A stretch of DNA of 64,000 bases from Flavobacterium sp. TR2. Its GTDB lineage: Bacteria > Bacteroidota > Bacteroidia > Flavobacteriales > Flavobacteriaceae. Each line of letters starts with the position of its first letter. Positions within the stretch are counted from its first letter, which is position 1. Below the pieces are notes generated by a model that ran no database searches, had not been told where the DNA came from, and saw nothing but the letters and a program-made list of their open reading frames with translations. Of the stretch, positions 1 to 64,000 are shown in pieces. Made by a program: the position numbers and the translations under genes. The stretch spans positions 1,860,001 to 1,924,000 of the forward strand of contig NZ_CP104307.1 of the NCBI RefSeq assembly GCF_025252405.1. The letters run 5' to 3'.

Positions 1-1463
1 AAACCCTTGCGCTCGAAAGTCCGCAAGAAGCGGTTAAGGTAATTGGAGATAGTTTGCACGCGTGTGATCTGCTGCGCGAAAAAATTAAAACTACCTTAAA
101 TCAAGACGCGCCAGTTGCAATTTCGAAAGGAAATGCAATTGCAAGCGGAATTAATGAAGAGCTGGATGAGCTGCGCGCGATTTCAACTTCAGGAAAAGAA
201 TTCTTGGAAGGAATCGAAAAAAGAGAATCTGAAAGAACTGGAATTTCTTCATTGAAAATTTCTTTTAATAATGTTTTCGGATATTATATCGAGGTTAGAA
301 ATACCCATAAAGATAAAGTTCCGGAAGAATGGATTCGTAAGCAGACCTTGGTAAATGCAGAGCGTTATATAACTGAAGAGTTAAAAGAATACGAAACCAA
401 AATTTTAGGAGCAGAAGAAAAAATCTATAAAATCGAAAGCGAGCTTTTTGAGCAATTAGTAGCTTGGATTTCTACTTATATCAAGCCTGTTCAGATGAAT
501 GCGTATTTGGTTGCGCAGCTGGATTGTTTATGTTCGTTTACACAAATGGCTGTCGAAAATCAATATGTGCAGCCTGAAATTGATGAAACATTCGAATTGG
601 ATATTAAAAACGGAAGACACCCTGTAATTGAAAAACAATTGCCTGTTGGTACCCCTTATATTGCCAATGATGTTTTCTTAGATCGAGAAACGCAGCAGAT
701 TATTATGATTACTGGACCAAATATGTCGGGTAAGTCGGCTATCTTGAGGCAAACGGCTCTAATTGTGCTTTTGGCTCAAATGGGAAGTTTTGTGCCTGCT
801 GATAGTGTTAGAATGGGAATCGTGGATAAGATTTTTACCAGAGTTGGTGCATCAGATAATATTTCGATGGGCGAATCTACTTTTATGGTCGAAATGAATG
901 AAACGGCTTCTATTTTGAATAATATTTCAGACAGAAGTTTGGTGTTGTTGGATGAGATTGGAAGAGGAACAAGCACCTATGACGGAATCTCGATTGCATG
1001 GGCAATTGCAGAATTCCTGCACGAGCATCCAGGAAGAGCAAAAACGCTTTTTGCTACGCATTATCATGAATTGAACGAAATGACAGAATCGATGCCGAGA
1101 ATCCAAAATTTCAATGTTGCGGTAAAAGAGCTTAAGGATACTGTCTTGTTTGTTAGAAAGCTAGTGAAAGGAGGGAGTGCCCATAGTTTTGGAATTCACG
1201 TTGCAAAAATGGCCGGAATGCCTCAACTGGTTATTTCAAAAGCACAAAAGCTTTTAAAGAAATTAGAAAAAAATCATTCAAGCGATGCTTTGAACGGAAT
1301 AAAATCGGCAAACGAGGAAATGCAGATGAGTTTCTTTAATTTGGATGATCCTTTGCTGGAAGAAATAAAAGAAGAGATTCTGAATCTCGACATTAATGCA
1401 ATAACACCAGTCGAAGCGTTAATGAAGCTGAATGAGATCAAAAGAATGCTGATTAAAAAATAA
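1..1463 (+). CDS. mutS: DNA mismatch repair protein MutS (5' partial)
   Basis: This is the C-terminal part of MutS, the ATPase that recognises mismatches and starts DNA repair. The reading frame is open from base 3, so the gene begins outside the window and the N-terminal mismatch-binding domain is missing here. About 486 residues are visible: clamp/lever helices, then the ABC-type ATPase with Walker A GPNMSGKS, Walker [14 protein letters not shown] and the FATHYHEL segment. The C-terminal helix-turn-helix dimerisation part follows. The TTG at 54 is internal and is not a start. It ends with TAA, about 160 bp upstream of a tRNA pair. The family call is very secure. Confidence 0.97.
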
Positions 1464-1541
1464 AATTCAAAATTTTTTCAATTTTAAACTTTAGGTTATC
1501 AGAACGTTATAAAATAAGTCGATTTTTTTTTGAAAAAACGC

Positions 1542-1571
1542 TTGTGTAATTGAATAAATGTCCTAAATTTG
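1542..1571 (+). promoter_or_regulatory. Promoter of the tRNA-Gly/tRNA-Leu pair
   Basis: TTG (1542-1544), a 19-base spacer and TAAATTTG (1564-1571) match the Bacteroidetes sigma-A promoter pattern (TTTG, 19-21 bases, TAnnTTTG). It lies about 55 bases upstream of the first tRNA. Confidence 0.7.
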
Positions 1572-1625
1572 CACTCGCAATACGAAACAAATCAAGTGTT
1601 GCAGTTCTTAATAAAATTTGAAAAT

Positions 1626-1698
1626 GCGAAAATAGCTCAGTTGGTAGAGCGCGACCTTGCCAAGGTCGAGGTCGCGGGTTCGAGCCCCGTTTTTCGCT
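1626..1698 (+). tRNA. tRNA-Gly (anticodon GCC)
   Basis: A 73-base cloverleaf. The acceptor stem GCGAAAA pairs with TTTTCGC, followed by discriminator T. The anticodon stem CGACC/GGTCG holds the loop TTGCCAA, giving anticodon GCC. The T-loop is TTCGAGC. CCA is not encoded. It is followed 15 bases later by tRNA-Leu, so the two are probably one transcript. Confidence 0.95.
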
Positions 1699-1713
1699 CT
1701 AAAACCATACAAT

Positions 1714-1799
1714 GCTCGGATGGTGAAATTGGTAGACACGCTGGACTTAAAATCCAGTGAACAGCAATGTTCGTGCGGGTTCAAGTCCCGCTCTGAGTA
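1714..1799 (+). tRNA. tRNA-Leu (anticodon TAA)
   Basis: A class II tRNA with a long variable arm. The acceptor GCTCGGA pairs with TCTGAGT (with G-T wobbles), and the discriminator is A. The anticodon stem CTGGA/TCCAG holds the loop CTTAAAA, anticodon TAA, reading UUA, an expected common leucine codon in AT-rich genomes. CCA is not encoded. Confidence 0.95.
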
Positions 1800-1802
1800 C
1801 GA

Positions 1803-1831
1803 AAGCCTCTTCTTTTGAAGAGGCTTTTTTT
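1803..1831 (+). terminator. Rho-independent terminator after the tRNA pair
   Basis: AAGCCTCTTC, a TTTT loop and GAAGAGGCTT form a perfect 10-bp stem followed by a T-run, directly after tRNA-Leu. Confidence 0.9.
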
Positions 1832-1935
1832 ATTTGCAGACTTGCAGGTAATAAATTTACGCAGTAAATTTATCAGAATCTCAGAATCTCAAGAAAAATC
1901 TAAAATCAACAATCTTTAAAATCTAAAATTTATAA

Positions 1936-2319
1936 ATGGGTGCTTTTGTAATTAGCAAACGATTTAATGATGAGTATAAGTTTACATTTACTTCTCGAAA
2001 AGGAAAAGTAATTTTTACAAGTTTAAGTTATGAATTGAGGTTTGAGTGTGAAGAGGATATTGAGAAGTTTAAAGCGAATATTGAACTTGCGAAATTTTTG
2101 AAATTTAAAGGCTCTGGAGGGAAGTATTTTTTTAAATTGATGTTGGGTGATGTTCATTTTGCTACAAGTCGAAAATACAGTACAGAATTGCTTTTGCAGA
2201 AGGGAATAAAAGAAATTGTCACATATTCTTCTAGATCGGAGATTTTGGATTTTTCTTCCAGTGAATCGATTTTTGGCGATGAGGGGTTGGAGGAAGAGTT
2301 GGAAGAGGCGGCGGAGTAA
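1936..2319 (+). CDS. YegP/DUF1508-family protein
   Basis: A small 127-residue soluble protein. It shows two loose repeats of the DUF1508 (YegP) pattern. The first is FVISKRFNDEYKFTF...GKVIFTS near residues 4-28; the second is KYFFKLM...ATSRKYST...QKGIKEI around 63-95. Between them they would build the small beta-rich fold known for this family, whose biochemical role is not established. The C-terminus is strongly acidic (EEELEEAAE). The start ATG follows an AT-rich leader and the gene ends just before a hairpin terminator. Its neighbours give no functional hint. Family assignment is by eye and moderately sure. Confidence 0.65.
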   Translation: MGAFVISKRFNDEYKFTFTSRKGKVIFTSLSYELRFECEEDIEKFKANIELAKFLKFKGSGGKYFFKLMLGDVHFATSRKYSTELLLQKGIKEIVTYSSRSEILDFSSSESIFGDEGLEEELEEAAE

Positions 2320-2344
2320 GAAAGGGGTAGTAGTAATGAATAAA

Positions 2345-2377
2345 AAAAGCGTTTGCAAGTGCAAGCGCTTTTTTTGT
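2345..2377 (+). terminator. Terminator after the YegP-like gene
   Basis: AAGCGTTTGC, a short loop and GCAAGCGCTT form a stem with one G-T wobble, followed by seven Ts. Confidence 0.85.
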
Positions 2378-2410
2378 TTGAAATGGATTAATTAAAAAAA
2401 AAATAATCAC

Positions 2411-2440
2411 AAAAAAAAAACCATCTAAAAAGATGGTTTT
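2411..2440 (-). terminator. Terminator of the repeat lipoprotein gene
   Basis: AACCATCT/AGATGGTT with a 4-base loop. On the minus strand it is followed by a T-run, 25 bases after the stop codon of the gene at 2466-2681. Confidence 0.8.
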
Positions 2441-2465
2441 AAAATCGTTAGAATTTAGGTTCTAA

Positions 2466-2681
2466 TTATTTTTTTACTTCTTCTACTTTAGCAGCAGCAG
2501 AATCAACTTTAGCAGCAGCAGAATCAACAGTTGCAGCAGCAGAATCAACAACAGCAGCAGCTGAATCAACAGCAACAGCAGTAGAATCTACAGCAGGAGC
2601 TTCAGCAGCAGCGTCAGCTTTTTTACAAGATACAACAGTTAATACAGCAACAACAGCTAAACTTAAAAATACTTTTTTCAT
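2466..2681 (-). CDS. Small Ala/Asp/Val-rich heptad-repeat lipoprotein
   Basis: A 71-residue predicted lipoprotein. Residues 1-18 form a signal peptide ending in a VVSC lipobox, so the mature protein should start with a lipidated Cys followed by KK. The mature part is almost entirely a seven-residue repeat of the form (x)VDSAAA, about five copies. At DNA level this is an imperfect 21-bp tandem repeat across about 2488-2598. The pattern suggests one amphipathic helix or coiled coil in the periplasm or on a membrane face. I do not recognise a function. Its leader is nearly identical in DNA to that of the LEA-like lipoprotein at 55363-55761. Confidence 0.8.
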   Translation of the reverse strand: MKKVFLSLAVVAVLTVVSCKKADAAAEAPAVDSTAVAVDSAAAVVDSAAATVDSAAAKVDSAAAKVEEVKK

Positions 2682-3018
2682 CTTACTTTATTATAAAAGG
2701 TTAATTATTAATTCGTGGCAAAGATATAAATTTTTTAATATGTAAAATATTTTTTCACTTTTTTTTTAAAATATTTTCCTTGCTCACGTTTATCTTATTT
2801 ATCAAAGAATATGCCAAAATTATAAAATTTTCTTAAATTATCTAATTTATCGCTTAAATATTTTTTTATTGAAAATTCCTTATAAAAACGAGCTGTTTTG
2901 TTTCTCTGGCTTACGGTTTGTTTTGTTTTTTAAGACTATTTGTTTTAATTTTTTAAAAGCGAAAATGAGTCCTTATTGTTTGTTTTTATAATTTAATGCT
3001 TTAAATCTGTGCAAAAGA
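2682..3018. other. AT-rich intergenic region, 337 bp
   Basis: It holds the -7 box of the minus-strand lipoprotein gene and the 3' flank of waaA. It is very AT-rich, with many T-runs. I see no further gene, repeat or convincing terminator. Confidence 0.6.
2719..2726 (-). promoter_or_regulatory. -7 box of the repeat lipoprotein gene
   Basis: The minus strand reads TATCTTTG, a perfect TAnnTTTG box, 37 bases upstream of the start codon. No clear -33 element is seen. Confidence 0.5.
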
Positions 3019-4248
3019 CTACGATATGCGTTTCATAATTGTCTCAGTAGCTCCCTTGTTGTTTTGGATAAAAGATCTGCAGATTTTGCTTTTTTCTTCT
3101 AGAAAGCTGTTGTCATTTAATAATCGGTCAAGAATTTCTTTTAGCTCTGCGATAGTTGAAATTGGCATACAGCCGCCAATGTCGACTAAATCAATTGCTT
3201 CTGCGAAATTTGAATAATTTGGACCTATTACAATTGGAATGCCGAAAGTGGCAGGCTCCAATATATTATGTATTCCAGGATTTCCAAATCCGCCGCCTAC
3301 ATACGCGATGGTTCCGTAACTATATATTTTAGTTAGGATTCCAATAGTGTCAATTATAAAAACATTGTAATTAGACAGGTTTTTATTTTCTTTTTCTGAG
3401 AATAAAACTGTCGATTTTGTGATTTTTGATAGAAGATCTGAAATTTGATCAGGCTTGATATTGTGCGGTGCAATTATAAATTTTACATTATCAGGTGCTT
3501 GGTTGATGTATTCCGCAATTAAAGCTTCATCTTTTGGCCAAGAACTTCCAATGACAATCGTGGGTTGGTTGTTTTTGAAATTTTCAACATAATCCAATCG
3601 ATTATCTCGCTCTAAAATGGCGTTTACACGATCAAAACGAGTATCACCGGAAACAATTACATTTTTAAAGCCAAGACTTTCTACTTTTTGTTTCGATTTT
3701 TCGTTTTGAACAAAGAAATAAGTGAAAGCATTCAGCGCTTTTCTATAAAATCCTCCGTACCATTTAAAAAACATTTGATTATCTCTGAAGATTCCCGAAA
3801 TCAAATAAGTCGGAGTTTTGCTTTTTTCTAATTCCTTTAAATAGTTTAGCCAAAATTCGTACTTAATGAAAAAAGCGAGTTCAGGATGAGCTAGTTTTAA
3901 AAATCTTTTTGCATTGCTTTTTGTGTCAAGCGGTAAATAAATGGTAGCATCAGCAACTGTGTTGTTTTTACGCACTTCGTATCCAGATGGTGAAAAAAAG
4001 GTTACAATTATTTTATGGTTAGGATATTTTTCTTTGATTTTTTCGATAACAGGAAGTCCTTGCTCATATTCTCCTAGAGAAGCAGAATGAAACCAGATCG
4101 TTTTGTCTTGAGGGTTTATTTTTTCTTCTAAAATTGAAAAAACATTTTTTCGACCCTCAACAAAAAGCTTAATTTTCGGACTAAATAATGCTATGATTTT
4201 AAGGAAAAAACCTGCTAAAGAAACGGCTAAATTGTATAAAAAAAGCAT
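3019..4248 (-). CDS. waaA: 3-deoxy-D-manno-octulosonic acid transferase (Kdo transferase)
   Basis: WaaA (KdtA) transfers Kdo from CMP-Kdo to lipid A on the cytoplasmic face of the inner membrane, an essential step of LPS core synthesis. The 409-residue protein has an N-terminal membrane anchor (about residues 1-25). It then has a GT-B glycosyltransferase with HSASLGEYEQ near residue 55 and, in the C-terminal half, GGGFGNPGIHNILEPATFG, the nucleotide-sugar binding region typical of WaaA. Length fits the family. It is divergent from the degT-galE sugar genes, in keeping with an envelope polysaccharide neighbourhood. No specific regulation is visible. Confidence 0.93.
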   Translation of the reverse strand: MLFLYNLAVSLAGFFLKIIALFSPKIKLFVEGRKNVFSILEEKINPQDKTIWFHSASLGEYEQGLPVIEKIKEKYPNHKIIVTFFSPSGYEVRKNNTVADATIYLPLDTKSNAKRFLKLAHPELAFFIKYEFWLNYLKELEKSKTPTYLISGIFRDNQMFFKWYGGFYRKALNAFTYFFVQNEKSKQKVESLGFKNVIVSGDTRFDRVNAILERDNRLDYVENFKNNQPTIVIGSSWPKDEALIAEYINQAPDNVKFIIAPHNIKPDQISDLLSKITKSTVLFSEKENKNLSNYNVFIIDTIGILTKIYSYGTIAYVGGGFGNPGIHNILEPATFGIPIVIGPNYSNFAEAIDLVDIGGCMPISTIAELKEILDRLLNDNSFLEEKSKICRSFIQNNKGATETIMKRIS

Positions 4249-4387
4249 GTAATAATTTTTGAGGCTAAATTACATTTCTTTCGACTATTTTCATTGGTTT
4301 GAAGCTATTAATAACTATTTTTGTTCCTCCTTTTAGAGATTTCTGCCTAAAATACAGCGTCTTTAATTTTTTTAAATACATTCAAAA

Positions 4388-5521
4388 ATGAAAAAAATAC
4401 AAATGGTTGACTTAAAAAGTCAATACGAAAAAATAAAATCTACTGTAGATGCTTCAATTCAGGAAGTTTTGGATACCAATACTTACATCAACGGACCTTT
4501 GGTTCATCAGTTTCAGAAGAATCTGGAGGATTATTTAGGGGTAAAGCACGTGATTCCATGTGCAAATGGTACGGATGCGTTGCAGATTGCGATGATGGGC
4601 TTGGATTTAAAGCCAGGTGATGAGGTAATTACGGCCGATTTTACTTTCGCAGCTACAGTTGAGGTTATTGCTTTGTTGCAGTTAACTCCAGTACTTGTTG
4701 ATGTTGATTTGCATAATATGAATATTGATATCGAGGCGATTAAAAAAGCAATTACACCAAAAACAAAAGCAATTGTTCCGGTACATTTATTTGGTCGTGC
4801 TGCTAATATGGATGCTATTATGGAAATTGCTGCAGAGCACAATTTATACGTAATCGAAGATAACGCACAGGCAATTGGAGCTGATTATATTTCAAAATCG
4901 GGTTCAAAAGTTAAAGTGGGTACAATTGGTCATGTTGCGGCAACTTCATTCTTCCCGTCTAAAAACTTAGGATGCTATGGAGACGGAGGAGCAATTTTTA
5001 CAAACGACGATAAACTGGCGCACATCATCCGCGGAATCGTAAACCACGGAATGTACGAGCGTTACCACCACGATGTTGTAGGTGTAAATTCACGTTTAGA
5101 CAGTATTCAGGCTGGGGTTTTAAATGCAAAATTGCCTTTGCTTGACGAATATAATAAAGCACGTCGTTTGGCGGCAACAAAATACAATGCAGCTTTCGCT
5201 GGAAATGCAAAAATCATTACGCCAGATTTTGATGCAAACGAAAATGATCACGTTTTTCATCAATATGTGTTGAGGATTCTAGATGCTGATCGTAATGCTT
5301 TAATGCAGCATTTATTGAATAAAGGAATTCCTTGTGCAATTTATTACCCAATTCCGCTTCATTCTCAAAAAGCATATTTGGATCCTCGTTATAAAGAGGA
5401 GCAGTTCCCAGTTACAAATCAATTGGTGCAAGAAGTAATTGCTTTGCCAATGCATACTGAACTTGATGACGAACAAATTAAATTTATTACCGATTCTGTT
5501 TTAGAATTTTTAAATAAATAA
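4388..5521 (+). CDS. DegT/DnrJ/EryC1/StrS-family sugar aminotransferase
   Basis: A PLP-dependent enzyme that would aminate a keto-sugar nucleotide for surface polysaccharide synthesis. The 377-residue sequence has the family pattern: PCANGTDALQIAM near 57-69 (cofactor phosphate region), EDNAQAIGA near 157-165 (the Asp pairs with the PLP pyridine), and FFPSKNLGCYGDGGA with the Schiff-base Lys at about 192. It resembles WbpE-type enzymes acting on UDP-keto-uronic sugars, but the substrate cannot be read from the sequence. galE follows 40 bases downstream on the same strand, so the two are probably one operon. Confidence 0.9.
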   Translation: MKKIQMVDLKSQYEKIKSTVDASIQEVLDTNTYINGPLVHQFQKNLEDYLGVKHVIPCANGTDALQIAMMGLDLKPGDEVITADFTFAATVEVIALLQLTPVLVDVDLHNMNIDIEAIKKAITPKTKAIVPVHLFGRAANMDAIMEIAAEHNLYVIEDNAQAIGADYISKSGSKVKVGTIGHVAATSFFPSKNLGCYGDGGAIFTNDDKLAHIIRGIVNHGMYERYHHDVVGVNSRLDSIQAGVLNAKLPLLDEYNKARRLAATKYNAAFAGNAKIITPDFDANENDHVFHQYVLRILDADRNALMQHLLNKGIPCAIYYPIPLHSQKAYLDPRYKEEQFPVTNQLVQEVIALPMHTELDDEQIKFITDSVLEFLNK

Positions 5522-5561
5522 AAAGCTTAAACTAAATAACCACTAGAAAAACAACCGCAAA

Positions 5562-6578
5562 ATGAAAGTATTAGTAACAGGAGGATTAGGATTTATCGGT
5601 TCTCACACCGTAGTCGAATTGCAGAATGAAGGCTTCGAAGTTGTGATTATTGATAATCTTTCGAATTCTTCAGAAGATGTTTTAAAAGGAATTACAGCCA
5701 TTACAGGAAAAACGCCTTTATTCGAAAAAATTGATTTAAGAGAAAAAAGCGACGTTCGGGATTTCTTTAAAAAACATAACGATGTTACTGGAGTAATTCA
5801 TTTTGCAGCTTCAAAAGCAGTTGGCGAAAGTGTTGAACAGCCTTTGCTGTACTATGAAAACAACATTAGCAGTTTGGTTTATCTTTTACAGGAATTACAG
5901 CAAAAACCTGAAGCAAGTTTTATTTTCAGTTCTTCTTGTACGGTTTATGGTCAAGCCGAAAAAATGCCGATTACAGAAGACGCTCCGGTTCAGACTGCAA
6001 TGTCTCCTTATGGAAATACAAAACAGATCGGAGAAGAGATTATTACTGATACAGCTAAAGTCACTAATATCAACGCTATTTTGTTGCGTTATTTTAACCC
6101 TGTTGGAGCGCACGAATCAGTAGAAATTGGAGAATTGCCATTGGGAGTTCCTCAAAATTTAGTGCCATTTATTACGCAAACAGGTGTTGGTTTACGTAAA
6201 GAATTATCGGTTTTTGGAAACGATTATCCAACTCCGGACGGAACTGCTGTTCGTGATTATATTCACGTTGTAGATTTGGCAAAAGCGCACGTAATTGCTT
6301 TACAGCGTTTATTGAATAAAAAGAATTTAGCGAAAGTTGAAACTTTCAATTTAGGAACAGGAAAAGGAAGTTCTGTTTTGGAAGTCATTCATAGTTTTGA
6401 AAAAGTCAGCGGTAAAAACTTGCCTTATAAGATGATGCCTCGTCGTGAAGGAGATATTACGGAAGCTTACGCAAATACAGATAAGGCAAATAATGTTTTA
6501 GGATGGAAGGCTGAACTAAGTCTGGACGAAGCAATGGCAAGTGCCTGGAAATGGGAACAAAAAGTTAGGAATAAGTAA
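5562..6578 (+). CDS. galE: UDP-glucose 4-epimerase
   Basis: GalE interconverts UDP-glucose and UDP-galactose using bound NAD. The 338-residue protein is of normal length. It starts with the Rossmann motif GGLGFIGSH (residues 7-15), has FSSSCTVYG in the catalytic loop, and the SDR pair Tyr150/Lys154 in SPYGNTK. The RDYIHVVDLA segment is typical of GalE. It lies 40 bases after the DegT-type aminotransferase, consistent with shared supply of nucleotide sugars for envelope polysaccharide, and is followed by a clear terminator. Confidence 0.95.
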   Translation: MKVLVTGGLGFIGSHTVVELQNEGFEVVIIDNLSNSSEDVLKGITAITGKTPLFEKIDLREKSDVRDFFKKHNDVTGVIHFAASKAVGESVEQPLLYYENNISSLVYLLQELQQKPEASFIFSSSCTVYGQAEKMPITEDAPVQTAMSPYGNTKQIGEEIITDTAKVTNINAILLRYFNPVGAHESVEIGELPLGVPQNLVPFITQTGVGLRKELSVFGNDYPTPDGTAVRDYIHVVDLAKAHVIALQRLLNKKNLAKVETFNLGTGKGSSVLEVIHSFEKVSGKNLPYKMMPRREGDITEAYANTDKANNVLGWKAELSLDEAMASAWKWEQKVRNK

Positions 6579-6603
6579 TTTTTATTAAAAATTATAAATT
6601 TTT

Positions 6604-6645
6604 AAAATCCCAGATTATAGTAATATAGTTTGGGATTTTTTTTTT
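6604..6645 (+). terminator. Terminator after galE
   Basis: AAAATCCCA and TGGGATTTT form a 9-bp stem around an 18-base loop, followed by a T-run. It overlaps the TTG at 6630, which argues against that codon as a start for the next gene. Confidence 0.8.
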
Positions 6646-6659
6646 ACGGTACTTTATTT

Positions 6660-7565
6660 ATGAAACAAACTTTAGATTATAAATTAATTTTTGCCCTTGC
6701 AGCGGTTGGAATTGTATGGGGCACAACGTTTTTAGGAATTCGCGTTGCAGTCGAGACTATTCCGCCCTGGTTTGTAACTTCAATTCGTCAGGGATTAGCG
6801 GGATTGATCATGATGACTATTTTATTGTTTAAAAGTGAATTGAAATGGATTGGCTGGGAGAATTTGAAACAGCAGCTTATTCCGTCAGTTTTGATGATAG
6901 TAATTGCGAATGGTTTTACCACAATTGCAGAGCAGACCATACCAAGCGGATTAGCATCAGTGATTAGTGCTTTGTCTCCAATTCTTATTTTTCTGGGCAG
7001 TATTTTATTTGGACTGCAAAAAATGAGTTTTAGAGGTTTTATGGGTGTCATAATTGGATTTTCTGGAGTTGTTTTCATATTCAAAGACGGACTGGCATCC
7101 TTTTTAGATGCTGATTACAGAACCGGAATGATGTTTATGGGATTTGCAATTCTGGCTTGGGCAGCCGGGACGATTTATACCAAAACGCACGCTAATAAAT
7201 CGAATAACATTATCCTTAATTTATTTTATCAGTTTACAATGGCATCTAGCATCCAGCTGGTTTTGGCTTGCATTTTTTCACCCAATCCAGATTTCAGTTC
7301 ATGGAGTCTGAGAAGCATTGGTGCAGCTTTGTACCTGTCCATTTTTGGTTCGGTGATTGCTTTTTTCTGTTATAATTATGCGCTAAAACACGTTACGGCA
7401 GTTCAGGTTTCTATTTTGTCCTATGTAAATACTATAATTGCGGTTTTTTTGGGTTGGTTGCTTTTAGATGAAGTCATTACAATCGATTTTATTATTGCGA
7501 CAGCTCTGATAATTCTCGGAGTTTTTATTGTGAATTATAAGAAGAAAGAAAAGAAAGCTAAATAA
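6660..7565 (+). CDS. EamA/DMT-family transporter
   Basis: An inner-membrane protein of the drug/metabolite transporter superfamily with two EamA domains. About ten hydrophobic helices run through 301 residues. The first half holds IVWGTTFLGIRVAVE and the second half holds AAGTIYTKTH and the family-typical YNYALKH...LLLDEVI segments. The substrate is unknown. I chose ATG 6660 because the longer reading from TTG 6630 would begin inside the galE terminator hairpin. It stands alone, 51 bases before a toxin-antitoxin pair. Confidence 0.88.
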   Translation: MKQTLDYKLIFALAAVGIVWGTTFLGIRVAVETIPPWFVTSIRQGLAGLIMMTILLFKSELKWIGWENLKQQLIPSVLMIVIANGFTTIAEQTIPSGLASVISALSPILIFLGSILFGLQKMSFRGFMGVIIGFSGVVFIFKDGLASFLDADYRTGMMFMGFAILAWAAGTIYTKTHANKSNNIILNLFYQFTMASSIQLVLACIFSPNPDFSSWSLRSIGAALYLSIFGSVIAFFCYNYALKHVTAVQVSILSYVNTIIAVFLGWLLLDEVITIDFIIATALIILGVFIVNYKKKEKKAK

Positions 7566-7586
7566 ATTTTAGTTCAATTTATTTTG

Positions 7587-7594
7587 TAAATTTG
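7587..7594 (+). promoter_or_regulatory. -7 box of the toxin-antitoxin operon
   Basis: TAAATTTG, a perfect TAnnTTTG box, 22 bases before the antitoxin ATG. No clear -33 box. Confidence 0.5.
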
Positions 7595-7616
7595 TAAGAA
7601 TAAAAATGTAGGAATA

Positions 7617-7811
7617 ATGAGCTTGGATAAAAAAAATAAAAAAAATGATAAGGTTGAAGAGCCAAGTGTAGAATACGAAGTTCAAAAACCAAAATTCAAA
7701 GGAATAGACCCTGAAACTTTTGATTTTGATGCAGAGTTTGCAAAAGGATTGACTCCTGAACAAGCAAAAGCAGAATCGATTAGAAGAATTAGAGAATGGT
7801 GGGGAAAATAG
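7617..7811 (+). CDS. Probable antitoxin of a ParE/RelE-type module
   Basis: A 64-residue, highly charged protein. The Lys-rich N-terminus is followed by EVQKPKFKGIDPETFDFDAEFAKGLTPEQAKAESIRRIREWWGK. No classic DNA-binding fold is obvious. The call rests on context: it directly precedes and overlaps by 16 bases a ParE/RelE-like toxin gene, the usual antitoxin-first, translationally coupled order. The C-terminal helical part is the likely toxin-binding segment. It could instead be a small protein of other function; function moderately sure, gene itself quite sure. Confidence 0.7.
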   Translation: MSLDKKNKKNDKVEEPSVEYEVQKPKFKGIDPETFDFDAEFAKGLTPEQAKAESIRRIREWWGK

Positions 7812-8122
7812 GAATTATTTATACGCCAGAAGTAATACGATATTTAGACGATTTGGTTGTAGCTTTATATAAAGAAGAATATTTTGGCTTCATAGAATCT
7901 GCGGAAGAATATGTTTCTAATATTTACGATGCTGTTACGGAAAGAATAAAGAGATTTCCTCAAAAGAAAACCCCGCATTCACTGCAATATTTAGGAGCTA
8001 ATTATATTTTTTATAAAACAAATGCCAGGACAACTTGGTATGTATTTTTTGAAAAAAGCAATCAAAATTATCTGATTACTGGAATTCTAAATAATTACAG
8101 CGAAGAAGTAAAAGATTTATAA
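7796..8122 (+). CDS. ParE/RelE-family toxin
   Basis: A 108-residue protein with the size and pattern of the RelE/ParE superfamily: an N-terminal helix pair with IYTPEVIRYLDDLVVALYKEEYF, a central IYDAVTERIKRFPQ segment, and C-terminal strands YLGANYIFYKTNARTTWYVFF. ParE-type toxins block gyrase and RelE-type ones cleave mRNA on ribosomes; which applies cannot be read here. The ATG at 7796 lies inside the end of the antitoxin gene (16-base overlap). A terminator follows immediately, so the two genes form a closed operon. Confidence 0.8.
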   Translation: MVGKIGIIYTPEVIRYLDDLVVALYKEEYFGFIESAEEYVSNIYDAVTERIKRFPQKKTPHSLQYLGANYIFYKTNARTTWYVFFEKSNQNYLITGILNNYSEEVKDL

Positions 8123-8125
8123 AAC

Positions 8126-8166
8126 AAAATCCTCATAAACTAACCAAAGTCTATGAGGATTTTTTA
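8126..8166. terminator. Bidirectional terminator between the toxin gene and fabD
   Basis: AAAATCCTCATA and TATGAGGATTTT form a 12-bp stem with a 14-base loop and T-tracts on both strands. It serves convergent genes. Confidence 0.85.
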
Positions 8167-8217
8167 TTTATACAGTCAATAACTGATCACTAAAAACTGA
8201 ATACTGAACACTTAAAA

Positions 8218-9090
8218 TTAAGCATTAGCAACAGCGGCTTCTTTATCAATTTTGTTAATCAAACCAGTTAAAACTTTTCCTGGACCAACTTCAGTAAATA
8301 AAGTAGCGCCGTCAGCGATCATTTGCTGTACAGATTGTGTCCATTTTACCGGAGCTGTCAACTGAATGATTAAGTTCTTTTTAATTTCGTTTGCATCAGA
8401 AACCGCGTTTGCAGTTACGTTTTGGTAAACAGGACAGCTTGGAGTAGAGAACGTAGTTGCCTCAATTGCAGCAGCCAATTCTTCTCTTGCTGGTTCCATC
8501 ATTGGGGAGTGGAAAGCACCACCAACAGGCAAAATTAAAGCACGTTTTGCTCCTGCAGCTTTCATCGCTTCGCAAGCTTTTTCAACTGCTGAAGTTTCGC
8601 CAGAAATTACCAATTGCCCAGGGCAGTTGTAATTAGCAGCAACCACAATACCATCGATAGAAGTACAAACTTCTTCGACAACATTATCAGCCAAGCCTAA
8701 AACCGCAGCCATTGTTGATGGAGTAATTTCGCAGGCTTTTTGCATTGCCAAAGCACGTTGAGAAACTAATTTAAGACCATCTTCAAAAGATAAAGTTCCG
8801 TTAGCAACCAAAGCCGAAAATTCTCCTAATGAATGTCCTGCAACCATTTCTGGTTTGAAATCTTCTAAAGTTTTAGCTAAAATAACAGAGTGTAAAAATA
8901 CTGCTGGCTGAGTTACTTTAGTTTCTTTTAGTTCTTCGGCAGTGCCTTCAAACATGATATCTGTAATTCTAAAACCTAGAATTTCATTAGCTTTTTCGAA
9001 TAATTCTTTGGCTAAAGCCGAATTTTCATAAAGGTCTTTGCCCATTCCTGTGAACTGCGCGCCCTGACCCGGAAATACGTATGCTTTCAT
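8218..9090 (-). CDS. fabD: Malonyl-CoA:ACP transacylase
   Basis: FabD loads malonyl groups onto acyl carrier protein for fatty acid synthesis in the cytoplasm. The 290-residue protein opens with FPGQGAQFTGMG, carries the nucleophile motif GHSLG with Ser at residue 87, and has the catalytic His in GGAFHSPMM. Length is standard. It is transcribed alone or with the upstream DUF983 gene, which lies 70 bases away on the same strand. A -7 box in that gap suggests its own promoter. Confidence 0.95.
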   Translation of the reverse strand: MKAYVFPGQGAQFTGMGKDLYENSALAKELFEKANEILGFRITDIMFEGTAEELKETKVTQPAVFLHSVILAKTLEDFKPEMVAGHSLGEFSALVANGTLSFEDGLKLVSQRALAMQKACEITPSTMAAVLGLADNVVEEVCTSIDGIVVAANYNCPGQLVISGETSAVEKACEAMKAAGAKRALILPVGGAFHSPMMEPAREELAAAIEATTFSTPSCPVYQNVTANAVSDANEIKKNLIIQLTAPVKWTQSVQQMIADGATLFTEVGPGKVLTGLINKIDKEAAVANA

Positions 9091-9144
9091 TTGTCTAATT
9101 TGTTTTTTATTTTTTTGAATTGAAAATTAGCTTCAATTGAAAGG

Positions 9145-9152
9145 CAAAAATA
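9145..9152 (-). promoter_or_regulatory. -7 box of fabD
   Basis: The minus strand reads TATTTTTG (TAnnTTTG), 54 bases before the fabD start. The -33 element is not clear. Confidence 0.4.
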
Positions 9153-9160
9153 ATACTTTT

Positions 9161-9523
9161 TTACTTCGTATAATCCTTAAACATATAAATCCATGCTAAT
9201 CTAGAAAATCGGAGGTTAAAAGGTGTGAGTAAAGTGATAGAAACAGCAATAATCGGGAGGATTCTTAAATCGAAATTTTTCTCAAAGAAAAACTGTGCAA
9301 TACAATACGTTGCAATTCCTTGAGCAACAGTCAGTCCGTAGTTTACGTACATCGCGCCAAAGAAATAACCAGGCTCTTTTTGGAATTTATAATTGCAATG
9401 GCTACAATATTCATTCATTTTAGGAAAACTGAAATTCAGAAAGATATTTTTATCGGTAAAAACTTTTCCTTTATGACAAACAGGACATTCGTTTTTTAAA
9501 ATATGAGTTAATGCGCTTGACAT
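9161..9523 (-). CDS. DUF983 membrane protein with two CxxC motifs
   Basis: A 120-residue protein of the DUF983 family. The N-terminus carries CPVCHKG (near 14-20) and then CSHC (near 40-43), which would form a four-Cys zinc site. It is followed by the GYFFGAMYVNYG segment typical of the family and two predicted membrane helices. The function of the family is not established. It is divergent from the AraC regulator gene and has a clear -7 box upstream. Confidence 0.85.
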   Translation of the reverse strand: MSSALTHILKNECPVCHKGKVFTDKNIFLNFSFPKMNEYCSHCNYKFQKEPGYFFGAMYVNYGLTVAQGIATYCIAQFFFEKNFDLRILPIIAVSITLLTPFNLRFSRLAWIYMFKDYTK

Positions 9524-9546
9524 GATATTGTTAATTTTTGTTTATA

Positions 9547-9554
9547 CAAAGGTA
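9547..9554 (-). promoter_or_regulatory. -7 box of the DUF983 gene
   Basis: The minus strand reads TACCTTTG (TAnnTTTG), 23 bases before the start codon. Confidence 0.5.
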
Positions 9555-9715
9555 ATTCAGAGCATAATGAAAGTCTTTTTAGTATCTTCGCTTATTGTAG
9601 CACAATAAAGACATTTTGAGTTAAATTCTAAAAAAATAAATTCCAAATCCCAAATTCCAAAATCCAAATCGTAGAGTGGTATTTTGTAATCAGAAAATAA
9701 GAAATAGTATTTGTT

Positions 9716-10579
9716 ATGAAGAAATACCCCATTTATAGTGTTCAGAATTTCAGTTGCAACGATATTCACCGTGATTTTTATGTAAATACTTTCAAAGAAC
9801 ATTTAAAAAGCCACAGTTTTGTCGAAGAACCGCATCGGCATGATTCGTATTTGATGGTTTTTTTTACCAAAGGCTCAGGATTGCATGAAGTCGATTTTGA
9901 TCAATTCGAAATTAAAAGAGGAAGCCTGTTTGTATTACAGCCTGGGCAAATGCATCATTGGAATCTGTCTGAAGATATTGAAGGTTTTGTCATTATTTTT
10001 TCTCAAGAGGTGTACAATCTGTATTTCGGACAAAAGAAAATCAACGATTATAATTTTTATCATTCCATTCAAAACCGACCAGAAATGGTTTTTGAAGAAA
10101 AGGAAATTCCAAAAATCCTTCCGTATTTTGATCTGCTGATTCAGGAAAATAGGCAAAGCAATAAATATCATTTAGACAAATTGTTGAATTTATTGGATTG
10201 CATTCATATCGAAGTAGCCAGAAAATATAGCGAAACCTACTCGCATCAAACCCATTCGTACAATATCAAAATCAACAAGTTTGAATCGCTTTTAGAAGAA
10301 CATTTCAGAACACAAAAACTGCCGTCGTTTTATGCAGAAAAACTAAATATCACATTGAAACATTTAAATAGAATTTGCAATGAAATTCTTCAAAAAACGG
10401 CTACACAAGTAGTCATAGACAGAGTTGTTCTCGAAATAAAAAGAATGCTGATCGACAAGCAATTGGCAGTAAACGAAGTAGCTTTTAAAGTAGGTTACGA
10501 AGATTACTCGTACTTCTCAAGATTCTTCAAAAAACAAACCGGAATGTCGCCAACAGAATTTAGAAATACCGTGCGTTGA
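9716..10579 (+). CDS. AraC-family transcriptional regulator
   Basis: A 287-residue regulator. Residues about 30-90 form a cupin-like ligand-sensing domain (PHRHDSYLMVFFTKGSG...LFVLQPGQMHHW). The last 100 residues hold the double helix-turn-helix of AraC proteins, including VNEVAFKVGYEDYSYFSRFFKKQTGMSPTEFR. The ligand is unknown. It is followed by a long palindromic repeat and then, on the other strand, by a YceI gene. A role in controlling the YceI/pirin genes is possible but unproven; their shared operator is a symmetric palindrome, not the usual AraC direct repeat. Confidence 0.9.
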   Translation: MKKYPIYSVQNFSCNDIHRDFYVNTFKEHLKSHSFVEEPHRHDSYLMVFFTKGSGLHEVDFDQFEIKRGSLFVLQPGQMHHWNLSEDIEGFVIIFSQEVYNLYFGQKKINDYNFYHSIQNRPEMVFEEKEIPKILPYFDLLIQENRQSNKYHLDKLLNLLDCIHIEVARKYSETYSHQTHSYNIKINKFESLLEEHFRTQKLPSFYAEKLNITLKHLNRICNEILQKTATQVVIDRVVLEIKRMLIDKQLAVNEVAFKVGYEDYSYFSRFFKKQTGMSPTEFRNTVR

Positions 10580-10750
10580 TTTTTTCCGCCACGAATTCAC
10601 GAATTATTTTTATTAATCGTTGGATATTTTTTTGGTTTCACGCAGATTTAGCAAATTTGTGCAGATTAAAATAAATTTGCGCAAATTTGCTAAAATCATT
10701 TTAAATCTGCCTGAAATAAAAAATAATTCGTGAATTCGTGGCGGAAAAAA
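10580..10750. repeat. Palindromic intergenic repeat, CGCCACGAATTC family, copy 1
   Basis: Perfect 32-base inverted arms (10580-10611 and 10719-10750), each holding CCGCCACGAATTCACGAATT, enclose a loop with a second inverted repeat built from GCAGATTT and GCAAATTTG. Similar arms occur at 18886-18947 and 39590-39700. Confidence 0.85.
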
Positions 10751-10752
10751 CA

Positions 10753-10782
10753 AAAAGCCCTGCGAGTAAACGCAGGGCTTTT
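10753..10782 (-). terminator. Terminator of the YceI gene
   Basis: AAAAGCCCTGCG, a 6-base loop and CGCAGGGCTTTT form a perfect 12-bp stem with T-runs. It lies 30 bases after the stop of the gene at 10813-11346. Confidence 0.9.
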
Positions 10783-10812
10783 AACCAACCAATTAAATCT
10801 AAAACCAATAGA

Positions 10813-11346
10813 TTAAGCTTGTTTTACAAATTGTAATTCAATGTTCAAACGAACCTCTTCACCTACTAAAACACCACCTGTTTCAAGAGCTGAGTTCCAG
10901 TTCAAACCCCAATCTTTACGATTGATTTTTCCTTCTATGCTTAAACCTACTTTTGTATTTCCCCAAGGATCAGTCATGATTCCGCTAAATTCAACTGGGA
11001 ATTTTACTGTTTTAGAAACACCTTTAATGTCTAAATCTCCAGTTAATTCAAATTCACCATCATTAATTTTTTTGAAAGCAGAAGATTTGAAAGTTAATTT
11101 CGGATGATTCTCAGCGTCAAAGAAATCACCACTTCTTAAATGTCCGTCACGATCAGCGTTTGCAGTGTCAATTGAAGCGATATCAGCAGAAAAACTGAAA
11201 TCTGCATTATCAAAACTTTCTCCTTCTGTGCTTGCAGAAGCTTCGTAAGTTCCAAATTTACCTGAAACATTTGTAAACATCATGTGTTTAACTTTAAAAC
11301 CAATTTCTGAGTGTGTTGGGTCAATTGACCATTTTGTAGTTGCCAT
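10813..11346 (-). CDS. YceI-family protein, cytoplasmic type
   Basis: A 177-residue YceI-like lipocalin-fold protein, expected to bind an isoprenoid or other amphiphile. It begins ATTKWSIDPTHSEIGFKVKHMM, matches the family throughout (TFKSSAFKKINDGEFELTGDLDIKGVSKTVKFPVEF), and has no signal peptide, unlike the YceI proteins near 58 kb. Its promoter region is almost the same as that of the pirin gene at 11889-12605, pointing to shared control. The 4Fe-4S mono-cluster protein gene lies just upstream on the same strand. Confidence 0.93.
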   Translation of the reverse strand: MATTKWSIDPTHSEIGFKVKHMMFTNVSGKFGTYEASASTEGESFDNADFSFSADIASIDTANADRDGHLRSGDFFDAENHPKLTFKSSAFKKINDGEFELTGDLDIKGVSKTVKFPVEFSGIMTDPWGNTKVGLSIEGKINRKDWGLNWNSALETGGVLVGEEVRLNIELQFVKQA

Positions 11347-11390
11347 AATTTTATTTTTTTAAATAATTAATTTGTTTCATTTTGATAGGA

Positions 11391-11436
11391 CAAAGTTACG
11401 GTGACAGTTGTCCTGGAGCACTTAACCTAGATTAAG
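11391..11436 (-). promoter_or_regulatory. Promoter and palindromic operator of the YceI gene
   Basis: On the minus strand the -7 box TAACTTTG (11391-11398) is preceded, 18 bases away, by a 20-base element (11417-11436; plus strand AGCACTTAACCTAGATTAAG) with the palindrome CTTAA-N6-TTAAG. The same element, box and 18-base spacing occur before the pirin gene at 12635-12680. The element takes the place of the -33 box, so a regulator probably binds here. Confidence 0.7.
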
Positions 11437-11445
11437 AAATGTAAA

Positions 11446-11489
11446 AGACCTAACAGTCCCGAAGCTTCGGGATAAAACCTGTTAGGTCT
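11446..11489 (-). terminator. Compound hairpin after the mono-cluster protein gene
   Basis: Outer arms AGACCTAACAG and CTGTTAGGTCT enclose the perfect palindrome TCCCGAAGCTTCGGGA. Position just after the minus-strand gene at 11496-11723 suggests a terminator, though the T-run is short. Confidence 0.6.
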
Positions 11490-11495
11490 CTCGCA

Positions 11496-11723
11496 TTATT
11501 TTTTATTCATATAAAATGTCAGCGCTCCCGACGGACATTTATTAACAGCCGAAATTATTTTCTCCGTTGTAGATTGATTCGGAGTAATCCACGGTTTTTC
11601 TTTTGGGCGAAAAACATCCGGATTATTTTTTACGCAATTGGCAGAATGAATGCATTTTCCAGATTGCCATACAATCGTTACTTCGCCGTTTGTGTATTCT
11701 TTAGTGAGGTTATTTGGATTCAT
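11496..11723 (-). CDS. 4Fe-4S mono-cluster (YjdI-like) protein
   Basis: A 75-residue small iron-sulfur protein of the YjdI/Fer4_19 type. The pattern KCIHSANCVKNNPDVF and the later NKCPSGAL supply the three to four cysteines expected for a single 4Fe-4S cluster. WITPNQSTTEKIISAVNKCPSGAL is typical of the family. Its electron partner is unknown. It sits between the YceI and pirin genes, all on the minus strand, but no copy of their shared operator is seen upstream of it. Confidence 0.8.
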   Translation of the reverse strand: MNPNNLTKEYTNGEVTIVWQSGKCIHSANCVKNNPDVFRPKEKPWITPNQSTTEKIISAVNKCPSGALTFYMNKK

Positions 11724-11810
11724 GGTTTGAAATTTTAAGAGTTAGTTTAATTTGAAAATTAGGCCAATTTTTTTACTTATAAAATTAGTCTTTCTTTTTT
11801 GAAATGGAAT

Positions 11811-11857
11811 AAAAAAAGAAACGATAATAATCTGATTTCCAGATTTGTTATCGTTTC
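11811..11857 (-). terminator. Terminator after the pirin gene
   Basis: GAAACGATAA and TTATCGTTTC form a 10-bp stem with an inner AATCTG/CAGATT hairpin. A T-run follows on the minus strand. Confidence 0.8.
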
Positions 11858-11888
11858 AAAGTACAGGTATTAATTGTTTTTGTTTGAA

Positions 11889-12605
11889 TTAATAATTCAT
11901 CGGAATGTCCATTAATAAAAACTCAGCATCTGTATTGGCTTTAATGTTTAAAGTGTCAGTTCCTGAAATTCCAACCGCGTCACGAGTGTTCAATTCCTGA
12001 CCGTTGATGGTTACATTTCCTTTCAAAACGAAAGCATAAACGCCGTTTCCTTCTTTTTTGATTTTATACTCAGTTGCTATTCCGGCATCAAAATTCCCCA
12101 TATTGAACCAAGCATCCTGATGAATCCAAACTCCGTCATCATCTGCATTTGGAGATAAAACCTGAGACAATTTATTATGTCTGTCGGCAACATCCAAAGT
12201 AATTTGCTGATAACGTGGTGTCACGTTTCTTTTGTTAGGAAACAACCAGATTTGCAACAATTTAGTCTGCTGATCCGCATTCGGGTTAAACTCACTATGC
12301 TGAATTCCAGTTCCGGCGCTCATCACCTGAATGTCTCCATTTTTAATGATTTCAGTATTTCCCATGCTGTCTTTATGAGCCAAATCACCTTCAAGCGGAA
12401 TTGTAATAATTTCCATATTATCATGAGGATGCGTTCCAAAACCCATTCCGGCCGCAATCGTATCGTCATTCAATACGCGAAGCGCCCCAAACTGAATTCG
12501 ATCCGGATTGTACCAGCTCGCAAAACTAAAACTGTGATAAGCGTTCAACCATCCATGATTTGCGTTTCCTCTTGATTCTGCTTTGTGCAATACTATATTT
12601 TCCAT
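11889..12605 (-). CDS. Pirin-family protein (YhhW-like, quercetinase type)
   Basis: A bicupin pirin of 238 residues. The metal site is visible in the N-terminal cupin as GTHPHDNMEII (two His) and GTGIQHSEFN (His and Glu), the arrangement of YhhW-type pirins with quercetin 2,3-dioxygenase activity. GDIQVMSAGTG is family-typical. I chose ATG 12605 (MENIVLHKAESRG) because the longer reading to 12665 runs through the promoter box at 12635-12642. The shared operator with the YceI gene suggests joint, perhaps stress-linked, control. Confidence 0.92.
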   Translation of the reverse strand: MENIVLHKAESRGNANHGWLNAYHSFSFASWYNPDRIQFGALRVLNDDTIAAGMGFGTHPHDNMEIITIPLEGDLAHKDSMGNTEIIKNGDIQVMSAGTGIQHSEFNPNADQQTKLLQIWLFPNKRNVTPRYQQITLDVADRHNKLSQVLSPNADDDGVWIHQDAWFNMGNFDAGIATEYKIKKEGNGVYAFVLKGNVTINGQELNTRDAVGISGTDTLNIKANTDAEFLLMDIPMNY

Positions 12606-12634
12606 GATTTTGTCTTTTATTGATTTTGATAGTA

Positions 12635-12680
12635 CAAAGATACGGTCGATGTAGAGGAAAAGCACTTAATGTAGATTAAG
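12635..12680 (-). promoter_or_regulatory. Promoter and palindromic operator of the pirin gene
   Basis: On the minus strand the -7 box is TATCTTTG (12635-12642). After 18 bases comes AGCACTTAATGTAGATTAAG (plus strand, 12661-12680), 18 of 20 bases identical to the element before the YceI gene, with the palindrome CTTAA-N6-TTAAG kept and only spacer bases changed. The bases around the -7 box are also nearly identical in the two promoters. Confidence 0.7.
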
Positions 12681-13106
12681 TTCTTTAAAGTGCTGAGTTT
12701 TTGAGCGGCTATCCCGAAGCTTCTGCACTGATGTTTTTTTGAAGCAGAAAATTTGGTTTTCAAAAGACGTCTAGTCCCGCTATCCGTTTCAATCTTTTGT
12801 GGTGAACCCCACCACAAAAGGATTTTCACTTCTATCGGGGCTAAATTAGAAGTTTCATTTTTACAAGAAACATATATTTCCAATCTAACCTTTGCAACGG
12901 ATTTCAATCCGTTGCTACAAAATAAATCATCCCTACGGGATTTTTACAAGGAAGTTCCGAAGGAGCCAAACATATTGTAGGGATGGATTTTAATCCATCC
13001 TACGTATGAAGCTCGACAAAGAGGTAAATTTTAGAGAAAGAACCACACAGTTTGTCATTCCGAGGAACGAGGAATCTCCACAAGTAACTCGACAAAGATT
13101 GGTGTA
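12681..13106. repeat. Repeat-filled intergenic region between pirin and DUF4375 genes
   Basis: No gene seen. It holds several short perfect hairpins: CTTTTGTGGTG/CACCACAAAAG (12794-12820), GCAACGGAT/ATCCGTTGC (12894-12915) and GGATGGATTTTAATCCATCC (12981-13000), plus CCCTACGGGA. From 13051 it contains one arm of the GTCATTTCGACGAAGG-type palindromic repeat, whose other arm lies beyond the next gene. Confidence 0.7.
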
Positions 13107-13586
13107 CTATTCTTCTAAGTTTCCATCAGGATATTTATAAAACTCTAAATCCAAGAGTTCTAATTTTGCATTTATTTTTTCATCGTTAAGTTCTTCAACT
13201 TCTCGATTTTGGAGTTTTTTAATCAAATCTTCGCTAGGTAGTTTTTTCGGATTAATTAAATTAATTGCCGATTCAAGAATTTTTGCGGTTTTAAATTTTT
13301 TATTTTTCTTCAATGCTTTTAATGTTTCAAAGCAATTTTGCCCACTAGAATTAAAAAAGTATTGATTAAATCCGCCATTATTTACTTCTGCCTCTAATTC
13401 TTCAATATAAGCTGTAGGACTTGAAATATTAGTTTGCTCTTTATCTGACGCAATTTGGCTTAAACAACTTGAAAATGTCATTAATAATAGGAGTAAAATT
13501 GAATTGAATAATTTCATTGTTTATAGTTGTGAATTTTACTTTGTCGAGCTACTTGCGGAGATCTCTCCTTCGTCGAGATGACAAGA
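13051..13586. repeat. Split palindromic repeat enclosing the DUF4375 gene
   Basis: The left arm at 13051-13097 (TTTGTCATTCCGAGGAACGA...AACTCGACAAAG) is inverted relative to the right arm at 13539-13586 (CTTTGTCGAGCTACTTGCGG...GATGACAAGA). At 21283-21384 the same kind of arms are joined by a short loop; here a 411-bp gene separates them. Confidence 0.75.
13107..13517 (-). CDS. DUF4375 (DMP19-like) lipoprotein
   Basis: A 136-residue protein. The N-terminus has a signal peptide ending in FSSC, a likely lipobox. The body shows the DUF4375 pattern VNNGGFNQYFFNSSGQNCFETLKALKKNKKFKTAKILESA, near residues 47-85. The family is known as DNA-mimic DMP19-like in some bacteria, but here the lipid anchor makes a cytoplasmic DNA-mimic role unlikely, and the function is unknown. 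The gene is enclosed between the two inverted arms of a dispersed palindromic repeat (13051-13097 and 13539-13586). Confidence 0.75.
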   Translation of the reverse strand: MKLFNSILLLLLMTFSSCLSQIASDKEQTNISSPTAYIEELEAEVNNGGFNQYFFNSSGQNCFETLKALKKNKKFKTAKILESAINLINPKKLPSEDLIKKLQNREVEELNDEKINAKLELLDLEFYKYPDGNLEE

Positions 13587-13638
13587 TTGTGTTTAAAAAT
13601 AAAACTTTACGACTTAACGATATTATTAAAGAGGTCTA

Positions 13639-13998
13639 TTATTTAATCCTAACCAATCTCCCTTTTCCAACAATTTCATCCAAGTAATTCGCAGACGAAC
13701 TATTTTTATTATGCATGAAAAAAGGAATCGTATCTTTTGTAATCTGATCTTTTTGAATACTGATAATCAAATCCGTATTAATAAAGTTATCCAGTAATAT
13801 TACATTGCCATAAGAGATTTTTCCTTTTGGTAAATATTTGTTGTCAAAAGCAAAAACACTATCCTTAAAAGTGATTTTATCTTTTTGAATATAAGCGCCA
13901 TCCTCTTCAATCAAATAATGGTACCGACCATTAAGATGGCTTGTTTGCTGGTTGAAACCGATAAAAAACAAGGTTATTAGTAAAGCAAAATATTTCAT
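13639..13998 (-). CDS. Hypothetical exported protein
   Basis: I do not recognise this 119-residue protein. Residues 1-16 look like a signal peptide (MKYFALLITLFFIGFN). The rest is beta-strand-like with HLNGRYHYLIEEDGAYIQKDKITF and no cysteine, suggesting a small secreted or periplasmic protein. The gene follows the RamB-like regulator by only six bases on the same strand and is probably co-transcribed with it. Whether it has any link to acetate metabolism is unknown. Confidence 0.65.
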   Translation of the reverse strand: MKYFALLITLFFIGFNQQTSHLNGRYHYLIEEDGAYIQKDKITFKDSVFAFDNKYLPKGKISYGNVILLDNFINTDLIISIQKDQITKDTIPFFMHNKNSSSANYLDEIVGKGRLVRIK

Positions 13999-14004
13999 AA
14001 TGGT

Positions 14005-15486
14005 TTAACTGTATTGATTCATGAACTGCTGTACAACTGCATCTGTGTTCTCATTTCGTTTTTTTCTTTCCAGGACAATCGGCGGGGCTGCTCTTTCTAA
14101 ACAGTCTTTTACGGCGCAAGTTTCGCAAGTTACGCCAACAATTCGTTTCACCAAAGGTTTTCCGTCAATGAGCTTGAATTTCTTTTTCATGGTCGGATTG
14201 ATCAAAATTCCAACAGAAATACTTCGAATAGTATCATGCAGAAAAGGATCTTTCGTAGCCGATGAAAAAACCAAATATTCGTTGCCGCTATTGGCATAAC
14301 TGGATATCTGCGCATCAAAAAAATGAGGTTTGTTTTGTTTGATCGCCTCGTCAATTGTTTTCATCGAAACCCATCTTCTGCAATAATGCTCATTGGTTTC
14401 ATTCGCGTGCGGTTCCTGCTGATGCGTAATGTGAAGTTCTTTATTTATCTGATAAAAATCAGAACCAATTTTGTGAGATAATCTTAAAAAGAATAAGTTT
14501 TTCAACTGAAAATCTTTCGGCAATAAATTGGTCAATCGCTGATAAAATGATTCAGGCGAAACTTCAAAACTTTCAATTAATTGAACAAATTCTTCCGGTT
14601 TTGGATTTTCATTTTCTAAAAAAGAATTGATTTTATCTACAACCAATTTTCTCGGCAACAGTAAAGCACCGGCAAAGTAAGAAGCGTAAAAATTATTCAG
14701 AACCTGATCGAAATTTTCAAACTTAATCCAGCTGAAAGTCAGCAATCGATCAGAAATTTTTAGATAATTATAGGCTATTTCTTTAGCTAAAATAAAAGCT
14801 TTTTGCGGATCATCCAGTTCGGTTGAAAGCAATAAAGTTCGGCTTTTAGGGACATAAATAGAACGCAGATCGCCCAAAGCTTCCTGATCTGTAAAAGCGA
14901 TTTCTTTTATGTTGTATTCGTATTCCTCTTTTAAAATCGCTTCCAGTTCTTCAATGCTTATTTTTGAGTCCAAATTGATTTGAAACGACTTCGAAAACGC
15001 AATTACTTTTTCTTCTAAATCTTCAAAATAATTGCTGTGCGCTTCCTGATACGAACGCAAAGCGGCCAAAAAGAAACTTTCGCGGCTTAAATTATAATGC
15101 TGTGCAATTTCGATAATCGTGCTGATAAACGCATTGACTTTTGCGGGAGCATTGGCAATAATATCAATTAAATCAGCCTCCTGAATCCCGAAAAGCTCTA
15201 GCGGAATTTCTTTTAAAATACCTGATTTTAAGATTTCACCAATTGGAGCAAGGTTGTTATCGAGTTTTAAAGAAACCATTTGGTCATAAGTCACGTCCAA
15301 ATGTTTGCATAAAAGCAAAACTTTATCCGCTTTCGGATATTTTTTTCCTTTTTCAATCTCGTTTAAATATGATTTTGAAAGATTGGTCAGTTTGGCTAAG
15401 CCAAAAAGTGATAGGTTTTTTTGAGTACGAACCTGTTTCATTTTTAGCCCAAAAATCAGCTTTATATAGTCTTTTTCGATATCCAT
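14005..15486 (-). CDS. RamB/ScfR-like XRE-family regulator with degenerate ImmA/IrrE domain
   Basis: A 493-residue transcription factor. Residues about 12-70 are an XRE helix-turn-helix (KNLSLFGLAKLTNLSKSYLNEIEKGKKYP). The middle resembles an ImmA/IrrE metallopeptidase domain, but the HExxH-type site is changed to AKEIAYNYL (about 234-242), so proteolysis is unlikely. The C-terminus has CETCAVKDCLERAAPP (Cys 454, 457, 462), the signature of short-chain fatty acid regulators such as RamB. In actinobacteria RamB controls aceA and aceB; here the gene is divergent from aceB, strongly suggesting the same role. It may sense acyl-CoA. Confidence 0.88.
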   Translation of the reverse strand: MDIEKDYIKLIFGLKMKQVRTQKNLSLFGLAKLTNLSKSYLNEIEKGKKYPKADKVLLLCKHLDVTYDQMVSLKLDNNLAPIGEILKSGILKEIPLELFGIQEADLIDIIANAPAKVNAFISTIIEIAQHYNLSRESFFLAALRSYQEAHSNYFEDLEEKVIAFSKSFQINLDSKISIEELEAILKEEYEYNIKEIAFTDQEALGDLRSIYVPKSRTLLLSTELDDPQKAFILAKEIAYNYLKISDRLLTFSWIKFENFDQVLNNFYASYFAGALLLPRKLVVDKINSFLENENPKPEEFVQLIESFEVSPESFYQRLTNLLPKDFQLKNLFFLRLSHKIGSDFYQINKELHITHQQEPHANETNEHYCRRWVSMKTIDEAIKQNKPHFFDAQISSYANSGNEYLVFSSATKDPFLHDTIRSISVGILINPTMKKKFKLIDGKPLVKRIVGVTCETCAVKDCLERAAPPIVLERKKRNENTDAVVQQFMNQYS

Positions 15487-15540
15487 AATTCAAATGTAAG
15501 TAATCTAAAAATAATCGCCAAAAAAATATTTTTAAAATTT

Positions 15541-15554
15541 AGCGAACGTTCGCT
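15541..15554. promoter_or_regulatory. Candidate operator between the RamB-like gene and aceB
   Basis: AGCGAACGTTCGCT is a perfect 14-base palindrome in the 209-base divergent intergenic region, 55 bases from the regulator start and 142 from aceB. It is a plausible binding site for the regulator; this is inference from symmetry and place. Confidence 0.5.
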
Positions 15555-15695
15555 TGTTTTGTAAAAAACTTTTTTATAACATTGTATCGTTGAAACTTGT
15601 TAATTATGAATTAGTTATGATTGAGTTGTTTTGGCGAAATAAAAACAATAAACAGAAAATCTGTTTTTAAAAATTAAAAATTAAAATCTGCAGCT

Positions 15696-17297
15696 ATGAA
15701 AAACCAATTAGAGATCACTGAAATGGCTATAGAATTCCTGGCCGACAAAAAGCTTGCTTATCCAAAAATCTGGACAGAAGAAGCCACTGCGTTTATTATC
15801 GAATTGCATAAAAAATTCGAATCGCAAAGAAAATTACTGCTTTTACAGAGAGAACAGAAACAAGTCACTTTTGATCAGGGAATCCTGCCGGTTTTTATTC
15901 CGGAAACCAAAAGCATCAGAGAAAGTAATTGGACAGCTGGAGAAATTCCGAACGATTTATTGGATAGGAGAGTAGAAATTACCGGACCAGTTGACCGCAA
16001 AATGATTATCAATGCGTTGAATTCCGGTGCCAAAACTTTTATGGCCGATTTTGAAGACAGCACTTCGCCAACCTGGCAAAACCTGATGGATGGGCAGTTG
16101 AATTTAATCGACGCGGTTAACAAAACGATCACGTTTACCGATTTGGTTAAGCAGAAATCCTATCATTTAAACGAAAAAATCGCAACGCTGATTGTGCGCC
16201 CGAGAGGTTTGCATCTGCCGGAAAAACACATTCTGATTGAAGGAAAAGAAGCTTCGGGTTCTTTGGTAGATTTTGGTTTGTACGTGTTTCATAATCATAA
16301 ACGACTTTTAGAAAGTAATTCTGGGCCATATTTCTACATTCCGAAATTGGAGCATTATCTGGAAGCGCGCTGGTGGAACAGTGTAATTGATTTTACAGAA
16401 GATTATCTGGATCTGAAAAGAGGAACCATAAAAGTGACGGTTTTAATTGAAACGATAACGGCAAGTTTTCAGTTGGATGAAATCATTTACGAACTCAGAG
16501 AACATATCGTGGGCTTGAACTGCGGGCGTTGGGATTATATTTTCTCCTACATCAAAAAGTTCAGAAAAAATCCAAAATTCATCGTTCCCGATCGAGATCA
16601 GGTAAATATGACTTCGCCTTTTATGAATGCGTATTCGAATCTGGTAATTCAAAGATGTCACAAACGAGGCATTCATGCGATTGGCGGAATGGCGGCTCAG
16701 ATTCCGATTCGAAATAATGAAGAAGCCAATGCCATCGCTTTCACGAAAGTGAAAACCGATAAAGAGCGCGAAGTTCGCAACGGCCACGACGGAACCTGGG
16801 TAGCACATCCGGATTTGGTTGCTGTAGCAAAAGAAATTTTTGATAAAGGAATGCCAACTCCAAATCAGATTCATATCAAAAGAGAACATCGAAAAATCAC
16901 AGAAGCCGATTTGATCGAACCGCCAATTGGATTAATCTCGGAAAATGGCGTTCGAAAAAATATCAATGTAGCCGTTTTATATCTGGCTTCATGGTTAAAC
17001 GGACAAGGTGCCGCGGCTTTGCATAATTTGATGGAAGATGCTGCAACAGCTGAAATTTCAAGATCACAATTGTGGCAATGGCTTCAGAATAAAGTGGTTT
17101 TGGATAATGGCCAAAAACTTGATTTGGCTTATTATCATCAATTGGCCTTAGATGAATTTAGAAAAATCAAGGAAGAATTAGGAGAAGAAAATCATGAAAA
17201 ACAGCAGTTTCCATTAGCTGAAAAATTGTTGGAAAGATTGGTTGTAAACCTACATTTTGTGGATTTCTTGACGATTCCTTGCTATAAATATTTATGA
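15696..17297 (+). CDS. aceB: Malate synthase A
   Basis: Malate synthase condenses glyoxylate with acetyl-CoA to malate, the second step of the glyoxylate shunt. The 533-residue length fits the A isoform. Family segments include MADFEDSTSPTWQNLMDGQLN, RPRGLHLPEKH, and LNCGRWDYIFSYIKK, and the C-terminal domain carries NVAVLYLASWLNGQGAAALHNLMEDAATAEISRSQLWQW. It lies 302 bases before aceA on the same strand and is divergent from the RamB-like regulator. Expression is expected on acetate or fatty acids. Confidence 0.97.
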   Translation: MKNQLEITEMAIEFLADKKLAYPKIWTEEATAFIIELHKKFESQRKLLLLQREQKQVTFDQGILPVFIPETKSIRESNWTAGEIPNDLLDRRVEITGPVDRKMIINALNSGAKTFMADFEDSTSPTWQNLMDGQLNLIDAVNKTITFTDLVKQKSYHLNEKIATLIVRPRGLHLPEKHILIEGKEASGSLVDFGLYVFHNHKRLLESNSGPYFYIPKLEHYLEARWWNSVIDFTEDYLDLKRGTIKVTVLIETITASFQLDEIIYELREHIVGLNCGRWDYIFSYIKKFRKNPKFIVPDRDQVNMTSPFMNAYSNLVIQRCHKRGIHAIGGMAAQIPIRNNEEANAIAFTKVKTDKEREVRNGHDGTWVAHPDLVAVAKEIFDKGMPTPNQIHIKREHRKITEADLIEPPIGLISENGVRKNINVAVLYLASWLNGQGAAALHNLMEDAATAEISRSQLWQWLQNKVVLDNGQKLDLAYYHQLALDEFRKIKEELGEENHEKQQFPLAEKLLERLVVNLHFVDFLTIPCYKYL

Positions 17298-17599
17298 AAA
17301 ATTAAAAATTGAGAATTAAAAATTAATTTTTTTTTACGCAGATTAAAACTTAAGCTTAAATAATTTAAACACATAGAAACATAGATTTTAGATTTTAAAT
17401 AAAAAGGTAAAAGAAAAAAACTAGTTTTTCACACATAGTCCCGATAGCTATCGGGATGCATTACAACAAGTGAAACGCCTTTGCTCACAAAGGAAAGCTA
17501 TGTTTCTATGTGTTTGAAAAAAAAATGTTCCAGTTAAAAACTGAACACTTAAAACTGTGACTGAACACTAAAATACTAACCACTTTAACTATACTATTT
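17298..17599. repeat. aceB-aceA intergenic region with inverted repeat
   Basis: No gene is seen. A perfect 18-base inverted repeat (AAACACATAGAAACATAG at 17367-17384 and its reverse at 17498-17515) encloses the 18-base palindrome TCCCGATAGCTATCGGGA (17439-17456). This hairpin may act as a processing site or partial terminator between aceB and aceA. Just before aceA comes a stretch with repeated ACTGAACACTTAAAA-like words, also found near 8200. Confidence 0.75.
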
Positions 17600-18880
17600 A
17601 TGAAAACAACAGAAGACAGAATTCAGGAATTGATTAACGATTGGATTACGAACCCAAGATGGAAAGGAGTTGAGCGTCCTTACACTGCGAGTGAAGTAGT
17701 AACGCTTCAAGGGTCATATAAAATTGAGCATTCTATTGCCAAAATGGGTGCTGAGAAATTATGGAGAAAGTTAAAAAGTCAGGATTATGTTGCAGGTTTG
17801 GGAGCGTTGACTGGAAATCAGGCGATTCAGGAAGTCGATGCGGGGTTAGAAGCGATTTATTTAAGCGGATGGCAAGTTGCTGCTGATGCAAATTTGGCGG
17901 GCGAAATGTATCCTGACCAATCACTTTATCCGGTAAACAGCGTTCCGATGGTGGTTAAAAAAATTAATAATGCCTTGTTGCGTGCTGATCAGATTCAGAC
18001 AGTAAACAATATTGAAGATAAAAAAGATTATTTGGTTCCGATTGTGGCTGATGCCGAAGCAGGTTTTGGCGGTAACTTAAATGCTTTCGAATTAATGAAA
18101 TCGATGATTGAAGCAGGAGCGTCAGGTGTTCATTTTGAAGATCAGCTGAGTTCTGCTAAAAAGTGTGGACACTTGGGCGGGAAGGTTTTGGTTCCGACTC
18201 AGGAAGCGATCAATAAATTAATTGCTGCTAGATTAGCTTCAGATGTTATGGGTGTTTCAACGTTGATTGTTGCCCGAACAGATGCTGATGCAGCCAATTT
18301 ATTGACAAGCGACGCAGACCCAAGAGACAGAAAATTTTTAACGGGAGAAAAAACAGCCGAAGGTTTCTTTTACGTAAAAAACGGAATCGAGCAGGGAATT
18401 GCAAGAGGTTTGAGTTACGCGCCTTATGCCGATTTAATTTGGATGGAAACCAGTAATCCCGATTTAGATTACGCCAGAAAATTTGCGAAAGCAATGAAAA
18501 AAGAATTTCCAGACAAAATGCTGGCGTACAATTGTTCTCCCTCTTTCAACTGGGCGGCGAAATTAACGGTTGCTGAAATGGAAACGTTCAGAGAAGATTT
18601 GGCTGCAATGGGATATAGTTTTCAGTTCATCACTTTAGCAGGTTTCCATGCTTTAAATACAAGTATGTTCGAACTGTCAAGAGCGTATAAAGAACGCGGA
18701 ATGGCAGGATATTCTGAATTGCAGGAAAGAGAATTTGCTCTGCAGAAAAACGGCTTCAGAGCGGTAAAACATCAGGCTTTCGTTGGAACTTCTTATTTTG
18801 ATGCGGTTCAAAACACGGTAATGTTAGGCAAATCTGCCATAACAGCAATGGAGCACTCTACAGAGGTTGAGCAATTTTAA
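17600..18880 (+). CDS. aceA: Isocitrate lyase
   Basis: Isocitrate lyase splits isocitrate to glyoxylate and succinate, the first step of the glyoxylate shunt. The 426-residue protein carries the catalytic signature KKCGHLGGK with Cys at 189, the metal-binding [10 protein letters not shown] near 149-157, and the C-terminal YNCSPSFNW segment. Length is normal for the bacterial enzyme. Together with aceB and the RamB-like regulator it makes a complete, locally regulated shunt. It ends at a palindromic element that probably terminates both it and the convergent Crp-like gene. Confidence 0.97.
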
Positions 18881-18885
18881 TTTTT

Positions 18886-18947
18886 TTTTCCGCCACAAAT
18901 TCACGAATTATTTTTTTAATAAAAATTCGTGAATTTGTGGCGGAAAA
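18886..18947. terminator. Palindromic element, CGCCACGAATTC family copy 2, likely bidirectional terminator
   Basis: Arms of about 24 bases containing CCGCCACAAATTCACGAATT and the reverse surround a short loop. It lies between the convergent aceA and Crp-like genes, with T-runs on both sides. Both arms differ from copy 1 at the same paired position (CACAAAT for CACGAAT), a compensatory change. Confidence 0.8.
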
Positions 18948-18949
18948 CT

Positions 18950-19525
18950 TTACTTTTTCAAAAGGCGAGCTTTCATTTTGCTGAAAAATTCTGGTGTTAC
19001 GCCTATAAAAGAAGCGATTTGTTTTTGAGGAACTTTGTGCACTAAGGTTCCGTATTTTTTAGTAAACTTTTCGAAACGTTCTTCGGCAGGTAAACTTAAA
19101 TTGTCCATCAATCTTTGCTGATTGGCAACTAATGAATTTTCAATCAGAATTCTGAAAAAGCGTTCCAGTTTCGGAATTTCAAGATACAATTGCTCCTGAT
19201 TTTCTTTGGATAGCGAAACGACTTCTGCGTCCTCCAAAACTTCAATAAAAAGCTCTCCCGGTTTTTGCGAAAAATAACTGTACATATCGCTCATCCACCA
19301 GCCTTCGCAGGCGAAAGAAAGCACGTGTTCAACAATATTATCATTGATATTGAAACTTCTTAAAATCCCTGAATTTACAAAGTACGAATGTTTGCAGACT
19401 TCTCCAGCGTTCAATAAAAGCGTTTTGGCTTTGTAGGTGTTTGTTTCCAGTTTAGATAAAAAAAGTGCTTGTTCTTCCGGCGTCAGAGAAACGTGTTTGG
19501 CAATATTTTCAAGAATTAATGCCAT
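18950..19525 (-). CDS. Crp/Fnr-family transcriptional regulator
   Basis: A 191-residue regulator. Residues about 20-115 are a cyclic-nucleotide-binding-type beta-roll (TKTLLLNAGEVCKHSYFVNSGILR-like pattern). The last 45 residues form a winged helix (KVPQKQIASFIGVTPEFFSKMKARLL). No Cys cluster of the Fnr type is present, so it is not an oxygen-sensing Fe-S protein; the ligand is unknown. Its start overlaps the stop of the DUF6370 gene by one base, so it is translated in one operon with purT and DUF6370. Confidence 0.88.
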   Translation of the reverse strand: MALILENIAKHVSLTPEEQALFLSKLETNTYKAKTLLLNAGEVCKHSYFVNSGILRSFNINDNIVEHVLSFACEGWWMSDMYSYFSQKPGELFIEVLEDAEVVSLSKENQEQLYLEIPKLERFFRILIENSLVANQQRLMDNLSLPAEERFEKFTKKYGTLVHKVPQKQIASFIGVTPEFFSKMKARLLKK

Positions 19526-19845
19526 TATTTTTTCTCGTCTATTAAAGTAAATGAAGTTGCTTTGAATCTGTCTCCTTTGATTTCTCCCGTAACTAAAGCT
19601 TTGCTTATGGCATTGCAGAAACCTTTTTCAGCGTGGGCATCTCCGTGATCGTGAATGGTTGTTCCATCAACGAAATATGATTTTCCGTCAATACGAACGG
19701 CTAAATCACAACTTTTGCCTTTCATACCAAATTGGCATTCTCCGCAAGAAGCTTCAACGACTGTTGGTTTATCAAACTTTTTTTTGTCTTGTGCCTGTAC
19801 TGCGATTCCGATGAATAGGAATGTTGCTAAAAGTATATTTTTCAT
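19525..19845 (-). CDS. DUF6370-family exported Cys-rich protein
   Basis: A 106-residue secreted protein with a signal peptide ending at VQAQ. The mature part has VEASCGECQFGMKGKSCDLAVRIDGKSYFVDGTTIHDHGDAH and later GFCNAIS: four cysteines plus a His-rich segment, which look suited to binding a metal ion. The family function is not known to me. It lies two bases after purT and overlaps the Crp-like gene by one base, so the three genes are probably one operon. Confidence 0.8.
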   Translation of the reverse strand: MKNILLATFLFIGIAVQAQDKKKFDKPTVVEASCGECQFGMKGKSCDLAVRIDGKSYFVDGTTIHDHGDAHAEKGFCNAISKALVTGEIKGDRFKATSFTLIDEKK

Positions 19846-19847
19846 AT

Positions 19848-21008
19848 TTAAGAATTTATAGTTATTAATTTTGCCGTTCCTTTGGCTCGTTCGGTTATTT
19901 CGTTAATTGGAGTCGAAAGTGTATCGTGACTTAAAACAACTCCCATTCGGCGGTAAGGTCTGGAAGTTGGTTTACCAAAAATTCTGAAATCGGTTTTGGG
20001 TAAAGCAGCGACTTTCTCGATTCCGCTAAAAGTTGGATTTGCAGAATCCTCTGATGCTAAAATTACAGCACTTGCTCCGGCTTTTTCTAAAGTGATTTCG
20101 AAAATTGGGAGACTTAAAATGGCTCTTAAATGCAATTCGAATTCGTTGAAATTCTGCGTTCCCGCCAAAGTTACCATTCCGGTATCGTGAGGACGAGGAG
20201 AAAGTTCAGAGAAATAAACGCCTTCATTCGTTAAGAAAAATTCAACACCAAAAAGTCCTGCGCCACCAAGAGCTTCTGTGATTTTTTCGGCCATATCTTG
20301 AGCTTCATATAAATCTTTTTCTGAAACTAAAGCCGGTTGCCAGCTTTCCTGATAGTCGCCACGCTCTTGTCTGTGGCCAATTGGAGCACAAAACAAAGTT
20401 GGATTATTATTTTGAGTTATGGTCAAAAGTGTAATTTCTGAATTAAAATCTACAAAAGCTTCTACAATAACTTCGATAACATCACCACGAGAACCAGCAA
20501 CGGCATATTGCCATGCTTTTTCAATATCGCTTTCTGTTTTTATTGTCGATTGCCCTTTTCCTGATGAAGACATTAGAGGTTTTACCACACACGGAATACC
20601 AACTTCCTGAACGGCTTTTTGCAATTCTTCAGCCGAAGTTGCGTATTGGTATTTGGCTGTTCTTAGTCCAAGTTCTTTTGCTGCCAAATCACGAATGGCT
20701 TTACGATTCATAGTAAAGTTGGCCGCTTTCGCTGAAGGAACAACGGTGATTCCTTGTTTTTCGTAATCGTAAAAACGTTCGGTGCGAATGGCTTCTATTT
20801 CTGGAACGATAAAGTCTGGTTGGTGTTTGGCTACGATTCGGTCAAGCGCCTCGCCATCAAGCATATTGATGACTTCAAAACCGTGAGCAACCTGCATTGC
20901 GGGTGCGTTTTCGTAACTGTCAACTGCAATTATGGTTTGTCCGATCCGTTGTGCGGCAATGACAAATTCTTTGCCTAATTCGCCTGAACCTAGGAGTAGT
21001 ATTTTCAT
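19848..21008 (-). CDS. purT: Formate-dependent phosphoribosylglycinamide formyltransferase
   Basis: PurT makes formyl-GAR from GAR, formate and ATP in purine synthesis. The 386-residue ATP-grasp protein starts [22 protein letters not shown], has the ATP-binding [14 protein letters not shown], and the family-typical [16 protein letters not shown] and [26 protein letters not shown]. Length is as in E. coli. It is first in an operon with the DUF6370 and Crp-like genes. The unusual repeat-rich region upstream (21009-21718) separates it from the U32 gene. Confidence 0.97.
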
Positions 21009-21718
21009 TTTGGAAAGTTGTAATGTTTAGAGTAGTAAAAGTAGGGAAAAATGTTTTTAACCACAAAGTTCTATTGGTTTGTGTTAGCGTAGAGGCGCAC
21101 TGCAGTGCGTCTAACCGCAAAGTTTTTTTACCGCAAAGAGCGCGAAGGAATACGCAAAGGTCGCTAGGTTTTTGTTTTTAAGATTAAAAAGCTCGCGAAG
21201 AATTTTTTACAAAGATTTTGCAGATTCGGCGGATTTAATTTAATTGAGTTTTTTTGATTTTAAAGCAAAGTGACCATACAGTTTGTCATTTCGACGAAGG
21301 AGAAATCTCCGCGAGTAGCTCGACAAAAATTTGCTTATAGGAACGGAGTTGCTTGTGGAGATTTCTCCTTCGTCGAAATGACAAGATTGAGGGAAAGCAA
21401 AAGCTCGCAAAGAATTTTTCACGCAGATTTTGCAGATTCGGCGGATTTAATTTAATTGAAATTTTTTGATTTTAAAGCAAAGTGACCATGCAGTTTGTCA
21501 TTTCGACGAAGGAGAAATCTCCGCGAGTAGCTCGACAAAAATTTGCTTATAGGAATGGAGTTGCTTGTGGAGATTTCTCCTTCGTCGAAATGACAATATT
21601 GAGGAAAAGCAAAAAGTAAAAAGCAAAAAGTTCGCAAAAATTATAAAAATCTTTGCGAACCTTTGCGTAATTCTTTGTGCTCTTTGCGGTAAAAAAACTT
21701 TGCGGTTAAATAGTAATC
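21009..21718. repeat. 710-bp nested palindrome with two tandem 212-bp repeats
   Basis: No gene is seen. Outer inverted arms of about 54 bases (21112-21164 and 21655-21708; TTTTTTTACCGCAAAGAGC region) enclose two direct copies of a 212-bp unit (about 21191-21402 and 21403-21614). Each unit holds a perfect 28-base inverted repeat (21283-21310 with 21357-21384; 21495-21522 with 21569-21596) made of GTCATTTCGACGAAGG and its reverse. A small GCGCACTGCAGTGCG-type palindrome lies at about 21093-21111. The whole gap between purT and the U32 gene is made of these elements. Confidence 0.85.
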
Positions 21719-23587
21719 TTAATGAAACTGATCCTCTTCAATTTCGAATTCAGCATCTTTTTCCCAGATTTCCATTTCGCAGGGTTTGCAGTTGAATTTT
21801 AGTTTATATTCAAGCTCGCCCTGTTTTAATACCAATGGTTCTTTTACCTTGACACCAACGATATCTTTTTGGTGTATCGGGCATTTTTTCAATTCGTATT
21901 TGATGCAATATTTGGTTGTCATTACACGAGATTTACCTGGATCCCATTGTAATTCGAATGCTTTTTCGATTTCGGTAACACCATGACGTTCGTAGAATTT
22001 ACGAGCGGTTTTGTTGGAAACGTTGTACATGAAATCCAGTTTGGTTTCTGGATAAGGATGTGACGTTTTTACCAATTGATGTTCTTCGCGAACGTAATTT
22101 GCCAGACGAATTTCTGATAATTGTTCAAAAACATTTCTTCTCATTTCGTTGATTTTTGAAATAGGAAGGAACCAGTTTTGAGAGAACATCACATTGATTT
22201 CATCAGCGCTGTAAGGTGTAAATCCAGTCTTTGCCAATTGAACTTTAATGTTTTCTTCGATAGATTCGCCTGTTTTCGTTTGTTCTTTCGGGTGTTCTAA
22301 TTTTACTGTGCTTACGTTTCCGTCTTCATCGGTTGCGATTAATTCAAAACCGTTTTCATTTTCGGTAAGCAATAAAGTAGTTCCAATTTTACGGATGGCG
22401 CTGTCTTCTCTTTCAACAATTTTGATGAAAGCAGCGTCGTTATTTCTATAGATGAAAGTTCCGTCTTTGATTTCTTTTAAAACGTTTGGATATACTTTTC
22501 CGTTTTCGGCTTTGTTTACGTAGATTCCGTCGGCTTCGTTATTTTCGTTGATGAAGCAAAGTCCGTCACCATTGTTTAACAGTTCGCCGTTTTCGATTTC
22601 GTAAGCACCGCCAACAGTTCTAATCAATTTACCAATATATTGTCCTTTTGATTTTGGGCTTTCCCAAGAACCAATAGAGCTGTGTCTTTCGTTTACAAAA
22701 TAATCGGTATAACCACGGTTGAAAGTTCTGTTTAAAGCAGAATCGAAAGTATACGTGCATTTTCCAGAAGAAGCTTTGATGTATTTGTCGCTTCCTTCTA
22801 AATAGCTGTCTAATTTTTGGCGCAGATAAGATACGTTGTTTTTTACGTAAGCCACATCTTTTAATCGTCCCTCGATTTTGAAAGAAACGATTCCTGCTTC
22901 AATTAGATTCGGAATTTGATCTGAAACGTCTAAATCTTTAATCGAAAGCAAGTGACTGTTTCTGATTAAAGTATCTCCGTTTCCGTCGATTAAGTTATAA
23001 GGTAAACGGCAGTTTTGTGCGCATGAACCGCGGTTCGCGCTACGTTCTCCGTTTGCGACACTCATATAACAGTTTCCGCTGAAAGATACACATAATGCAC
23101 CGGTTACGAAAAACTCTAATTCGACATCAGCGTGGTCGTATATTGTTTTAATTTGATGCAGATTTAGTTCGCGTGCTAGAACCACACGTTTAATGCCAGC
23201 GTCTTTTAAGAATTTGATTTTATCAGCATCGCGATTGTTGGCCTGCGTACTGGCGTGAAGAACGATAGGAGGCAAGTCCATTTCCATAATTGCCATATCC
23301 TGAATAATCAGGGCATCGACACCAATATCGTATAATTCCCAGATCATGGCACGGCAGGTTTCTAGTTCGTTGTCATACAAAATAGTATTGATAACTACAA
23401 AGACCTGTGCGTTAAATAGATGCGCGTATTTTACCAACTCAGCGACATCTTCAATAGAGTTGTTGGCGTTTGAGCGCGCTCCAAATTGAGGAGCACCAAT
23501 ATATACGGCATCGGCTCCGCTATTTATGGCAGCCATTCCTCCAATTAAATCTTTAGCAGGAGCTAATATTTCGATTTTCTTCTTCAT
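21719..23587 (-). CDS. Peptidase U32-family protein (RlhA/YegQ-like)
   Basis: A 622-residue member of the U32 family, now known mainly as RNA-hydroxylating or prephenate-dependent tRNA/rRNA modification proteins rather than proteases. The N-terminus EILAPAKDLIGGMAAINSGADAVYIGAPQFGAR is diagnostic, and FVTGALCVSFSGNCYMS...NRGSCAQNCRLPY carries the conserved Cys cluster (near 164-195). The length and the C-terminal domain with EIWEKD resemble RlhA, which makes 5-hydroxycytidine in 23S rRNA. The exact RNA target is inference. It stands alone on the minus strand. Confidence 0.88.
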   Translation of the reverse strand: MKKKIEILAPAKDLIGGMAAINSGADAVYIGAPQFGARSNANNSIEDVAELVKYAHLFNAQVFVVINTILYDNELETCRAMIWELYDIGVDALIIQDMAIMEMDLPPIVLHASTQANNRDADKIKFLKDAGIKRVVLARELNLHQIKTIYDHADVELEFFVTGALCVSFSGNCYMSVANGERSANRGSCAQNCRLPYNLIDGNGDTLIRNSHLLSIKDLDVSDQIPNLIEAGIVSFKIEGRLKDVAYVKNNVSYLRQKLDSYLEGSDKYIKASSGKCTYTFDSALNRTFNRGYTDYFVNERHSSIGSWESPKSKGQYIGKLIRTVGGAYEIENGELLNNGDGLCFINENNEADGIYVNKAENGKVYPNVLKEIKDGTFIYRNNDAAFIKIVEREDSAIRKIGTTLLLTENENGFELIATDEDGNVSTVKLEHPKEQTKTGESIEENIKVQLAKTGFTPYSADEINVMFSQNWFLPISKINEMRRNVFEQLSEIRLANYVREEHQLVKTSHPYPETKLDFMYNVSNKTARKFYERHGVTEIEKAFELQWDPGKSRVMTTKYCIKYELKKCPIHQKDIVGVKVKEPLVLKQGELEYKLKFNCKPCEMEIWEKDAEFEIEEDQFH

Positions 23588-23725
23588 TTCTAAAACTTTA
23601 GACTTTTGTGGTATTCCCGAAAAAAAGTGTGCAAAGGTCTAATAAATTATTTGAGTTTGCTAGTGATGGAGCGATTTTTTTGAATTTGTTAACTTAATAT
23701 GGAATAAAGATAAATGTAGTTCTGT

Positions 23726-24271
23726 TTATTTGATAGGTTCGTAAATAAGTTGTACAACTCCTGATTTGAAAATATTAGTTTTGAGCAATCTTAATTGAAG
23801 TCGTTTTTTTAAGTCTTCAAATAGAGGTTTTCCGCTTCCTAAAGCTATTGGGTGAACCGAAATTCTGTACGTGTCAATAAGATTTAATTGTATGAAGGTT
23901 TTAATAATACTTGCGCCGCCATATAGCCAAATATCTCCTCCCGATTGTTTTTTAATCTCATTTACTTTAGTGGCAATGTCAGTATTTATAAATGTAGCAT
24001 TGTTGTCTTGTCTGCTTTGATTAGAAAAAACATATTTCTTTTTTGAGTGTACGCCTTCCCAAAGTTTTTTTTCAGCATTATCGACATTTGCGTCAGGTTG
24101 AAAATTACCCCAAGAATCATAACTTACTCTGCCATAAAAAATAGTATCTATGCTTGCTAAGAATTCGTCAAAATCCATTTCTTCATCCATAATGCACCAG
24201 TCAATTTCTCCATTTGGGCCTTCAATAAAGCCATCTAGGGTTACAGCTAAATCTAGAATTACTTTTTTCAT
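23726..24271 (-). CDS. Dihydrofolate reductase-family protein (RibD C-terminal domain)
   Basis: A 181-residue protein of the DHFR/RibD reductase superfamily, expected to bind NADPH and reduce an unknown substrate. Visible family features are VTLDGFIEGPNGEIDW at the start, FYGRVSYDSW, and GGDIWLYGGASIIKTFIQLNLIDTYRISVHPIALGSGKPLF. It lacks the deaminase half of RibD. The family is common as a stand-alone protein in Bacteroidetes. No operon partner is evident. Confidence 0.88.
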   Translation of the reverse strand: MKKVILDLAVTLDGFIEGPNGEIDWCIMDEEMDFDEFLASIDTIFYGRVSYDSWGNFQPDANVDNAEKKLWEGVHSKKKYVFSNQSRQDNNATFINTDIATKVNEIKKQSGGDIWLYGGASIIKTFIQLNLIDTYRISVHPIALGSGKPLFEDLKKRLQLRLLKTNIFKSGVVQLIYEPIK

Positions 24272-24354
24272 TTGTTGTACTATTATATGTTTGATTGAGG
24301 AATGTAAGATAGTTTTTTTATAGAACTAATTTGTTTTTAGTGCTGATAAAAAAT

Positions 24355-24381
24355 AAAAAACCACCCGATCCGAAGATCGAG
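24355..24381 (-). terminator. Possible terminator upstream of the DHFR-family gene
   Basis: On the minus strand CTCGATC, loop TTCG and GATCGGG form a hairpin with one T-G wobble, followed by TGG and a T-run. It lies after the gene at 24411-24866. Confidence 0.75.
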
Positions 24382-24410
24382 CAGTTCTCAAAAAAAAAAG
24401 CATGAATCGA

Positions 24411-24866
24411 TTAATTTGCTCTCATTTTAATTTGTGATAAAGTATTTTGAATACTATTTAGTTGTTTGGAAACAATGTACACCTGATCATGTTCCAAATG
24501 ATTTTCTTCTAGAGCCATTTTATATTTTTCGATTGCGGCTTCTTCGCCGGTAACGCAAGCATTTATGATAGCTTCAGTATCGCCTCCTGTAAAGGCCGAT
24601 TTTATATCAATCCAAGTTCGGTGTAAAGCGCCAAGCGGGCCGCCGCCAGAAGTATCGGTAGATTTTCCTAATTTATTGATTTCGTCCTGCAGTTCTACAA
24701 TAAATAAGGCTCTTTCGCGGGCATATTCTAGAAAATCAGTTTTTATTGCTTGGTTTTCTACGTGTTCGGCAGCATTTGTATATCCTAGTTTTCCATCTTC
24801 AAGAATTGAAATTAATCCTTCTAAGGTTTTAATGGTTTCTTGTGTGGTTTCATCTGTATGTATCAT
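24411..24866 (-). CDS. PA2169-family four-helix-bundle protein (DUF2383)
   Basis: A 151-residue ferritin-like four-helix bundle. The pattern is TIKTLEGLISILEDGKLGYTNAAEHVENQ, then FLEYARERALFIVELQDEINKLG, a Gly-rich turn SGGGPLGALHRTWIDIKSAFTGGD and EAIINACVTGEEAAIEKYKMAL, as in the DUF2383/PA2169 family. Acidic and His residues in the helices could bind metal, but the function is not established. These proteins often respond to stress. It is a single-gene unit followed by a terminator. Confidence 0.87.
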   Translation of the reverse strand: MIHTDETTQETIKTLEGLISILEDGKLGYTNAAEHVENQAIKTDFLEYARERALFIVELQDEINKLGKSTDTSGGGPLGALHRTWIDIKSAFTGGDTEAIINACVTGEEAAIEKYKMALEENHLEHDQVYIVSKQLNSIQNTLSQIKMRAN

Positions 24867-25235
24867 GACATATAATTTTTGAAATTAATAGGTTACAAAG
24901 TTTGCAATTATAATATGCTTTGTTTTACAGGATTACATTCGGGATTTTATAATATTGTGGAATGGGAATTTTGAAAGGTCTATTTGGTGTTTCTCGCAGA
25001 TTTAGCAGATCTTGGGGATTTTTTTTCTTTTTGAAAATGGATTATCTCGTTCACCGTTTTGCGTGAGGGATAGCAGTGAAAAGCCCACAGCCTGACGAAG
25101 GAAGTGCGAGGACTTGTAACGAATAGCCCGACCCGGAGGGGCACGCCCAAAATAATCGCATAAAAAAACAGCTTAAAGTATAAAAGTGATGAAACTTTTG
25201 AACCTTAAGCCGTTTTTATAAAACTTAGAATATTG
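24867..25235. other. Intergenic region with a GC-rich repeat block
   Basis: No gene is seen in these 369 bases. At 25061-25148 there is an 88-base block far richer in G+C than its surroundings, beginning GCGTGAGGGATAGCAGTG and ending CCCGGAGGGGCACGCCC, with GCGTG/CACGC ends that can pair. A CGCAGATTTAGCAGAT word near 24992 matches the repeats near 10640 and 21220. Confidence 0.65.
25161..25215 (-). terminator. Terminator of the aminotransferase gene
   Basis: AACAGCTTAA and TTAAGCCGTT form a 10-bp stem with one G-T wobble on the minus strand, followed by a T-run. It lies 20 bases after the stop codon. Confidence 0.7.
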
Positions 25236-26426
25236 TTATGCAGTCAAAGCTTCTTTGATTCTGCGTAATGCTTCTGTTAAAATATCGTTGCTAGTCGCAT
25301 AAGAGAAACGAATACAGTTTGGATTTCCGAAAGCATCTCCAGTTACTGTCGCCACGTTTGCTTCTGCTAAAAGATACATAGAAACATCGTTTGCATCTTT
25401 AATTTCGTGTCCTTTTAAAGTTTTTCCGAAGAAAGAAGAAACGTCTGGGAAAACGTAGAACGCGCCTTCCGGAACATTGATTTTTACTCCTGGAATTTCT
25501 TTTAATAATCCAACCACTAAATCTCTACGACCGTGGAAAGCTTCAACCATATGGTTTAAAGCGCTTGGATCAGCATCTACTGCAGTAATTGTAGCGCGTT
25601 GTGCTACAGAATTTGCACCAGAAGTTACTTGCCCTTGAATTTTTGTACAGGCTTTTGCAATAAACTCAGGCGCTCCAATATAACCAATTCTGTATCCAGT
25701 CATCGCAAATGCTTTTGCAACTCCGTTTACTGTAATTGTTTTTTCTAACATTCCAGGAATAGATCCGATGCTGCAGAAAGTTCCAGAGAAATTGATGTGC
25801 TCGTAAATTTCATCTGAAACAACGTAAATATTAGGGTGTTTTTCTAAAACTTTTGCAAGAGCAGTTAACTCTTCTCTGCTGTAAACAGAACCTGAAGGGT
25901 TACAAGGAGAAGAGAACCACATCATTTTTGTTTTTGGTGTGATAGCCGCTTCCAATTGTTCTGGTGTCATTTTGAAATCTGTTTCTACAGATGTTGGAAC
26001 TTCAACCGGAACTCCGCCAGAAAGTTTTACGATTTCGAAATAAGAAACCCAGTAAGGTGCTGGTAAAATTACCTCGTCACCGTCGTTTAACATTACTTGC
26101 GCAATGTTGTATAATGATTGTTTTGCTCCTGTAGAAACTACAATTTGAGTTGGTTTGTACTCTAAATCGTTATCTCTTTTGAATTTTCTGCAAATTGCTT
26201 CTCTCAATTCTAAGTAACCTTCTACTGGAGAGTATGTGCTATAATTTTCGTCTACGGCTTTTTTTACGGCTTCTTTAATGAAGTCAGGCGTGTTGAAGTC
26301 AGGTTCGCCTAAACTTAAACTAATAATGTCTTTTCCTTGTGCTTTTAATTCGCGTGCCAATGCAGCCATTGCTAATGTTTGCGATGTCGCTAAGTTGTTG
26401 ATTCTGTCCGAAAGAATATGATTCAT
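25236..26426 (-). CDS. aspC: Class I/II aminotransferase, aspartate type
   Basis: A PLP enzyme of fold type I, most like bacterial aspartate aminotransferases (1-gamma). The 396-residue protein has ISLSLGEPDFNTPDF near the N-terminus, STGAKQSLYN, NPSGSVYSREEL, SDEIYEHI (Asp/Tyr of the PLP site) and TVNGVAKAFAMTGYRIGY with the Schiff-base Lys. It would move amino groups between aspartate and 2-oxoglutarate. Prephenate may also be a substrate in this subgroup. The gene symbol is tentative. Transcribed alone, with a terminator downstream. Confidence 0.88.
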   Translation of the reverse strand: MNHILSDRINNLATSQTLAMAALARELKAQGKDIISLSLGEPDFNTPDFIKEAVKKAVDENYSTYSPVEGYLELREAICRKFKRDNDLEYKPTQIVVSTGAKQSLYNIAQVMLNDGDEVILPAPYWVSYFEIVKLSGGVPVEVPTSVETDFKMTPEQLEAAITPKTKMMWFSSPCNPSGSVYSREELTALAKVLEKHPNIYVVSDEIYEHINFSGTFCSIGSIPGMLEKTITVNGVAKAFAMTGYRIGYIGAPEFIAKACTKIQGQVTSGANSVAQRATITAVDADPSALNHMVEAFHGRRDLVVGLLKEIPGVKINVPEGAFYVFPDVSSFFGKTLKGHEIKDANDVSMYLLAEANVATVTGDAFGNPNCIRFSYATSNDILTEALRRIKEALTA

Positions 26427-26497
26427 TATAAAATTTTTGAATGTCCTTAATTTGCTGTCGATTAAGGAAGGTTAATTATTAATAGATTTCTTTTAGT

Positions 26498-27595
26498 TTA
26501 AACTGCTAATTCCGGTTTCATTCCCAATTCACGTAAATGCTTGAAGTGAGCAATAACAGCACTTCGCATTGTTTTATATTCGTAGTAAGGCAAATTGCAT
26601 TCTTTGGCCGTTTCTTTTACAATCTTTGCAATTTTACCGTAATGAATATGACTGATATTTGGAAAAATATGGTGTTCAATCTGGTGGTTTAATCCGCCTG
26701 TATACCAATTTACGATTGCGTTTTTAGGTGCGAAATTAGTTGTTGTGTATAATTGGTGGATAGCCCAAGTGTTATCCATTTCCCCTAATTCATTTGGAGT
26801 TGGATTTGTAGTATGATCCACTACGTGAGCCAATTGAAACACGATGCTTAGGATTAATCCAGCGGTATAATGCATAACGAAAAATCCAATAAGCACTTTC
26901 CACCAAGTGATTCCAATAAGAATTGGAAGAACAATCCAGATAGAAAGATATATCATTTTAGTGATAATTAAAGTTGTCCAAAGAATTTTGGGGCTTTTTG
27001 GTTCACCGTAAGATAATTTTCTTTTCAGGTAATTGCGCATCTGCTTAAAGTCTGTTGTAAGCGCCCAATTGAAAGTTAATAATCCGTATAAGAAAACAGA
27101 ATAATAATGTTGAAAACGGTGAAAACGATGCCACTCAGCGTGTTTTGTAAAACGAATAATACGGCCTGCATCTAAATCTTCGTCATGTCCTGGAATGTTG
27201 GTATAAGTATGATGAAGGACATTATGCTGCACCTGCCAGTTGTATACATTTCCTGCCAGAACATAAATGGTACCGCCCATGAATTTATTAATCCAATTTT
27301 TAGTCGAATAAGAACCATGATTTCCATCATGCATTACGTTCATTCCAACGCCTGCCATTCCAATTCCGATGACGATTGATAAAAGCAGCATGACCCAAAA
27401 CGGCATATTAAGCGTAAGGATTAAAAAGTATGGAGTTAAAAAAACAGCGAATAGAATAACAGCTTTTAAATGTAATTGCCAGTTTCCGGTTTTTTTGATA
27501 TTATTTTCTTTAAAGTAATTGTTAACGCGAGAGTTAAGCGTTCTAAAAAACTTTAAATTGTCTTGCCGTGCAAAAGTTGGAGCGGTGTTATTCAT
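26498..27595 (-). CDS. Membrane fatty acid desaturase
   Basis: A di-iron integral membrane desaturase of 365 residues. The three His boxes are visible: HDGNHGS, HNVLHHTYTN, and QIEHHIFP. The last one has Gln in place of the first His, the variant typical of front-end (delta-5/delta-6-like) desaturases. Four membrane helices surround these boxes. No cytochrome b5 domain is fused, so an external electron donor is needed. The position of the double bond it makes cannot be read from the sequence. A -7 box lies 20 bases upstream. Confidence 0.92.
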   Translation of the reverse strand: MNNTAPTFARQDNLKFFRTLNSRVNNYFKENNIKKTGNWQLHLKAVILFAVFLTPYFLILTLNMPFWVMLLLSIVIGIGMAGVGMNVMHDGNHGSYSTKNWINKFMGGTIYVLAGNVYNWQVQHNVLHHTYTNIPGHDEDLDAGRIIRFTKHAEWHRFHRFQHYYSVFLYGLLTFNWALTTDFKQMRNYLKRKLSYGEPKSPKILWTTLIITKMIYLSIWIVLPILIGITWWKVLIGFFVMHYTAGLILSIVFQLAHVVDHTTNPTPNELGEMDNTWAIHQLYTTTNFAPKNAIVNWYTGGLNHQIEHHIFPNISHIHYGKIAKIVKETAKECNLPYYEYKTMRSAVIAHFKHLRELGMKPELAV

Positions 27596-27614
27596 AATTA
27601 ATTTAAATAGATTT

Positions 27615-27622
27615 CAAAGGTA
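27615..27622 (-). promoter_or_regulatory. -7 box of the desaturase gene
   Basis: The minus strand reads TACCTTTG (TAnnTTTG), 19 bases before the start codon. It is divergent from the rsmG promoter. Confidence 0.5.
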
Positions 27623-27678
27623 ATTATTATAAATTTTCAATTTGCAAAATTGAGTTAAATATTTCAATCGTAAAGTAG

Positions 27679-27686
27679 TACTTTTG
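27679..27686 (+). promoter_or_regulatory. -7 box of rsmG
   Basis: TACTTTTG (TAnnTTTG), 16 bases before the ATG, so the transcript would have a very short leader. Confidence 0.5.
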
Positions 27687-27702
27687 TTAAAAAATTATAG
27701 CA

Positions 27703-28332
27703 ATGGATGAGATATTGAAATATTTTCCCAATTTGACCGATCTTCAGATTGAACAATTTCAAAAATTAGACTTTTTATACCACGATTGGAATGAAAAAAT
27801 CAATGTTATTTCTCGTAAAGACATCGATTCATTATATACAAAACACATTTTACATTCATTAGGAATTGCCAAAGTGATGAAATTTGAACCAGGAGCAACA
27901 GTTCTAGATGTTGGAACAGGAGGAGGTTTTCCTGGAATTCCGTTAGCGATTCTTTTTCCGGAAACCCGTTTTTATTTGATTGATGTTATTGCCAAAAAAA
28001 TCAGAGTGGTTCAAGGTGTTGTTGATGCATTAGAATTAAAGAACGTAAAAGCAGAACAAAAACGTGCTGAGCTGGTAAAAGGCGACTTCGATTTTATTGT
28101 AAGCCGCGCCGTTACCAATATGCCTGATTTTGTTTCGTGGATAAAAGACAAAATAAAAAAACAGCATAAGCATACTTTAAAAAATGGAATTCTGTATTTA
28201 AAAGGCGGTGATTTAACCGAAGAATTAAAAGATTTTCCAAATGCTACTTTGTATGACTTGTCAGAAATGTTTGAGGATGAGTTTTTTGAGACTAAAAAAG
28301 TGGTGCATCTTCCTTTAAAATTTAAACCTTAA
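27703..28332 (+). CDS. rsmG: 16S rRNA (guanine-527-N7)-methyltransferase
   Basis: RsmG (GidB) methylates G527 of 16S rRNA with S-adenosylmethionine. The 209-residue protein has the N-terminal helix followed by HDWNEKINVISRKDIDSLYTKHILHSL, the SAM motif VLDVGTGGGFPGIPLAI, and the conserved FDFIVSRAV. Length and order are standard. It stands between a divergent desaturase gene and a convergent hypothetical gene, with a strong terminator on its 3' side. Confidence 0.95.
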   Translation: MDEILKYFPNLTDLQIEQFQKLDFLYHDWNEKINVISRKDIDSLYTKHILHSLGIAKVMKFEPGATVLDVGTGGGFPGIPLAILFPETRFYLIDVIAKKIRVVQGVVDALELKNVKAEQKRAELVKGDFDFIVSRAVTNMPDFVSWIKDKIKKQHKHTLKNGILYLKGGDLTEELKDFPNATLYDLSEMFEDEFFETKKVVHLPLKFKP

Positions 28333-28334
28333 GT

Positions 28335-28376
28335 AAAAAACAACCCGTTTAGAAAAACTAAACGGGTTGTTTTTTG
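28335..28376. terminator. Bidirectional terminator after rsmG
   Basis: CAACCCGTTTAG, an AAAAA loop and CTAAACGGGTTG form a perfect 12-bp stem with T-runs on both sides, between convergent genes. Confidence 0.9.
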
Positions 28377-28389
28377 AACTGAGTATAAA

Positions 28390-29121
28390 TTAAGAAGCTT
28401 TTTTAGGGAAATTTAAAAAGCTGTTTGCTTTATGATCTAAATTATTTATAAGGCCGTGAATCCCATTTTCCAATGCTTCAATTGAATATTCAAATTGATC
28501 GTCAAAGAAAAACTCTCTGCAAATCACGGGTTCACTTGATGAATCGTAGATTGCTTCATCGCTTTCATCCAACTCATCATTTTTATAAGGATTTGGGTGG
28601 GTCTGGATCAAGTTGACAATAGTTTTAGCAAACCATTTATCGAAGTTTTTCTGTTTTGGCGTAATATGCCGCACTAAAAGTACCAATCCGACAAGGTCAT
28701 TTTGCAAAAAGTAAGAGCCTTTGCGGTATCTTGCATCTATCATTGCCACATTCATTAATGCAATCCATAATGCGCCATTTATTGATCCAGCTGCTGAAAT
28801 TTCAAAATCGGTGTCAAATAATAGCGGATTGGTCTGTCCGGGGTTATCGATAGAACACCAAAGAGCTTCAATACGTTTTTGTGTATCATTGGTTGATTGG
28901 CTGTAACCAGTAAAACGCCAGTACACCCATTCTAACAGCGCTGCCGTTAAACCAATAGAACCTTTATGGTTTATTTGCATTAAAGTATTTTCCAATTGTT
29001 CATTTCCTTCTACGGCATCTAAAAGCTTGTTTATTTTCTTTTTTGTCCATTTGTAATCAATAGGATGGCCAATGCATTCTGATTTTATTATCGCTTTTGG
29101 AACATTGTTTAGATTTCTCAT
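28390..29121 (-). CDS. Hypothetical protein, 243 residues
   Basis: I do not recognise this protein. It has no signal peptide. The middle is helical and hydrophobic in places (AAGSINGALWIALMNVAMIDARY and LVGLVLLVRHIT), with an aromatic stretch LLEWVYWRFTGYS, and the C-terminal third is acidic (KNDELDESDEAIYDSS). It is preceded by about 275 bases of AT-rich sequence and stands alone between terminators. Codon use looks like that of the neighbours. The even, helical pattern suggests a soluble all-alpha protein. Confidence 0.7.
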   Translation of the reverse strand: MRNLNNVPKAIIKSECIGHPIDYKWTKKKINKLLDAVEGNEQLENTLMQINHKGSIGLTAALLEWVYWRFTGYSQSTNDTQKRIEALWCSIDNPGQTNPLLFDTDFEISAAGSINGALWIALMNVAMIDARYRKGSYFLQNDLVGLVLLVRHITPKQKNFDKWFAKTIVNLIQTHPNPYKNDELDESDEAIYDSSSEPVICREFFFDDQFEYSIEALENGIHGLINNLDHKANSFLNFPKKAS

Positions 29122-29344
29122 AATACTAATTTTTATATTGTTTATTTGATGTTTGAATTATGAGACAAAATTATGAGTATGAATTTTTTAAGAGCTGAGA
29201 AAGAAGCTTAAAAAATCTCAAAATAAGCTTTTTATAATGTCTAAACAATTGATTTTTATATAATAAGAAAAATACTACAATTTTAAAAAGAGTAGCATTT
29301 AAAAGCTATTTAAAATATAAATAAGGACAAGATAAAAAAAGCGA

Positions 29345-29373
29345 AAAGCCAATTCCTTGAGAGAATTGGCTTT
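29345..29373 (-). terminator. Terminator after pruA
   Basis: AAAGCCAATTC and GAATTGGCTTT form an 11-bp stem with a 7-base loop, 24 bases after the pruA stop. Confidence 0.85.
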
Positions 29374-29396
29374 GTTTATATCATTCAGTTTTAAAA

Positions 29397-31022
29397 TTAA
29401 CCTAAGAAAGGATATCTGTAATCTTCTGGAGTTACAAAAGTTTCTTTGATAGTTCTTGGAGAAGCCCAACGCAATAAGTTCAATGCAGAACCTGCTTTGT
29501 CATTAGTTCCAGATGCTCTTGCTCCACCAAATGGCTGCATTCCTACAACAGCTCCAGTTGGCTTATCGTTGATGTAGAAGTTACCAGCAGAATTTTGCAG
29601 TTTAGTTGTAGCTACTTCAATAGCGTAACGGTCTTGGCTAAATACAGCTCCTGTTAAAGCGTACTCAGAAGTAGTGTCTACTAATTCAAGAGTTTCTTCC
29701 CATTTCGCATCTTCGTAAACATAAATAGTGATAACTGGTCCGAACAACTCAGTTTCCATTGTAGTGTATTTTGGATTTGTAGTTACAATAACTGTTGGCT
29801 CAATAAAGTATCCGACAGATTTATCGTAATTTCCTCCAACGATGATTTCTGCGTCAGCATCTTTTTTAGCTTGATCGATATAACTTGCTAATTTATCAAA
29901 AGAACCTTCGTGAATAACTGCTGTAATGAAGTTTCCGAAATCTTCTGGAGAACCCATTTTCATAGATTTTACATCAGCAATTAACTGTTCTTTTACAGCT
30001 GGCCATAAACTTTGCGGAATGTAAGCTCTAGAAGCGGCAGAACATTTTTGCCCTTGGAATTCAAAAGCTCCACGAGTGATTCCTGTAACCACTTGTTTTA
30101 CGTTTGCACTTGGGTGAGCAATGATAAAATCTTTACCTCCAGTTTCTCCAACGATTCTTGGATAAGTTTTGTAGTTGTGGATATTTGCGCCAATTTTAGC
30201 CCAAATATCTTTAAATACATGAGTTGATCCTGTAAAGTGAACACCAGCAAAATCGCGGCTTGCTAAAACAGTATCAGTAATCATTAAAGCGTCTCCAAAA
30301 ACTACGTTAATAACTCCGTCAGGAACTCCAGCTTCTTTGAAAACTTCTAAAATGATTTTTGTAGAAAATACTTGGCTATCGCTTGGTTTCCAAACTACAA
30401 CGTTACCCATCATTGCGGCACTTGCCGGAAGATTTGCAGCGATTGCAGTAAAGTTGAATGGAGTAATTGCGTAAACAAAACCTTCTAATGGTCTGTATTC
30501 TACACGGTTCCAAACAGAAGAATCTGATTTTGGCTGATCGTTGTAGATTTGAGTCATGAACTCAACATTGTAACGTAAAAAGTCGATTAATTCGCAAGCA
30601 GCGTCAATTTCAGCTTGGTGAATATTTTTTGACTGTCCAATCATTGTAGCTGCGTTAATGCGAGCTCTGTATGGTCCAGCGATAAGTTCGGCAGCTTTTA
30701 AGAAAATAGCAGCACGCTGTTCCCATGCCAAGTTTGCCCATGCTTTTCTTGATTCTAGTGCATTGGCGATTGCTTTTTCGATATGTTGTTTTTCAGCTAA
30801 ATGATATTTTCCAACTACGTGCTGGTGATCATGAGGAGCTGTAATGTTTCTTGTGTTTCCAGTTCTAATTTCTTCGTTTCCAATATATAAAGGAACGTCA
30901 ATTTGAGAATTCCACATTGTGGTATAAGCAGCTTGAACAGCAGCTTTTTCTGGTGAGTTTGGCGCGTAGCTCTTTACAGGCTCGTTTACCGCTTTTGGTA
31001 CATGAAAAAATCCTTTAAGCAT
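29397..31022 (-). CDS. pruA: L-glutamate gamma-semialdehyde dehydrogenase
   Basis: This NAD-dependent aldehyde dehydrogenase oxidises glutamate semialdehyde (from proline via P5C) to glutamate. The 541-residue protein has VGETGGKDFI with the catalytic Glu and FEFQGQKCSAASRAYIP with the nucleophilic Cys. The C-terminal GGARASGTNDKAGS is typical of the P5C dehydrogenase group. No proline dehydrogenase is fused, so that activity must be elsewhere. It has its own -7 box and terminator. Confidence 0.95.
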   Translation of the reverse strand: MLKGFFHVPKAVNEPVKSYAPNSPEKAAVQAAYTTMWNSQIDVPLYIGNEEIRTGNTRNITAPHDHQHVVGKYHLAEKQHIEKAIANALESRKAWANLAWEQRAAIFLKAAELIAGPYRARINAATMIGQSKNIHQAEIDAACELIDFLRYNVEFMTQIYNDQPKSDSSVWNRVEYRPLEGFVYAITPFNFTAIAANLPASAAMMGNVVVWKPSDSQVFSTKIILEVFKEAGVPDGVINVVFGDALMITDTVLASRDFAGVHFTGSTHVFKDIWAKIGANIHNYKTYPRIVGETGGKDFIIAHPSANVKQVVTGITRGAFEFQGQKCSAASRAYIPQSLWPAVKEQLIADVKSMKMGSPEDFGNFITAVIHEGSFDKLASYIDQAKKDADAEIIVGGNYDKSVGYFIEPTVIVTTNPKYTTMETELFGPVITIYVYEDAKWEETLELVDTTSEYALTGAVFSQDRYAIEVATTKLQNSAGNFYINDKPTGAVVGMQPFGGARASGTNDKAGSALNLLRWASPRTIKETFVTPEDYRYPFLG

Positions 31023-31096
31023 GTTATTTAAAATTTTGTGAATTAGACAATTTAAAATTAGACGTTTTGTTTTGTTACGAATAATCTAACGCTGCA

Positions 31097-31104
31097 CAAA
31101 AGTA
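31097..31104 (-). promoter_or_regulatory. -7 box of pruA
   Basis: The minus strand reads TACTTTTG (TAnnTTTG), 74 bases upstream of the start codon. Confidence 0.45.
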
Positions 31105-31177
31105 CAAAGGATAAATTAATAAATTGACAATTTTATGATTAAGATAACGATAAAAAGCTATAGATGTAAACTATATC

Positions 31178-31564
31178 TTAATTTAATGCAAAAGGAGCAC
31201 ACATTCTAAAAGTAGGAACAATTACTTTGAATGTCTTTGTTGTAGTAAAATTGATCATATTAAAATGACCTTTCATAGCGCCGTAAGGAGACGACAATAA
31301 ACAGCCAGAGCTGTAAGTATGGTTTTCGCCAGGTTTTAGAACTGGTTTTTTGCCAATTACACCTTCACCATCTACAACTTCTAGATCATTTAGAGAATCA
31401 AAAATTTCCCAATGGCGAGAAGTTAATTGTACAGAATCTTTACTATGATTTTCTATGGTAACTACGTAGCTAAAAGCAAAATGAATCTTGTAGTTTTTGA
31501 AGTATGTACCTTCAAAACTAGTCAAAACAGATATTTTTATGCCTCGTGTAATTTGAGAAACCAT
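31178..31564 (-). CDS. apaG: ApaG-family protein
   Basis: ApaG is a small immunoglobulin-fold protein linked to Co2+/Mg2+ homeostasis in enteric bacteria; its molecular role is unclear. The 128-residue length is right, and the core FAFSYVVTIENHSKDSVQLTSRHWEIFDS...GVIGKKPVLKPGENHTYSSGCLLSSPYGAMKGHF is diagnostic. It is 79 bases downstream of the T9SS plug-domain gene start region on the same strand, with its own -7 box in between. Confidence 0.93.
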   Translation of the reverse strand: MVSQITRGIKISVLTSFEGTYFKNYKIHFAFSYVVTIENHSKDSVQLTSRHWEIFDSLNDLEVVDGEGVIGKKPVLKPGENHTYSSGCLLSSPYGAMKGHFNMINFTTTKTFKVIVPTFRMCAPFALN

Positions 31565-31598
31565 ACTAACGCCGTATATATGTGAGTGTTATAGAGGC

Positions 31599-31606
31599 AA
31601 AGCTAC
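31599..31606 (-). promoter_or_regulatory. -7 box of apaG
   Basis: The minus strand reads TAGCTTTG (TAnnTTTG), 34 bases before the apaG start. Confidence 0.45.
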
Positions 31607-31643
31607 GAAAAAAAATCGTTTAAACTAAAACCTTAACATTGTT

Positions 31644-32897
31644 TTAATTGACTATATTGATAGAGTTTGCATTTCCTTTTCCGATTACGCGCTGATAACG
31701 GTCTGTGGCTTCTTTGTAATAGACCAAGATGGTGTACTCGTTTTCAGTCTGGTAAAAGTTTCCGTCAATGGCATTTTCAAAATCAACAACTCCTTTTTTG
31801 TCTGCAACGGTGTACTGAAAATTTGTAAAACCTTGCTTAATCATAATGGCTTTTTCAAAAACTCCTTTGTCGGTATTGTAGTCCATTTTGTATTCTGGCG
31901 AAAGGCTGTAGTTGTTAAACATTCCTGTAATGTAAATGTCTTTGTTCATTCTAAAAGCAGGAGCAGAGAGAGTGAAATAAACCCAAGCATAATCGGCTTC
32001 AATATCATTGTTGGAGCCGTTGATGTTTTTAACTACAAAATTTCCGTTTACGTCTTCATAATTAGTGTAAATCTGATTTCCTCTTGCGGCGTTGGTATAC
32101 AAAAACGAATTGTAAATATCATTGTTCGAACCTACTTTGGCTATATTATTACTGGCCGCTCTAATGTCTTTGTTTTCAAAATACAAAAACTCATTTCCGC
32201 CCCAAAATTGGGTTTCTTTATCATATTTATAGACCAGCTGGTTGCCAATTGTATATTGAGGTATAATGTTTTTGATTTCGGTATGAAAATTTCCGTTTTG
32301 CAGTAAAAGCACTTTTACATTTTGCAGCGGAGTTTGAAAAGCGATATCATTAGATAAAATAGCAAAATCAAGATTCTGTTTGTAATCAATATTGCTAAGG
32401 TTACGGCTTCTTTTTACTTGAACTCCAACAGTGCAATGATCTTCAAACAAAATGAATTTTCTCGAAAAAACAACTTCTCTGTCCTCATTAAGAATTCGCA
32501 GCATATAATTGCCCGAAAGCTTTAACAGCTGTGTAAACTGATTAGGAAAAGAAAGTCTATAATGTGTGTAGACCTGTAGCGTATTAAACGAATTGGAAAA
32601 ATCTGTAATTCTTTGGTTATCCATCCCCATAATATAGTCCGTTTTTGGAATGGCTGTTGGAATCCAGTTATAATCGCAATGAATCACTTCAAAGTAATAA
32701 TTGGCTTCATTGCCAAACAGATCATCAAATTGGAATGTAAAGGCAGAACCTAATTCAAAAATTGGCGGAACATTACTGCCGTTCTGGATAAAAGAAGCAG
32801 TTTTAATATTGTATGGAGGGTCGATTTCTTTTTCCTGAGCTTTCGCTAAAGCGAAAATGAAAAGAAAAATAAAGCTTGTATATAAAAATTTCGGCAT
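31644..32897 (-). CDS. DUF5103 / type IX secretion system plug-domain protein
   Basis: A 417-residue exported protein with a signal peptide ending at ALAKA. The mature part has FELGSAFTFQFDDLFGNEANYYFEVIHCDYNWIPTAIPKTDYIMGMDNQRI, the start of the DUF5103 family, whose members include the Plug protein that closes the SprA pore of the type IX secretion system in Flavobacterium johnsoniae. The beta-rich C-terminus ends with the Ig-like TDRYQRVIGKGNANS segment. The family supports a phylum-level assignment to Bacteroidetes. Whether this is the Plug itself or a paralog needs comparison. Confidence 0.88.
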   Translation of the reverse strand: MPKFLYTSFIFLFIFALAKAQEKEIDPPYNIKTASFIQNGSNVPPIFELGSAFTFQFDDLFGNEANYYFEVIHCDYNWIPTAIPKTDYIMGMDNQRITDFSNSFNTLQVYTHYRLSFPNQFTQLLKLSGNYMLRILNEDREVVFSRKFILFEDHCTVGVQVKRSRNLSNIDYKQNLDFAILSNDIAFQTPLQNVKVLLLQNGNFHTEIKNIIPQYTIGNQLVYKYDKETQFWGGNEFLYFENKDIRAASNNIAKVGSNNDIYNSFLYTNAARGNQIYTNYEDVNGNFVVKNINGSNNDIEADYAWVYFTLSAPAFRMNKDIYITGMFNNYSLSPEYKMDYNTDKGVFEKAIMIKQGFTNFQYTVADKKGVVDFENAIDGNFYQTENEYTILVYYKEATDRYQRVIGKGNANSINIVN

Positions 32898-32971
32898 CTT
32901 AAAACGTTGTAAGATTGTAAATATAGCAATTTTATATAACGAAAAAGATGCCGATCTATTGGATTTAACGA

Positions 32972-35878
32972 TTAGGCGCCTAAAATGTATTCTAAGTTGC
33001 CCTCTATTTCATCATTAATGTAACTTTCTTCCAAAAGAGAATCAGATAATAATTTTTTGTTTTCCTGCAGTTTAATGATTTTTTCTTCGACTGTATTTTT
33101 AGAAATAAAACGAATGACATTTACCTTATTCAATTGCCCAATTCTATGCGCACGAGCAACACCTTGTTTTTCTGCAAAAGGATTCCACCACGGATCTAAA
33201 AATAAAACATAAGAAGCTTTAGTAATATTTAAACCAACTCCACCTGCTTTAAGCGAAATAAAGAATAACAGCGGATTTTCTTTTTCCTGAAACATTTTGA
33301 CCTGTTGTTCTCTTTTATCGGCAGGCGTTTCGCCCGTAATTTCACAAAACTCAATTTTGTTTTCCTTACACCAATCGGTATAAAAATTTAGATTCGTAAC
33401 AAAAGAGCTGAAAATAATTGCCTTCTGTTTTCCTTTAACTAAACTTTCCAAATAATTGGTGACCGCAATATATTTACCCGAATCAATTTCAGAATCCTGA
33501 TCAACCATTTTGGGGTGATTGCTGAGCTGTCTCAATTTCATCAAAGTATTAATGATATTGATTTTGTCTGGACCAGATCCATCAGTTTTAAGCAAAAAAT
33601 TACGAGCTTTAGATTTTTCTTTTTCATATAGTTTTTCTTGCTCAGGATCCATGTCGCAGTAATAAATCTGCTCAGTCAATTCGGGCAGATCTTTTAAAAC
33701 CTGTTCTTTGGTTCTTCTTAAAATATAAGGAGCGATTAGATTTTTTAATTCTGCCAAAACTTCTTCGTTCTGCTTTTTCTCAATAGGATTTTTGAAATTT
33801 TCCATAAAAAAAGCATAACTGCCCAAAATATCCGGATTGATAAATTGCATTTGCGACCATAAATCGTCAAGCGAATTTTCGATTGGTGTACCGCTTAGCG
33901 CAATTTTATGCCCTGTGCTGATTTTGTTGATGGCTTTAAAAATCTTCGAATTTTTATTTTTAATGTATTGGCTTTCATCCAAAATCAGATAGCGGAAATC
34001 GTATTTTTCTAAAATAGAAATATCACGATGAATAATGCTGTAGCTTGTAAAAATCAAATCGGTTGAATTGATTCTGCTCGCGAGCATTTTTCTGTCATTG
34101 CCCACATATTGCATTTTTGAAAAATGAGGTGTGAATTTGCCGGCTTCATTAAACCAGTTAAAAACCAGTGAAGACGGAAGAACAATCAAAGCTTTAAGCG
34201 GTTCTCTTTCAATTGTGGTTTCGTTGGCAAACAAATCAAAATTGGTGGTTTTGGTTGTAAAACCCAATTGTTCTTGTACAGAAACTAAAACAGATAAAGT
34301 TTGCAACGTTTTTCCAAGTCCCATATCATCGGCCAGACACGCGCCCATATTGGAATTGAAATGTCCCAAAAGCCATTTCACGCCATCAATTTGATAAGGT
34401 CTTAAAGTTGCTTTTATTAAATCTGAAGCTGTAAACTCAGCTTGATGAATTTGGTCTAAATCACTTTCGATTTCTGAAATTCCGTCTAAAGCGGTAAAAT
34501 TGCTTTTACGCAACAAAAGGACGCCATTTTCTGTTTTGGCCAATTTTGCCAGCGAACCATATTTGCTAAACCATTCTAGGGGAATCAAAAAGTAATTTCC
34601 GTCTGGCAATGCAAAAAGCCTTTCCTTGCTTTTTATGTTTGGAATAATTTCACTGAAATTGATTTTATAATTTCCAACTGTAATTATTATTTTAATGTCA
34701 AACCAATCGCCAGCCGTTTCTTTTGAAGCAGAAATGGTATAGTTTTCCGTAATGATTTCTTTGCTTTCCAGTTTTAGATTTTCAATAGTAAAACCTAAGT
34801 TTTTAAGTTCTTCTTTATGATCAATAATCAGCTGAATATTGATAAAAGGATCTGTGTTTTCGGCCTCTGAGTTTAATCCAAATAATTCGTTTTTGATTTT
34901 GGTTAAACCAATTTCATTCAATTTTTCGATGTATAAACTTTCGTTAGGATTTCTTTTAAACTGAATTATTTTAGGTTCGTTGGCAATGCTGAAATCGACA
35001 AAAGAATGTGTTTTTTTAATTTTGCTCGCATCAAATGAATATCCGTTATAATCAAAATAAAGATTAAGATAATAGCAGTTTTTGAAAAAATCATGAATAG
35101 GCTGAATCGTGCAGGAAATAATTTTGTCACGAAGCTCAATTTCAAAACCGGTTGCTTCAATATCAATTTTCTTTGCAATTTGCGGAATAAAGCTCTTGAA
35201 GTAATCATCAACTAATTTTGATGGTATTTCAATAGATTTTTTCTTTAGAAAAGGCATTAGTTTTTTGGAGTTCAACTCTTTTAACTGCCCCAATTTTTTA
35301 TTGATAATAAGCCAGCCTGGTTCATCTAAAAGAATATCTACTTTACTGTCCATTGGAGGAAAAACAGTTTCATTTTCCTTTAAAGATAAAGTATAGGTAA
35401 TGCCTTCTGAATGTTTGTCAAACTGAATCTGCGGTTCAAAATCAAGCGGTTCAATACTCACTCTTGAACGATAAAAATCTTTTTCAGGCCCGAGGTTTAA
35501 AGACAGCGGAAATTGCTCTTTTACAATTAAATCATAAAACGAACCTAAATTGAATTTTAAATGCTGACGAATCGCAAATTCAATTTTTGAATCTTTCTGC
35601 AAATCGGCAATTGTTTTGGCTGATTTAATTTTTGCGCCAAATTTCTTAAAAATAAACTCGGGTTTTAAAGAGTCGCAAGCGGTTAATATTCTTTTTGAAT
35701 TGGAATCTAAATTGTCAAAAGTGATTCCGAAACTTTCAAGCACATCGGGACTTGCTTTTTTGTCTAAATATTTGATGTCGCTAGTATTCTCAACAATGTA
35801 TGCGGTTGGAAGATAGGTGTTCAGATTTTTTTCCAAACTGATGTCAAAACAGAACTGAAATGATTTTGTAGGTTCCAA
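32972..35878 (-). CDS. SNF2-family DNA-dependent ATPase/helicase
   Basis: A 968-residue SWI2/SNF2 protein of the RapA/HepA-like bacterial group, expected to remodel protein-DNA or RNA polymerase complexes using ATP. About 490 residues of N-terminal helicase-associated sequence precede the motor. Motor motifs are visible in order: DDMGLGKTLQ (I), LDESQYIKN (II), ALSGTPIEN (III), SLKAGGVGLNITKA (V) and FLDPWWNPFAEKQGVARAHRIGQ (VI). Neither a Zn finger (SWIM) nor nuclease domain was seen. It is followed by a strong terminator region and is probably a single-gene unit. Confidence 0.93.
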   Translation of the reverse strand: MEPTKSFQFCFDISLEKNLNTYLPTAYIVENTSDIKYLDKKASPDVLESFGITFDNLDSNSKRILTACDSLKPEFIFKKFGAKIKSAKTIADLQKDSKIEFAIRQHLKFNLGSFYDLIVKEQFPLSLNLGPEKDFYRSRVSIEPLDFEPQIQFDKHSEGITYTLSLKENETVFPPMDSKVDILLDEPGWLIINKKLGQLKELNSKKLMPFLKKKSIEIPSKLVDDYFKSFIPQIAKKIDIEATGFEIELRDKIISCTIQPIHDFFKNCYYLNLYFDYNGYSFDASKIKKTHSFVDFSIANEPKIIQFKRNPNESLYIEKLNEIGLTKIKNELFGLNSEAENTDPFINIQLIIDHKEELKNLGFTIENLKLESKEIITENYTISASKETAGDWFDIKIIITVGNYKINFSEIIPNIKSKERLFALPDGNYFLIPLEWFSKYGSLAKLAKTENGVLLLRKSNFTALDGISEIESDLDQIHQAEFTASDLIKATLRPYQIDGVKWLLGHFNSNMGACLADDMGLGKTLQTLSVLVSVQEQLGFTTKTTNFDLFANETTIEREPLKALIVLPSSLVFNWFNEAGKFTPHFSKMQYVGNDRKMLASRINSTDLIFTSYSIIHRDISILEKYDFRYLILDESQYIKNKNSKIFKAINKISTGHKIALSGTPIENSLDDLWSQMQFINPDILGSYAFFMENFKNPIEKKQNEEVLAELKNLIAPYILRRTKEQVLKDLPELTEQIYYCDMDPEQEKLYEKEKSKARNFLLKTDGSGPDKINIINTLMKLRQLSNHPKMVDQDSEIDSGKYIAVTNYLESLVKGKQKAIIFSSFVTNLNFYTDWCKENKIEFCEITGETPADKREQQVKMFQEKENPLLFFISLKAGGVGLNITKASYVLFLDPWWNPFAEKQGVARAHRIGQLNKVNVIRFISKNTVEEKIIKLQENKKLLSDSLLEESYINDEIEGNLEYILGA

Positions 35879-35926
35879 GATTTAGGGATTTGGTTAGGCT
35901 TGTAATTTAGGTTTAGGCAAAAAAAT

Positions 35927-35968
35927 AAAAGGAGTTTTCAAAATAGTAATAATTTGAAAACTCCTTTT
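35927..35968 (-). terminator. Terminator of the methyltransferase operon
   Basis: AAAAGGAGTTTTCAAA and TTTGAAAACTCCTTTT form a 16-bp stem with a 10-base loop, about 33 bases beyond the methyltransferase stop. Confidence 0.85.
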
Positions 35969-35970
35969 AA

Positions 35971-35996
35971 ATGAACTTATATCGCTTATATGGTGA
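35971..35996 (-). repeat. Repeated 3'-UTR element, copy 1
   Basis: A 26-base element (plus strand ATGAACTTATATCGCTTATA then TGGTGA) lies between the stop codon of the methyltransferase gene and its terminator. A copy with 24 of 26 identical bases sits in the same place after gpmI (41170-41195). Confidence 0.7.
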
Positions 35997-36001
35997 AAAA
36001 A

Positions 36002-36775
36002 TTAGTTTTCCTGTTTAAAGCAAAGCGGAATAATCTCGCCTTTTGCCAAACAGTATTTTTCAACCAATTCTGGTGCAATTTTGTTGGTGTAATCTTCTTC
36101 AATCACAATAAAACCAATGCTTCTTAATTTATCAAAATAATCTCGGCCATAAACACGAACGTGGTCGTATTGTCCGAATATTTTAGCACGCTCTTTCTGG
36201 TCTGTAATCGAATCATCTGCAAAAGTAACTTCGCGGGATAAATCCTGAGGAATTTGAAGAATCGCCATTCCGCCTGGTTTTAGGACTCTGTATAATTCCT
36301 GCATTGCTTTTGTGTCATCTGGAATGTGCTCCAAAACGTGATTGCATAAAATAACATCATATTCGTTATCCTTAAAAGGCAAATTACAGATGTCTGCTTT
36401 TACGTCTGCCAAGGGCGAAAGTAAATCAGTAGTTGTGTAATCTAAGTTTTTCTGCTTGCGGAATCTTTTATAAAAAGCTTGTTCCGGAGCAAAATGCAAT
36501 ACTTTTTTTGGTGCTGTAAAAAAATCAGTCTGATCGTTTAAATACAGCCAAAGTAAACGGTGTCTTTCCAGTGAAAGCGTGCTTGGAGAAAGTACATTAT
36601 TACGCTGTTTTCCATATCCGTAAGGCAAAAACGATTTAAAGCTTTTTCCGTCAATTGGGTCAGTAAATTTATCTCCTTTTAAAGAGAAAGCTAAAATTGG
36701 ACGCGCCACATAACTCAAACGAATTAATATTGGACGCGGGATTGTATTTAAGACTAATTTGAAAAGTTTTTTCAT
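36002..36775 (-). CDS. Class I SAM-dependent methyltransferase
   Basis: A 257-residue methyltransferase. The SAM-binding region is KVLHFAPEQAFYKRFRKQKNLDYTTTDLLSPLADVKADICNLPFKDNEYDVILCNHVLEHIPDD, near residues 90-155. Its first motif is HFAPE instead of the usual DxGxGxG, a known variant. The substrate is unknown. It starts one base after the stop codon of the small nuclease-like gene, so it could be co-transcribed with the ATPase-nuclease pair. Confidence 0.9.
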   Translation of the reverse strand: MKKLFKLVLNTIPRPILIRLSYVARPILAFSLKGDKFTDPIDGKSFKSFLPYGYGKQRNNVLSPSTLSLERHRLLWLYLNDQTDFFTAPKKVLHFAPEQAFYKRFRKQKNLDYTTTDLLSPLADVKADICNLPFKDNEYDVILCNHVLEHIPDDTKAMQELYRVLKPGGMAILQIPQDLSREVTFADDSITDQKERAKIFGQYDHVRVYGRDYFDKLRSIGFIVIEEDYTNKIAPELVEKYCLAKGEIIPLCFKQEN

Positions 36776-37234
36776 TTATATTTTAAATATTCTTTGAAAT
36801 TTGTCATTGTCAATTACCTGATATTTCGAAAAGAGATGTTTGTATTTTATTTGAAGTTTCCTCTCAGTATTTCTAAAAAATAATAACCTTGCTGCAAGTG
36901 AAGTATTTCTTTTATCATAAACTACGTAAATTTGAAAGATATCATTCGGAAAACATAAGTTTTCTTTAAAACCTTTGTCAAATATATAATTGTAAAAAGA
37001 AATAATAGATTCTGTTGCTTTTAGTCTAAAATCAGTTTCAGAAATCTTTCCTCTTTTGAATTCTACAAATATAACTTTTCCATTTTTAAAGTAAATGGTG
37101 TCGGAAGTCTTTATCTTTTCTTTTGTACCTTCCATTACATCACTATCATCAATTATAGTATCAAAATCAAAAACTTCTTTTGTAGACGAAACTACTGAAA
37201 TTTTATTTTCTTTATCGAATGAAATATCTGTCAA
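36776..37234 (-). CDS. Small PD-(D/E)xK nuclease-like protein, frame broken or shifted at its start
   Basis: I do not recognise a named family. The 152-residue reading shows TSDTIYFKNGKVIFVEFKRGK: Asp45, Glu58 and Lys60 fit the D-(x12)-ExK core of PD-(D/E)xK nucleases, and a helix with Gln/Ser-rich FRLKATESIISFYNY follows. The only start in frame is TTG (37234). Another frame offers ATG 37287 (MRINDIEQFLKIMFEK), overlapping the ATPase end by 11 bases, but it stops at 37230. The two frames meet at an A7 tract (37238-37244); one extra A would join them. It could be a broken gene, a slippage site or a sequence error. Confidence 0.6.
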   Translation of the reverse strand: MTDISFDKENKISVVSSTKEVFDFDTIIDDSDVMEGTKEKIKTSDTIYFKNGKVIFVEFKRGKISETDFRLKATESIISFYNYIFDKGFKENLCFPNDIFQIYVVYDKRNTSLAARLLFFRNTERKLQIKYKHLFSKYQVIDNDKFQRIFKI

Positions 37235-37276
37235 CGATTTTTTTCGAACATTATCTTCAAAAATTGTTCAATGTCA

Positions 37277-38572
37277 TTAATTCTCATCATTCAGGTCTTG
37301 AATTGTATAAAAAGCTTCGGAAATGGAACTTAAAATCGGGGATATGTTTTTTGTGACATCAATTATTTTTGAGCATAATCCATTTTCTTTTTTTTCTGCA
37401 AAATAAAAATTTGTTGATTTTTCATATTGATATTTTTTAGAATATGCTTCCAAAGCTTCAATGAAGTATGGACTGTGTGATGTCAATAAAATTGGAATGG
37501 CTAATTCCTTAGATAATAAAACTAAAATTTCAGCAAATTTAACTTGCCAAGTTGGATGTAAATGAACTTCAGGTTCATCAATAATTAATAAAGTGTTTGA
37601 ATTTAATTTCCCTTTTTGTAAAAGTAATTGCAGAATTCCAAAACTTTTTATTCCAGTAGCAATATTTCCAAATTCGAATTCTGTAGCATTTTTTGTAAAA
37701 ACTATTTCGTCTAATGAATCAATATTAAAATCACCATTTATGACTTTTGATATCATAGATAGTAAATTGTTATTTTTGCTACTATCATCAGAGAAAATAC
37801 TCAATTCATTTTCTCTTAAAAATATTAGTTTATTTAAATGATCATTCTTGTCTATAATTTCATTAAAACGAACGAAATAAGTTTGCGTTAGTCTTAATGG
37901 TGATTCGATAAAAATGACTTCATCGTAATAGAAAGAAGAACTGTTTTCAAGTCCTAAGAATTCAATTTTATCTTTGAAATAAATACTTTTTTCTTCAATT
38001 CCTCCAATTTTAATAAAAGAGTCACTTTTATTGAATGAATTGGATATTTGATTGCCAAATTCATTTTTTAAAAAAGATTCTAATCTATAATGTAGTGCTT
38101 CTGTAGAATCAAAAGAAATTGAAGTTCTATGATTAAAATCATTTATGAATTCAGAAAGTTTTTCCTTAATCTGTTGGTTGGAATAATTATCGTATAAGTT
38201 AAGTACAGCATCCAATGCATTATTTATAGAATTAATAATTTCAACATCTTTTTTTGAATGTAACAAAGAAGGTCTTATTTCTAATTTCTCTAGAAATTCT
38301 GAAATAAATTTATTTTGAATATTTTGGTCATTTTCATTCGTTGTAGTAGTTCTTGACAAAAGATTTCGAATATCTCTAGTTTTGTCATAAACAAATCGGA
38401 TTTTATTTGCATTATGCGATATTTCGTCGCCATTTACGCCTCTAATTAATGCATATAAAACTTTACCGACGGTACTTTTTCCAGAATCATTTTGACCGGC
38501 AATGAGAGTAATTCCCTCAATATTGATGTCAGCTTCTTCAATAATTCCAATATTTTGGAGTTTAATTTTCAT
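37277..38572 (-). CDS. ABC/OLD-type AAA ATPase
   Basis: A 431-residue ATPase of the AAA_15/AAA_21 class related to OLD, RecF and SMC heads. Walker A is GQNDSGKST (26-34), a signature-like IATGIKSFG lies at about 304-312, Walker B is TLLIIDEPEVHLHP (327-340), and the H-loop His is in LLTSHSPYF (about 366). No TOPRIM nuclease follows, so it is shorter than OLD proteins. A helical insert (about 80-230) replaces a coiled coil. The adjoining small nuclease-like gene suggests a two-gene ATPase-nuclease module, a layout seen in anti-phage systems such as Septu and RloAB. The function is inferred from layout only. Confidence 0.85.
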   Translation of the reverse strand: MKIKLQNIGIIEEADINIEGITLIAGQNDSGKSTVGKVLYALIRGVNGDEISHNANKIRFVYDKTRDIRNLLSRTTTTNENDQNIQNKFISEFLEKLEIRPSLLHSKKDVEIINSINNALDAVLNLYDNYSNQQIKEKLSEFINDFNHRTSISFDSTEALHYRLESFLKNEFGNQISNSFNKSDSFIKIGGIEEKSIYFKDKIEFLGLENSSSFYYDEVIFIESPLRLTQTYFVRFNEIIDKNDHLNKLIFLRENELSIFSDDSSKNNNLLSMISKVINGDFNIDSLDEIVFTKNATEFEFGNIATGIKSFGILQLLLQKGKLNSNTLLIIDEPEVHLHPTWQVKFAEILVLLSKELAIPILLTSHSPYFIEALEAYSKKYQYEKSTNFYFAEKKENGLCSKIIDVTKNISPILSSISEAFYTIQDLNDEN

Positions 38573-38705
38573 TAGATACTTTTTATAAAGTAGTTAGGTT
38601 TAAACTTAATAAATAATTTCTATACTAAGTTATAAAATTATTTTGGCTAATATATTATTTTAATAATCTTGGCGTATATCTTTGTGAATCTCTGTGGAAT
38701 AAACA

Positions 38706-39524
38706 TTACACTACAAGGGGAACTTGTCTGAATTCATCTTCTTCGTTACTCTCGATTCCAAGAGCTTTATAGATGTATTGGAAAGTCGATAACAATTCTG
38801 GTTTTCCATCAACTAAAGCAACATCGTGTTCGAAATGCGCACTTGGTTTTCCGTCAGCGGTCAAGATTGTCCAGCCGTCTTTAAGCTGTTTGATATTTCT
38901 GGTTCCCATATTGATCATAGGTTCGATTGCGACAACCATTCCTTCAACAAAAAGTTTTCCGCGTCCGCGTTTTCCGTAGTTTGGCATTTCTGGCTCTTCG
39001 TGCATTTTTTGCCCGACACCATGTCCAACCAATTCACGAACAACACCGTAACCGTGAGCTTCAGTATATTTTTGAATCGCATTTCCGACATCTTCTACGC
39101 GATTTCCAGCTTTAAATTCTCTAATTCCAACGTAAAGAGATTCTTTAGTTACGCGCAAAAGTTTTTTAACTTCAGGAGCAACTTCTCCGATTTCGAAACT
39201 GTAAGCGTGATCTCCGTGGAAACCATTTTTAAAAGCCCCGCAGTCAACCGAAATAACATCACCGTTTTTAAGAGGAACATTATTAGGAATACCGTGAACA
39301 ACTTGAGCGTTTGGGCTCATGCAAAGCGAATTCGGAAAATCATACAATCCAAGGAAACTTGGAACTGCACCGTGATCACGAATAAATTCTTCGGCCAATT
39401 TGTCAAGATATAATGTTGTAACTCCTTCTTTAATTTCAGAAGCAATCATTCCTAATGTTTTTGATACGATTAAAGCACTTTCGCGCATTAATTCGATTTC
39501 CTCTCTAGTTTTCTGGATAATCAT
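38706..39524 (-). CDS. map: Methionine aminopeptidase, type I
   Basis: This metallopeptidase removes N-terminal Met from new proteins. The 272-residue protein contains the family metal-binding residues: D in DVISVDCGAFKNGFHGDHAYSF, H in ELVGHGVGQKMHEEPEMPNYG, and E in VAIEPMINMG and FEHDVALV. I chose ATG 39524 (MIIQKTREEIELMRES), which matches the usual start. The longer reading to 39548 would overlap the -7 box at 39546-39553. It lies 133 bases upstream of the ATPase on the same strand. Confidence 0.95.
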   Translation of the reverse strand: MIIQKTREEIELMRESALIVSKTLGMIASEIKEGVTTLYLDKLAEEFIRDHGAVPSFLGLYDFPNSLCMSPNAQVVHGIPNNVPLKNGDVISVDCGAFKNGFHGDHAYSFEIGEVAPEVKKLLRVTKESLYVGIREFKAGNRVEDVGNAIQKYTEAHGYGVVRELVGHGVGQKMHEEPEMPNYGKRGRGKLFVEGMVVAIEPMINMGTRNIKQLKDGWTILTADGKPSAHFEHDVALVDGKPELLSTFQYIYKALGIESNEEDEFRQVPLVV

Positions 39525-39545
39525 ATTTTTCCCATTTTCAGTTGG

Positions 39546-39553
39546 CAAAAGTA
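39546..39553 (-). promoter_or_regulatory. -7 box of map
   Basis: The minus strand reads TACTTTTG (TAnnTTTG), 21 bases before the chosen map start. Confidence 0.5.
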
Positions 39554-39589
39554 CAATTTTTATCTCATTTTTTTATGTAATTTTTTTTC

Positions 39590-39700
39590 GCCACGAATTC
39601 ACGAATTATCTTAAATAAAAATCTAAGAAATCGAATTTCACAAACTTCATTGATAAAGAATTTAAAGGTGAAGTTTTGGTGTAATTCGTGAATTCGTGGC
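39590..39700. repeat. Palindromic intergenic repeat, CGCCACGAATTC family, copy 3
   Basis: Arms of 20 bases (GCCACGAATTCACGAATTAT at 39590-39609 and GTAATTCGTGAATTCGTGGC at 39681-39700) match at 19 positions around a 71-base loop. It lies between the divergent map and DUF445 genes, so it is not a terminator here. Confidence 0.85.
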
Positions 39701-39760
39701 TAATAACTCGTGAGGCTTTCAGAAAAAAGCCATAAATTAGTAGTGCAAATGTTTATAATT

Positions 39761-41014
39761 ATGGAAATTTCAACTGATCAAGATATAGCTAAAGTAAAGG
39801 CATTAAAGAAAATGAAAGCAACAGCTTTGTCGCTTTTGGGTTTTGCGGTGCTTCTTTTTATAATTGCCATTTATTTTAAAATTCCAATGCTTCAAGCTTT
39901 TAGCGAGGCGGCAATGGTTGGCGGAATTGCCGATTGGTTTGCTGTTGTGGCGCTTTTTCGTCACCCGATGGGAATTCCAATTTGGCATACGGCAATTATT
40001 CCGACTAAGAAAAATGAAATTGGGGAGAACCTAGGAAATTTTGTTTCTGAGGAATTTCTCGACCGCGAAAAATTAGAAATTAAATTGGACGAATTCAATT
40101 TTGCAACTAAGGCTTCAGAATGGCTTTCGAAGGGAGAAAATGCGAATAAAATTGCCAATGCGGTTGCAGTAAGTGTCATACCCGGAATTCTAAGGACTAT
40201 TAAAGATGAAGATGTGAAGCGATTTATTCAAGTTCAGTTTAAGGAAAAAATTGAAGGAATAAATTTTGGAGAATGGGTAGCATTGGCATTAGAACCTTTA
40301 CAAAAAGGAAACTTAAAAAATCAGATGCTGACGAATCTTCTTGAAGTAATGAGCAGTGAATTGACTAATAATAAAGATCTGATCAGACAGAAAGTAAAAG
40401 CATCTACTCCGCTTTTAAGCTTTGGATTGGCTGATAAAAGCATTACAGAAGGTGTTTTTAATGGTTTGCAGGATTTTCTGAACGAAGCTAAAAAGCCAGA
40501 AAGCGCTGTGCGTTTAAAAATTGATGAGTATATTTTTAATTTCTTGGAAAAAGTCAAAAACTCTGAAGAAATGAGAATCAAAATCAATGATATGATTTTG
40601 GGTTTTGTAGGGAGAAAAGAGGTTCAGGATTACATTAATGGAATTTGGGACGAAATTAAACTTTCCATTACCAACGATTTAAGCCGCGGAGATGATTCGT
40701 CAATAAAAAATAATATTGCAGATTTAATTCAGACTTTCGGTAACGGTATTAAGGAAGATGCCGTGATGATTGATAAAATCAACGGATTTATTAAAAATGA
40801 TCTATTATCAATGCTTTTGAACAATAAAAAAGTAATTGGAGATTTGATTTCGTCAACTGTTAAAAGTTGGGACGGGAAAGAGGTTTCAGAGAAACTAGAA
40901 CTAGAAATTGGGAAAGATCTTCAATATATAAGAATCAATGGGACTTTGGTTGGTGGCGTTATCGGGCTCGTGATTTATGGCGTTGAGCAGATTTATCATT
41001 ATTTTATTTTTTGA
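39761..41014 (+). CDS. DUF445-family membrane protein
   Basis: A 417-residue DUF445 protein of unknown function. After a short charged head, one hydrophobic helix (ATALSLLGFAVLLFIIAIYF) and AFSEAAMVGGIADWFAVVALFRHPMGIPIWHTAIIPTKKNEIGENLGNFV form the diagnostic start of the family. A long helical middle and a final membrane helix (GTLVGGVIGLVIYGVEQIY) follow. I chose ATG 39761; the GTG at 39710 would begin too close to the palindromic element. Confidence 0.9.
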   Translation: MEISTDQDIAKVKALKKMKATALSLLGFAVLLFIIAIYFKIPMLQAFSEAAMVGGIADWFAVVALFRHPMGIPIWHTAIIPTKKNEIGENLGNFVSEEFLDREKLEIKLDEFNFATKASEWLSKGENANKIANAVAVSVIPGILRTIKDEDVKRFIQVQFKEKIEGINFGEWVALALEPLQKGNLKNQMLTNLLEVMSSELTNNKDLIRQKVKASTPLLSFGLADKSITEGVFNGLQDFLNEAKKPESAVRLKIDEYIFNFLEKVKNSEEMRIKINDMILGFVGRKEVQDYINGIWDEIKLSITNDLSRGDDSSIKNNIADLIQTFGNGIKEDAVMIDKINGFIKNDLLSMLLNNKKVIGDLISSTVKSWDGKEVSEKLELEIGKDLQYIRINGTLVGGVIGLVIYGVEQIYHYFIF

Positions 41015-41040
41015 TAAAAAACATTTCAAATTATACGATT

Positions 41041-41102
41041 GCCACCCTGAGCGGAAGCCTGTGATCTCTACTGCACGCGCCTTCGACTTCACTCAGGCTG
41101 GC
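41041..41102. repeat. Short inverted repeat, CCACCCTGAG type
   Basis: GCCACCCTGAG (41041-41051) and CTCAGGCTGGC (41092-41102) are inverted with one mismatch, in the convergent gap between the DUF445 and gpmI genes. The inside is GC-richer than the flanks. Confidence 0.6.
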
Positions 41103-41118
41103 ATACAAGACTTAAAAC

Positions 41119-41157
41119 AAAAAAGAGGCAAATGTTGAAATTTGCCTCTTTTTTTGA
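41119..41157. terminator. Bidirectional terminator between the DUF445 gene and gpmI
   Basis: AAAAGAGGCAAAT and ATTTGCCTCTTTT form a 13-bp stem with a 6-base loop and T-runs on both strands. Confidence 0.9.
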
Positions 41158-41169
41158 GATCTGTTTTTA

Positions 41170-41195
41170 ATGAACTTATATAACTTATATGGTGA
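41170..41195 (-). repeat. Repeated 3'-UTR element, copy 2
   Basis: A 26-base element, 24 bases identical to the one at 35971-35996, between the gpmI stop codon and its terminator. The two gene tails share the order stop, element, hairpin. Confidence 0.7.
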
Positions 41196-41198
41196 TAA

Positions 41199-42716
41199 TT
41201 ATAGAAGTGAATGACAAGTCATTGCATTTGGCTGCTGTACTCCCATTAATTCTAAAATAGTTGGGGCAATATCGCCTAAAACACCATTTTGAATGTTTTT
41301 CAATTCTTTATCCACCAAAATGATCGGCACTGGGTTTGTGGTGTGAGCCGTATTTGGAGAACCATCAGGATTAATCATCGTTTCGCAGTTTCCGTGATCG
41401 GCAATTACGATTGTAGTATAATTGTTAGCAAGAGCAGCTTCGATAACTTGTTTTGCACAAGCATCTACAGCTTCACAAGCTTTAATTGCAGCTTCCATAA
41501 TTCCAGTATGTCCAACCATATCTCCATTTGCGAAGTTTAGACAAACAAAATCAACTTCACCTTTGTTTAATTCAGGAACAAGGGCATCAGCCAATTCGTA
41601 AGCGCTCATTTCTGGTTTTAAATCGTAAGTGGCCACTTTTGGAGAATTTCTCAAGATTCTTGATTCGCCTTCAAAAGGAGTTTCTCTACCTCCAGAGAAA
41701 AAGAAAGTTACGTGCGGATATTTTTCAGTTTCAGCAATTCTGATTTGTTTTTTGCCCGCTTTTTCTAAAACTTCACCAAGCGTCTCAGTGATATTATCTT
41801 TATTGTAAACTACTTTTACGTTTTGATACGTTTCGTCGTAGTTTGTCAATGTTACATAATATAAGTTTAGTTTATGCATATTCTGCTCGTGGAAATCCTG
41901 TTGCGAAAGCGCTTCGGTAAGTTCGCGTCCTCTGTCAGTTCTAAAGTTAAAGAAGATTACAACATCGCCTTCAACAATAGTGGCAAGAGGTTTTGCATTA
42001 TCGTCAACGATAACAACTGGTTCGATAAATTCGTCGGTAACATCTTTTTCATAGCTTGACAAAACACTTGCAACAGCATTTGTTGATGGAGTTCCAACAC
42101 CGTTTACAACAAGGTCATAAGCTAATTTTACGCGTTCCCAACGTTTGTCGCGATCCATTGCGTAATAACGTCCAACGATAGAAGCGATTTTTACTGGAGT
42201 ATCTTTAATGTAATCTTCTAAATCGTGAATGTATTTTGCTCCAGATTTTGGGTCAACATCGCGCCCATCTGTAAAAGCATGAATATAAACCTGATCTAAA
42301 CCGTATTCTTGAGAAGCGTCAATTAATCCTCGAAGGTGTGACGTATGCGAGTGAACACCGCCATCTGAAACTAATCCTAAAAAGTGTACTTTTTTATTGT
42401 TGTCTTTAGCATAAGTAAAAGCGTTAATAAGAACTTGCTCTTTTGCTAAAGTTTTGTGCTCTACGGCTAAATTTATTTTGGCTAAATCTTGGTATACAAT
42501 TCTTCCTGCACCAAGATTCATGTGTCCAACTTCGCTATTTCCCATTTGCCCTTCCGGAAGACCAACATTTAATCCGTCGGTTCTAAGTTGTGCGCTTGGG
42601 TAATTTTTATAAAGACTGTTTATAAAAGGAACATTTGCATTGTCTATTGCAGATACTTTAGGGTCAGGAGATTTTCCCCAACCATCTAAAATCATAAGGA
42701 TAACTTTTTTGTTCAT
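41199..42716 (-). CDS. gpmI: 2,3-bisphosphoglycerate-independent phosphoglycerate mutase
   Basis: GpmI interconverts 3- and 2-phosphoglycerate in glycolysis with two Mn2+ ions. The 505-residue length is standard. The alkaline-phosphatase-type metal site is visible as MILDGWG at the start, the phospho-Ser in GQMGNSEVGHMNLGAGR, AFTDGRDVDP, and VIADHGNCE. It is a single-gene unit with a -7 box upstream and terminator plus shared 3'-UTR element downstream. Confidence 0.97.
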   Translation of the reverse strand: MNKKVILMILDGWGKSPDPKVSAIDNANVPFINSLYKNYPSAQLRTDGLNVGLPEGQMGNSEVGHMNLGAGRIVYQDLAKINLAVEHKTLAKEQVLINAFTYAKDNNKKVHFLGLVSDGGVHSHTSHLRGLIDASQEYGLDQVYIHAFTDGRDVDPKSGAKYIHDLEDYIKDTPVKIASIVGRYYAMDRDKRWERVKLAYDLVVNGVGTPSTNAVASVLSSYEKDVTDEFIEPVVIVDDNAKPLATIVEGDVVIFFNFRTDRGRELTEALSQQDFHEQNMHKLNLYYVTLTNYDETYQNVKVVYNKDNITETLGEVLEKAGKKQIRIAETEKYPHVTFFFSGGRETPFEGESRILRNSPKVATYDLKPEMSAYELADALVPELNKGEVDFVCLNFANGDMVGHTGIMEAAIKACEAVDACAKQVIEAALANNYTTIVIADHGNCETMINPDGSPNTAHTTNPVPIILVDKELKNIQNGVLGDIAPTILELMGVQQPNAMTCHSLL

Positions 42717-42733
42717 TGCATTTTTGTTTTCTA

Positions 42734-42741
42734 CAAATATA
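42734..42741 (-). promoter_or_regulatory. -7 box of gpmI
   Basis: The minus strand reads TATATTTG (TAnnTTTG), 17 bases before the gpmI start. Confidence 0.5.
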
Positions 42742-43109
42742 AGGCATTTATAAAGTTTGAAACCTGACGGATGTTACATTTATGTTTAATAAAATGAAGT
42801 GTAAAAAAAAATATTGATTTAATTGAAGAAGCCTTTATTTTTTAAAATTAATTCACGCCAAGCTCTTTTTCTGACTTTATTTTTGACAGCATTATAGCCA
42901 ATAAAGTATTTTGTGCCAATAGAAAAGCTGTTTTTAAAGCTTCTTTAAGTAGAGTCTAAAATTTTAAGATTTGGACTTGTTCTACATTTTTTAAGAAAGA
43001 GGATAAAATGATATGAATTTCCCTGTAAGATAAAATCTTACAGAAAAAGCAAAATTATGTTAATAATGTTAAAGTTTAAGCAAAAAAGCCTTGAAAATCA
43101 GGCTTGTAT
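42742..43109. other. AT-rich intergenic region upstream of gpmI and the YkuD-type gene
   Basis: The gap between gpmI and the next gene is 459 bases. The minus strand between about 42830 and 42950 has a 40-codon open stretch (ending KRAWRELILKNKGFFN) that looks coding but has no start codon; it may be a gene remnant. A hairpin TGTAAGAT/ATCTTACA lies at about 43024-43042. No other feature was seen. Confidence 0.5.
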
Positions 43110-43139
43110 TTTGCAAGGAATGATTTTTTTATACTTTTG
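43110..43139 (+). promoter_or_regulatory. Promoter of the murein L,D-transpeptidase gene
   Basis: TTTG (43110-43113), an 18-base spacer and TACTTTTG (43132-43139) fit the Bacteroidetes promoter pattern, 36 bases before the ATG. Confidence 0.6.
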
Positions 43140-43175
43140 CGATACCCAAATTTTTGTTTAACCTAAAGAAATTCA

Positions 43176-43901
43176 ATGATTTACAAAATTTATCCGTTAT
43201 TGGTGTTTTTGCTATTGTCTTTTGGAAAAGATTCAAAAAACACAGCCCATCTTAAAAAAAATGAGACTGTAAAGGCGATTGCTAAAGTCGAAAAAGTTAC
43301 AGTTGATTCTAAAATCGAGAGCGTTTATAACGCTTTAAATTCAAACAACTTTAAAATGCCGGAGCTTAAAACTTTTTCTGAAGCTTTAAAAGGATTTTAT
43401 TTGTTGAAGGAAAGAGGAGTGATCAAGAAAGATATCCTGACGCTGATTGATTTCAGTTTGTCATCAAACACCAAACGTTTGTGGGTGATTGATTTGGCTA
43501 GCAATACAATTCTCTTTAATTCGCTTGTCGCTCATGGCAGAAATACTGGAGAAGAGTTTGCTTCAGCATTTTCAAATCTTAATTCATCATTTAAAAGCAG
43601 TTTAGGTTTTTATGCAACAGGTGAAATTTATCAAGGCAAGCATGGTGCTTCTTTGCGTTTGGATGGTTTAGAAAATGGCGTAAATGACAATGCCCGCGAA
43701 AGAGGTGTTGTAATGCACGGAGCAGATTACGTATCCGAGTCTTTCATCAGAAATCATAAAAGATTAGGCAGAAGTCAAGGCTGTCCTGCTGTTCCAGTTG
43801 AATTGACAAACGAAATCATTCAATTAATAAAAGACAAATCGTGTTTATACATCTACCATCCGTCAAGAAGTTTTGCGATGGAGGAGAGGTTAATTTCTTA
43901 A
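43176..43901 (+). CDS. Murein L,D-transpeptidase catalytic-domain protein (YkuD_2 type)
   Basis: A 241-residue periplasmic cell-wall enzyme that would make or remove 3-3 peptide cross-links or anchors. The N-terminus is hydrophobic, likely a signal. The catalytic region is VVMHGADYVSESFIRNHKRLGRSQGCPAVPVE, with the nucleophilic Cys in SQGCPAV and the His in MHGADY, as in the YkuD_2 family. Its 3' end overlaps the 3' end of a second, different L,D-transpeptidase gene by 12 bases on the opposite strand. Confidence 0.9.
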   Translation: MIYKIYPLLVFLLLSFGKDSKNTAHLKKNETVKAIAKVEKVTVDSKIESVYNALNSNNFKMPELKTFSEALKGFYLLKERGVIKKDILTLIDFSLSSNTKRLWVIDLASNTILFNSLVAHGRNTGEEFASAFSNLNSSFKSSLGFYATGEIYQGKHGASLRLDGLENGVNDNARERGVVMHGADYVSESFIRNHKRLGRSQGCPAVPVELTNEIIQLIKDKSCLYIYHPSRSFAMEERLIS

Positions 43902-45473
43902 TTTGGCATATAAATCCGAATCTAAATCATAAATATCAGCTCTAAAAAGGAGCTGATTTTTTTTGCTCCATGCGGTCCAGTACCATTGATACAAAGCATA
44001 TTTTTTGCTAATCTTAAAACTCATGGTTTTTTTACTTGCAATGATCGTGTCAATTCGATCTTGAGGCCAGTTTCCGTCAACATCTAAAATGTGTTGCGCA
44101 AGCTCAAGCGGATTTTCAACACGCACGCATCCCGAACTCATAGAACGATTGCTGCGGCCAAAGATGTTGCGGTGATTGGTATCATGCAGATAAACGCTAT
44201 GATGATTTGGGAACAAAATTTTCATTAATCCCAGCGAATTGTCATAGCCTGGGCTTTGTACATAACGATAGTTGTTCGGTTTATTTTCATTCCATGCCAT
44301 CGGAGACACTACCTTTCCAGCCGTATCGTAAATAGTGATATTCTTATTGGCTAGATAATTTCGGTTTCTTTTCATTGCAGGAACCACATCTTCTTTTAAG
44401 ATAGTTGGTGGAACAGTCCAAGTTGGGTTAAAAACAACTGTTTTTAAGAACGAAGTAATAATAGGTGTTCTTCTTTTGCTGGTTCCTACTACAATATTTC
44501 TGACTAGGGTAGTGTCTTTATTTTCGACAACATTTAAGCTATAATCAGGAATATTGATGATAAAATAGTTTTCTGCCAACTCTGATGGATACCATCTCCA
44601 GCGTTCCAAATTGACAATTATCTGTTTCTTTCTGTTTTCTTTAGAATAATTTAAAGCGCGGACAGTTCCTGTTCCGATAACTCCGTCCGAAGCCAAACCA
44701 TGCCTTTCTTGGAATCTTTTAACCGCTTCAAAAGTTTTCTGATTGTAAATCTGCGTAAGACTGTCTTTTCCTGTCATATCATTCCAGTACAAAAGCCTTT
44801 TTTTGATGTTGATTAGGGCAGGATTGGTGTCGTTTAAAACAATTTTATCAGCAGCCTCAATAGTCTTTATATTGTCATCTGGAAAAGTATTGATGATTTC
44901 TAATGCTTTTAGCAGTTCTTTATAGGTTTGGGTTTTAGGCTGAATATTTTCGACAATACTGTCTAATTTGTTTTTGTTGAAGCCTTTAATCAAAACAGCA
45001 TTTACATCAAATGTTTTTTCTTCCAAATCCCAATTGCCATATAATTTTCTAGGATCTAATTTTCCTTTATACAGATGGTTTAGGTATTTTTCAAAATTAT
45101 AAGTCAGCAAAATATCATAAGTAGCCAAATCTTTATCGTTTAAAGAAGCGACTCTATTTTCAAACTTTTTTAATTGAGAGATTTTATAATCTTCTGGTTC
45201 TAAGCCTAGTTCTTCAGATTTTTCTAATTGCGATAAAACAAAAGTTCTCTTTTTGAGATTTCCCCATACAGTTTGATTTACAGATGCAGCGTAAAACTGC
45301 TTTAAGGTTTCGCTTTTATAAATTCCTATTAATGCTGTGTCTATTTCGACAGTTCTCTCATCAGTAAGTATAATTGCCGGCACCTTTTTTTTGACAATAG
45401 GTGCAGGTTTTGGGTCTTCTTTTTTGCATCCCCAAAAAAGGCATATTACTACTAAAGAGTAAAGTTTTTTCAT
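43890..45473 (-). CDS. YcbB-type L,D-transpeptidase lipoprotein
   Basis: A 527-residue enzyme of the LdtD/YcbB group. The signal peptide ends in FWGC, a lipobox, so it is membrane-anchored. After an N-terminal scaffold, a peptidoglycan-binding domain (FEAVKRFQERHGLASDGVIGTGTVRALN) precedes the YkuD catalytic domain with KILFPNHHSVYLHDT and SMSSGCVRVENPLELAQHIL, holding the catalytic His and Cys. It makes 3-3 cross-links in peptidoglycan. It starts one base after a GNAT gene on the same strand and overlaps the convergent transpeptidase gene. Confidence 0.92.
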   Translation of the reverse strand: MKKLYSLVVICLFWGCKKEDPKPAPIVKKKVPAIILTDERTVEIDTALIGIYKSETLKQFYAASVNQTVWGNLKKRTFVLSQLEKSEELGLEPEDYKISQLKKFENRVASLNDKDLATYDILLTYNFEKYLNHLYKGKLDPRKLYGNWDLEEKTFDVNAVLIKGFNKNKLDSIVENIQPKTQTYKELLKALEIINTFPDDNIKTIEAADKIVLNDTNPALINIKKRLLYWNDMTGKDSLTQIYNQKTFEAVKRFQERHGLASDGVIGTGTVRALNYSKENRKKQIIVNLERWRWYPSELAENYFIINIPDYSLNVVENKDTTLVRNIVVGTSKRRTPIITSFLKTVVFNPTWTVPPTILKEDVVPAMKRNRNYLANKNITIYDTAGKVVSPMAWNENKPNNYRYVQSPGYDNSLGLMKILFPNHHSVYLHDTNHRNIFGRSNRSMSSGCVRVENPLELAQHILDVDGNWPQDRIDTIIASKKTMSFKISKKYALYQWYWTAWSKKNQLLFRADIYDLDSDLYAKLRN

Positions 45474-45474
45474 T

Positions 45475-45912
45475 TTATAAATTTTTAAACATCAAATAGT
45501 GTTCGCCAACATCTTTAATTTCAAATGCTTCGCCTACAGATTGATAGTTCATTTTCTGATAAAAGGCTATAGCGGCAGTTCTAGCATTGAACCAAATTAA
45601 GTCTATTTGGTTTTCATTGCAATAAGCCTCGCAATGTCTTACCAAAGCCTCTCCGAATCCTTTTTTCTGATGGGTTTCTAAAACAGCCATCCCTCGAATC
45701 TGAGCTTGATTTTGAGCGGCAAATATAGGATTGATTTTTTCAAATAGCGAAATAATTCCTATTAATTTTTTATCATCAAATAAACCGAAATGATGTGTGG
45801 ATTCTAAATCGTCGCCTTCAAAGACGCAACTTTCGATAGGTTTGCTCTTTCTTAAAACAGGTTGGCGAACGGCATAAGTTTCCTTTGGTGAAATTTCTCT
45901 GATTGTAATCAT
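45475..45912 (-). CDS. GNAT-family N-acetyltransferase
   Basis: A 145-residue acetyl-CoA-dependent transferase. The core QIRGMAVLETHQKKGFGEALVRHCEAYC is the acetyl-CoA binding motif A (RGxGxG-like, here QKKGFGEAL), followed by FNARTAAIAFYQKMNYQSVGEAFE, typical of the family. The substrate is unknown. It lies one base before the YcbB-type gene, so the two are co-transcribed, though a link to peptidoglycan is not shown. Confidence 0.88.
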   Translation of the reverse strand: MITIREISPKETYAVRQPVLRKSKPIESCVFEGDDLESTHHFGLFDDKKLIGIISLFEKINPIFAAQNQAQIRGMAVLETHQKKGFGEALVRHCEAYCNENQIDLIWFNARTAAIAFYQKMNYQSVGEAFEIKDVGEHYLMFKNL

Positions 45913-46005
45913 GATTTTTTGAAAAAATATTGATTTTATAACTTTTTAATTTTAAATAAGTTATAAAAAAATGTTGATTTTTATTGATTTTTTTTGCCCA
46001 AAAGC

Positions 46006-46037
46006 TTGTTTTTAACTGAACTTTCTTTCTATATTTG
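46006..46037 (+). promoter_or_regulatory. Promoter of tRNA-Gly(TCC) copy 1
   Basis: TTG (46006-46008), a 21-base spacer and TATATTTG (46030-46037), matching the Bacteroidetes promoter consensus, 10 bases before the tRNA. Confidence 0.7.
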
Positions 46038-46047
46038 CACAACCAAT

Positions 46048-46120
<73 letters not shown>

Positions 46121-46194
46121 CTAAAAAGTAAACACGTTTTACTTAAGTGAAAATAAAATTTTTGATTTTTATTTTTTTTAAAGATTAAATTTTT

Positions 46195-46202
46195 TAAATT
46201 TG
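46195..46202 (+). promoter_or_regulatory. -7 box of tRNA-Gly(TCC) copy 2
   Basis: TAAATTTG (TAnnTTTG) lies 12 bases before the second tRNA. The following GCAC matches the sequence after the first copy's box, so the second gene seems to carry its own promoter. Confidence 0.55.
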
Positions 46203-46214
46203 CACCCGGTTAAT

Positions 46215-46287
<73 letters not shown>

Positions 46288-46291
46288 CTTC

Positions 46292-46323
46292 AAAAGCCTC
46301 AAACATTGTTTGAGGCTTTTTTG
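46292..46323 (+). terminator. Terminator after the tRNA-Gly pair
   Basis: AAAAGCCTCAAAC and GTTTGAGGCTTTT form a 13-bp stem with a 3-base loop and T-run. Confidence 0.9.
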
Positions 46324-46356
46324 TTTTGCACTAAAATGTAAAGCCTTAATAGTTTA

Positions 46357-46413
46357 AATTCCAAATTCCAATTTTGCGCTTACTCGTTTTAAATTTTGGA
46401 ATTTGGAACTTAA
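46357..46413. repeat. Inverted repeat of AAATTCCAAATTCC type
   Basis: TTCCAAATTCCAATTTTG and AAATTTTGGAATTTGGAA are inverted around a short loop. Related direct words occur at about 9637-9665, so this is a local low-complexity repeat family. Confidence 0.5.
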
Positions 46414-46425
46414 AATATTGAATTT

Positions 46426-47133
46426 TTACTTTATATCGCTTAAGTCGCTTTCTGTTTCTAATTCTACTTGGTCTTGGTTTTGTCTGAACAAGCGAGCTTT
46501 CAAATCTCCTTTCAAAGTAATTTTTTCTCCTTTAACTTCTAGCCAGCTTCCTTCTCTTAAACCTAAAACTGGAATAGAATTAAAGACGTGAAATTCTTTG
46601 ATTCTCGTTTCGCGAGTTTCTCCCATATGTTTAGATTGTAAGTCGGCATCTAGATAGTGTGCATTTAAGTTAAATGGGATTAATCCTAGAGTCTGAAAAC
46701 TTGGAGGATAAATAATAGGCATATCGTTGGTAGTCTGCATTGACAAGCCGCAGATGTTGCTTCCTGCACTCGATCCTAAATAAGGAGTGCCGTTTTTTAC
46801 GGTTTCAGAAAGCAGTTGCATGATGTTGTTTTTATAAAGTTGGGTAACTAATAAAAAAGTATTGCCGCCTCCCGTAAAAATTCCTTCAGCATTTTTTACG
46901 GCATCCTGCGGGTTTTCAAATTCATGAATTCCTTTGATGCCAATGTTGATTGTGGCAAAGGCTTCAGCAGCTTTTTTGGTGTACTCGTCATGCGAAATTC
47001 CGCCGGGGCGCGCATACGGAACGAACAAGATGGTTTTGCAGTTTTTAAAATGTGTTTTTAAAGTAGGTAAAATATATTCTAAATAGTTGCCTCCGTGTAA
47101 AGTGGAAGTGCTTGCAATAATAATGCTTTTCAT
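46426..47133 (-). CDS. pepE: Dipeptidase E (peptidase S51)
   Basis: A cytoplasmic serine peptidase that cleaves dipeptides with an N-terminal Asp. The 235-residue protein has IFTGGGNTFLLV, the nucleophile in LGSSAGSNICG, and NLNAHYLDAD with the His expected for the S51 triad. Length fits PepE. It lies on the minus strand after the tRNA-Gly pair and is divergent from the CarboxypepD_reg cluster. Confidence 0.92.
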   Translation of the reverse strand: MKSIIIASTSTLHGGNYLEYILPTLKTHFKNCKTILFVPYARPGGISHDEYTKKAAEAFATINIGIKGIHEFENPQDAVKNAEGIFTGGGNTFLLVTQLYKNNIMQLLSETVKNGTPYLGSSAGSNICGLSMQTTNDMPIIYPPSFQTLGLIPFNLNAHYLDADLQSKHMGETRETRIKEFHVFNSIPVLGLREGSWLEVKGEKITLKGDLKARLFRQNQDQVELETESDLSDIK

Positions 47134-47297
47134 GATTTTCTAAACTCAAATTTTGTTTGTTAAAGATATTAAAAACTCTGTTTTTGTCTAAATTTTTAGG
47201 GTTTTAATTAACATATTTTTACCAAGTCATTAATATTAAATTTGGAAAGACTTAAGATATTTTTACCGTTTTAAGAATATTTTTAAATTATTTTATT

Positions 47298-48065
47298 TTG
47301 TTTCAGAAAATTACCTGTTTTTTAATTGTTGTAGCCGGGCAGGTTTGCTGGTCACAAAACCAAGAACGTTCTGTTTTTAACGGGAAAGTGGTTTCAAATG
47401 CCTCAGATTTAGAGGGTATTCATGTGATCAATGCACAAACTGAAGAAACTGTAACAACAAATGCATCTGGATCTTTTTCGATTTTGGCAAAGGCAGATGA
47501 TGTTCTGGTTTTCTCCTCAATAAGTTTTAAGGAAAAAAGAGTTTTGCTGAAACAGGAAGATTTTTCAAACCTTAATTTTGCCGTCAACCTTACTATGATA
47601 ATGTATCAATTGCAGGAAGTTGTTGTGAGACGGTACGATAATATTAATGCTGAAAGTTTGGGTGTAATTCCGATGGGACAGAAGAAATACACCGCTGCAG
47701 AGCGTAAATTGCAGACCGCGACCGCGCTAAATCCTACAGCAAGTGCGGGAACAATGGCTGGCGGTTCTATATCTGCAGATCCATTGCTAAATTTTTTCTC
47801 AGGAAGAACAGCTATGCTTAAAAAAGAGGTTGCTGTAGAAAAAAAGGAGTTTTTTATGAAGCTTTTGGAAAATATGTTTAGTCTGGACCATTTTATTGAC
47901 CGATTAAAAATTCCAGCCGATTATGTGAAAGGGTTTGAGTATTATGCGATAGAGAACGATAAGTTTACGGCCATTTTGAATTCTAAAAATAAAACTTCTA
48001 CAGAATTTCTTTTAGGAGAATTGGCTGTAAAATATAAAGAAATGATTGCTAGTGAGAGTAAGTAG
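47298..48065 (+). CDS. CarboxypepD_reg-like domain protein, first of three
   Basis: A 255-residue exported protein. The signal peptide ends at CWSQ. The mature part begins with a carboxypeptidase regulatory-like beta-sandwich (RSVFNGKVVSNASDLEGIHVINAQTEETVTTNASGSFSILAKADDVLVFSSISF), the domain often found before TonB-dependent receptor barrels. Here no barrel follows but a conserved tail (LGVIPMGQKKYTAAERKL...LLNFFSGRTAMLKKEVAVEKK). The start is a TTG; no ATG is in frame. Two paralogs, DUF6702 and an M1 peptidase follow with overlaps, forming one operon. Confidence 0.85.
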   Translation: MFQKITCFLIVVAGQVCWSQNQERSVFNGKVVSNASDLEGIHVINAQTEETVTTNASGSFSILAKADDVLVFSSISFKEKRVLLKQEDFSNLNFAVNLTMIMYQLQEVVVRRYDNINAESLGVIPMGQKKYTAAERKLQTATALNPTASAGTMAGGSISADPLLNFFSGRTAMLKKEVAVEKKEFFMKLLENMFSLDHFIDRLKIPADYVKGFEYYAIENDKFTAILNSKNKTSTEFLLGELAVKYKEMIASESK

Positions 48066-48780
48066 AATTATATCAATTATTATTTTTCTTTTTTTTGTTC
48101 AGATTGGCTTTGGGCAAAAAACAGATGTTAAGCTTTTGACAGGAAAAGTGCAGGAGCAATCTAGTCCTGTTGAAGGAGTGAATATTATAAATAACGCCAC
48201 TCAAGTGACTGCGGTTTCAGATTCTGACGGAAATTTTTCGATTGCGGCGAGAGAAGGAGATGTTTTGGTTTTTTCTGCTGTAAACTTAGACCCTGTTAAG
48301 CTTAGGGTAACCTCAGAAGATTTGGCTAAGAGTTCTCTGGTTGTAAAAATGACAGCCAAAGAAGTCGAATTGAAAGAAGTTGTCGTTAATGAAAATGCTA
48401 ATATAACTGCCGAAAATCTTGGAATAATTCCTTATGGACAAAAAAAATATACGCCTGCAGAACGAAAGGTTTACACCGCAACTTCAACATCGATTGATAA
48501 GCTGTTGAATAAGATTTCTGGAAGAACGGCGATGCTGAAAAAAGAAATGAATGTAGAGAAAAAAGAAATTCTTTTTAGCAAGCTTGAGTATCTTTTTGAA
48601 GAGAACTATTATACAGATCGATTGAAAATTCCTGTAGATGATATAAAAGGATTTCAATTATTTTGTGTAGATGATGCTGATTTTGCTGTATCTTTGAATA
48701 CTAAAAACAAAACAATGAGTATGTTTTTAATCACAGATCTAGCAAGAAAATATCTAACAATTCTCGAAAATGAAAAATAA
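48052..48780 (+). CDS. CarboxypepD_reg-like domain protein, second of three
   Basis: A paralog of the preceding protein. After a signal peptide ending at IGFGQ it has DVKLLTGKVQEQSSPVEGVNIINNATQVTAVSDSDGNFSIAAREGDVLVFSAV and the same tail (LGIIPYGQKKYTPAERKV...KISGRTAMLKKEMNVEKK). I placed the start at GTG 48052, which gives a clean signal peptide; TTG 48046 is also possible. It overlaps the previous gene by 14 bases, indicating translational coupling. Function unknown, probably periplasmic or surface-linked. Confidence 0.83.
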   Translation: MRVSRIISIIIFLFFVQIGFGQKTDVKLLTGKVQEQSSPVEGVNIINNATQVTAVSDSDGNFSIAAREGDVLVFSAVNLDPVKLRVTSEDLAKSSLVVKMTAKEVELKEVVVNENANITAENLGIIPYGQKKYTPAERKVYTATSTSIDKLLNKISGRTAMLKKEMNVEKKEILFSKLEYLFEENYYTDRLKIPVDDIKGFQLFCVDDADFAVSLNTKNKTMSMFLITDLARKYLTILENEK

Positions 48781-49525
48781 ACTAGGAGTACTCGTTGTCT
48801 GCTTATTTTGTCAATTTGTATTAGGACAAAACGGTTTTAGGAAACCATTGCACGGTCAGATAATAAATGATTTTTTGGCCATAGAAAGCGGTTATGTAAT
48901 GAATATCAATGCAAATGTTAGAACATTTATTGGTTCTGGCGGATTGTTTGATATTATGGCGCAGCCAAAAGACACTTTGCTGTTTTCTGGACTGACATTT
49001 CAGTCAAAAAAAATAGTTTTAACTGAAAAAGATTGTGCTGAGGTGCTTTTGAAGGTAAAATTAGATTTGGTTAACAATCAGCTTAAAGAAGTTGTTGTTC
49101 ACAAAGAATTAAAAGTAAAATCACTGCAAGGCGGTTCGCAAGGAATTGTGGATATGCAGTTTGAAGATGATAAGCAGTCTACTGCAAAAAATACGGCAAT
49201 GCTATCAGATCAGACTATAAAATATGGGACTGATTTTGTTCGAATCTTTAAAGATGTCAAAAAGCTTTTAAGTAAAAAAGAAGAGGTTAAAGAAGAAGAA
49301 ATTACCGATATTGCTTTTGTCGAATATGCGAAAGACAATTTCACCAAAGATTTTTATGCTAAAACACTTAATCTTAAAGCCGATGAAGTAGAGCTTTTTC
49401 TAATGTATTGCTCAAACGATCCGCGTTCTAAGCAATTGGTAGACCCAGACCAAAAGTTTCAGCTAATGGATTTTATGATTAATAAGAATAAAGATTTTAA
49501 GAAAGCTGAGGCTGTTCAAAAATGA
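48770..49525 (+). CDS. CarboxypepD_reg-like domain protein, third of three
   Basis: A more distant paralog of 251 residues. The signal peptide ends at FVLGQ. The beta-sandwich part is FRKPLHGQIINDFLAIESGYVMNINANVRTFIGSGGLFDIMAQPKDTLLFSGLTF. The tail differs from the first two, lacking the GRTAMLKKE block but keeping KKLLSKKEEVKEEE and a final acidic-aromatic helix. It overlaps the previous gene by 11 bases and the DUF6702 gene by 4. Confidence 0.8.
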   Translation: MKNKLGVLVVCLFCQFVLGQNGFRKPLHGQIINDFLAIESGYVMNINANVRTFIGSGGLFDIMAQPKDTLLFSGLTFQSKKIVLTEKDCAEVLLKVKLDLVNNQLKEVVVHKELKVKSLQGGSQGIVDMQFEDDKQSTAKNTAMLSDQTIKYGTDFVRIFKDVKKLLSKKEEVKEEEITDIAFVEYAKDNFTKDFYAKTLNLKADEVELFLMYCSNDPRSKQLVDPDQKFQLMDFMINKNKDFKKAEAVQK

Positions 49526-50028
49526 AAAAAAAGTTAGTTTATTCTTTGCTGGGAGTTCTGTTTGTGTTGTCTTCAGCATTTACTTTTCATAAATTTTATG
49601 TAGGTGTTTTTCAGGTAAATTATGCAGCAGAAAAGAAAATGCTGCAGATTACTTCCCGCATTTTTATTGATGATTTGAATAATGCCATGGAGAAAAAATA
49701 TCACAAGAAAACATTTGTTGGCACAAGCAAAGAAACTCCGGCAGATATTGAATTATTAAAAAAATACCTTTCTGAGCATTTTTCGATTAAAGTTAATGGG
49801 CAGTCAAAAGCCATAACTTTTTTATCTAAAGAAGTTGAAGCTGATGATGTTTTGGTTTGTTACTCCAGAATTAAGGACGTTGATAAATTTAAAACACTTG
49901 AGATTTCAAATACGATTTTGGTTGATTGGAATTCAGAGCAGCAAAACATTACACATATTTCAGCATTTGATACAAAAAGAAGTGTTCTTTTTACAGAATC
50001 TTCAAGGAACGAATTGTTAAAATATTAA
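49522..50028 (+). CDS. DUF6702-family protein
   Basis: A 168-residue protein with an N-terminal signal (VYSLLGVLFVLSSAFTFHKF) and the family pattern HKFYVGVFQVNYAAEKKMLQITSRIFIDDLNNAMEKKYHKKTF, then SIKVNGQSKAITFLSKEVEADDVLVCYSRI. These proteins, common in Flavobacteria, lie next to CarboxypepD_reg and M1 peptidase genes; the role is unknown. Overlaps the preceding gene by 4 bases (ATGA), so translation is coupled. Confidence 0.85.
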   Translation: MKKKLVYSLLGVLFVLSSAFTFHKFYVGVFQVNYAAEKKMLQITSRIFIDDLNNAMEKKYHKKTFVGTSKETPADIELLKKYLSEHFSIKVNGQSKAITFLSKEVEADDVLVCYSRIKDVDKFKTLEISNTILVDWNSEQQNITHISAFDTKRSVLFTESSRNELLKY

Positions 50029-50094
50029 TGTGTTGGTAAAATTAATATTTTAATTATTATTTTCACAGCCTAAAGAAATTACCATTAAGAATTT

Positions 50095-52338
50095 ATGAAA
50101 AAACTTTCATTTTTACTACTTTTTCCTGCAATTTTAGTAGCGCAAGACAAAGCAACAACCGCTCCTGCAAAACAACAGGGAAAATACGATACCAATAAGT
50201 TTAGCCAGATGTACGATTTGCTGGCTACACCAAATATGTTTCGTACGGCTTCTGGAGCTCCAGGGCCAGCTTACTACCAACAGCAGGCAGATTATAAAAT
50301 CGATGTTGAATTGGATGATAAAAATTCAAGGTTAAGCGGATCTGAAACAATCACCTACACTAATAATTCGCCAGATAGTTTGGAGTATTTATGGGTGCAG
50401 TTAGATCAAAATCAAGCAAAAGCAAATACGCAGACTTCTTTGGCGGAAAGCGACAAAATTAGTCAGGTATTGCCGCTTGAAGGCTTTTCTTCTAAATATC
50501 TGAAAAAAGATTTAGAGCGCGGTTTTAATATTGAACAAGTTAGAGATGCTAAGGGAAGCGCCATGTCATATACGATCAACGAAACTATGATGCGTATTAA
50601 TCTGACTTCGCCTTTAAAACCAGGAGAAAAAATATCATTCTCAATCAAATGGTGGTACAATATCAACAACTATAGAAAAGAAGGCGGCCGTTCAGGATAT
50701 GAATTATTTGAGAAAGATGGCAATAAATTATATGTAATCGCACAGTTCTACCCAAGAATGGCGGTTTACAATGATGTTGAAGGATGGCAAAATATGCAGT
50801 TCTGGGGCAGCGGTGAGTTTGCTCTTCCTTTTGGAAACTTTGATGTAAACATTACTGTTCCTGCAGATCACGTGATTGATGCAACAGGAGAATTAATGAA
50901 CAGAAGCGAAGTATTTACTCCAGAACAAGTAAAAAGATACGAGCAAGCACAGAAGTCATTTGATAAACCTGTGGTTATTGTAACGCAGGCAGAAGCAGAA
51001 GCTGCCGAAAAAGGCTTTTCTGAAAAGAAGAAAACTTGGAAATTCAGTGCTAAGAATGTTCGTGATTTTGGAATTGCTTCTTCAAGAAAATTCATTTACG
51101 ATGCAATGGCTGTAAAATTGAATAACAAAGTGGTAATGGCAGAATCTGTTTATCCAAAAGAAGCAAATCCGCTTTGGGGAGAGACTTCTACTATGACAGT
51201 TGCCCATACTTTGAAAAGCTATTCTGCACATACTTTTGATTATCCTTATCCTAAAGCGGTTTCTGTTTCTGCAGAAGACCAAGGAATGGAATATCCTATG
51301 ATCTGCTGGAATTATGGACGTCCAGACGAAAATGGCGTAACCAGCAGAGAAGTTAAAAATGGAATGATTGGAGTTGTTATCCACGAAGTGGGACATAACT
51401 TCTTTCCAATGATTGTAAATTCAGATGAGCGTCAATGGACTTGGATGGATGAAGGTTTGAATTCATTTTTAGAATATTTAGCTGAGCAGGAATTAGATCC
51501 GACTTTTCCTTCAAGGAGAGGGCCTGCAAAAAATATTGTGCCTTACATGAGCGGTGACCAGAAGTTTTTAGAGCCAATTATGTCAAACTCTGAAACAATT
51601 CACCAATTTGGAAACAATGCGTACGGAAAACCAGCTACAGGTCTTAATATTTTAAGAGAGGTGGTTATGGGAAGAGAATTATTCGATCATGCATTCAAAA
51701 CATATGCTAACAGATGGAAGTTTAAACATCCGACCCCAGAAGATTTCTTTAGAACAATGGAAGATGCTTCGGCTGTAGATTTAGATTGGTTCTGGAGAGG
51801 TTGGTTCTACTCAACAGATTTTGTTGATATCGGAATTAAAGAAGTAAAACAATATTACGTTTCAGATACTCCAACGGCAGATATAAAAGATGTAAAAGTT
51901 AGAAAAGGACGTTTCGGATACGAAAAGGGACCTTTTGTTTACCTAGTGTCTGGAGATAATGCAGAAGTAAGCGATTCTAAGAAAAAAGCTTTAAAAGTAG
52001 AAGATTTCAAACCTTTAGCAGATTATGTAGACCAGACTTTTACTGCTGAAGAAAAAGCGAGCATTAAATCTCCTAAATATTTCTACGAAGTAGAATTTAA
52101 TAAGCCAGGCGGAATGATTATGCCTATATTGGTTGAGATTACTTACGAAGATGGTTCTAAAGATAGTTACAAATACCCAGCGCAAATCTGGAGAAAAAGT
52201 AATGAAACGGCAAGAAAAGTGTATGCTACAACAAAAGCAATTAAGAGCATTCAGATTGACCCTCAATTGTTAACGGCAGATATTGATGTAACTAATAACT
52301 CTTGGCCAAAAGTAGAAGCAAAGTCAAAATTTGACTAA
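50095..52338 (+). CDS. M1-family metallopeptidase
   Basis: A 747-residue exported zinc aminopeptidase-like enzyme. The signal peptide ends around LVAQ. The N-terminal saddle domain (YKIDVELDDKNSRLSGSETITYTNN) precedes the catalytic domain, with VSAEDQGMEYPM (the GxMEN equivalent) near 397 and the zinc site HEVGH at 430-434 with Glu453 in WMDEGLNS. The rest is helical and beta-rich. It belongs with the upstream CarboxypepD_reg/DUF6702 genes by order and strand, and probably digests peptides outside the inner membrane. Confidence 0.93.
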   Translation: MKKLSFLLLFPAILVAQDKATTAPAKQQGKYDTNKFSQMYDLLATPNMFRTASGAPGPAYYQQQADYKIDVELDDKNSRLSGSETITYTNNSPDSLEYLWVQLDQNQAKANTQTSLAESDKISQVLPLEGFSSKYLKKDLERGFNIEQVRDAKGSAMSYTINETMMRINLTSPLKPGEKISFSIKWWYNINNYRKEGGRSGYELFEKDGNKLYVIAQFYPRMAVYNDVEGWQNMQFWGSGEFALPFGNFDVNITVPADHVIDATGELMNRSEVFTPEQVKRYEQAQKSFDKPVVIVTQAEAEAAEKGFSEKKKTWKFSAKNVRDFGIASSRKFIYDAMAVKLNNKVVMAESVYPKEANPLWGETSTMTVAHTLKSYSAHTFDYPYPKAVSVSAEDQGMEYPMICWNYGRPDENGVTSREVKNGMIGVVIHEVGHNFFPMIVNSDERQWTWMDEGLNSFLEYLAEQELDPTFPSRRGPAKNIVPYMSGDQKFLEPIMSNSETIHQFGNNAYGKPATGLNILREVVMGRELFDHAFKTYANRWKFKHPTPEDFFRTMEDASAVDLDWFWRGWFYSTDFVDIGIKEVKQYYVSDTPTADIKDVKVRKGRFGYEKGPFVYLVSGDNAEVSDSKKKALKVEDFKPLADYVDQTFTAEEKASIKSPKYFYEVEFNKPGGMIMPILVEITYEDGSKDSYKYPAQIWRKSNETARKVYATTKAIKSIQIDPQLLTADIDVTNNSWPKVEAKSKFD

Positions 52339-52355
52339 ATAAATTAAAAACTTAA

Positions 52356-52396
52356 AAAAAGCTCATCAGGTTTCCAAATGCTTGATGAGCTTTTTT
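52356..52396 (+). terminator. Terminator after the M1 peptidase gene
   Basis: AAAAAGCTCATCA and TGATGAGCTTTTT form a 13-bp stem with a 14-base loop and T-run. Confidence 0.88.
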
Positions 52397-52463
52397 ATTT
52401 TAATTAAATGCATTTTCAAGGACTTTTTAAGTTAATTTTAAAACTCTAAGCTGCAAAATTTAA

Positions 52464-52471
52464 TATCTTTG
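52464..52471 (+). promoter_or_regulatory. -7 box of tatA
   Basis: TATCTTTG (TAnnTTTG), 20 bases before the tatA ATG. Confidence 0.5.
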
Positions 52472-52491
52472 CGACAACAAAATTAAAAGTT

Positions 52492-52839
52492 ATGTTTGGT
52501 ATAGGAGGAGGAGAATTAGTTTTTATACTGTTTATAGTACTAATGCTTTTTGGTTCAGATAAAGTGCCGGAAATCGCGCGTACAATGGGAAAAGCTATGG
52601 CTCAATTAAAAAATGCAACCAATGATATTAAAAGTGAAATTCAGAAAGGAGCTGAGGCTAATGGCCTTGACACAAAATCTCTGAACGATATTACCGGAAA
52701 TATCAATGCAGAAATTAATAATGCAAAATCAAATTTGCTTGGAGATACAGGAAATCTTTTAGGAGATACTGCCACTGAAATCGAAAAAGTAAAAGAAGAT
52801 ATTGACACTCTTTCAGGACCTATAAAACGCCAAATGTAA
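52492..52839 (+). CDS. tatA: Twin-arginine translocase subunit TatA
   Basis: TatA forms the size-fitting pore-like assembly that lets folded proteins through the inner membrane. The 115-residue protein starts FGIGGGELVFILFIVLMLFGSDKVPEIARTMGKAMAQLKNA: a short membrane helix, the FGSxxxPEIAR hinge and an amphipathic helix. The tail is longer and more polar than in E. coli. tatC is not present in this window. The gene's stop overlaps the start of the PAP2 gene (TAATG), so these two are translationally coupled. Confidence 0.93.
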   Translation: MFGIGGGELVFILFIVLMLFGSDKVPEIARTMGKAMAQLKNATNDIKSEIQKGAEANGLDTKSLNDITGNINAEINNAKSNLLGDTGNLLGDTATEIEKVKEDIDTLSGPIKRQM

Positions 52840-53402
52840 TGCTTGAAAAAATACAGGAATTAGATAAAGATCTTTTAATATTTCTTAACGGATTAGGTTC
52901 TGAGACATATGATAAGTTGTGGCTTATTATTACCAACCAGCTGTATTGGACGCCATTTTTCTTATTGCTATTCTATCTTATTTATAAAAAAATAGGAGGG
53001 AAACAAACTTTGTATTTACTGCTTTTTATTGCAGTTCTGATTGCTTTTACAGATCAGACTTGTAATTTATTCAAACATACTTTTCAGCGTTTGCGACCAT
53101 GCAATGATCCTGAAGTAAACTCAATTATTCGAGTGGTTCAGGTTAGAAAATCGTTTAGTTTCTTCTCTGGACACGCAGCCAATACAATGGCGGTTGCAAC
53201 TTTTTTATATCTAATTTTAAAACGTTACTTTAAATATTTCGGCTTCATATTTCTGTGGCCTTTAATTTTTGCTTACAGTAGAATTTATTTAGGACTGCAT
53301 TTTCCAGGCGACATCCTTACAGGATATTTCTTTGGTGCCCTCTTCGGATTTTTATTGTATTTAGTTTACAGAAAGCTGAAACCGCAGTATTTCCCGGGAT
53401 AG
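52839..53402 (+). CDS. PAP2-family phosphatase
   Basis: A 187-residue integral membrane lipid phosphatase, most like undecaprenyl-diphosphatases. The three phosphatase motifs are visible: KHTFQRLRPCND, SFFSGHAANTM and SRIYLGLHFPGDILTG, with the catalytic His pair. About five membrane helices. The likely role is recycling undecaprenyl phosphate for cell-wall synthesis, though lipid A or phosphatidate substrates cannot be ruled out. It starts inside the tatA stop codon. Confidence 0.9.
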   Translation: MLEKIQELDKDLLIFLNGLGSETYDKLWLIITNQLYWTPFFLLLFYLIYKKIGGKQTLYLLLFIAVLIAFTDQTCNLFKHTFQRLRPCNDPEVNSIIRVVQVRKSFSFFSGHAANTMAVATFLYLILKRYFKYFGFIFLWPLIFAYSRIYLGLHFPGDILTGYFFGALFGFLLYLVYRKLKPQYFPG

Positions 53403-53472
53403 ATTTTTTTTAAGCTTCTAAGCTGCTGAGTTTCTAAGCTTTCAAACTGAAAATATATTATTTTTATAATTG

Positions 53473-53499
53473 CCTCCAGCTAAAGCTGGAGGTTTTTTT
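53473..53499 (+). terminator. Terminator after the PAP2 gene
   Basis: CCTCCAGC, loop TAAA and GCTGGAGG followed by seven Ts. The same hairpin core is part of the repeat family around the dioxygenase gene. Confidence 0.8.
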
Positions 53500-53511
53500 A
53501 TGGAGTAAAAC

Positions 53512-53670
53512 AAAAGGCTTTAGCCAAAATATTGCGAAGTATTTTGGCTAAAGCTTTTGAAACTAAATTATGCTCTTCCAGCTAAAGCTGGAGGCAAGTC
53601 AATAGTGTGTTTTCTATTTAAAAAACTTAAAAACTTAGCAACTCAGTATCTCGGTATCTCAGAACCTTAG
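53512..53670. repeat. Direct repeat copy A flanking the dioxygenase gene
   Basis: A 103-base element starting AAAAGGCTTTAGCCAAAAT contains the palindromes GCTTTAGCCAAAATA/TATTTTGGCTAAAGC and CCAGCTAAAGCTGG, ending AATAGTGTGTTTTC at 53614. CTTAGCAACTCAG-type words follow to about 53680. Copy B on the other side of the gene is almost identical and in the same orientation. Confidence 0.85.
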
Positions 53671-53682
53671 CAACTCAGCACC

Positions 53683-54402
53683 TTAGTTAATAATCGTTTT
53701 TTCACTCCATTCCAACCCTTTCGGCAGTGGCTGTTTGCTAAATTCAATATGAATGACTCTTCTGCGTTCGTTGTTCGTTGTTTTATTTGATGCGTGAAAT
53801 AATAAAGGCTTCATAATCATAATGCCGCCTTTTTCGACTTCGCAAATTGTTTCTTTTTCTTTTTCGAAATCAAGATTTTCAATTCTCAAAATTCCTTTAG
53901 AATGTGAATTATGGATTACTTTTAAAGCTCCATTATCTTTAGTGGTTTTGTCAATATGAATTCTGACTGTGAAATTATTTTCTAATATCTCTGTAGGCGG
54001 CTGCACTGCAAATTGATTTTGTTTTACAGTCCAGTTTTCAAAATTTTCTACTTCAATTTTTTGATCTACAGAAATAGTTAAATCCTGATGATAAGCTACA
54101 AACCAATTTGATTTTTCGGGTTTATCAAAATAAATAGATTTCGTTATAAAGAAGCCCTTGCCGAAAGTAGATTCTATAATGTCTTGTAGTTTTTTATTAA
54201 AAATGAAAGGAAGAGTTTCTGGTGCTTCTTTATGAAATTGTCTAATTGCAAATAAATCTTGAGACTTTCTGAAAGTAGCATTTTCTTGATTATTCACAGT
54301 TTTGTTTTCAATCAACGAAATTAGATTTTCAATTTCATTTTCTGTAAAAACATTATTTATTATTGCAAAACCTGCAGAGTTTATTTCGGCACTATAATTC
54401 AT
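53683..54402 (-). CDS. Phytanoyl-CoA dioxygenase (PhyH)-family protein
   Basis: A 239-residue Fe(II)/2-oxoglutarate-dependent oxygenase. The metal-binding triad is visible as AYHQDLTISV (His and Asp) and PLLFHASNKTTNNERRRVIHIEF (His, with the Arg that binds 2-oxoglutarate). The DNGALKVIHNSHSKG segment is typical. The substrate is unknown. The gene is enclosed between two direct copies of a roughly 103-base palindromic repeat, which could allow deletion by recombination. No operon partner. Confidence 0.88.
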   Translation of the reverse strand: MNYSAEINSAGFAIINNVFTENEIENLISLIENKTVNNQENATFRKSQDLFAIRQFHKEAPETLPFIFNKKLQDIIESTFGKGFFITKSIYFDKPEKSNWFVAYHQDLTISVDQKIEVENFENWTVKQNQFAVQPPTEILENNFTVRIHIDKTTKDNGALKVIHNSHSKGILRIENLDFEKEKETICEVEKGGIMIMKPLLFHASNKTTNNERRRVIHIEFSKQPLPKGLEWSEKTIIN

Positions 54403-54420
54403 CTTAGTAATTGTTGAATT

Positions 54421-54605
54421 GCCTACAGCTTTAGCTGGAGGTAAAATAGGATTGAAAAGAAAAGGCTTTAGCCAAATATTGCGAAGTATTTTGGCTAAAG
54501 CCTTTGAAACTAAATTATGCTCCTCCAGCTAAAGCTGGAGGCAAGTCAATAGTGTGTTTTCAGCTTAAAAGCTTAGCATCTCAGTATCTCAGAACCTTAG
54601 AAGCT
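54421..54605. repeat. Direct repeat copy B flanking the dioxygenase gene
   Basis: It starts with TACAGCTTTAGCTGGAGG near 54424, related to the hairpin at 53473. The 102-base element at 54460-54561 differs from copy A by a few bases, and the TCTCAGAACCTTAG words follow. The same orientation makes this a direct repeat with a spacing of about 948 bases. Confidence 0.85.
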
Positions 54606-54610
54606 AAATT

Positions 54611-55252
54611 TTACAATACTCTCGAAACTGTCAATCCATCGCGAATTGGCAGTAAAACAGTCTCTACTCTAGGGTCGTCTTTTAAAAGCTGATTGTATTC
54701 TAAAAGCACTTTTGTGCTAACATCATTTGGATGAACTGGTTCTAGAATTTTTCCGCTCCACAACACATTATCTGATAAAATGATGCCGCCTTTATTCATT
54801 TTTGGCACAATCATTTCCCAGTAATTCAAGTAGTTTTCTTTGTCAGCATCAATAAAAACCAAATCAAATTTTATGTCTAAATCTGGGATGATATTAACGG
54901 CCTCTCCTAAATGTTGAAAAATCTGTTTTCCCCAAGGAGATGCATCAAAATATTTTCGCTGAAAATCTACCAGTTCTTCTTTAATGTCAATTGTGTGCAA
55001 TTGTCCGCTTTCTTGCATTCCTTCGCACAGGCACAAAGCTGCATACCCAGTGTAGGTTCCAATTTCAAGAATGTTGACTGGACGAATCAATTTTGAAAGC
55101 ATACTTAAAACACGGCCTTGAAAATGACCGCTTAGCATTCTTGGCAGAAGTATTTTTTGGTAGGTTTCTTTGTTCAGTTTTGCTAATAATTCTGGTTCAT
55201 TTTCAGAATGCTGTTCGATATAATCTTCTAATTCTTGAGAGATAAAATGCAT
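54611..55252 (-). CDS. O-methyltransferase (caffeoyl-CoA/catechol type)
   Basis: A 213-residue class I SAM methyltransferase of the divalent-metal-dependent O-methyltransferase family. The SAM site is VNILEIGTYTGYAALCLCEGM, the metal site FDLVFIDADKENYLNYWEMIVPKMNKGGIILSDNVLWSGK with the Asp/Asn ligands, and the C-terminus DGLTVSRV is typical. I chose ATG 55252 (MHFISQELEDYI); the longer reading to 55312 includes an unlikely hydrophobic head. The substrate is unknown. Confidence 0.92.
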   Translation of the reverse strand: MHFISQELEDYIEQHSENEPELLAKLNKETYQKILLPRMLSGHFQGRVLSMLSKLIRPVNILEIGTYTGYAALCLCEGMQESGQLHTIDIKEELVDFQRKYFDASPWGKQIFQHLGEAVNIIPDLDIKFDLVFIDADKENYLNYWEMIVPKMNKGGIILSDNVLWSGKILEPVHPNDVSTKVLLEYNQLLKDDPRVETVLLPIRDGLTVSRVL

Positions 55253-55312
55253 GGTGTAGTATCTTGTAATTTGAAGACAAAAATACAAAAATATCTGCTT
55301 GCGATTTGGCAT

Positions 55313-55340
55313 AAAAAAACCATTCGCAAAACGAATGGTT
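55313..55340 (-). terminator. Terminator of the LEA-like lipoprotein gene
   Basis: AACCATTCG and CGAATGGTT form a 9-bp stem with a T-run on the minus strand, 23 bases after the stop codon. Confidence 0.8.
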
Positions 55341-55362
55341 TCTGGTTGAGTTAGAATGAAAT

Positions 55363-55761
55363 TTATTTTTTCAAAGCTTCATTTACATCTTTTGCTGTTT
55401 TTACCGTTCCGTCTTTCGCGGCTTTTGCAGCATTTTCTACTTTTTCAGCGCCTTTTTTAGTCGCATCTTTTACGTCAGTTGCTGTTTTTTTAGCGGCATT
55501 CTCAACATCATCAGCTGCTTTTTTAGTTGCATCTTTTACGTCTTGAGCTGCATTTTCTGTAGCATCTTTAGCTTTAGCTGCAGCATTTTCAGCTTTGCTG
55601 ACTGCACTGTCTTTTACTTCTTTGATATCTGTTGTTAAAGAATCAACTTTGTTTCCAAGCGTTAATTCATCTTCTGCAGTTTTGTTTTCTTTTTTCTCGC
55701 ATGATTGAACAGCAAATGCCAACAAGGCAATAACAGCTAAACTTAAAATTTGTTTTTTCAT
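55363..55761 (-). CDS. LEA-like repeat lipoprotein
   Basis: A 132-residue predicted lipoprotein. The signal peptide ends in VQSC (lipobox). The mature protein is a nearly unbroken set of 11-residue repeats of the type (K/D)DAT(K/E)(K/N)AA(x)DV, as in late-embryogenesis-abundant and apolipoprotein-like proteins: KDATENAAQDVKDATKKAADDVENAAKK. It should fold as a long amphipathic helix on drying or on membranes and may protect the envelope under stress. I chose ATG 55761; the longer reading to 55890 lacks a sensible signal. The leader matches that of the lipoprotein at 2466-2681. Confidence 0.85.
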   Translation of the reverse strand: MKKQILSLAVIALLAFAVQSCEKKENKTAEDELTLGNKVDSLTTDIKEVKDSAVSKAENAAAKAKDATENAAQDVKDATKKAADDVENAAKKTATDVKDATKKGAEKVENAAKAAKDGTVKTAKDVNEALKK

Positions 55762-55936
55762 AATTTCATTTTTTTTAGGTTGATAAAACTTAAAGGTTAA
55801 ATGGCTGAAAAATAAAAGTACAAATTTTAAAATGATTGAGCTCTTTGTAAGATTATTTTTCTTTTGAGAGCAAGACAATTCTCGTGCCAAAATTTAAAAA
55901 TTATGTTGCTTGCATTATTTTTTTTAGAGGGAAAGA

Positions 55937-56488
55937 CTAGTTTTTATAGAGGCTGAAATTAATTACAATGTCATCTTTAACTTTAATTAATCCAGCCATC
56001 TTTACAGGCGGCTCCAGCTCAATATCGGAGAATTTTAAACTAAGTGTTCCTTGAATTTTATCTTCGGTATTGTATAGTATAAAATCTTTGTACTTGAGCG
56101 TTTTATCGGTTATGAAAAAATTTAGTCTGCATTTGTAATTTTTCCCCATTGGTTTTATGTCGCATATAGAGACCGTGCTGTTTGGGAATTTTTTTGCTTT
56201 TACTGTTCCTTGTAAATCTTTCGTCATTATTTTGTTGCCACAATCAAAGTTCGACATTTTAATATCGGTATTAAAAGTGTTTTTTTTAGCAGAATTTACA
56301 TAAACAGTATCTTTAATGGTAAAGATGTTAGAACAATTGTATTTGCCAACGGTTGATAGGCCTGTGATCTCAATTTTTATTTTATTTATAGGTACAGCTG
56401 TATCGTCTGTAAAAAAAGTGGGTTTAGCACTTCCTAAGAAAAAGAAAACGACTAAACCCATAATTAATATTTGTATTCTGTTTAACAT
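55937..56488 (-). CDS. YceI-like exported protein (divergent)
   Basis: A 183-residue exported protein with an N-terminal signal (ILIMGLVVFFFLGSAKP). The sequence is only loosely YceI-like: INKIKIEITGLSTVGKYNCSNIF, later GTLSLKFSDIELEPPVKMAGLIKVKDDIVINFSL, which matches the C-terminal part of the YceI proteins at 57892 and 58767. Four cysteines are present, unlike the typical family. It is last in the operon YceI, porin, this gene (6 bases after the porin). Family call is moderate; the operon is clear. Confidence 0.7.
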   Translation of the reverse strand: MLNRIQILIMGLVVFFFLGSAKPTFFTDDTAVPINKIKIEITGLSTVGKYNCSNIFTIKDTVYVNSAKKNTFNTDIKMSNFDCGNKIMTKDLQGTVKAKKFPNSTVSICDIKPMGKNYKCRLNFFITDKTLKYKDFILYNTEDKIQGTLSLKFSDIELEPPVKMAGLIKVKDDIVINFSLYKN

Positions 56489-56494
56489 TTTGTG

Positions 56495-57886
56495 TTAGAA
56501 TGTGATTACCGCTTCGAACATCATTCCTTTGAAGTCTCCACCGTAAAGGTCATTTGGAACTGCTCCATTAAATTGAGCGAAGTTTTTATAATTTTGATCA
56601 ACGTATTCTAATTTTGCTAGAATATTTTTAGTCATAAACCATCCAGCTGCAGCTTCAAATCTGTTGATCTGAATGTTTTGAGTATTAGCATTTGCTAGTT
56701 TTCCATCAACTAGGTTGTATTTACCGCCTACATAGAATCTTTCATTTTGGCCAAAACGGTACACAATATCTCCTACGTACTGATTTACTTTTCGTGTATC
56801 ATCAGTTCCCTTGTAATCGCCTCCAGAAGTAAATTCTAATGTTCCGAAAAATTCAAGACCTTTATATTTGATAAATGGATTTATCATGTATGAAGTTGCC
56901 CAGTTTCCATATCCAGGGTTAAATCTTCCTGTGTCTTTGTTTGCAGTTGGATCAAAATTGTTTGCAACGGTACTGACTACAGCTCCAGTAGCAGGATTGA
57001 TAATATTATAATCAGCGTGAGTCATTACACCATAAAAACGGCTTCCGGCTCTATCTGAAGCGTAAAGATTTCCGCTAGAATTTGCTGTGTGGTAATAAGA
57101 ACCTGTTAATCTAATTCTTAAATCTTCATTAATTTGTTTGTCCCATCCTAATTTAGCAAGAATTGTAGGGCTGATGGTTGTATTCTGATCTGGTTTTGCA
57201 GGTGTAGCAGGCGTAACAACATATTCGTCTACTTTTTGGTTTAGTTTAGAGTTTGTAATTCCAATCATACTCACAAAACCTGATCTGTTATAGTAAAGTT
57301 CAGCTCCCATTTCGGTGATGAAGGCATCCATGATATTGTTTCCAACAAAAGGGTTCATAAGAGCATTTCCGTTATCAGATCTTCTAAAGTGGGCATCACC
57401 ATAGTTGTTCTCCATCTGACCAATTTTAATGGTAGCATATTTCATGAAATCGGCTAAGAAATCTTTTTTAATGAAATCTAATTTGTCAATTTGCAAATAA
57501 CCGCCTTTTACCCAAGTTTCGTTATGGTGCCTAGATGCCAAATAGACATCTAAATTTACGCGAACCCCATCATATAACTGAGCTCCAATAGTGAAGTTGG
57601 CATTTGGAAGGTTAAAATTGTTAGATAGATTATTTAATCTATAGCCGGGTGCTGTAGCTAAATCCTTTTGGTCATTAAACGAATTTACAGCTTGAAATTG
57701 AAGTGCAAATGCAGCGCCGATGTCTACACTTAGACCTTTATAAGCAACGGTATCTTTTTTTACATCAAATTGATTGATGCCTCTCTGGTCTCTTGGAATT
57801 TGATTTTGGATATGTCCAAAGCTTACCTGCGCCTGAACAGCAAATGTGCTGATTAATGTGACGAATAGAATATAAATTTTCTTCAT
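56495..57886 (-). CDS. Outer-membrane porin-like beta-barrel protein
   Basis: A 463-residue outer-membrane protein. The signal peptide ends at AVQAQ. Many amphipathic strands and a C-terminal aromatic (MMFEAVITF) indicate a beta-barrel. FGTLEFTSGG, YVGGKYNLV and KLEYVDQNYKNFAQFNG look like porin strands, and the overall length fits 16-18-strand porins. It could be an OprO/OprP- or alginate-type porin; the solute is unknown. It lies 5 bases after a YceI gene and 6 before a YceI-like gene, so a role in exchange of small lipophilic or anionic molecules is a guess. Confidence 0.83.
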   Translation of the reverse strand: MKKIYILFVTLISTFAVQAQVSFGHIQNQIPRDQRGINQFDVKKDTVAYKGLSVDIGAAFALQFQAVNSFNDQKDLATAPGYRLNNLSNNFNLPNANFTIGAQLYDGVRVNLDVYLASRHHNETWVKGGYLQIDKLDFIKKDFLADFMKYATIKIGQMENNYGDAHFRRSDNGNALMNPFVGNNIMDAFITEMGAELYYNRSGFVSMIGITNSKLNQKVDEYVVTPATPAKPDQNTTISPTILAKLGWDKQINEDLRIRLTGSYYHTANSSGNLYASDRAGSRFYGVMTHADYNIINPATGAVVSTVANNFDPTANKDTGRFNPGYGNWATSYMINPFIKYKGLEFFGTLEFTSGGDYKGTDDTRKVNQYVGDIVYRFGQNERFYVGGKYNLVDGKLANANTQNIQINRFEAAAGWFMTKNILAKLEYVDQNYKNFAQFNGAVPNDLYGGDFKGMMFEAVITF

Positions 57887-57891
57887 GGCGT

Positions 57892-58476
57892 TTATAAATT
57901 AAAGTTTAAATTGAATTTTATTGTCAGGTCTTGACCTGTTTTTATTGTTCCAAGCATTGCTGTTGGTGCCTTCATTCCAAAATCGGTAAAAGTGATTTTA
58001 TTAGTTCCCTGAAGGTTTAATCCGTCTTTTGTAACCGTTGTTTTTACAGAAGTTTTGTAAACTTTGCTAACTCCAGCAATAGTGTAGGTTCCTGTAAGTT
58101 CCCAAGTTGTTTCATTTACTTTTTCAGCAGATTTAAGAACATATTTAATGTTTTTGTTTTTATCTGTTTTCAAAGTTTCATAAGCCACTTTATCCATGCT
58201 TTTTTTCTCGCTTTTAACACTTTCAGCCAAAAGCGTTACAGTCAAAGCTTCAATGTCAGTTAGTTTTCCGTTAGCAATGTTTAAAGTTGCTGTTCCAGTT
58301 CCAGAAGCCGATTTCATTTCCCAATCGTGAAGCGTAGAAGTACCCGCGACAGAGAAAGTTGGTTTATTATCTAAGGCATATGATTTTTGTGCTGATGCAA
58401 ATGATGTGATTCCGAAAATTGCTATAACAAGGGCGAATAATTTCATTTTATTGGTTTTCATTTTATTGGTTTTCAT
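57892..58476 (-). CDS. YceI-family periplasmic protein
   Basis: A YceI protein with a signal peptide ending at SFASA. The mature core is SVAGTSTLHDWEMKSASGTGTATLNIANGKL...MDKVAYETLKTDKNKNIKYVLKSAEKVNETTWELTGTYTIAGVSKVYKTSVKTTV, close to the YceI protein at 58767. The start region is a 15-base tandem repeat (MKTNK-MKTNK-MKLF), so three ATGs are in frame at 58476, 58461 and 58446; any could be used. First gene of the operon with the porin and the YceI-like gene. Confidence 0.92.
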   Translation of the reverse strand: MKTNKMKTNKMKLFALVIAIFGITSFASAQKSYALDNKPTFSVAGTSTLHDWEMKSASGTGTATLNIANGKLTDIEALTVTLLAESVKSEKKSMDKVAYETLKTDKNKNIKYVLKSAEKVNETTWELTGTYTIAGVSKVYKTSVKTTVTKDGLNLQGTNKITFTDFGMKAPTAMLGTIKTGQDLTIKFNLNFNL

Positions 58477-58766
58477 TTTTATTGTGATTTGATTTTAAAA
58501 AAGTAGATAAACTCGGCCAATTCTATCTTTAAGTGTATAATGTTGTTTTAACTTGTACCAAAGATCTGTCTATAAATCAGTTTAGTGCATGATAAAAGTC
58601 ATTGTTAAAATTTTATTAAATTGGTATTTAATAACTACAACGTTTTCATTTTTTGAGCAATCGATAATAAAGGGGGTGAATTTTATTAAATTGATAATTT
58701 TAACATTTGGTTAAAAATTGAAAGACTTAAAAAGGATACCATTTTTAACATTATGAGTGAAATTAT

Positions 58767-59327
58767 TTAGCTAAGAATAATATTGAAAATTACAGTTAAG
58801 TCTTTTCCTGCCTTTACAACTCCCATAGCCGCTTTAGGAGGTGTCATTTCAAAATCGCCAAAAGTGATTTGATTAGAACCCTGCAAAATAATGCTTCCTT
58901 TGCTTGAAGTTACTTTTACCTGAGTTTTGTATTCTTTGCTTACACCTGCAATAGTGTACACGCCTGTTAGGTTCCAAGTGGTTTCATCAACTTTTTCAGC
59001 AGATTTTAAAACATACTCAATGTATTTATGTGTTTCAGTATCCATTGCTTCATATGCCACTTTATCCATGCTTGCTTTGTAGCTTTTTAAACTTTCGGCT
59101 AGTAAGGAAATAGATAGGCTATTTATGCCGGCAAGTTTAGAATCTTTGATTATTAAGGTAGCATTTCCTGTTCCTTCTGTAGATTTCATTACCCAATCGT
59201 GTACTGTAGACGTTCCTGCTACTTCAAAAGTGGAGTTTGCAGCTACAGTAAAATTTCTTTGCGCATTTGTCTGTAATGAAATTGCTGTAAAAATAATTGT
59301 CAGAAAAAATGATTGAATTGTTTTCAT
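58767..59327 (-). CDS. YceI-family periplasmic protein, paralog
   Basis: A paralog of the previous YceI protein, 186 residues from ATG 59327. The signal peptide ends at QTNAQ. The core FEVAGTSTVHDWVMKSTEGTGNATLIIKDSKL...MDKVAYEAMDTETHKYIEYVLKSAEKVDETTWNLTGVYTIAGVSKEYKTQVKV matches its neighbour closely, so the two arose by local duplication. It has no operon partner and lies 290 bases upstream of the YceI-porin operon. Confidence 0.92.
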   Translation of the reverse strand: MKTIQSFFLTIIFTAISLQTNAQRNFTVAANSTFEVAGTSTVHDWVMKSTEGTGNATLIIKDSKLAGINSLSISLLAESLKSYKASMDKVAYEAMDTETHKYIEYVLKSAEKVDETTWNLTGVYTIAGVSKEYKTQVKVTSSKGSIILQGSNQITFGDFEMTPPKAAMGVVKAGKDLTVIFNIILS

Positions 59328-59687
59328 GTTGATAAAGTATAGGTTAATCATTCAAATGAGGAAGCTTAAATTCAGTTAGTGTTAAAAAATTGAAGAGCTA
59401 TCCTGATTTCTTAGACCAAAATTATCGCGCGCGTGAAGAAAAAGAAATGATAAAAATCATGGCGAAAGTTTTATTAAATTAGTATAGTAGTAAGGTACTG
59501 CCCGTTGTTATTGCTTGGGTCTTCATTTTTATAAAATAAAAACACGGTTTAACTGTTTGCTTATTAATGTGTTGTGTTCTTCTGTGAAAAATGTCAGTGT
59601 TAATTTTTGACTGGCTTTTTTTGAGCTTTAGCTAAGAATGAATGTAAAAACCAAGCAAAAAATGACAAAAGTGATTAACTTTGCAGT
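59328..59687. other. Intergenic region between the YceI paralog and rlmN
   Basis: AT-rich, 360 bases, upstream of two divergent genes. A CGCGCGCG run at about 59425 is out of keeping with the surroundings. A perfect -7 box TAACTTTG (59676-59683) lies only 4 bases before the rlmN ATG at 59688; no other clear feature was seen. Confidence 0.5.
59676..59683 (+). promoter_or_regulatory. -7 box of rlmN
   Basis: TAACTTTG fits TAnnTTTG. It ends 4 bases before ATG 59688 and 10 before ATG 59694, so a transcript would be leaderless or nearly so, favouring the second ATG. Confidence 0.4.
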
Positions 59688-60731
59688 ATGCAAATGGAGA
59701 AAAAAGACATAAGAGCCTTATCAAAAGAACAGCTTCGCGATTTTTTTGTTGAAAATGGAGATAAAGCTTTTCGAGGAAATCAGGTTTATGAGTGGTTATG
59801 GAGCAAAGGTGCTCATAGTTTTGAAGATATGACAAACGTAGCAAAAACTACTAGGTCTATGCTTGAAAACAATTTTGTAATCAACCACATTAAGGTCGAT
59901 ACAATGCAGAAAAGCAGTGATGGAACAGTAAAAAATGCTGTGCGCCTTCATGATGGTCTTGTGGTTGAATCGGTTTTGATTCCGACAGAGACAAGAACTA
60001 CTGCCTGCGTCTCTAGTCAGGTGGGCTGCAGTTTAGATTGCAATTTCTGTGCAACAGCAAGATTAAAAAGAATGCGAAATCTAGAACCTGGCGAAATCTA
60101 CGATCAGGTTCTGGCAATCGATAAAGAAAGCCGTCTGTATTATAATCATCCGCTTTCAAACATCGTTTTCATGGGAATGGGAGAGCCTTTAATGAATTAC
60201 AATAATGTCATTAAAGCAATAGACATGATTACTTCTGAAGAAGGACTGGGAATGTCTCCTAAACGAATCATGGTTTCGACTTCGGGGATTCCGAAAATGA
60301 TCAAGAAAATGGCAGACGATGATGTGAAGTTCAAATTGGCAGTTTCTTTGCACTCTGCGATAGATGAAACTCGTGCGCGCATTATGCCCTTCAGTAAAAA
60401 TTTTCCTTTAAAAGATTTGCGAGAAGCATTAGAATATTGGTATAGAAAAACAAAAAGCAAGGTTTCTTACGAATATGTGGTTTGGAAAGGAATTAACGAT
60501 GATAAAGCTTCTGTCGATGCATTGGTTAAATTCTGTAAATATGTGCCGTGCAAGGTCAATTTGATCGAATATAATCCGATTGATGATGGCGAATTTCAGC
60601 AGGCTTCAGAAGAATCAATTATGGCGTACATAAAAGCGCTTGAAAATATTGGAGTAGTCGTAAAAGTGAGAAGAAGCCGAGGCAAAGACATTGACGCCGC
60701 CTGCGGGCAATTGGCTAATAAAGAAGCATAA
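59688..60731 (+). CDS. rlmN: Dual-specificity 23S rRNA/tRNA adenine-C2 methyltransferase RlmN
   Basis: A radical SAM enzyme that methylates A2503 of 23S rRNA and A37 of some tRNAs. The 347-residue protein holds the iron-sulfur motif CSLDCNFCATA with Cys 114, 118 and 121, the segment FRGNQVYEWLWSKG at the start, and GMGEPLMNYNNV. A C-terminal Cys lies in KDIDAACGQLA, as needed for the methyl transfer. The second ATG at 59694 may be the true start, given the nearby -7 box. It is directly followed by an IS3 element. Confidence 0.95.
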   Translation: MQMEKKDIRALSKEQLRDFFVENGDKAFRGNQVYEWLWSKGAHSFEDMTNVAKTTRSMLENNFVINHIKVDTMQKSSDGTVKNAVRLHDGLVVESVLIPTETRTTACVSSQVGCSLDCNFCATARLKRMRNLEPGEIYDQVLAIDKESRLYYNHPLSNIVFMGMGEPLMNYNNVIKAIDMITSEEGLGMSPKRIMVSTSGIPKMIKKMADDDVKFKLAVSLHSAIDETRARIMPFSKNFPLKDLREALEYWYRKTKSKVSYEYVVWKGINDDKASVDALVKFCKYVPCKVNLIEYNPIDDGEFQQASEESIMAYIKALENIGVVVKVRRSRGKDIDAACGQLANKEA

Positions 60732-60789
60732 AAAAAATACTCCTTTTGAACTGCCCCCAAAAAGTTAGACACTATATGGGGGCATTTTT

Positions 60790-61323
60790 ATGGAAAGAAA
60801 AGTCAAGTACAATTATGAATTTAAACTTCACTGTGTAGAAGAAGTTTTAAAAAATCACAAAGGATTAGAGCCCACTGCTTCAAAGTATGACATATCCAAC
60901 ACCAGCCTAAAAAGATGGATTAGTTTCTATATGAAATTTGGCAGTGAAGGACTGCTTCCAAAATCAAGAAATACAAAATACAGCTTAAATTTTAAGTTAA
61001 AAGTATTGCATTCTATTGACAATAAGGCCTTATCTTTGGGCAAAGCCTGTTTAGCATTCAATATTCCTGCAAAATCCACAATACTTAGTTGGCAGCAAGA
61101 ATATAAAAGAGATGGTTTAAAAGGTTTGAAGCTTAAACCCAAAGGCAGAACTCCAGCTATGAATTTTAAAAGAAAACCACGCAAAACAAACCAGCCCTTA
61201 ACTCGAGAAGAAGAACTTTTAAAGGAACTGGAATATTTACGAGCAGAGAACGAAATTTTAAAAAAGTTCAATGCCTTAGTTCAAGCCGAACAAGCCAAAC
61301 AAAACAAAAGGCTCAAACCATAA
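60790..61323 (+). CDS. IS3-family transposase OrfA (IS150 group)
   Basis: A 177-residue DNA-binding subunit. It has two helix-turn-helix units (YNYEFKLHCVEEVLKNHKGLEPTASKYDISNTSLKRW and FKLKVLHSIDNKALSLGKACLAFNIPAKSTILSWQQ) and a C-terminal leucine-zipper-like helix (LTREEELLKELEYLRAENEILKKFNALVQ). It is intact. Its stop codon TAA overlaps the OrfB ATG (TAATG), so OrfB is probably made by translational coupling. No clear frameshift slippery heptamer was seen. Confidence 0.9.
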   Translation: MERKVKYNYEFKLHCVEEVLKNHKGLEPTASKYDISNTSLKRWISFYMKFGSEGLLPKSRNTKYSLNFKLKVLHSIDNKALSLGKACLAFNIPAKSTILSWQQEYKRDGLKGLKLKPKGRTPAMNFKRKPRKTNQPLTREEELLKELEYLRAENEILKKFNALVQAEQAKQNKRLKP

Positions 61324-62156
61324 TGGAATTAAGGCATAAATACGATTTAGATGTTTTGCTAAATTGTATGGACATGGTTAGAAGCACTTATTATTACTAT
61401 GAAAAAAAGAAGCAGGCAATAGATAAATATCAAGAAATAAAGCAGTTAATCAAAGATATTTATAATCATCACAAAGGGCGGTTAGGCTACAGGCGCATTA
61501 CTTTGTTAATCAAACAAAAAGGAATCTTAATTAATCATAAAACAATACTGAGATTGATGAAGGCTTTAGGACTGAAAAGTTTAATCCGCGTCAAAAAATA
61601 CAAATCATACAAAGGAGACCAGGGAAAAATAGCTCCTAATTTGCTTCAGCGCAACTTTAAGGCCTGCAGGCCTAATGAGAAATGGGCAACTGACATAACG
61701 GAATTTAATGTATCGGGTAGCAAATTATACCTTTCTCCGATTATTGATTTATTTAATGGAGAAATTATAAGTTATGAATTATCTGAAAGGCCGCATTTTG
61801 AACAAATAACAGCCATGCTTAAAAAGTCTTTTAGAAGGATACCCAAAAATACAAATCTGATATTGCACTCAGATCAGGGTTGGCAGTACCAAATGAAAAA
61901 GTATCAATCGCTGCTTAAAGAGAAAGGAATCAAACAAAGTATGTCCAGAAAAGGAAATTGCCTAGATAATGCAGTGATCGAAAATTTCTTTGGAATTTTA
62001 AAATCAGAGCTCTTTTATCTTAAGAAATACATCTCTGTAAATCAATTAAAAAAAGAGATCGAAGAATATATAAAATATTATAATAACGAAAGAATCAAAC
62101 TTAATCTAAAAGGAATGAGCCCGATACAATATCGAGCTCATTATTATCAAATTTAA
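61323..62156 (+). CDS. IS3-family transposase OrfB (DDE integrase domain)
   Basis: A 277-residue catalytic subunit with the retroviral-integrase fold. The DDE residues are visible: Asp in NEKWATDITEF, Asp in LILHSDQGWQYQ and Glu in KGNCLDNAVIENFFGILKSELFY, with the normal 35-residue Asp-Glu gap. An HTH_21 region (HHKGRLGYRRITLLIKQKG) precedes it. It is intact, so the element may still be active. Confidence 0.93.
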   Translation: MELRHKYDLDVLLNCMDMVRSTYYYYEKKKQAIDKYQEIKQLIKDIYNHHKGRLGYRRITLLIKQKGILINHKTILRLMKALGLKSLIRVKKYKSYKGDQGKIAPNLLQRNFKACRPNEKWATDITEFNVSGSKLYLSPIIDLFNGEIISYELSERPHFEQITAMLKKSFRRIPKNTNLILHSDQGWQYQMKKYQSLLKEKGIKQSMSRKGNCLDNAVIENFFGILKSELFYLKKYISVNQLKKEIEEYIKYYNNERIKLNLKGMSPIQYRAHYYQI

Positions 62157-62210
62157 TTATAAATTCGTCTAAACTTTTGGGTGCAGTCTATTTTAGGGAA
62201 TCGGAAAATA

Positions 62211-62258
62211 AAAAAAGCATTAAAAGCAAGGTATAAGCCTTGTTTCTAATGCTTTTTT
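62211..62258 (-). terminator. Terminator of the lipoprotein gene
   Basis: AAAAAAGCATTA and TAATGCTTTTTT with inner GCAAGG/CCTTG pairing form a long hairpin, 18 bases after the minus-strand gene stop. Confidence 0.8.
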
Positions 62259-62275
62259 CTTGGACAAAAAGGATG

Positions 62276-63136
62276 CTATTTTTTCAAATCTATTTCTTCT
62301 GTAACTCCGTCTTTTGTTACTGTTGCAAGAGTGTCGCATTCTCCGTTTCCATAATCTATAGTAGCCGTAGCGCCATTTTTAGTAATAGAAACAATTCCTT
62401 TTACTGCAATAGATTTTTTACATGCAGCTTTAAATTCTAAAGGTGTAGTGATTTCTGCTGAAAAAGTATCTCCGTTAGGGAAAGTTGTAGAACCGCTTCC
62501 AGTAACCACAAAAACATTATCATCCCAGTCAAACCAAGTGTCATAACCAGAAGTCATTTCTTTAGTCAAAGTTCCTTTTCTAGTATAAACTCCGCCATCA
62601 TCAAAAGTAATTGTCAGGTCAATTGAAGCTGTCAAAACAGGATGCGGTGTTACCAATAAATCAGTTTCTTTAATAGTTCTTACGATAGTTTTGCTTCCTT
62701 GGATTTTTTTGCCATTATGATAAAATCCTTCAAAAGTATAGCTGATGGTTTGTGTGGAAGAAGTGAAATCATTTGAAAAAGAAACAACCATTTTTCCTTT
62801 TACTGTATTTCCGTTGTTAAGCGTACAGCCTTCAGCACCAAAATCTACTGTCTTTGTCCAAGTGTTATTGGTTAGAACTGTAGTAATCGTGGCGCAGCTT
62901 GGGAGAAAATTTTTTATTGGTCCGCCTGGTTTTGAATTTACATTAAGCTGAGAGCTAAACTGATCTTCAGCAATGTTGGTTACATCCTCTACAGAAGCAT
63001 CGATTTTCGAATTGGCTATAATTTCTTGGTTGGTAATCGCAGCTCCTGATCCGTCATTTGTTTTTTCATCAGAACTACAGCCGATGAAAAAAGACATACT
63101 AATACAAGTACTAATTAATAAAAATTTTGCTTTCAT
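62276..63136 (-). CDS. Hypothetical lipoprotein, 286 residues
   Basis: The signal peptide ends in FIGC, a lipobox, followed by SSDEKTNDGSG. The mature part is beta-strand-rich: repeated segments such as CATITTVLTNNTWTKTVDFGAEGCTLNNGNTVKGKMVVSFSN and YTRKGTLTKEMTSGYDTWFDWDDNVFVVTGSGSTTFPNGDTFSAEI suggest a beta-sandwich or barrel. Similar lipoproteins are common in Flavobacterium, but I know no function for them. It is divergent from the polyprenyl synthetase gene, by about 160 bases. Confidence 0.78.
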   Translation of the reverse strand: MKAKFLLISTCISMSFFIGCSSDEKTNDGSGAAITNQEIIANSKIDASVEDVTNIAEDQFSSQLNVNSKPGGPIKNFLPSCATITTVLTNNTWTKTVDFGAEGCTLNNGNTVKGKMVVSFSNDFTSSTQTISYTFEGFYHNGKKIQGSKTIVRTIKETDLLVTPHPVLTASIDLTITFDDGGVYTRKGTLTKEMTSGYDTWFDWDDNVFVVTGSGSTTFPNGDTFSAEITTPLEFKAACKKSIAVKGIVSITKNGATATIDYGNGECDTLATVTKDGVTEEIDLKK

Positions 63137-63280
63137 AAATAAATAGTTTTAGGTTCTTTTTCTAGTTAATGAATTCAAATTAGTATTAGTTAGAGGTATT
63201 TTTGGTGTTTTTTTTCAAGGCAAGACATAAAATATTACAATCCTAACCTAAAATACACAACGTATTTTTATTTAAAATAG

Positions 63281-63288
63281 TATATTTG
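63281..63288 (+). promoter_or_regulatory. -7 box of the polyprenyl synthetase gene
   Basis: TATATTTG (TAnnTTTG), 8 bases before the ATG, so the transcript would have almost no leader. Confidence 0.4.
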
Positions 63289-63296
63289 GAGTCTAA

Positions 63297-64000
63297 ATGA
63301 ATATTACGTCTCAAATAAAGCAGCCTATTTTTAACGAGATGGAACTTTTCGAGAAAAAGTTCCATGAATCGATGACCTCTAAGGTTGCGTTATTAAACAG
63401 AATCACTTATTATATTGTAAACCGTAAGGGAAAACAGATGCGTCCGATGTTTGTTTTTCTCACTGCAAAAATGGTTTCTGGCGGTACTGTAAACGAGAGA
63501 ACGTATCGAGGAGCTTCGGTAATTGAGCTTATTCACACCGCAACTTTAGTGCACGATGACGTCGTAGACGATAGTAATCGCCGCCGCGGATTTTTCTCTA
63601 TCAATGCGCTTTGGAAAAACAAAATTGCAGTCTTGGTTGGAGACTATTTATTGTCTAAAGGTTTGTTGCTTTCTATTGACAATGGCGATTTCGATCTGCT
63701 AAGAATCATCTCTGTTGCTGTTCGTGAAATGAGTGAAGGCGAATTGCTTCAAATAGAAAAAGCAAGACGGCTTGATATTACTGAAGACGTTTACTACGAA
63801 ATCATCAGAAAGAAAACAGCGACACTTATTGCGGCCTGTTGTGCGCTTGGCGCGAAAGCTGTAATAGAAGATGATGTTCAGGTAGAAAATATGCGCAAGT
63901 TTGGCGAATTGATCGGTATGGCGTTTCAAATCAAAGATGATTTATTTGATTACAGCGAAGAAGCGATCGGAAAACCAACAGGAATCGATATTAAGGAACA
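63297..64000 (+). CDS. Polyprenyl synthetase family protein (3' partial)
   Basis: This E-type prenyl diphosphate synthase chains isopentenyl units onto an allylic primer, giving the tail of menaquinone or a carrier lipid. The frame opens at ATG 63297 (NITSQIKQPIFNEMELFEKKFH) and runs off the window end after 234 residues. Both Asp-rich motifs are present: the first in LVHDDVVDDSNRRRG and the second in QIKDDLFDYSEE. GKQMRPMF is the start of the substrate region. Family length (about 325) means roughly 90 residues are missing. Likely IspB or octaprenyl/heptaprenyl synthase. Confidence 0.94.
   Translation, partial: MNITSQIKQPIFNEMELFEKKFHESMTSKVALLNRITYYIVNRKGKQMRPMFVFLTAKMVSGGTVNERTYRGASVIELIHTATLVHDDVVDDSNRRRGFFSINALWKNKIAVLVGDYLLSKGLLLSIDNGDFDLLRIISVAVREMSEGELLQIEKARRLDITEDVYYEIIRKKTATLIAACCALGAKAVIEDDVQVENMRKFGELIGMAFQIKDDLFDYSEEAIGKPTGIDIKE

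Follow-up and report, generated by a model that had tools for sequence, protein, structure and literature searches.

Several described regulators resemble the one considered here. FNR, a Crp/Fnr-family regulator whose box is TTGAT-N4-ATCAA, needs four cysteines for its 4Fe-4S cluster, and activators of this family that adopt the class II geometry have their operators centered near −41.5. Bacteroidota promoters differ from those of E. coli, and to our knowledge few pairs of regulator and operator have been assigned in this phylum. In one report, the −7 box spans positions −12 to −5 (PMC9723704). CprK of Desulfitobacterium, a transcriptional activator of the CRP-FNR family that senses ortho-halophenols, has the dehalobox TTAAT-N4-ATTAA as its target. 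As presented in the CprK paper, the T that distinguishes this box is obtained through Val192, which replaces Glu209 of FNR; both proteins have an extended C-terminus, and contacts of this extension explain the 4-nucleotide spacers (PMC2610375).

The window analyzed here is a stretch of 64,000 nucleotides from Flavobacterium sp. TR2. It contains two copies of a 16-bp palindrome, ideally CTTAATCTAGATTAAG, of which the dehalobox is the core. The dehalobox is complete in the pirin site, and one half of the YceI site reads GTTAA.

Two look-alike promoters in the window

Both promoters are on the minus strand. The operator of the YceI-like protein gene (10813..11346; Pfam PF04264, E 2.1e-49), a putative target, reads CTTAATCTAGGTTAAG on that strand (11421..11436) and lies 22 bp upstream of the −7 box TAACTTTG (11391..11398). 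The pirin gene (11889..12605; PF02678, E 7.5e-33), the other putative target, encodes a quercetinase-type C-terminal cupin domain (PF17954, E 6.6e-29). Its operator CTTAATCTACATTAAG (12665..12680) is likewise 22 bp upstream of its −7 box, TATCTTTG (12635..12642). On the plus strand, the original prediction had described these elements as 20-mers separated from the −7 box by 18 bases, and this arrangement is found at both genes (AGCA+CTTAACCTAGATTAAG at 11417-11436 and AGCA+CTTAATGTAGATTAAG at 12661-12680). The resemblance of the two promoters is confirmed, in that the 46-bp layout fits only these two places in the window without mismatch, and a third place has three mismatches.

The symmetry CTTAA-N6-TTAAG that had been predicted is present, although the true symmetry is larger and corresponds to the 16-bp palindrome, from which each of the two sites departs by one inner mismatch. 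By itself, CTTAA-N6-TTAAG is only slightly unusual for the window, with two copies found against 0.31 expected and two or more in 5 of 100 shuffles. Genome-wide it is not enriched (10 places, compared with 34 when the motif is reversed as a control). It is the full arrangement, a long palindrome at a fixed distance from TAnnTTTG, that far exceeds chance.

A gene for a divergent 4Fe-4S mono-cluster protein (11496..11723, minus strand; PF06902, E 1.5e-23) lies downstream of the pirin gene on the same strand and is probably co-transcribed with it. Several other genomes have a relative of this protein (cluster C10) placed between pirin and YceI. Elsewhere in the window, the region 14005-18880 contains a gene for a helix-turn-helix protein with an IrrE-like domain (PF06114). 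A weak match of this protein to PF09856, the model for a short-chain fatty acyl-CoA regulator, falls just under the cut-off. The gene is divergent from two others whose translations, judged by eye, resemble malate synthase and isocitrate lyase.

Recurrence of the site and its target families

The genome was searched for CTTAATCTAGATTAAG followed by 22 bp and TAnnTTTG, and the same pattern read backwards served as the control. Without the spacing condition, CTTAATCTAGATTAAG with up to three mismatches occurs at 44 places in the genome versus 63 for the reversed control, and among these 44 places five have one mismatch and three have two. TAnnTTTG lies within 60 bp at five of these eight better places, with a spacing of exactly 22 bp in all five. 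Two places with two mismatches (L012 and L013) lack such a box within 60 bp and were taken as chance, as were most of the 36 places with three mismatches, for part of which the surroundings were viewed. When the spacing and the box are included and up to three mismatches allowed, the genome has seven matches versus two for the control.

The full pattern thus precedes at least five genes in this genome, as expected from the original prediction of further copies before stress-type genes. In addition to YceI and the pirin, the five good sites precede a second pirin gene (L008/L022), which is followed by an OsmC protein gene; an alpha/beta hydrolase gene (L011), followed on the same strand by genes for a GNAT protein, an Abhydrolase_2 esterase, and an unassigned small protein; and a gene for a glyoxalase/dioxygenase-fold protein (L014). 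Of the remaining two matches among the seven, one is again the L011 site, read from the other strand, and one is a weaker site (L030) that precedes a gene whose 104-aa product has no Pfam match. The eighth of the better places, CTTAATCTGGATTAAG (L009; G000:C1:3165095-3165110), is one more candidate; it is 21 bp from TATCTTTA, and its palindrome sits between a thiolase gene and a divergent gene resembling a TonB-type receptor.

The site is also conserved in related species. The pattern of palindrome, N22, and TAnnTTTG, with up to two mismatches allowed, is present in 92 of 150 same-genus genomes, whereas the reversed control gave one hit in all of them (G059). A recent duplication or a chance likeness of two promoters under no common regulator might have been suspected, given that YceI and pirin are neighbors and that their promoters have letters around the −7 box in common. 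However, the same site stands before unrelated genes elsewhere in the genome and across the genus, and on account of this conservation the explanation was rejected as having almost no probability.

The gene families that recur behind the site are YceI, pirins, alpha/beta hydrolases, the glyoxalase/dioxygenase-fold protein, and isochorismatase-like hydrolases, and the small regulon that had been proposed is supported. The YceI targets are either cytosolic or have a signal-like start, and across all loci the pirins are of three kinds. In a further 20 same-genus regions, picked from the matches listed and mostly other than the YceI and pirin ones, the site is upstream of a recognizable gene in every case. 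GNAT plus esterase and the 104-aa protein are recurring targets there as well, and in one case each the gene directly behind the site encodes an FMN reductase or an FMN-dependent dehydrogenase.

In one locus (L051:1566-2243 of G006), four operator-promoter units stand in tandem before the gene for the 104-aa protein, two of the four sharing one 50-bp sequence; two units each are present in L053, L059, and L069. The tandem units at L051 look like repeated promoter duplication.

A Crp-like candidate regulator and the promoter geometry

The protein proposed to bind both operators is a putative Crp/Fnr-family regulator of 191 aa, encoded at 18950..19525 on the minus strand. It matches PF00027, a cyclic-nucleotide-binding-type N-terminal barrel, above the cut-off (E 1.9e-07), and no match was reported for the Pfam Crp helix-turn-helix model. 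The AlphaFold2 model has helices at residues 119-144, 147-163, 167-174, and 178-190, which form a helix-turn-helix after a long dimer helix, and it ends with the recognition helix. In a VIA-align search with this model, FNR aligned over residues 1-191, and CprK was not among the best 50 matches listed. With an N-terminal barrel and a C-terminal helix-turn-helix, the modeled protein is a member of the Crp/Fnr superfamily. An assignment as E. coli-type CRP was rejected, the NCBIfam equivalog model scoring 29.1 bits against a curated cut-off of 266.

Linkage was assessed in 21 loci, namely the window and 20 others chosen around YceI or pirin sites. The Crp-like protein is encoded within the locus in all 21, and in 10 of them its gene adjoins the pirin gene with the operator between the two. 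The AraC-like protein at 9716, the other regulator candidate named in the original prediction, also has some positional appeal, because its gene adjoins YceI and it is found within 13 of the 21 loci. Nevertheless, the site occurs without any AraC match (E 1e-40) in six or more genomes (G012, G019, G021, G032, G040, and G048; 43 further genomes also lack a match at this threshold), and five others have a close AraC copy (at least 60% identity) with neither the site nor a Crp-like orthologue (G003, G007, G029, G045, and G128). Genomes with either one alone rule out the AraC-like protein as the general regulator, and we give this explanation hardly any weight.

Crp-like orthologues could be separated from paralogues by full-length matches of at least 55% identity versus at most 46%. 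Among partial matches, G145 was entered as having an orthologue and G121 (69% identity over residues 1-114) was excluded. Across the 150 genomes, 89 have both the orthologue and the site, eight only the orthologue, three only the site, and 50 neither; the p value for this association takes no account of how closely the genomes are related. The eight that lack the standard site include G056 and G071, in which the site is at 21 bp, G058 and G034, which carry GTCAAG-type sites, and G022, G027, and G106, which have CTTAATATAG[GA]TTAAC with a TAnnTTTA box; in G046, no pirin was found in the stretch examined. The match in G130 belongs to a different Crp paralogue, and in G143 the site has an imperfect −7 box and no orthologue occurs in the surrounding 6 kb.

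Outside the genus, the orthologue was detected in two of 346 genomes of the family (E 1e-52), both at 48–49% identity and with no rule-found site in the surrounding stretch. On these searches, the pair of regulator and site is common in Flavobacterium and nearly missing elsewhere in its family. It reappears in named Mucilaginibacter records and in the family of G589, where 52 of 201 genomes match a Mucilaginibacter query at E 1e-55. Six of the 346 genomes have one pattern match each with two mismatches (L109–L114). The orthologue was found in none of these six (E 1e-52), and the 3-kb stretches around the matches contain no YceI, pirin, or Crp-like relative; as the reversed control matched none there, these matches are not proven to be chance.

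Operator-like boxes also occur in more distant members of the phylum. In two Saprospiraceae loci that fail the search rule (L256 and L261), 22 bp separate CTTAACCTAGGTTATT and CTTAACCTACATTATT from a CATCTTTG box, and a longer pirin gene lies downstream. By eye, the pirins of L256, L261, and L078 have an in-frame N-terminal extension resembling an export signal, and these proteins may be exported. Two tandem operator-like boxes precede a pirin gene in L327 and L331 (upstream of 4659 and 7198, respectively), and the nearer box is about 21–22 bp from the −7 box.

The spacing between site and box is nearly fixed. In 80 loci found by protein patterns alone, 101 TAnnTTTG boxes follow a site within 44 bp, 94 of them at 22 bp and four at 21 bp; 203 site readings were made on both strands, of which 102 had no such box. 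Two wider sets gave 131/137 and 155/166 at 22 bp, including stretches that were chosen or sized from N22 matches. The 20 further same-genus regions are uninformative on spacing because they were picked from N22 matches. Given a −7 box at −12 to −5, as in PMC9723704, the operator extends from −50 to −35 and is centered at about −42 (−42.5). This agrees with the prediction that the element stands in place of a −33 box. In a logo of 128 distinct N22 sites, a T-tract is conserved just upstream of the palindrome (−53 to −51) and a TG just downstream. Columns 10 and 11 are loose (G 53% and A 46% at column 11), and single sites are often one base off the ideal, with GTTAA for ATTAA.

The original prediction had left open an activator or a steric repressor. 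The near-fixed spacing favors the former, and the palindrome very probably serves as operator for a dedicated activator of the Crp/Fnr family that acts as a homodimer and is encoded at 18950-19525. Repression by the same Crp-like protein, bound over the −33 region and released by an inducer, is kept as a rival of rather low probability. In its favor, detoxification genes often have repressors, the site adjoins or overlaps the stretch where the −33 element would lie, and a repressor covering this region could keep a fixed spacing too. On the other hand, the 22-bp spacing at 94 of the 101 boxes in loci found by protein alone exceeds what steric blocking would need, the operator center is at the class II position, and the T-rich tract just upstream of the distal half is conserved, as it might be if the polymerase alpha subunit made contact there.

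For the activator, these computational observations suggest the following mechanism. A dimer would bind CTTAAtctagaTTAAG, centered about 42 bp upstream of the start in the class II position, and recruit RNA polymerase to the TAnnTTTG −7 box, thereby replacing the function of a −33 box. The regulon contains redox, ester-hydrolyzing, and probably ring-attacking enzymes; therefore, an electrophile or an aromatic/quinone-type compound, or the damage it causes, may be what switches the regulon on, an effector class that we propose tentatively and with slightly less than even confidence. Cys44 is common without being invariant (31 of 39), so a purely cysteine-based sensor is unlikely. Sensing by a small ligand in the barrel is our guess.

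Residue 183 and comparison with known regulators

The recognition helix reads TPEFFSKMK in nearly all Flavobacterium orthologues, whereas 8 of the 11 Crp paralogues in the TR2 genome have LSRIR at that place. A profile alignment puts Glu179, Ser182, and residue 183 on the ExxSR motif of FNR, with residue 183 at the Arg position. In the window, the codon for Lys183 is at 18977..18979 (minus strand), and this residue covaries with operator column 13. Proteins with Arg183 mostly have TCAAG, TCAAC, TCATG, TCATC, or TCATT as the promoter-proximal half-site; read from the opposite strand, these are TTGA-like or contain TGA. In this half, Lys183 is paired with TTAA and Arg183 with TTGA.

These relationships were examined in an enlarged set that combined the 80 loci, found via peptide patterns outside the helix, with genomes across the phylum and the family of G589. 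With columns 4 and 13 left unscored in the site search, Lys183 goes with T in 189 of 189 rows and Arg183 with C in 11 of 12 (202 unique rows of 232, one without residue 183; 25 gene cases had no site by the rule). When one primary site was taken per unique protein (n = 160), the counts are 141/142 for Lys183 with T and 18/18 for Arg183 with C. At least 60 loci with a Lys or Arg protein have no site by the rule, and many of these are stretches of about 3 kb without a target gene. On a 70-protein tree, each of the two traits changes eight times. Five independent pairs on supported branches were concordant in 4.9 of 5 on average, with a median sign test value of 0.0625, which is not significant; eight pairs are obtained when unsupported branches are used, and an earlier tree of 66 proteins gave 3/3 concordant pairs. 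The covariation is thus strong in counts and, given this sign test, suggestive rather than significant in independent events.

Discordant cases were also found. The Lys183 protein of L264 (G695), whose helix reads SKMR, has the site CTTAATGTAGTTCATG with C at column 13. For the Lys183 protein of L327, the nearer box CATAATCCAGTTCATC, identified by eye outside the rule, has C and the farther box keeps TTAAG. In the Arg183 genome of L184, a second site before YceI keeps TTAAG.

The original prediction held that a symmetric site fits another family better than a Crp-like protein. A MarR, HxlR, or TetR-type repressor, similar to MhqR in function, would then bind the palindrome and the Crp-like protein would be a bystander. 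Perfect palindromes are usual in these families, and the regulon resembles the MhqR/quinone regulons of Bacillus and Staphylococcus. However, column 13 tracks the recognition-helix residue of the Crp-like protein in several separate lineages, and the recurring neighbor of the site is the Crp-like gene; we consider such a repressor very improbable. The proposal of one dimeric regulator for both promoters is supported, and neighborhood, phyletic profile, and residue-to-base covariation all point to the Crp-like protein at 18950-19525 as most likely being that regulator.

Superfamily, fold, and dehalobox were all described before. For the regulator, its Bacteroidota regulon, and the passage between TTAA and TTGA half-sites by way of Lys or Arg, we found no description in the open-licence PMC literature. 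Repeated switching of residue 183 along with the operator base would, if correct, provide a natural experiment in the joint change of a regulator and its operators. Operator, promoter geometry, regulator, and specificity residue could be named together from sequence, and pirin and YceI, widespread families of unclear role, gain a regulatory context and partner genes.

Among the described systems, FNR resembles the Crp-like protein in its fold, its aligned ExxS[RK] recognition helix, and the class II placement of its operator, and the Arg183 relatives have TTGA-type half-sites, which extend to CTTGATCCAGGTCAAG in L302; the ideal core here differs from the FNR box by one base per half. The 191-aa translation has cysteines only at positions 44 and 73, both of which vary among orthologues, so there is no room for the four-cysteine iron-sulfur site of FNR, and the regulon has no anaerobic look. 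The likeness to 3dn7, a Crp-like protein of Cytophaga hutchinsonii, is known by structure alone.

CprK belongs to the same superfamily and is an activator, the role proposed for the Crp-like protein, and a regulon that acts on aromatic-type compounds would also be consistent with CprK. The two differ in how T is reached: the Crp-like protein has no Val at the position of FNR Glu209, Glu179 being invariant in 47 aligned sequences, and it retains Ser182 as well, with Lys183 in place of Arg as the substitution. In contrast to the extended C-terminus attributed to CprK and FNR in PMC2610375, the Crp-like protein stops at the recognition helix, which fits its loose columns 10 and 11. MhqR, which controls the quinone regulon of Firmicutes, has similar targets (glyoxalase/dioxygenase fold, carboxylesterase, and FMN reductase), but it is a MarR-type repressor, whereas a Crp-type activator is proposed here. 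Taken as a whole, the chances are close to even that a Crp-type activator runs a Bacteroidota-wide electrophile/aromatic-stress regulon in an MhqR-like role, having reached the dehalobox by a substitution other than that of CprK and with repeated switching between Lys and Arg at residue 183 and the matching operators.
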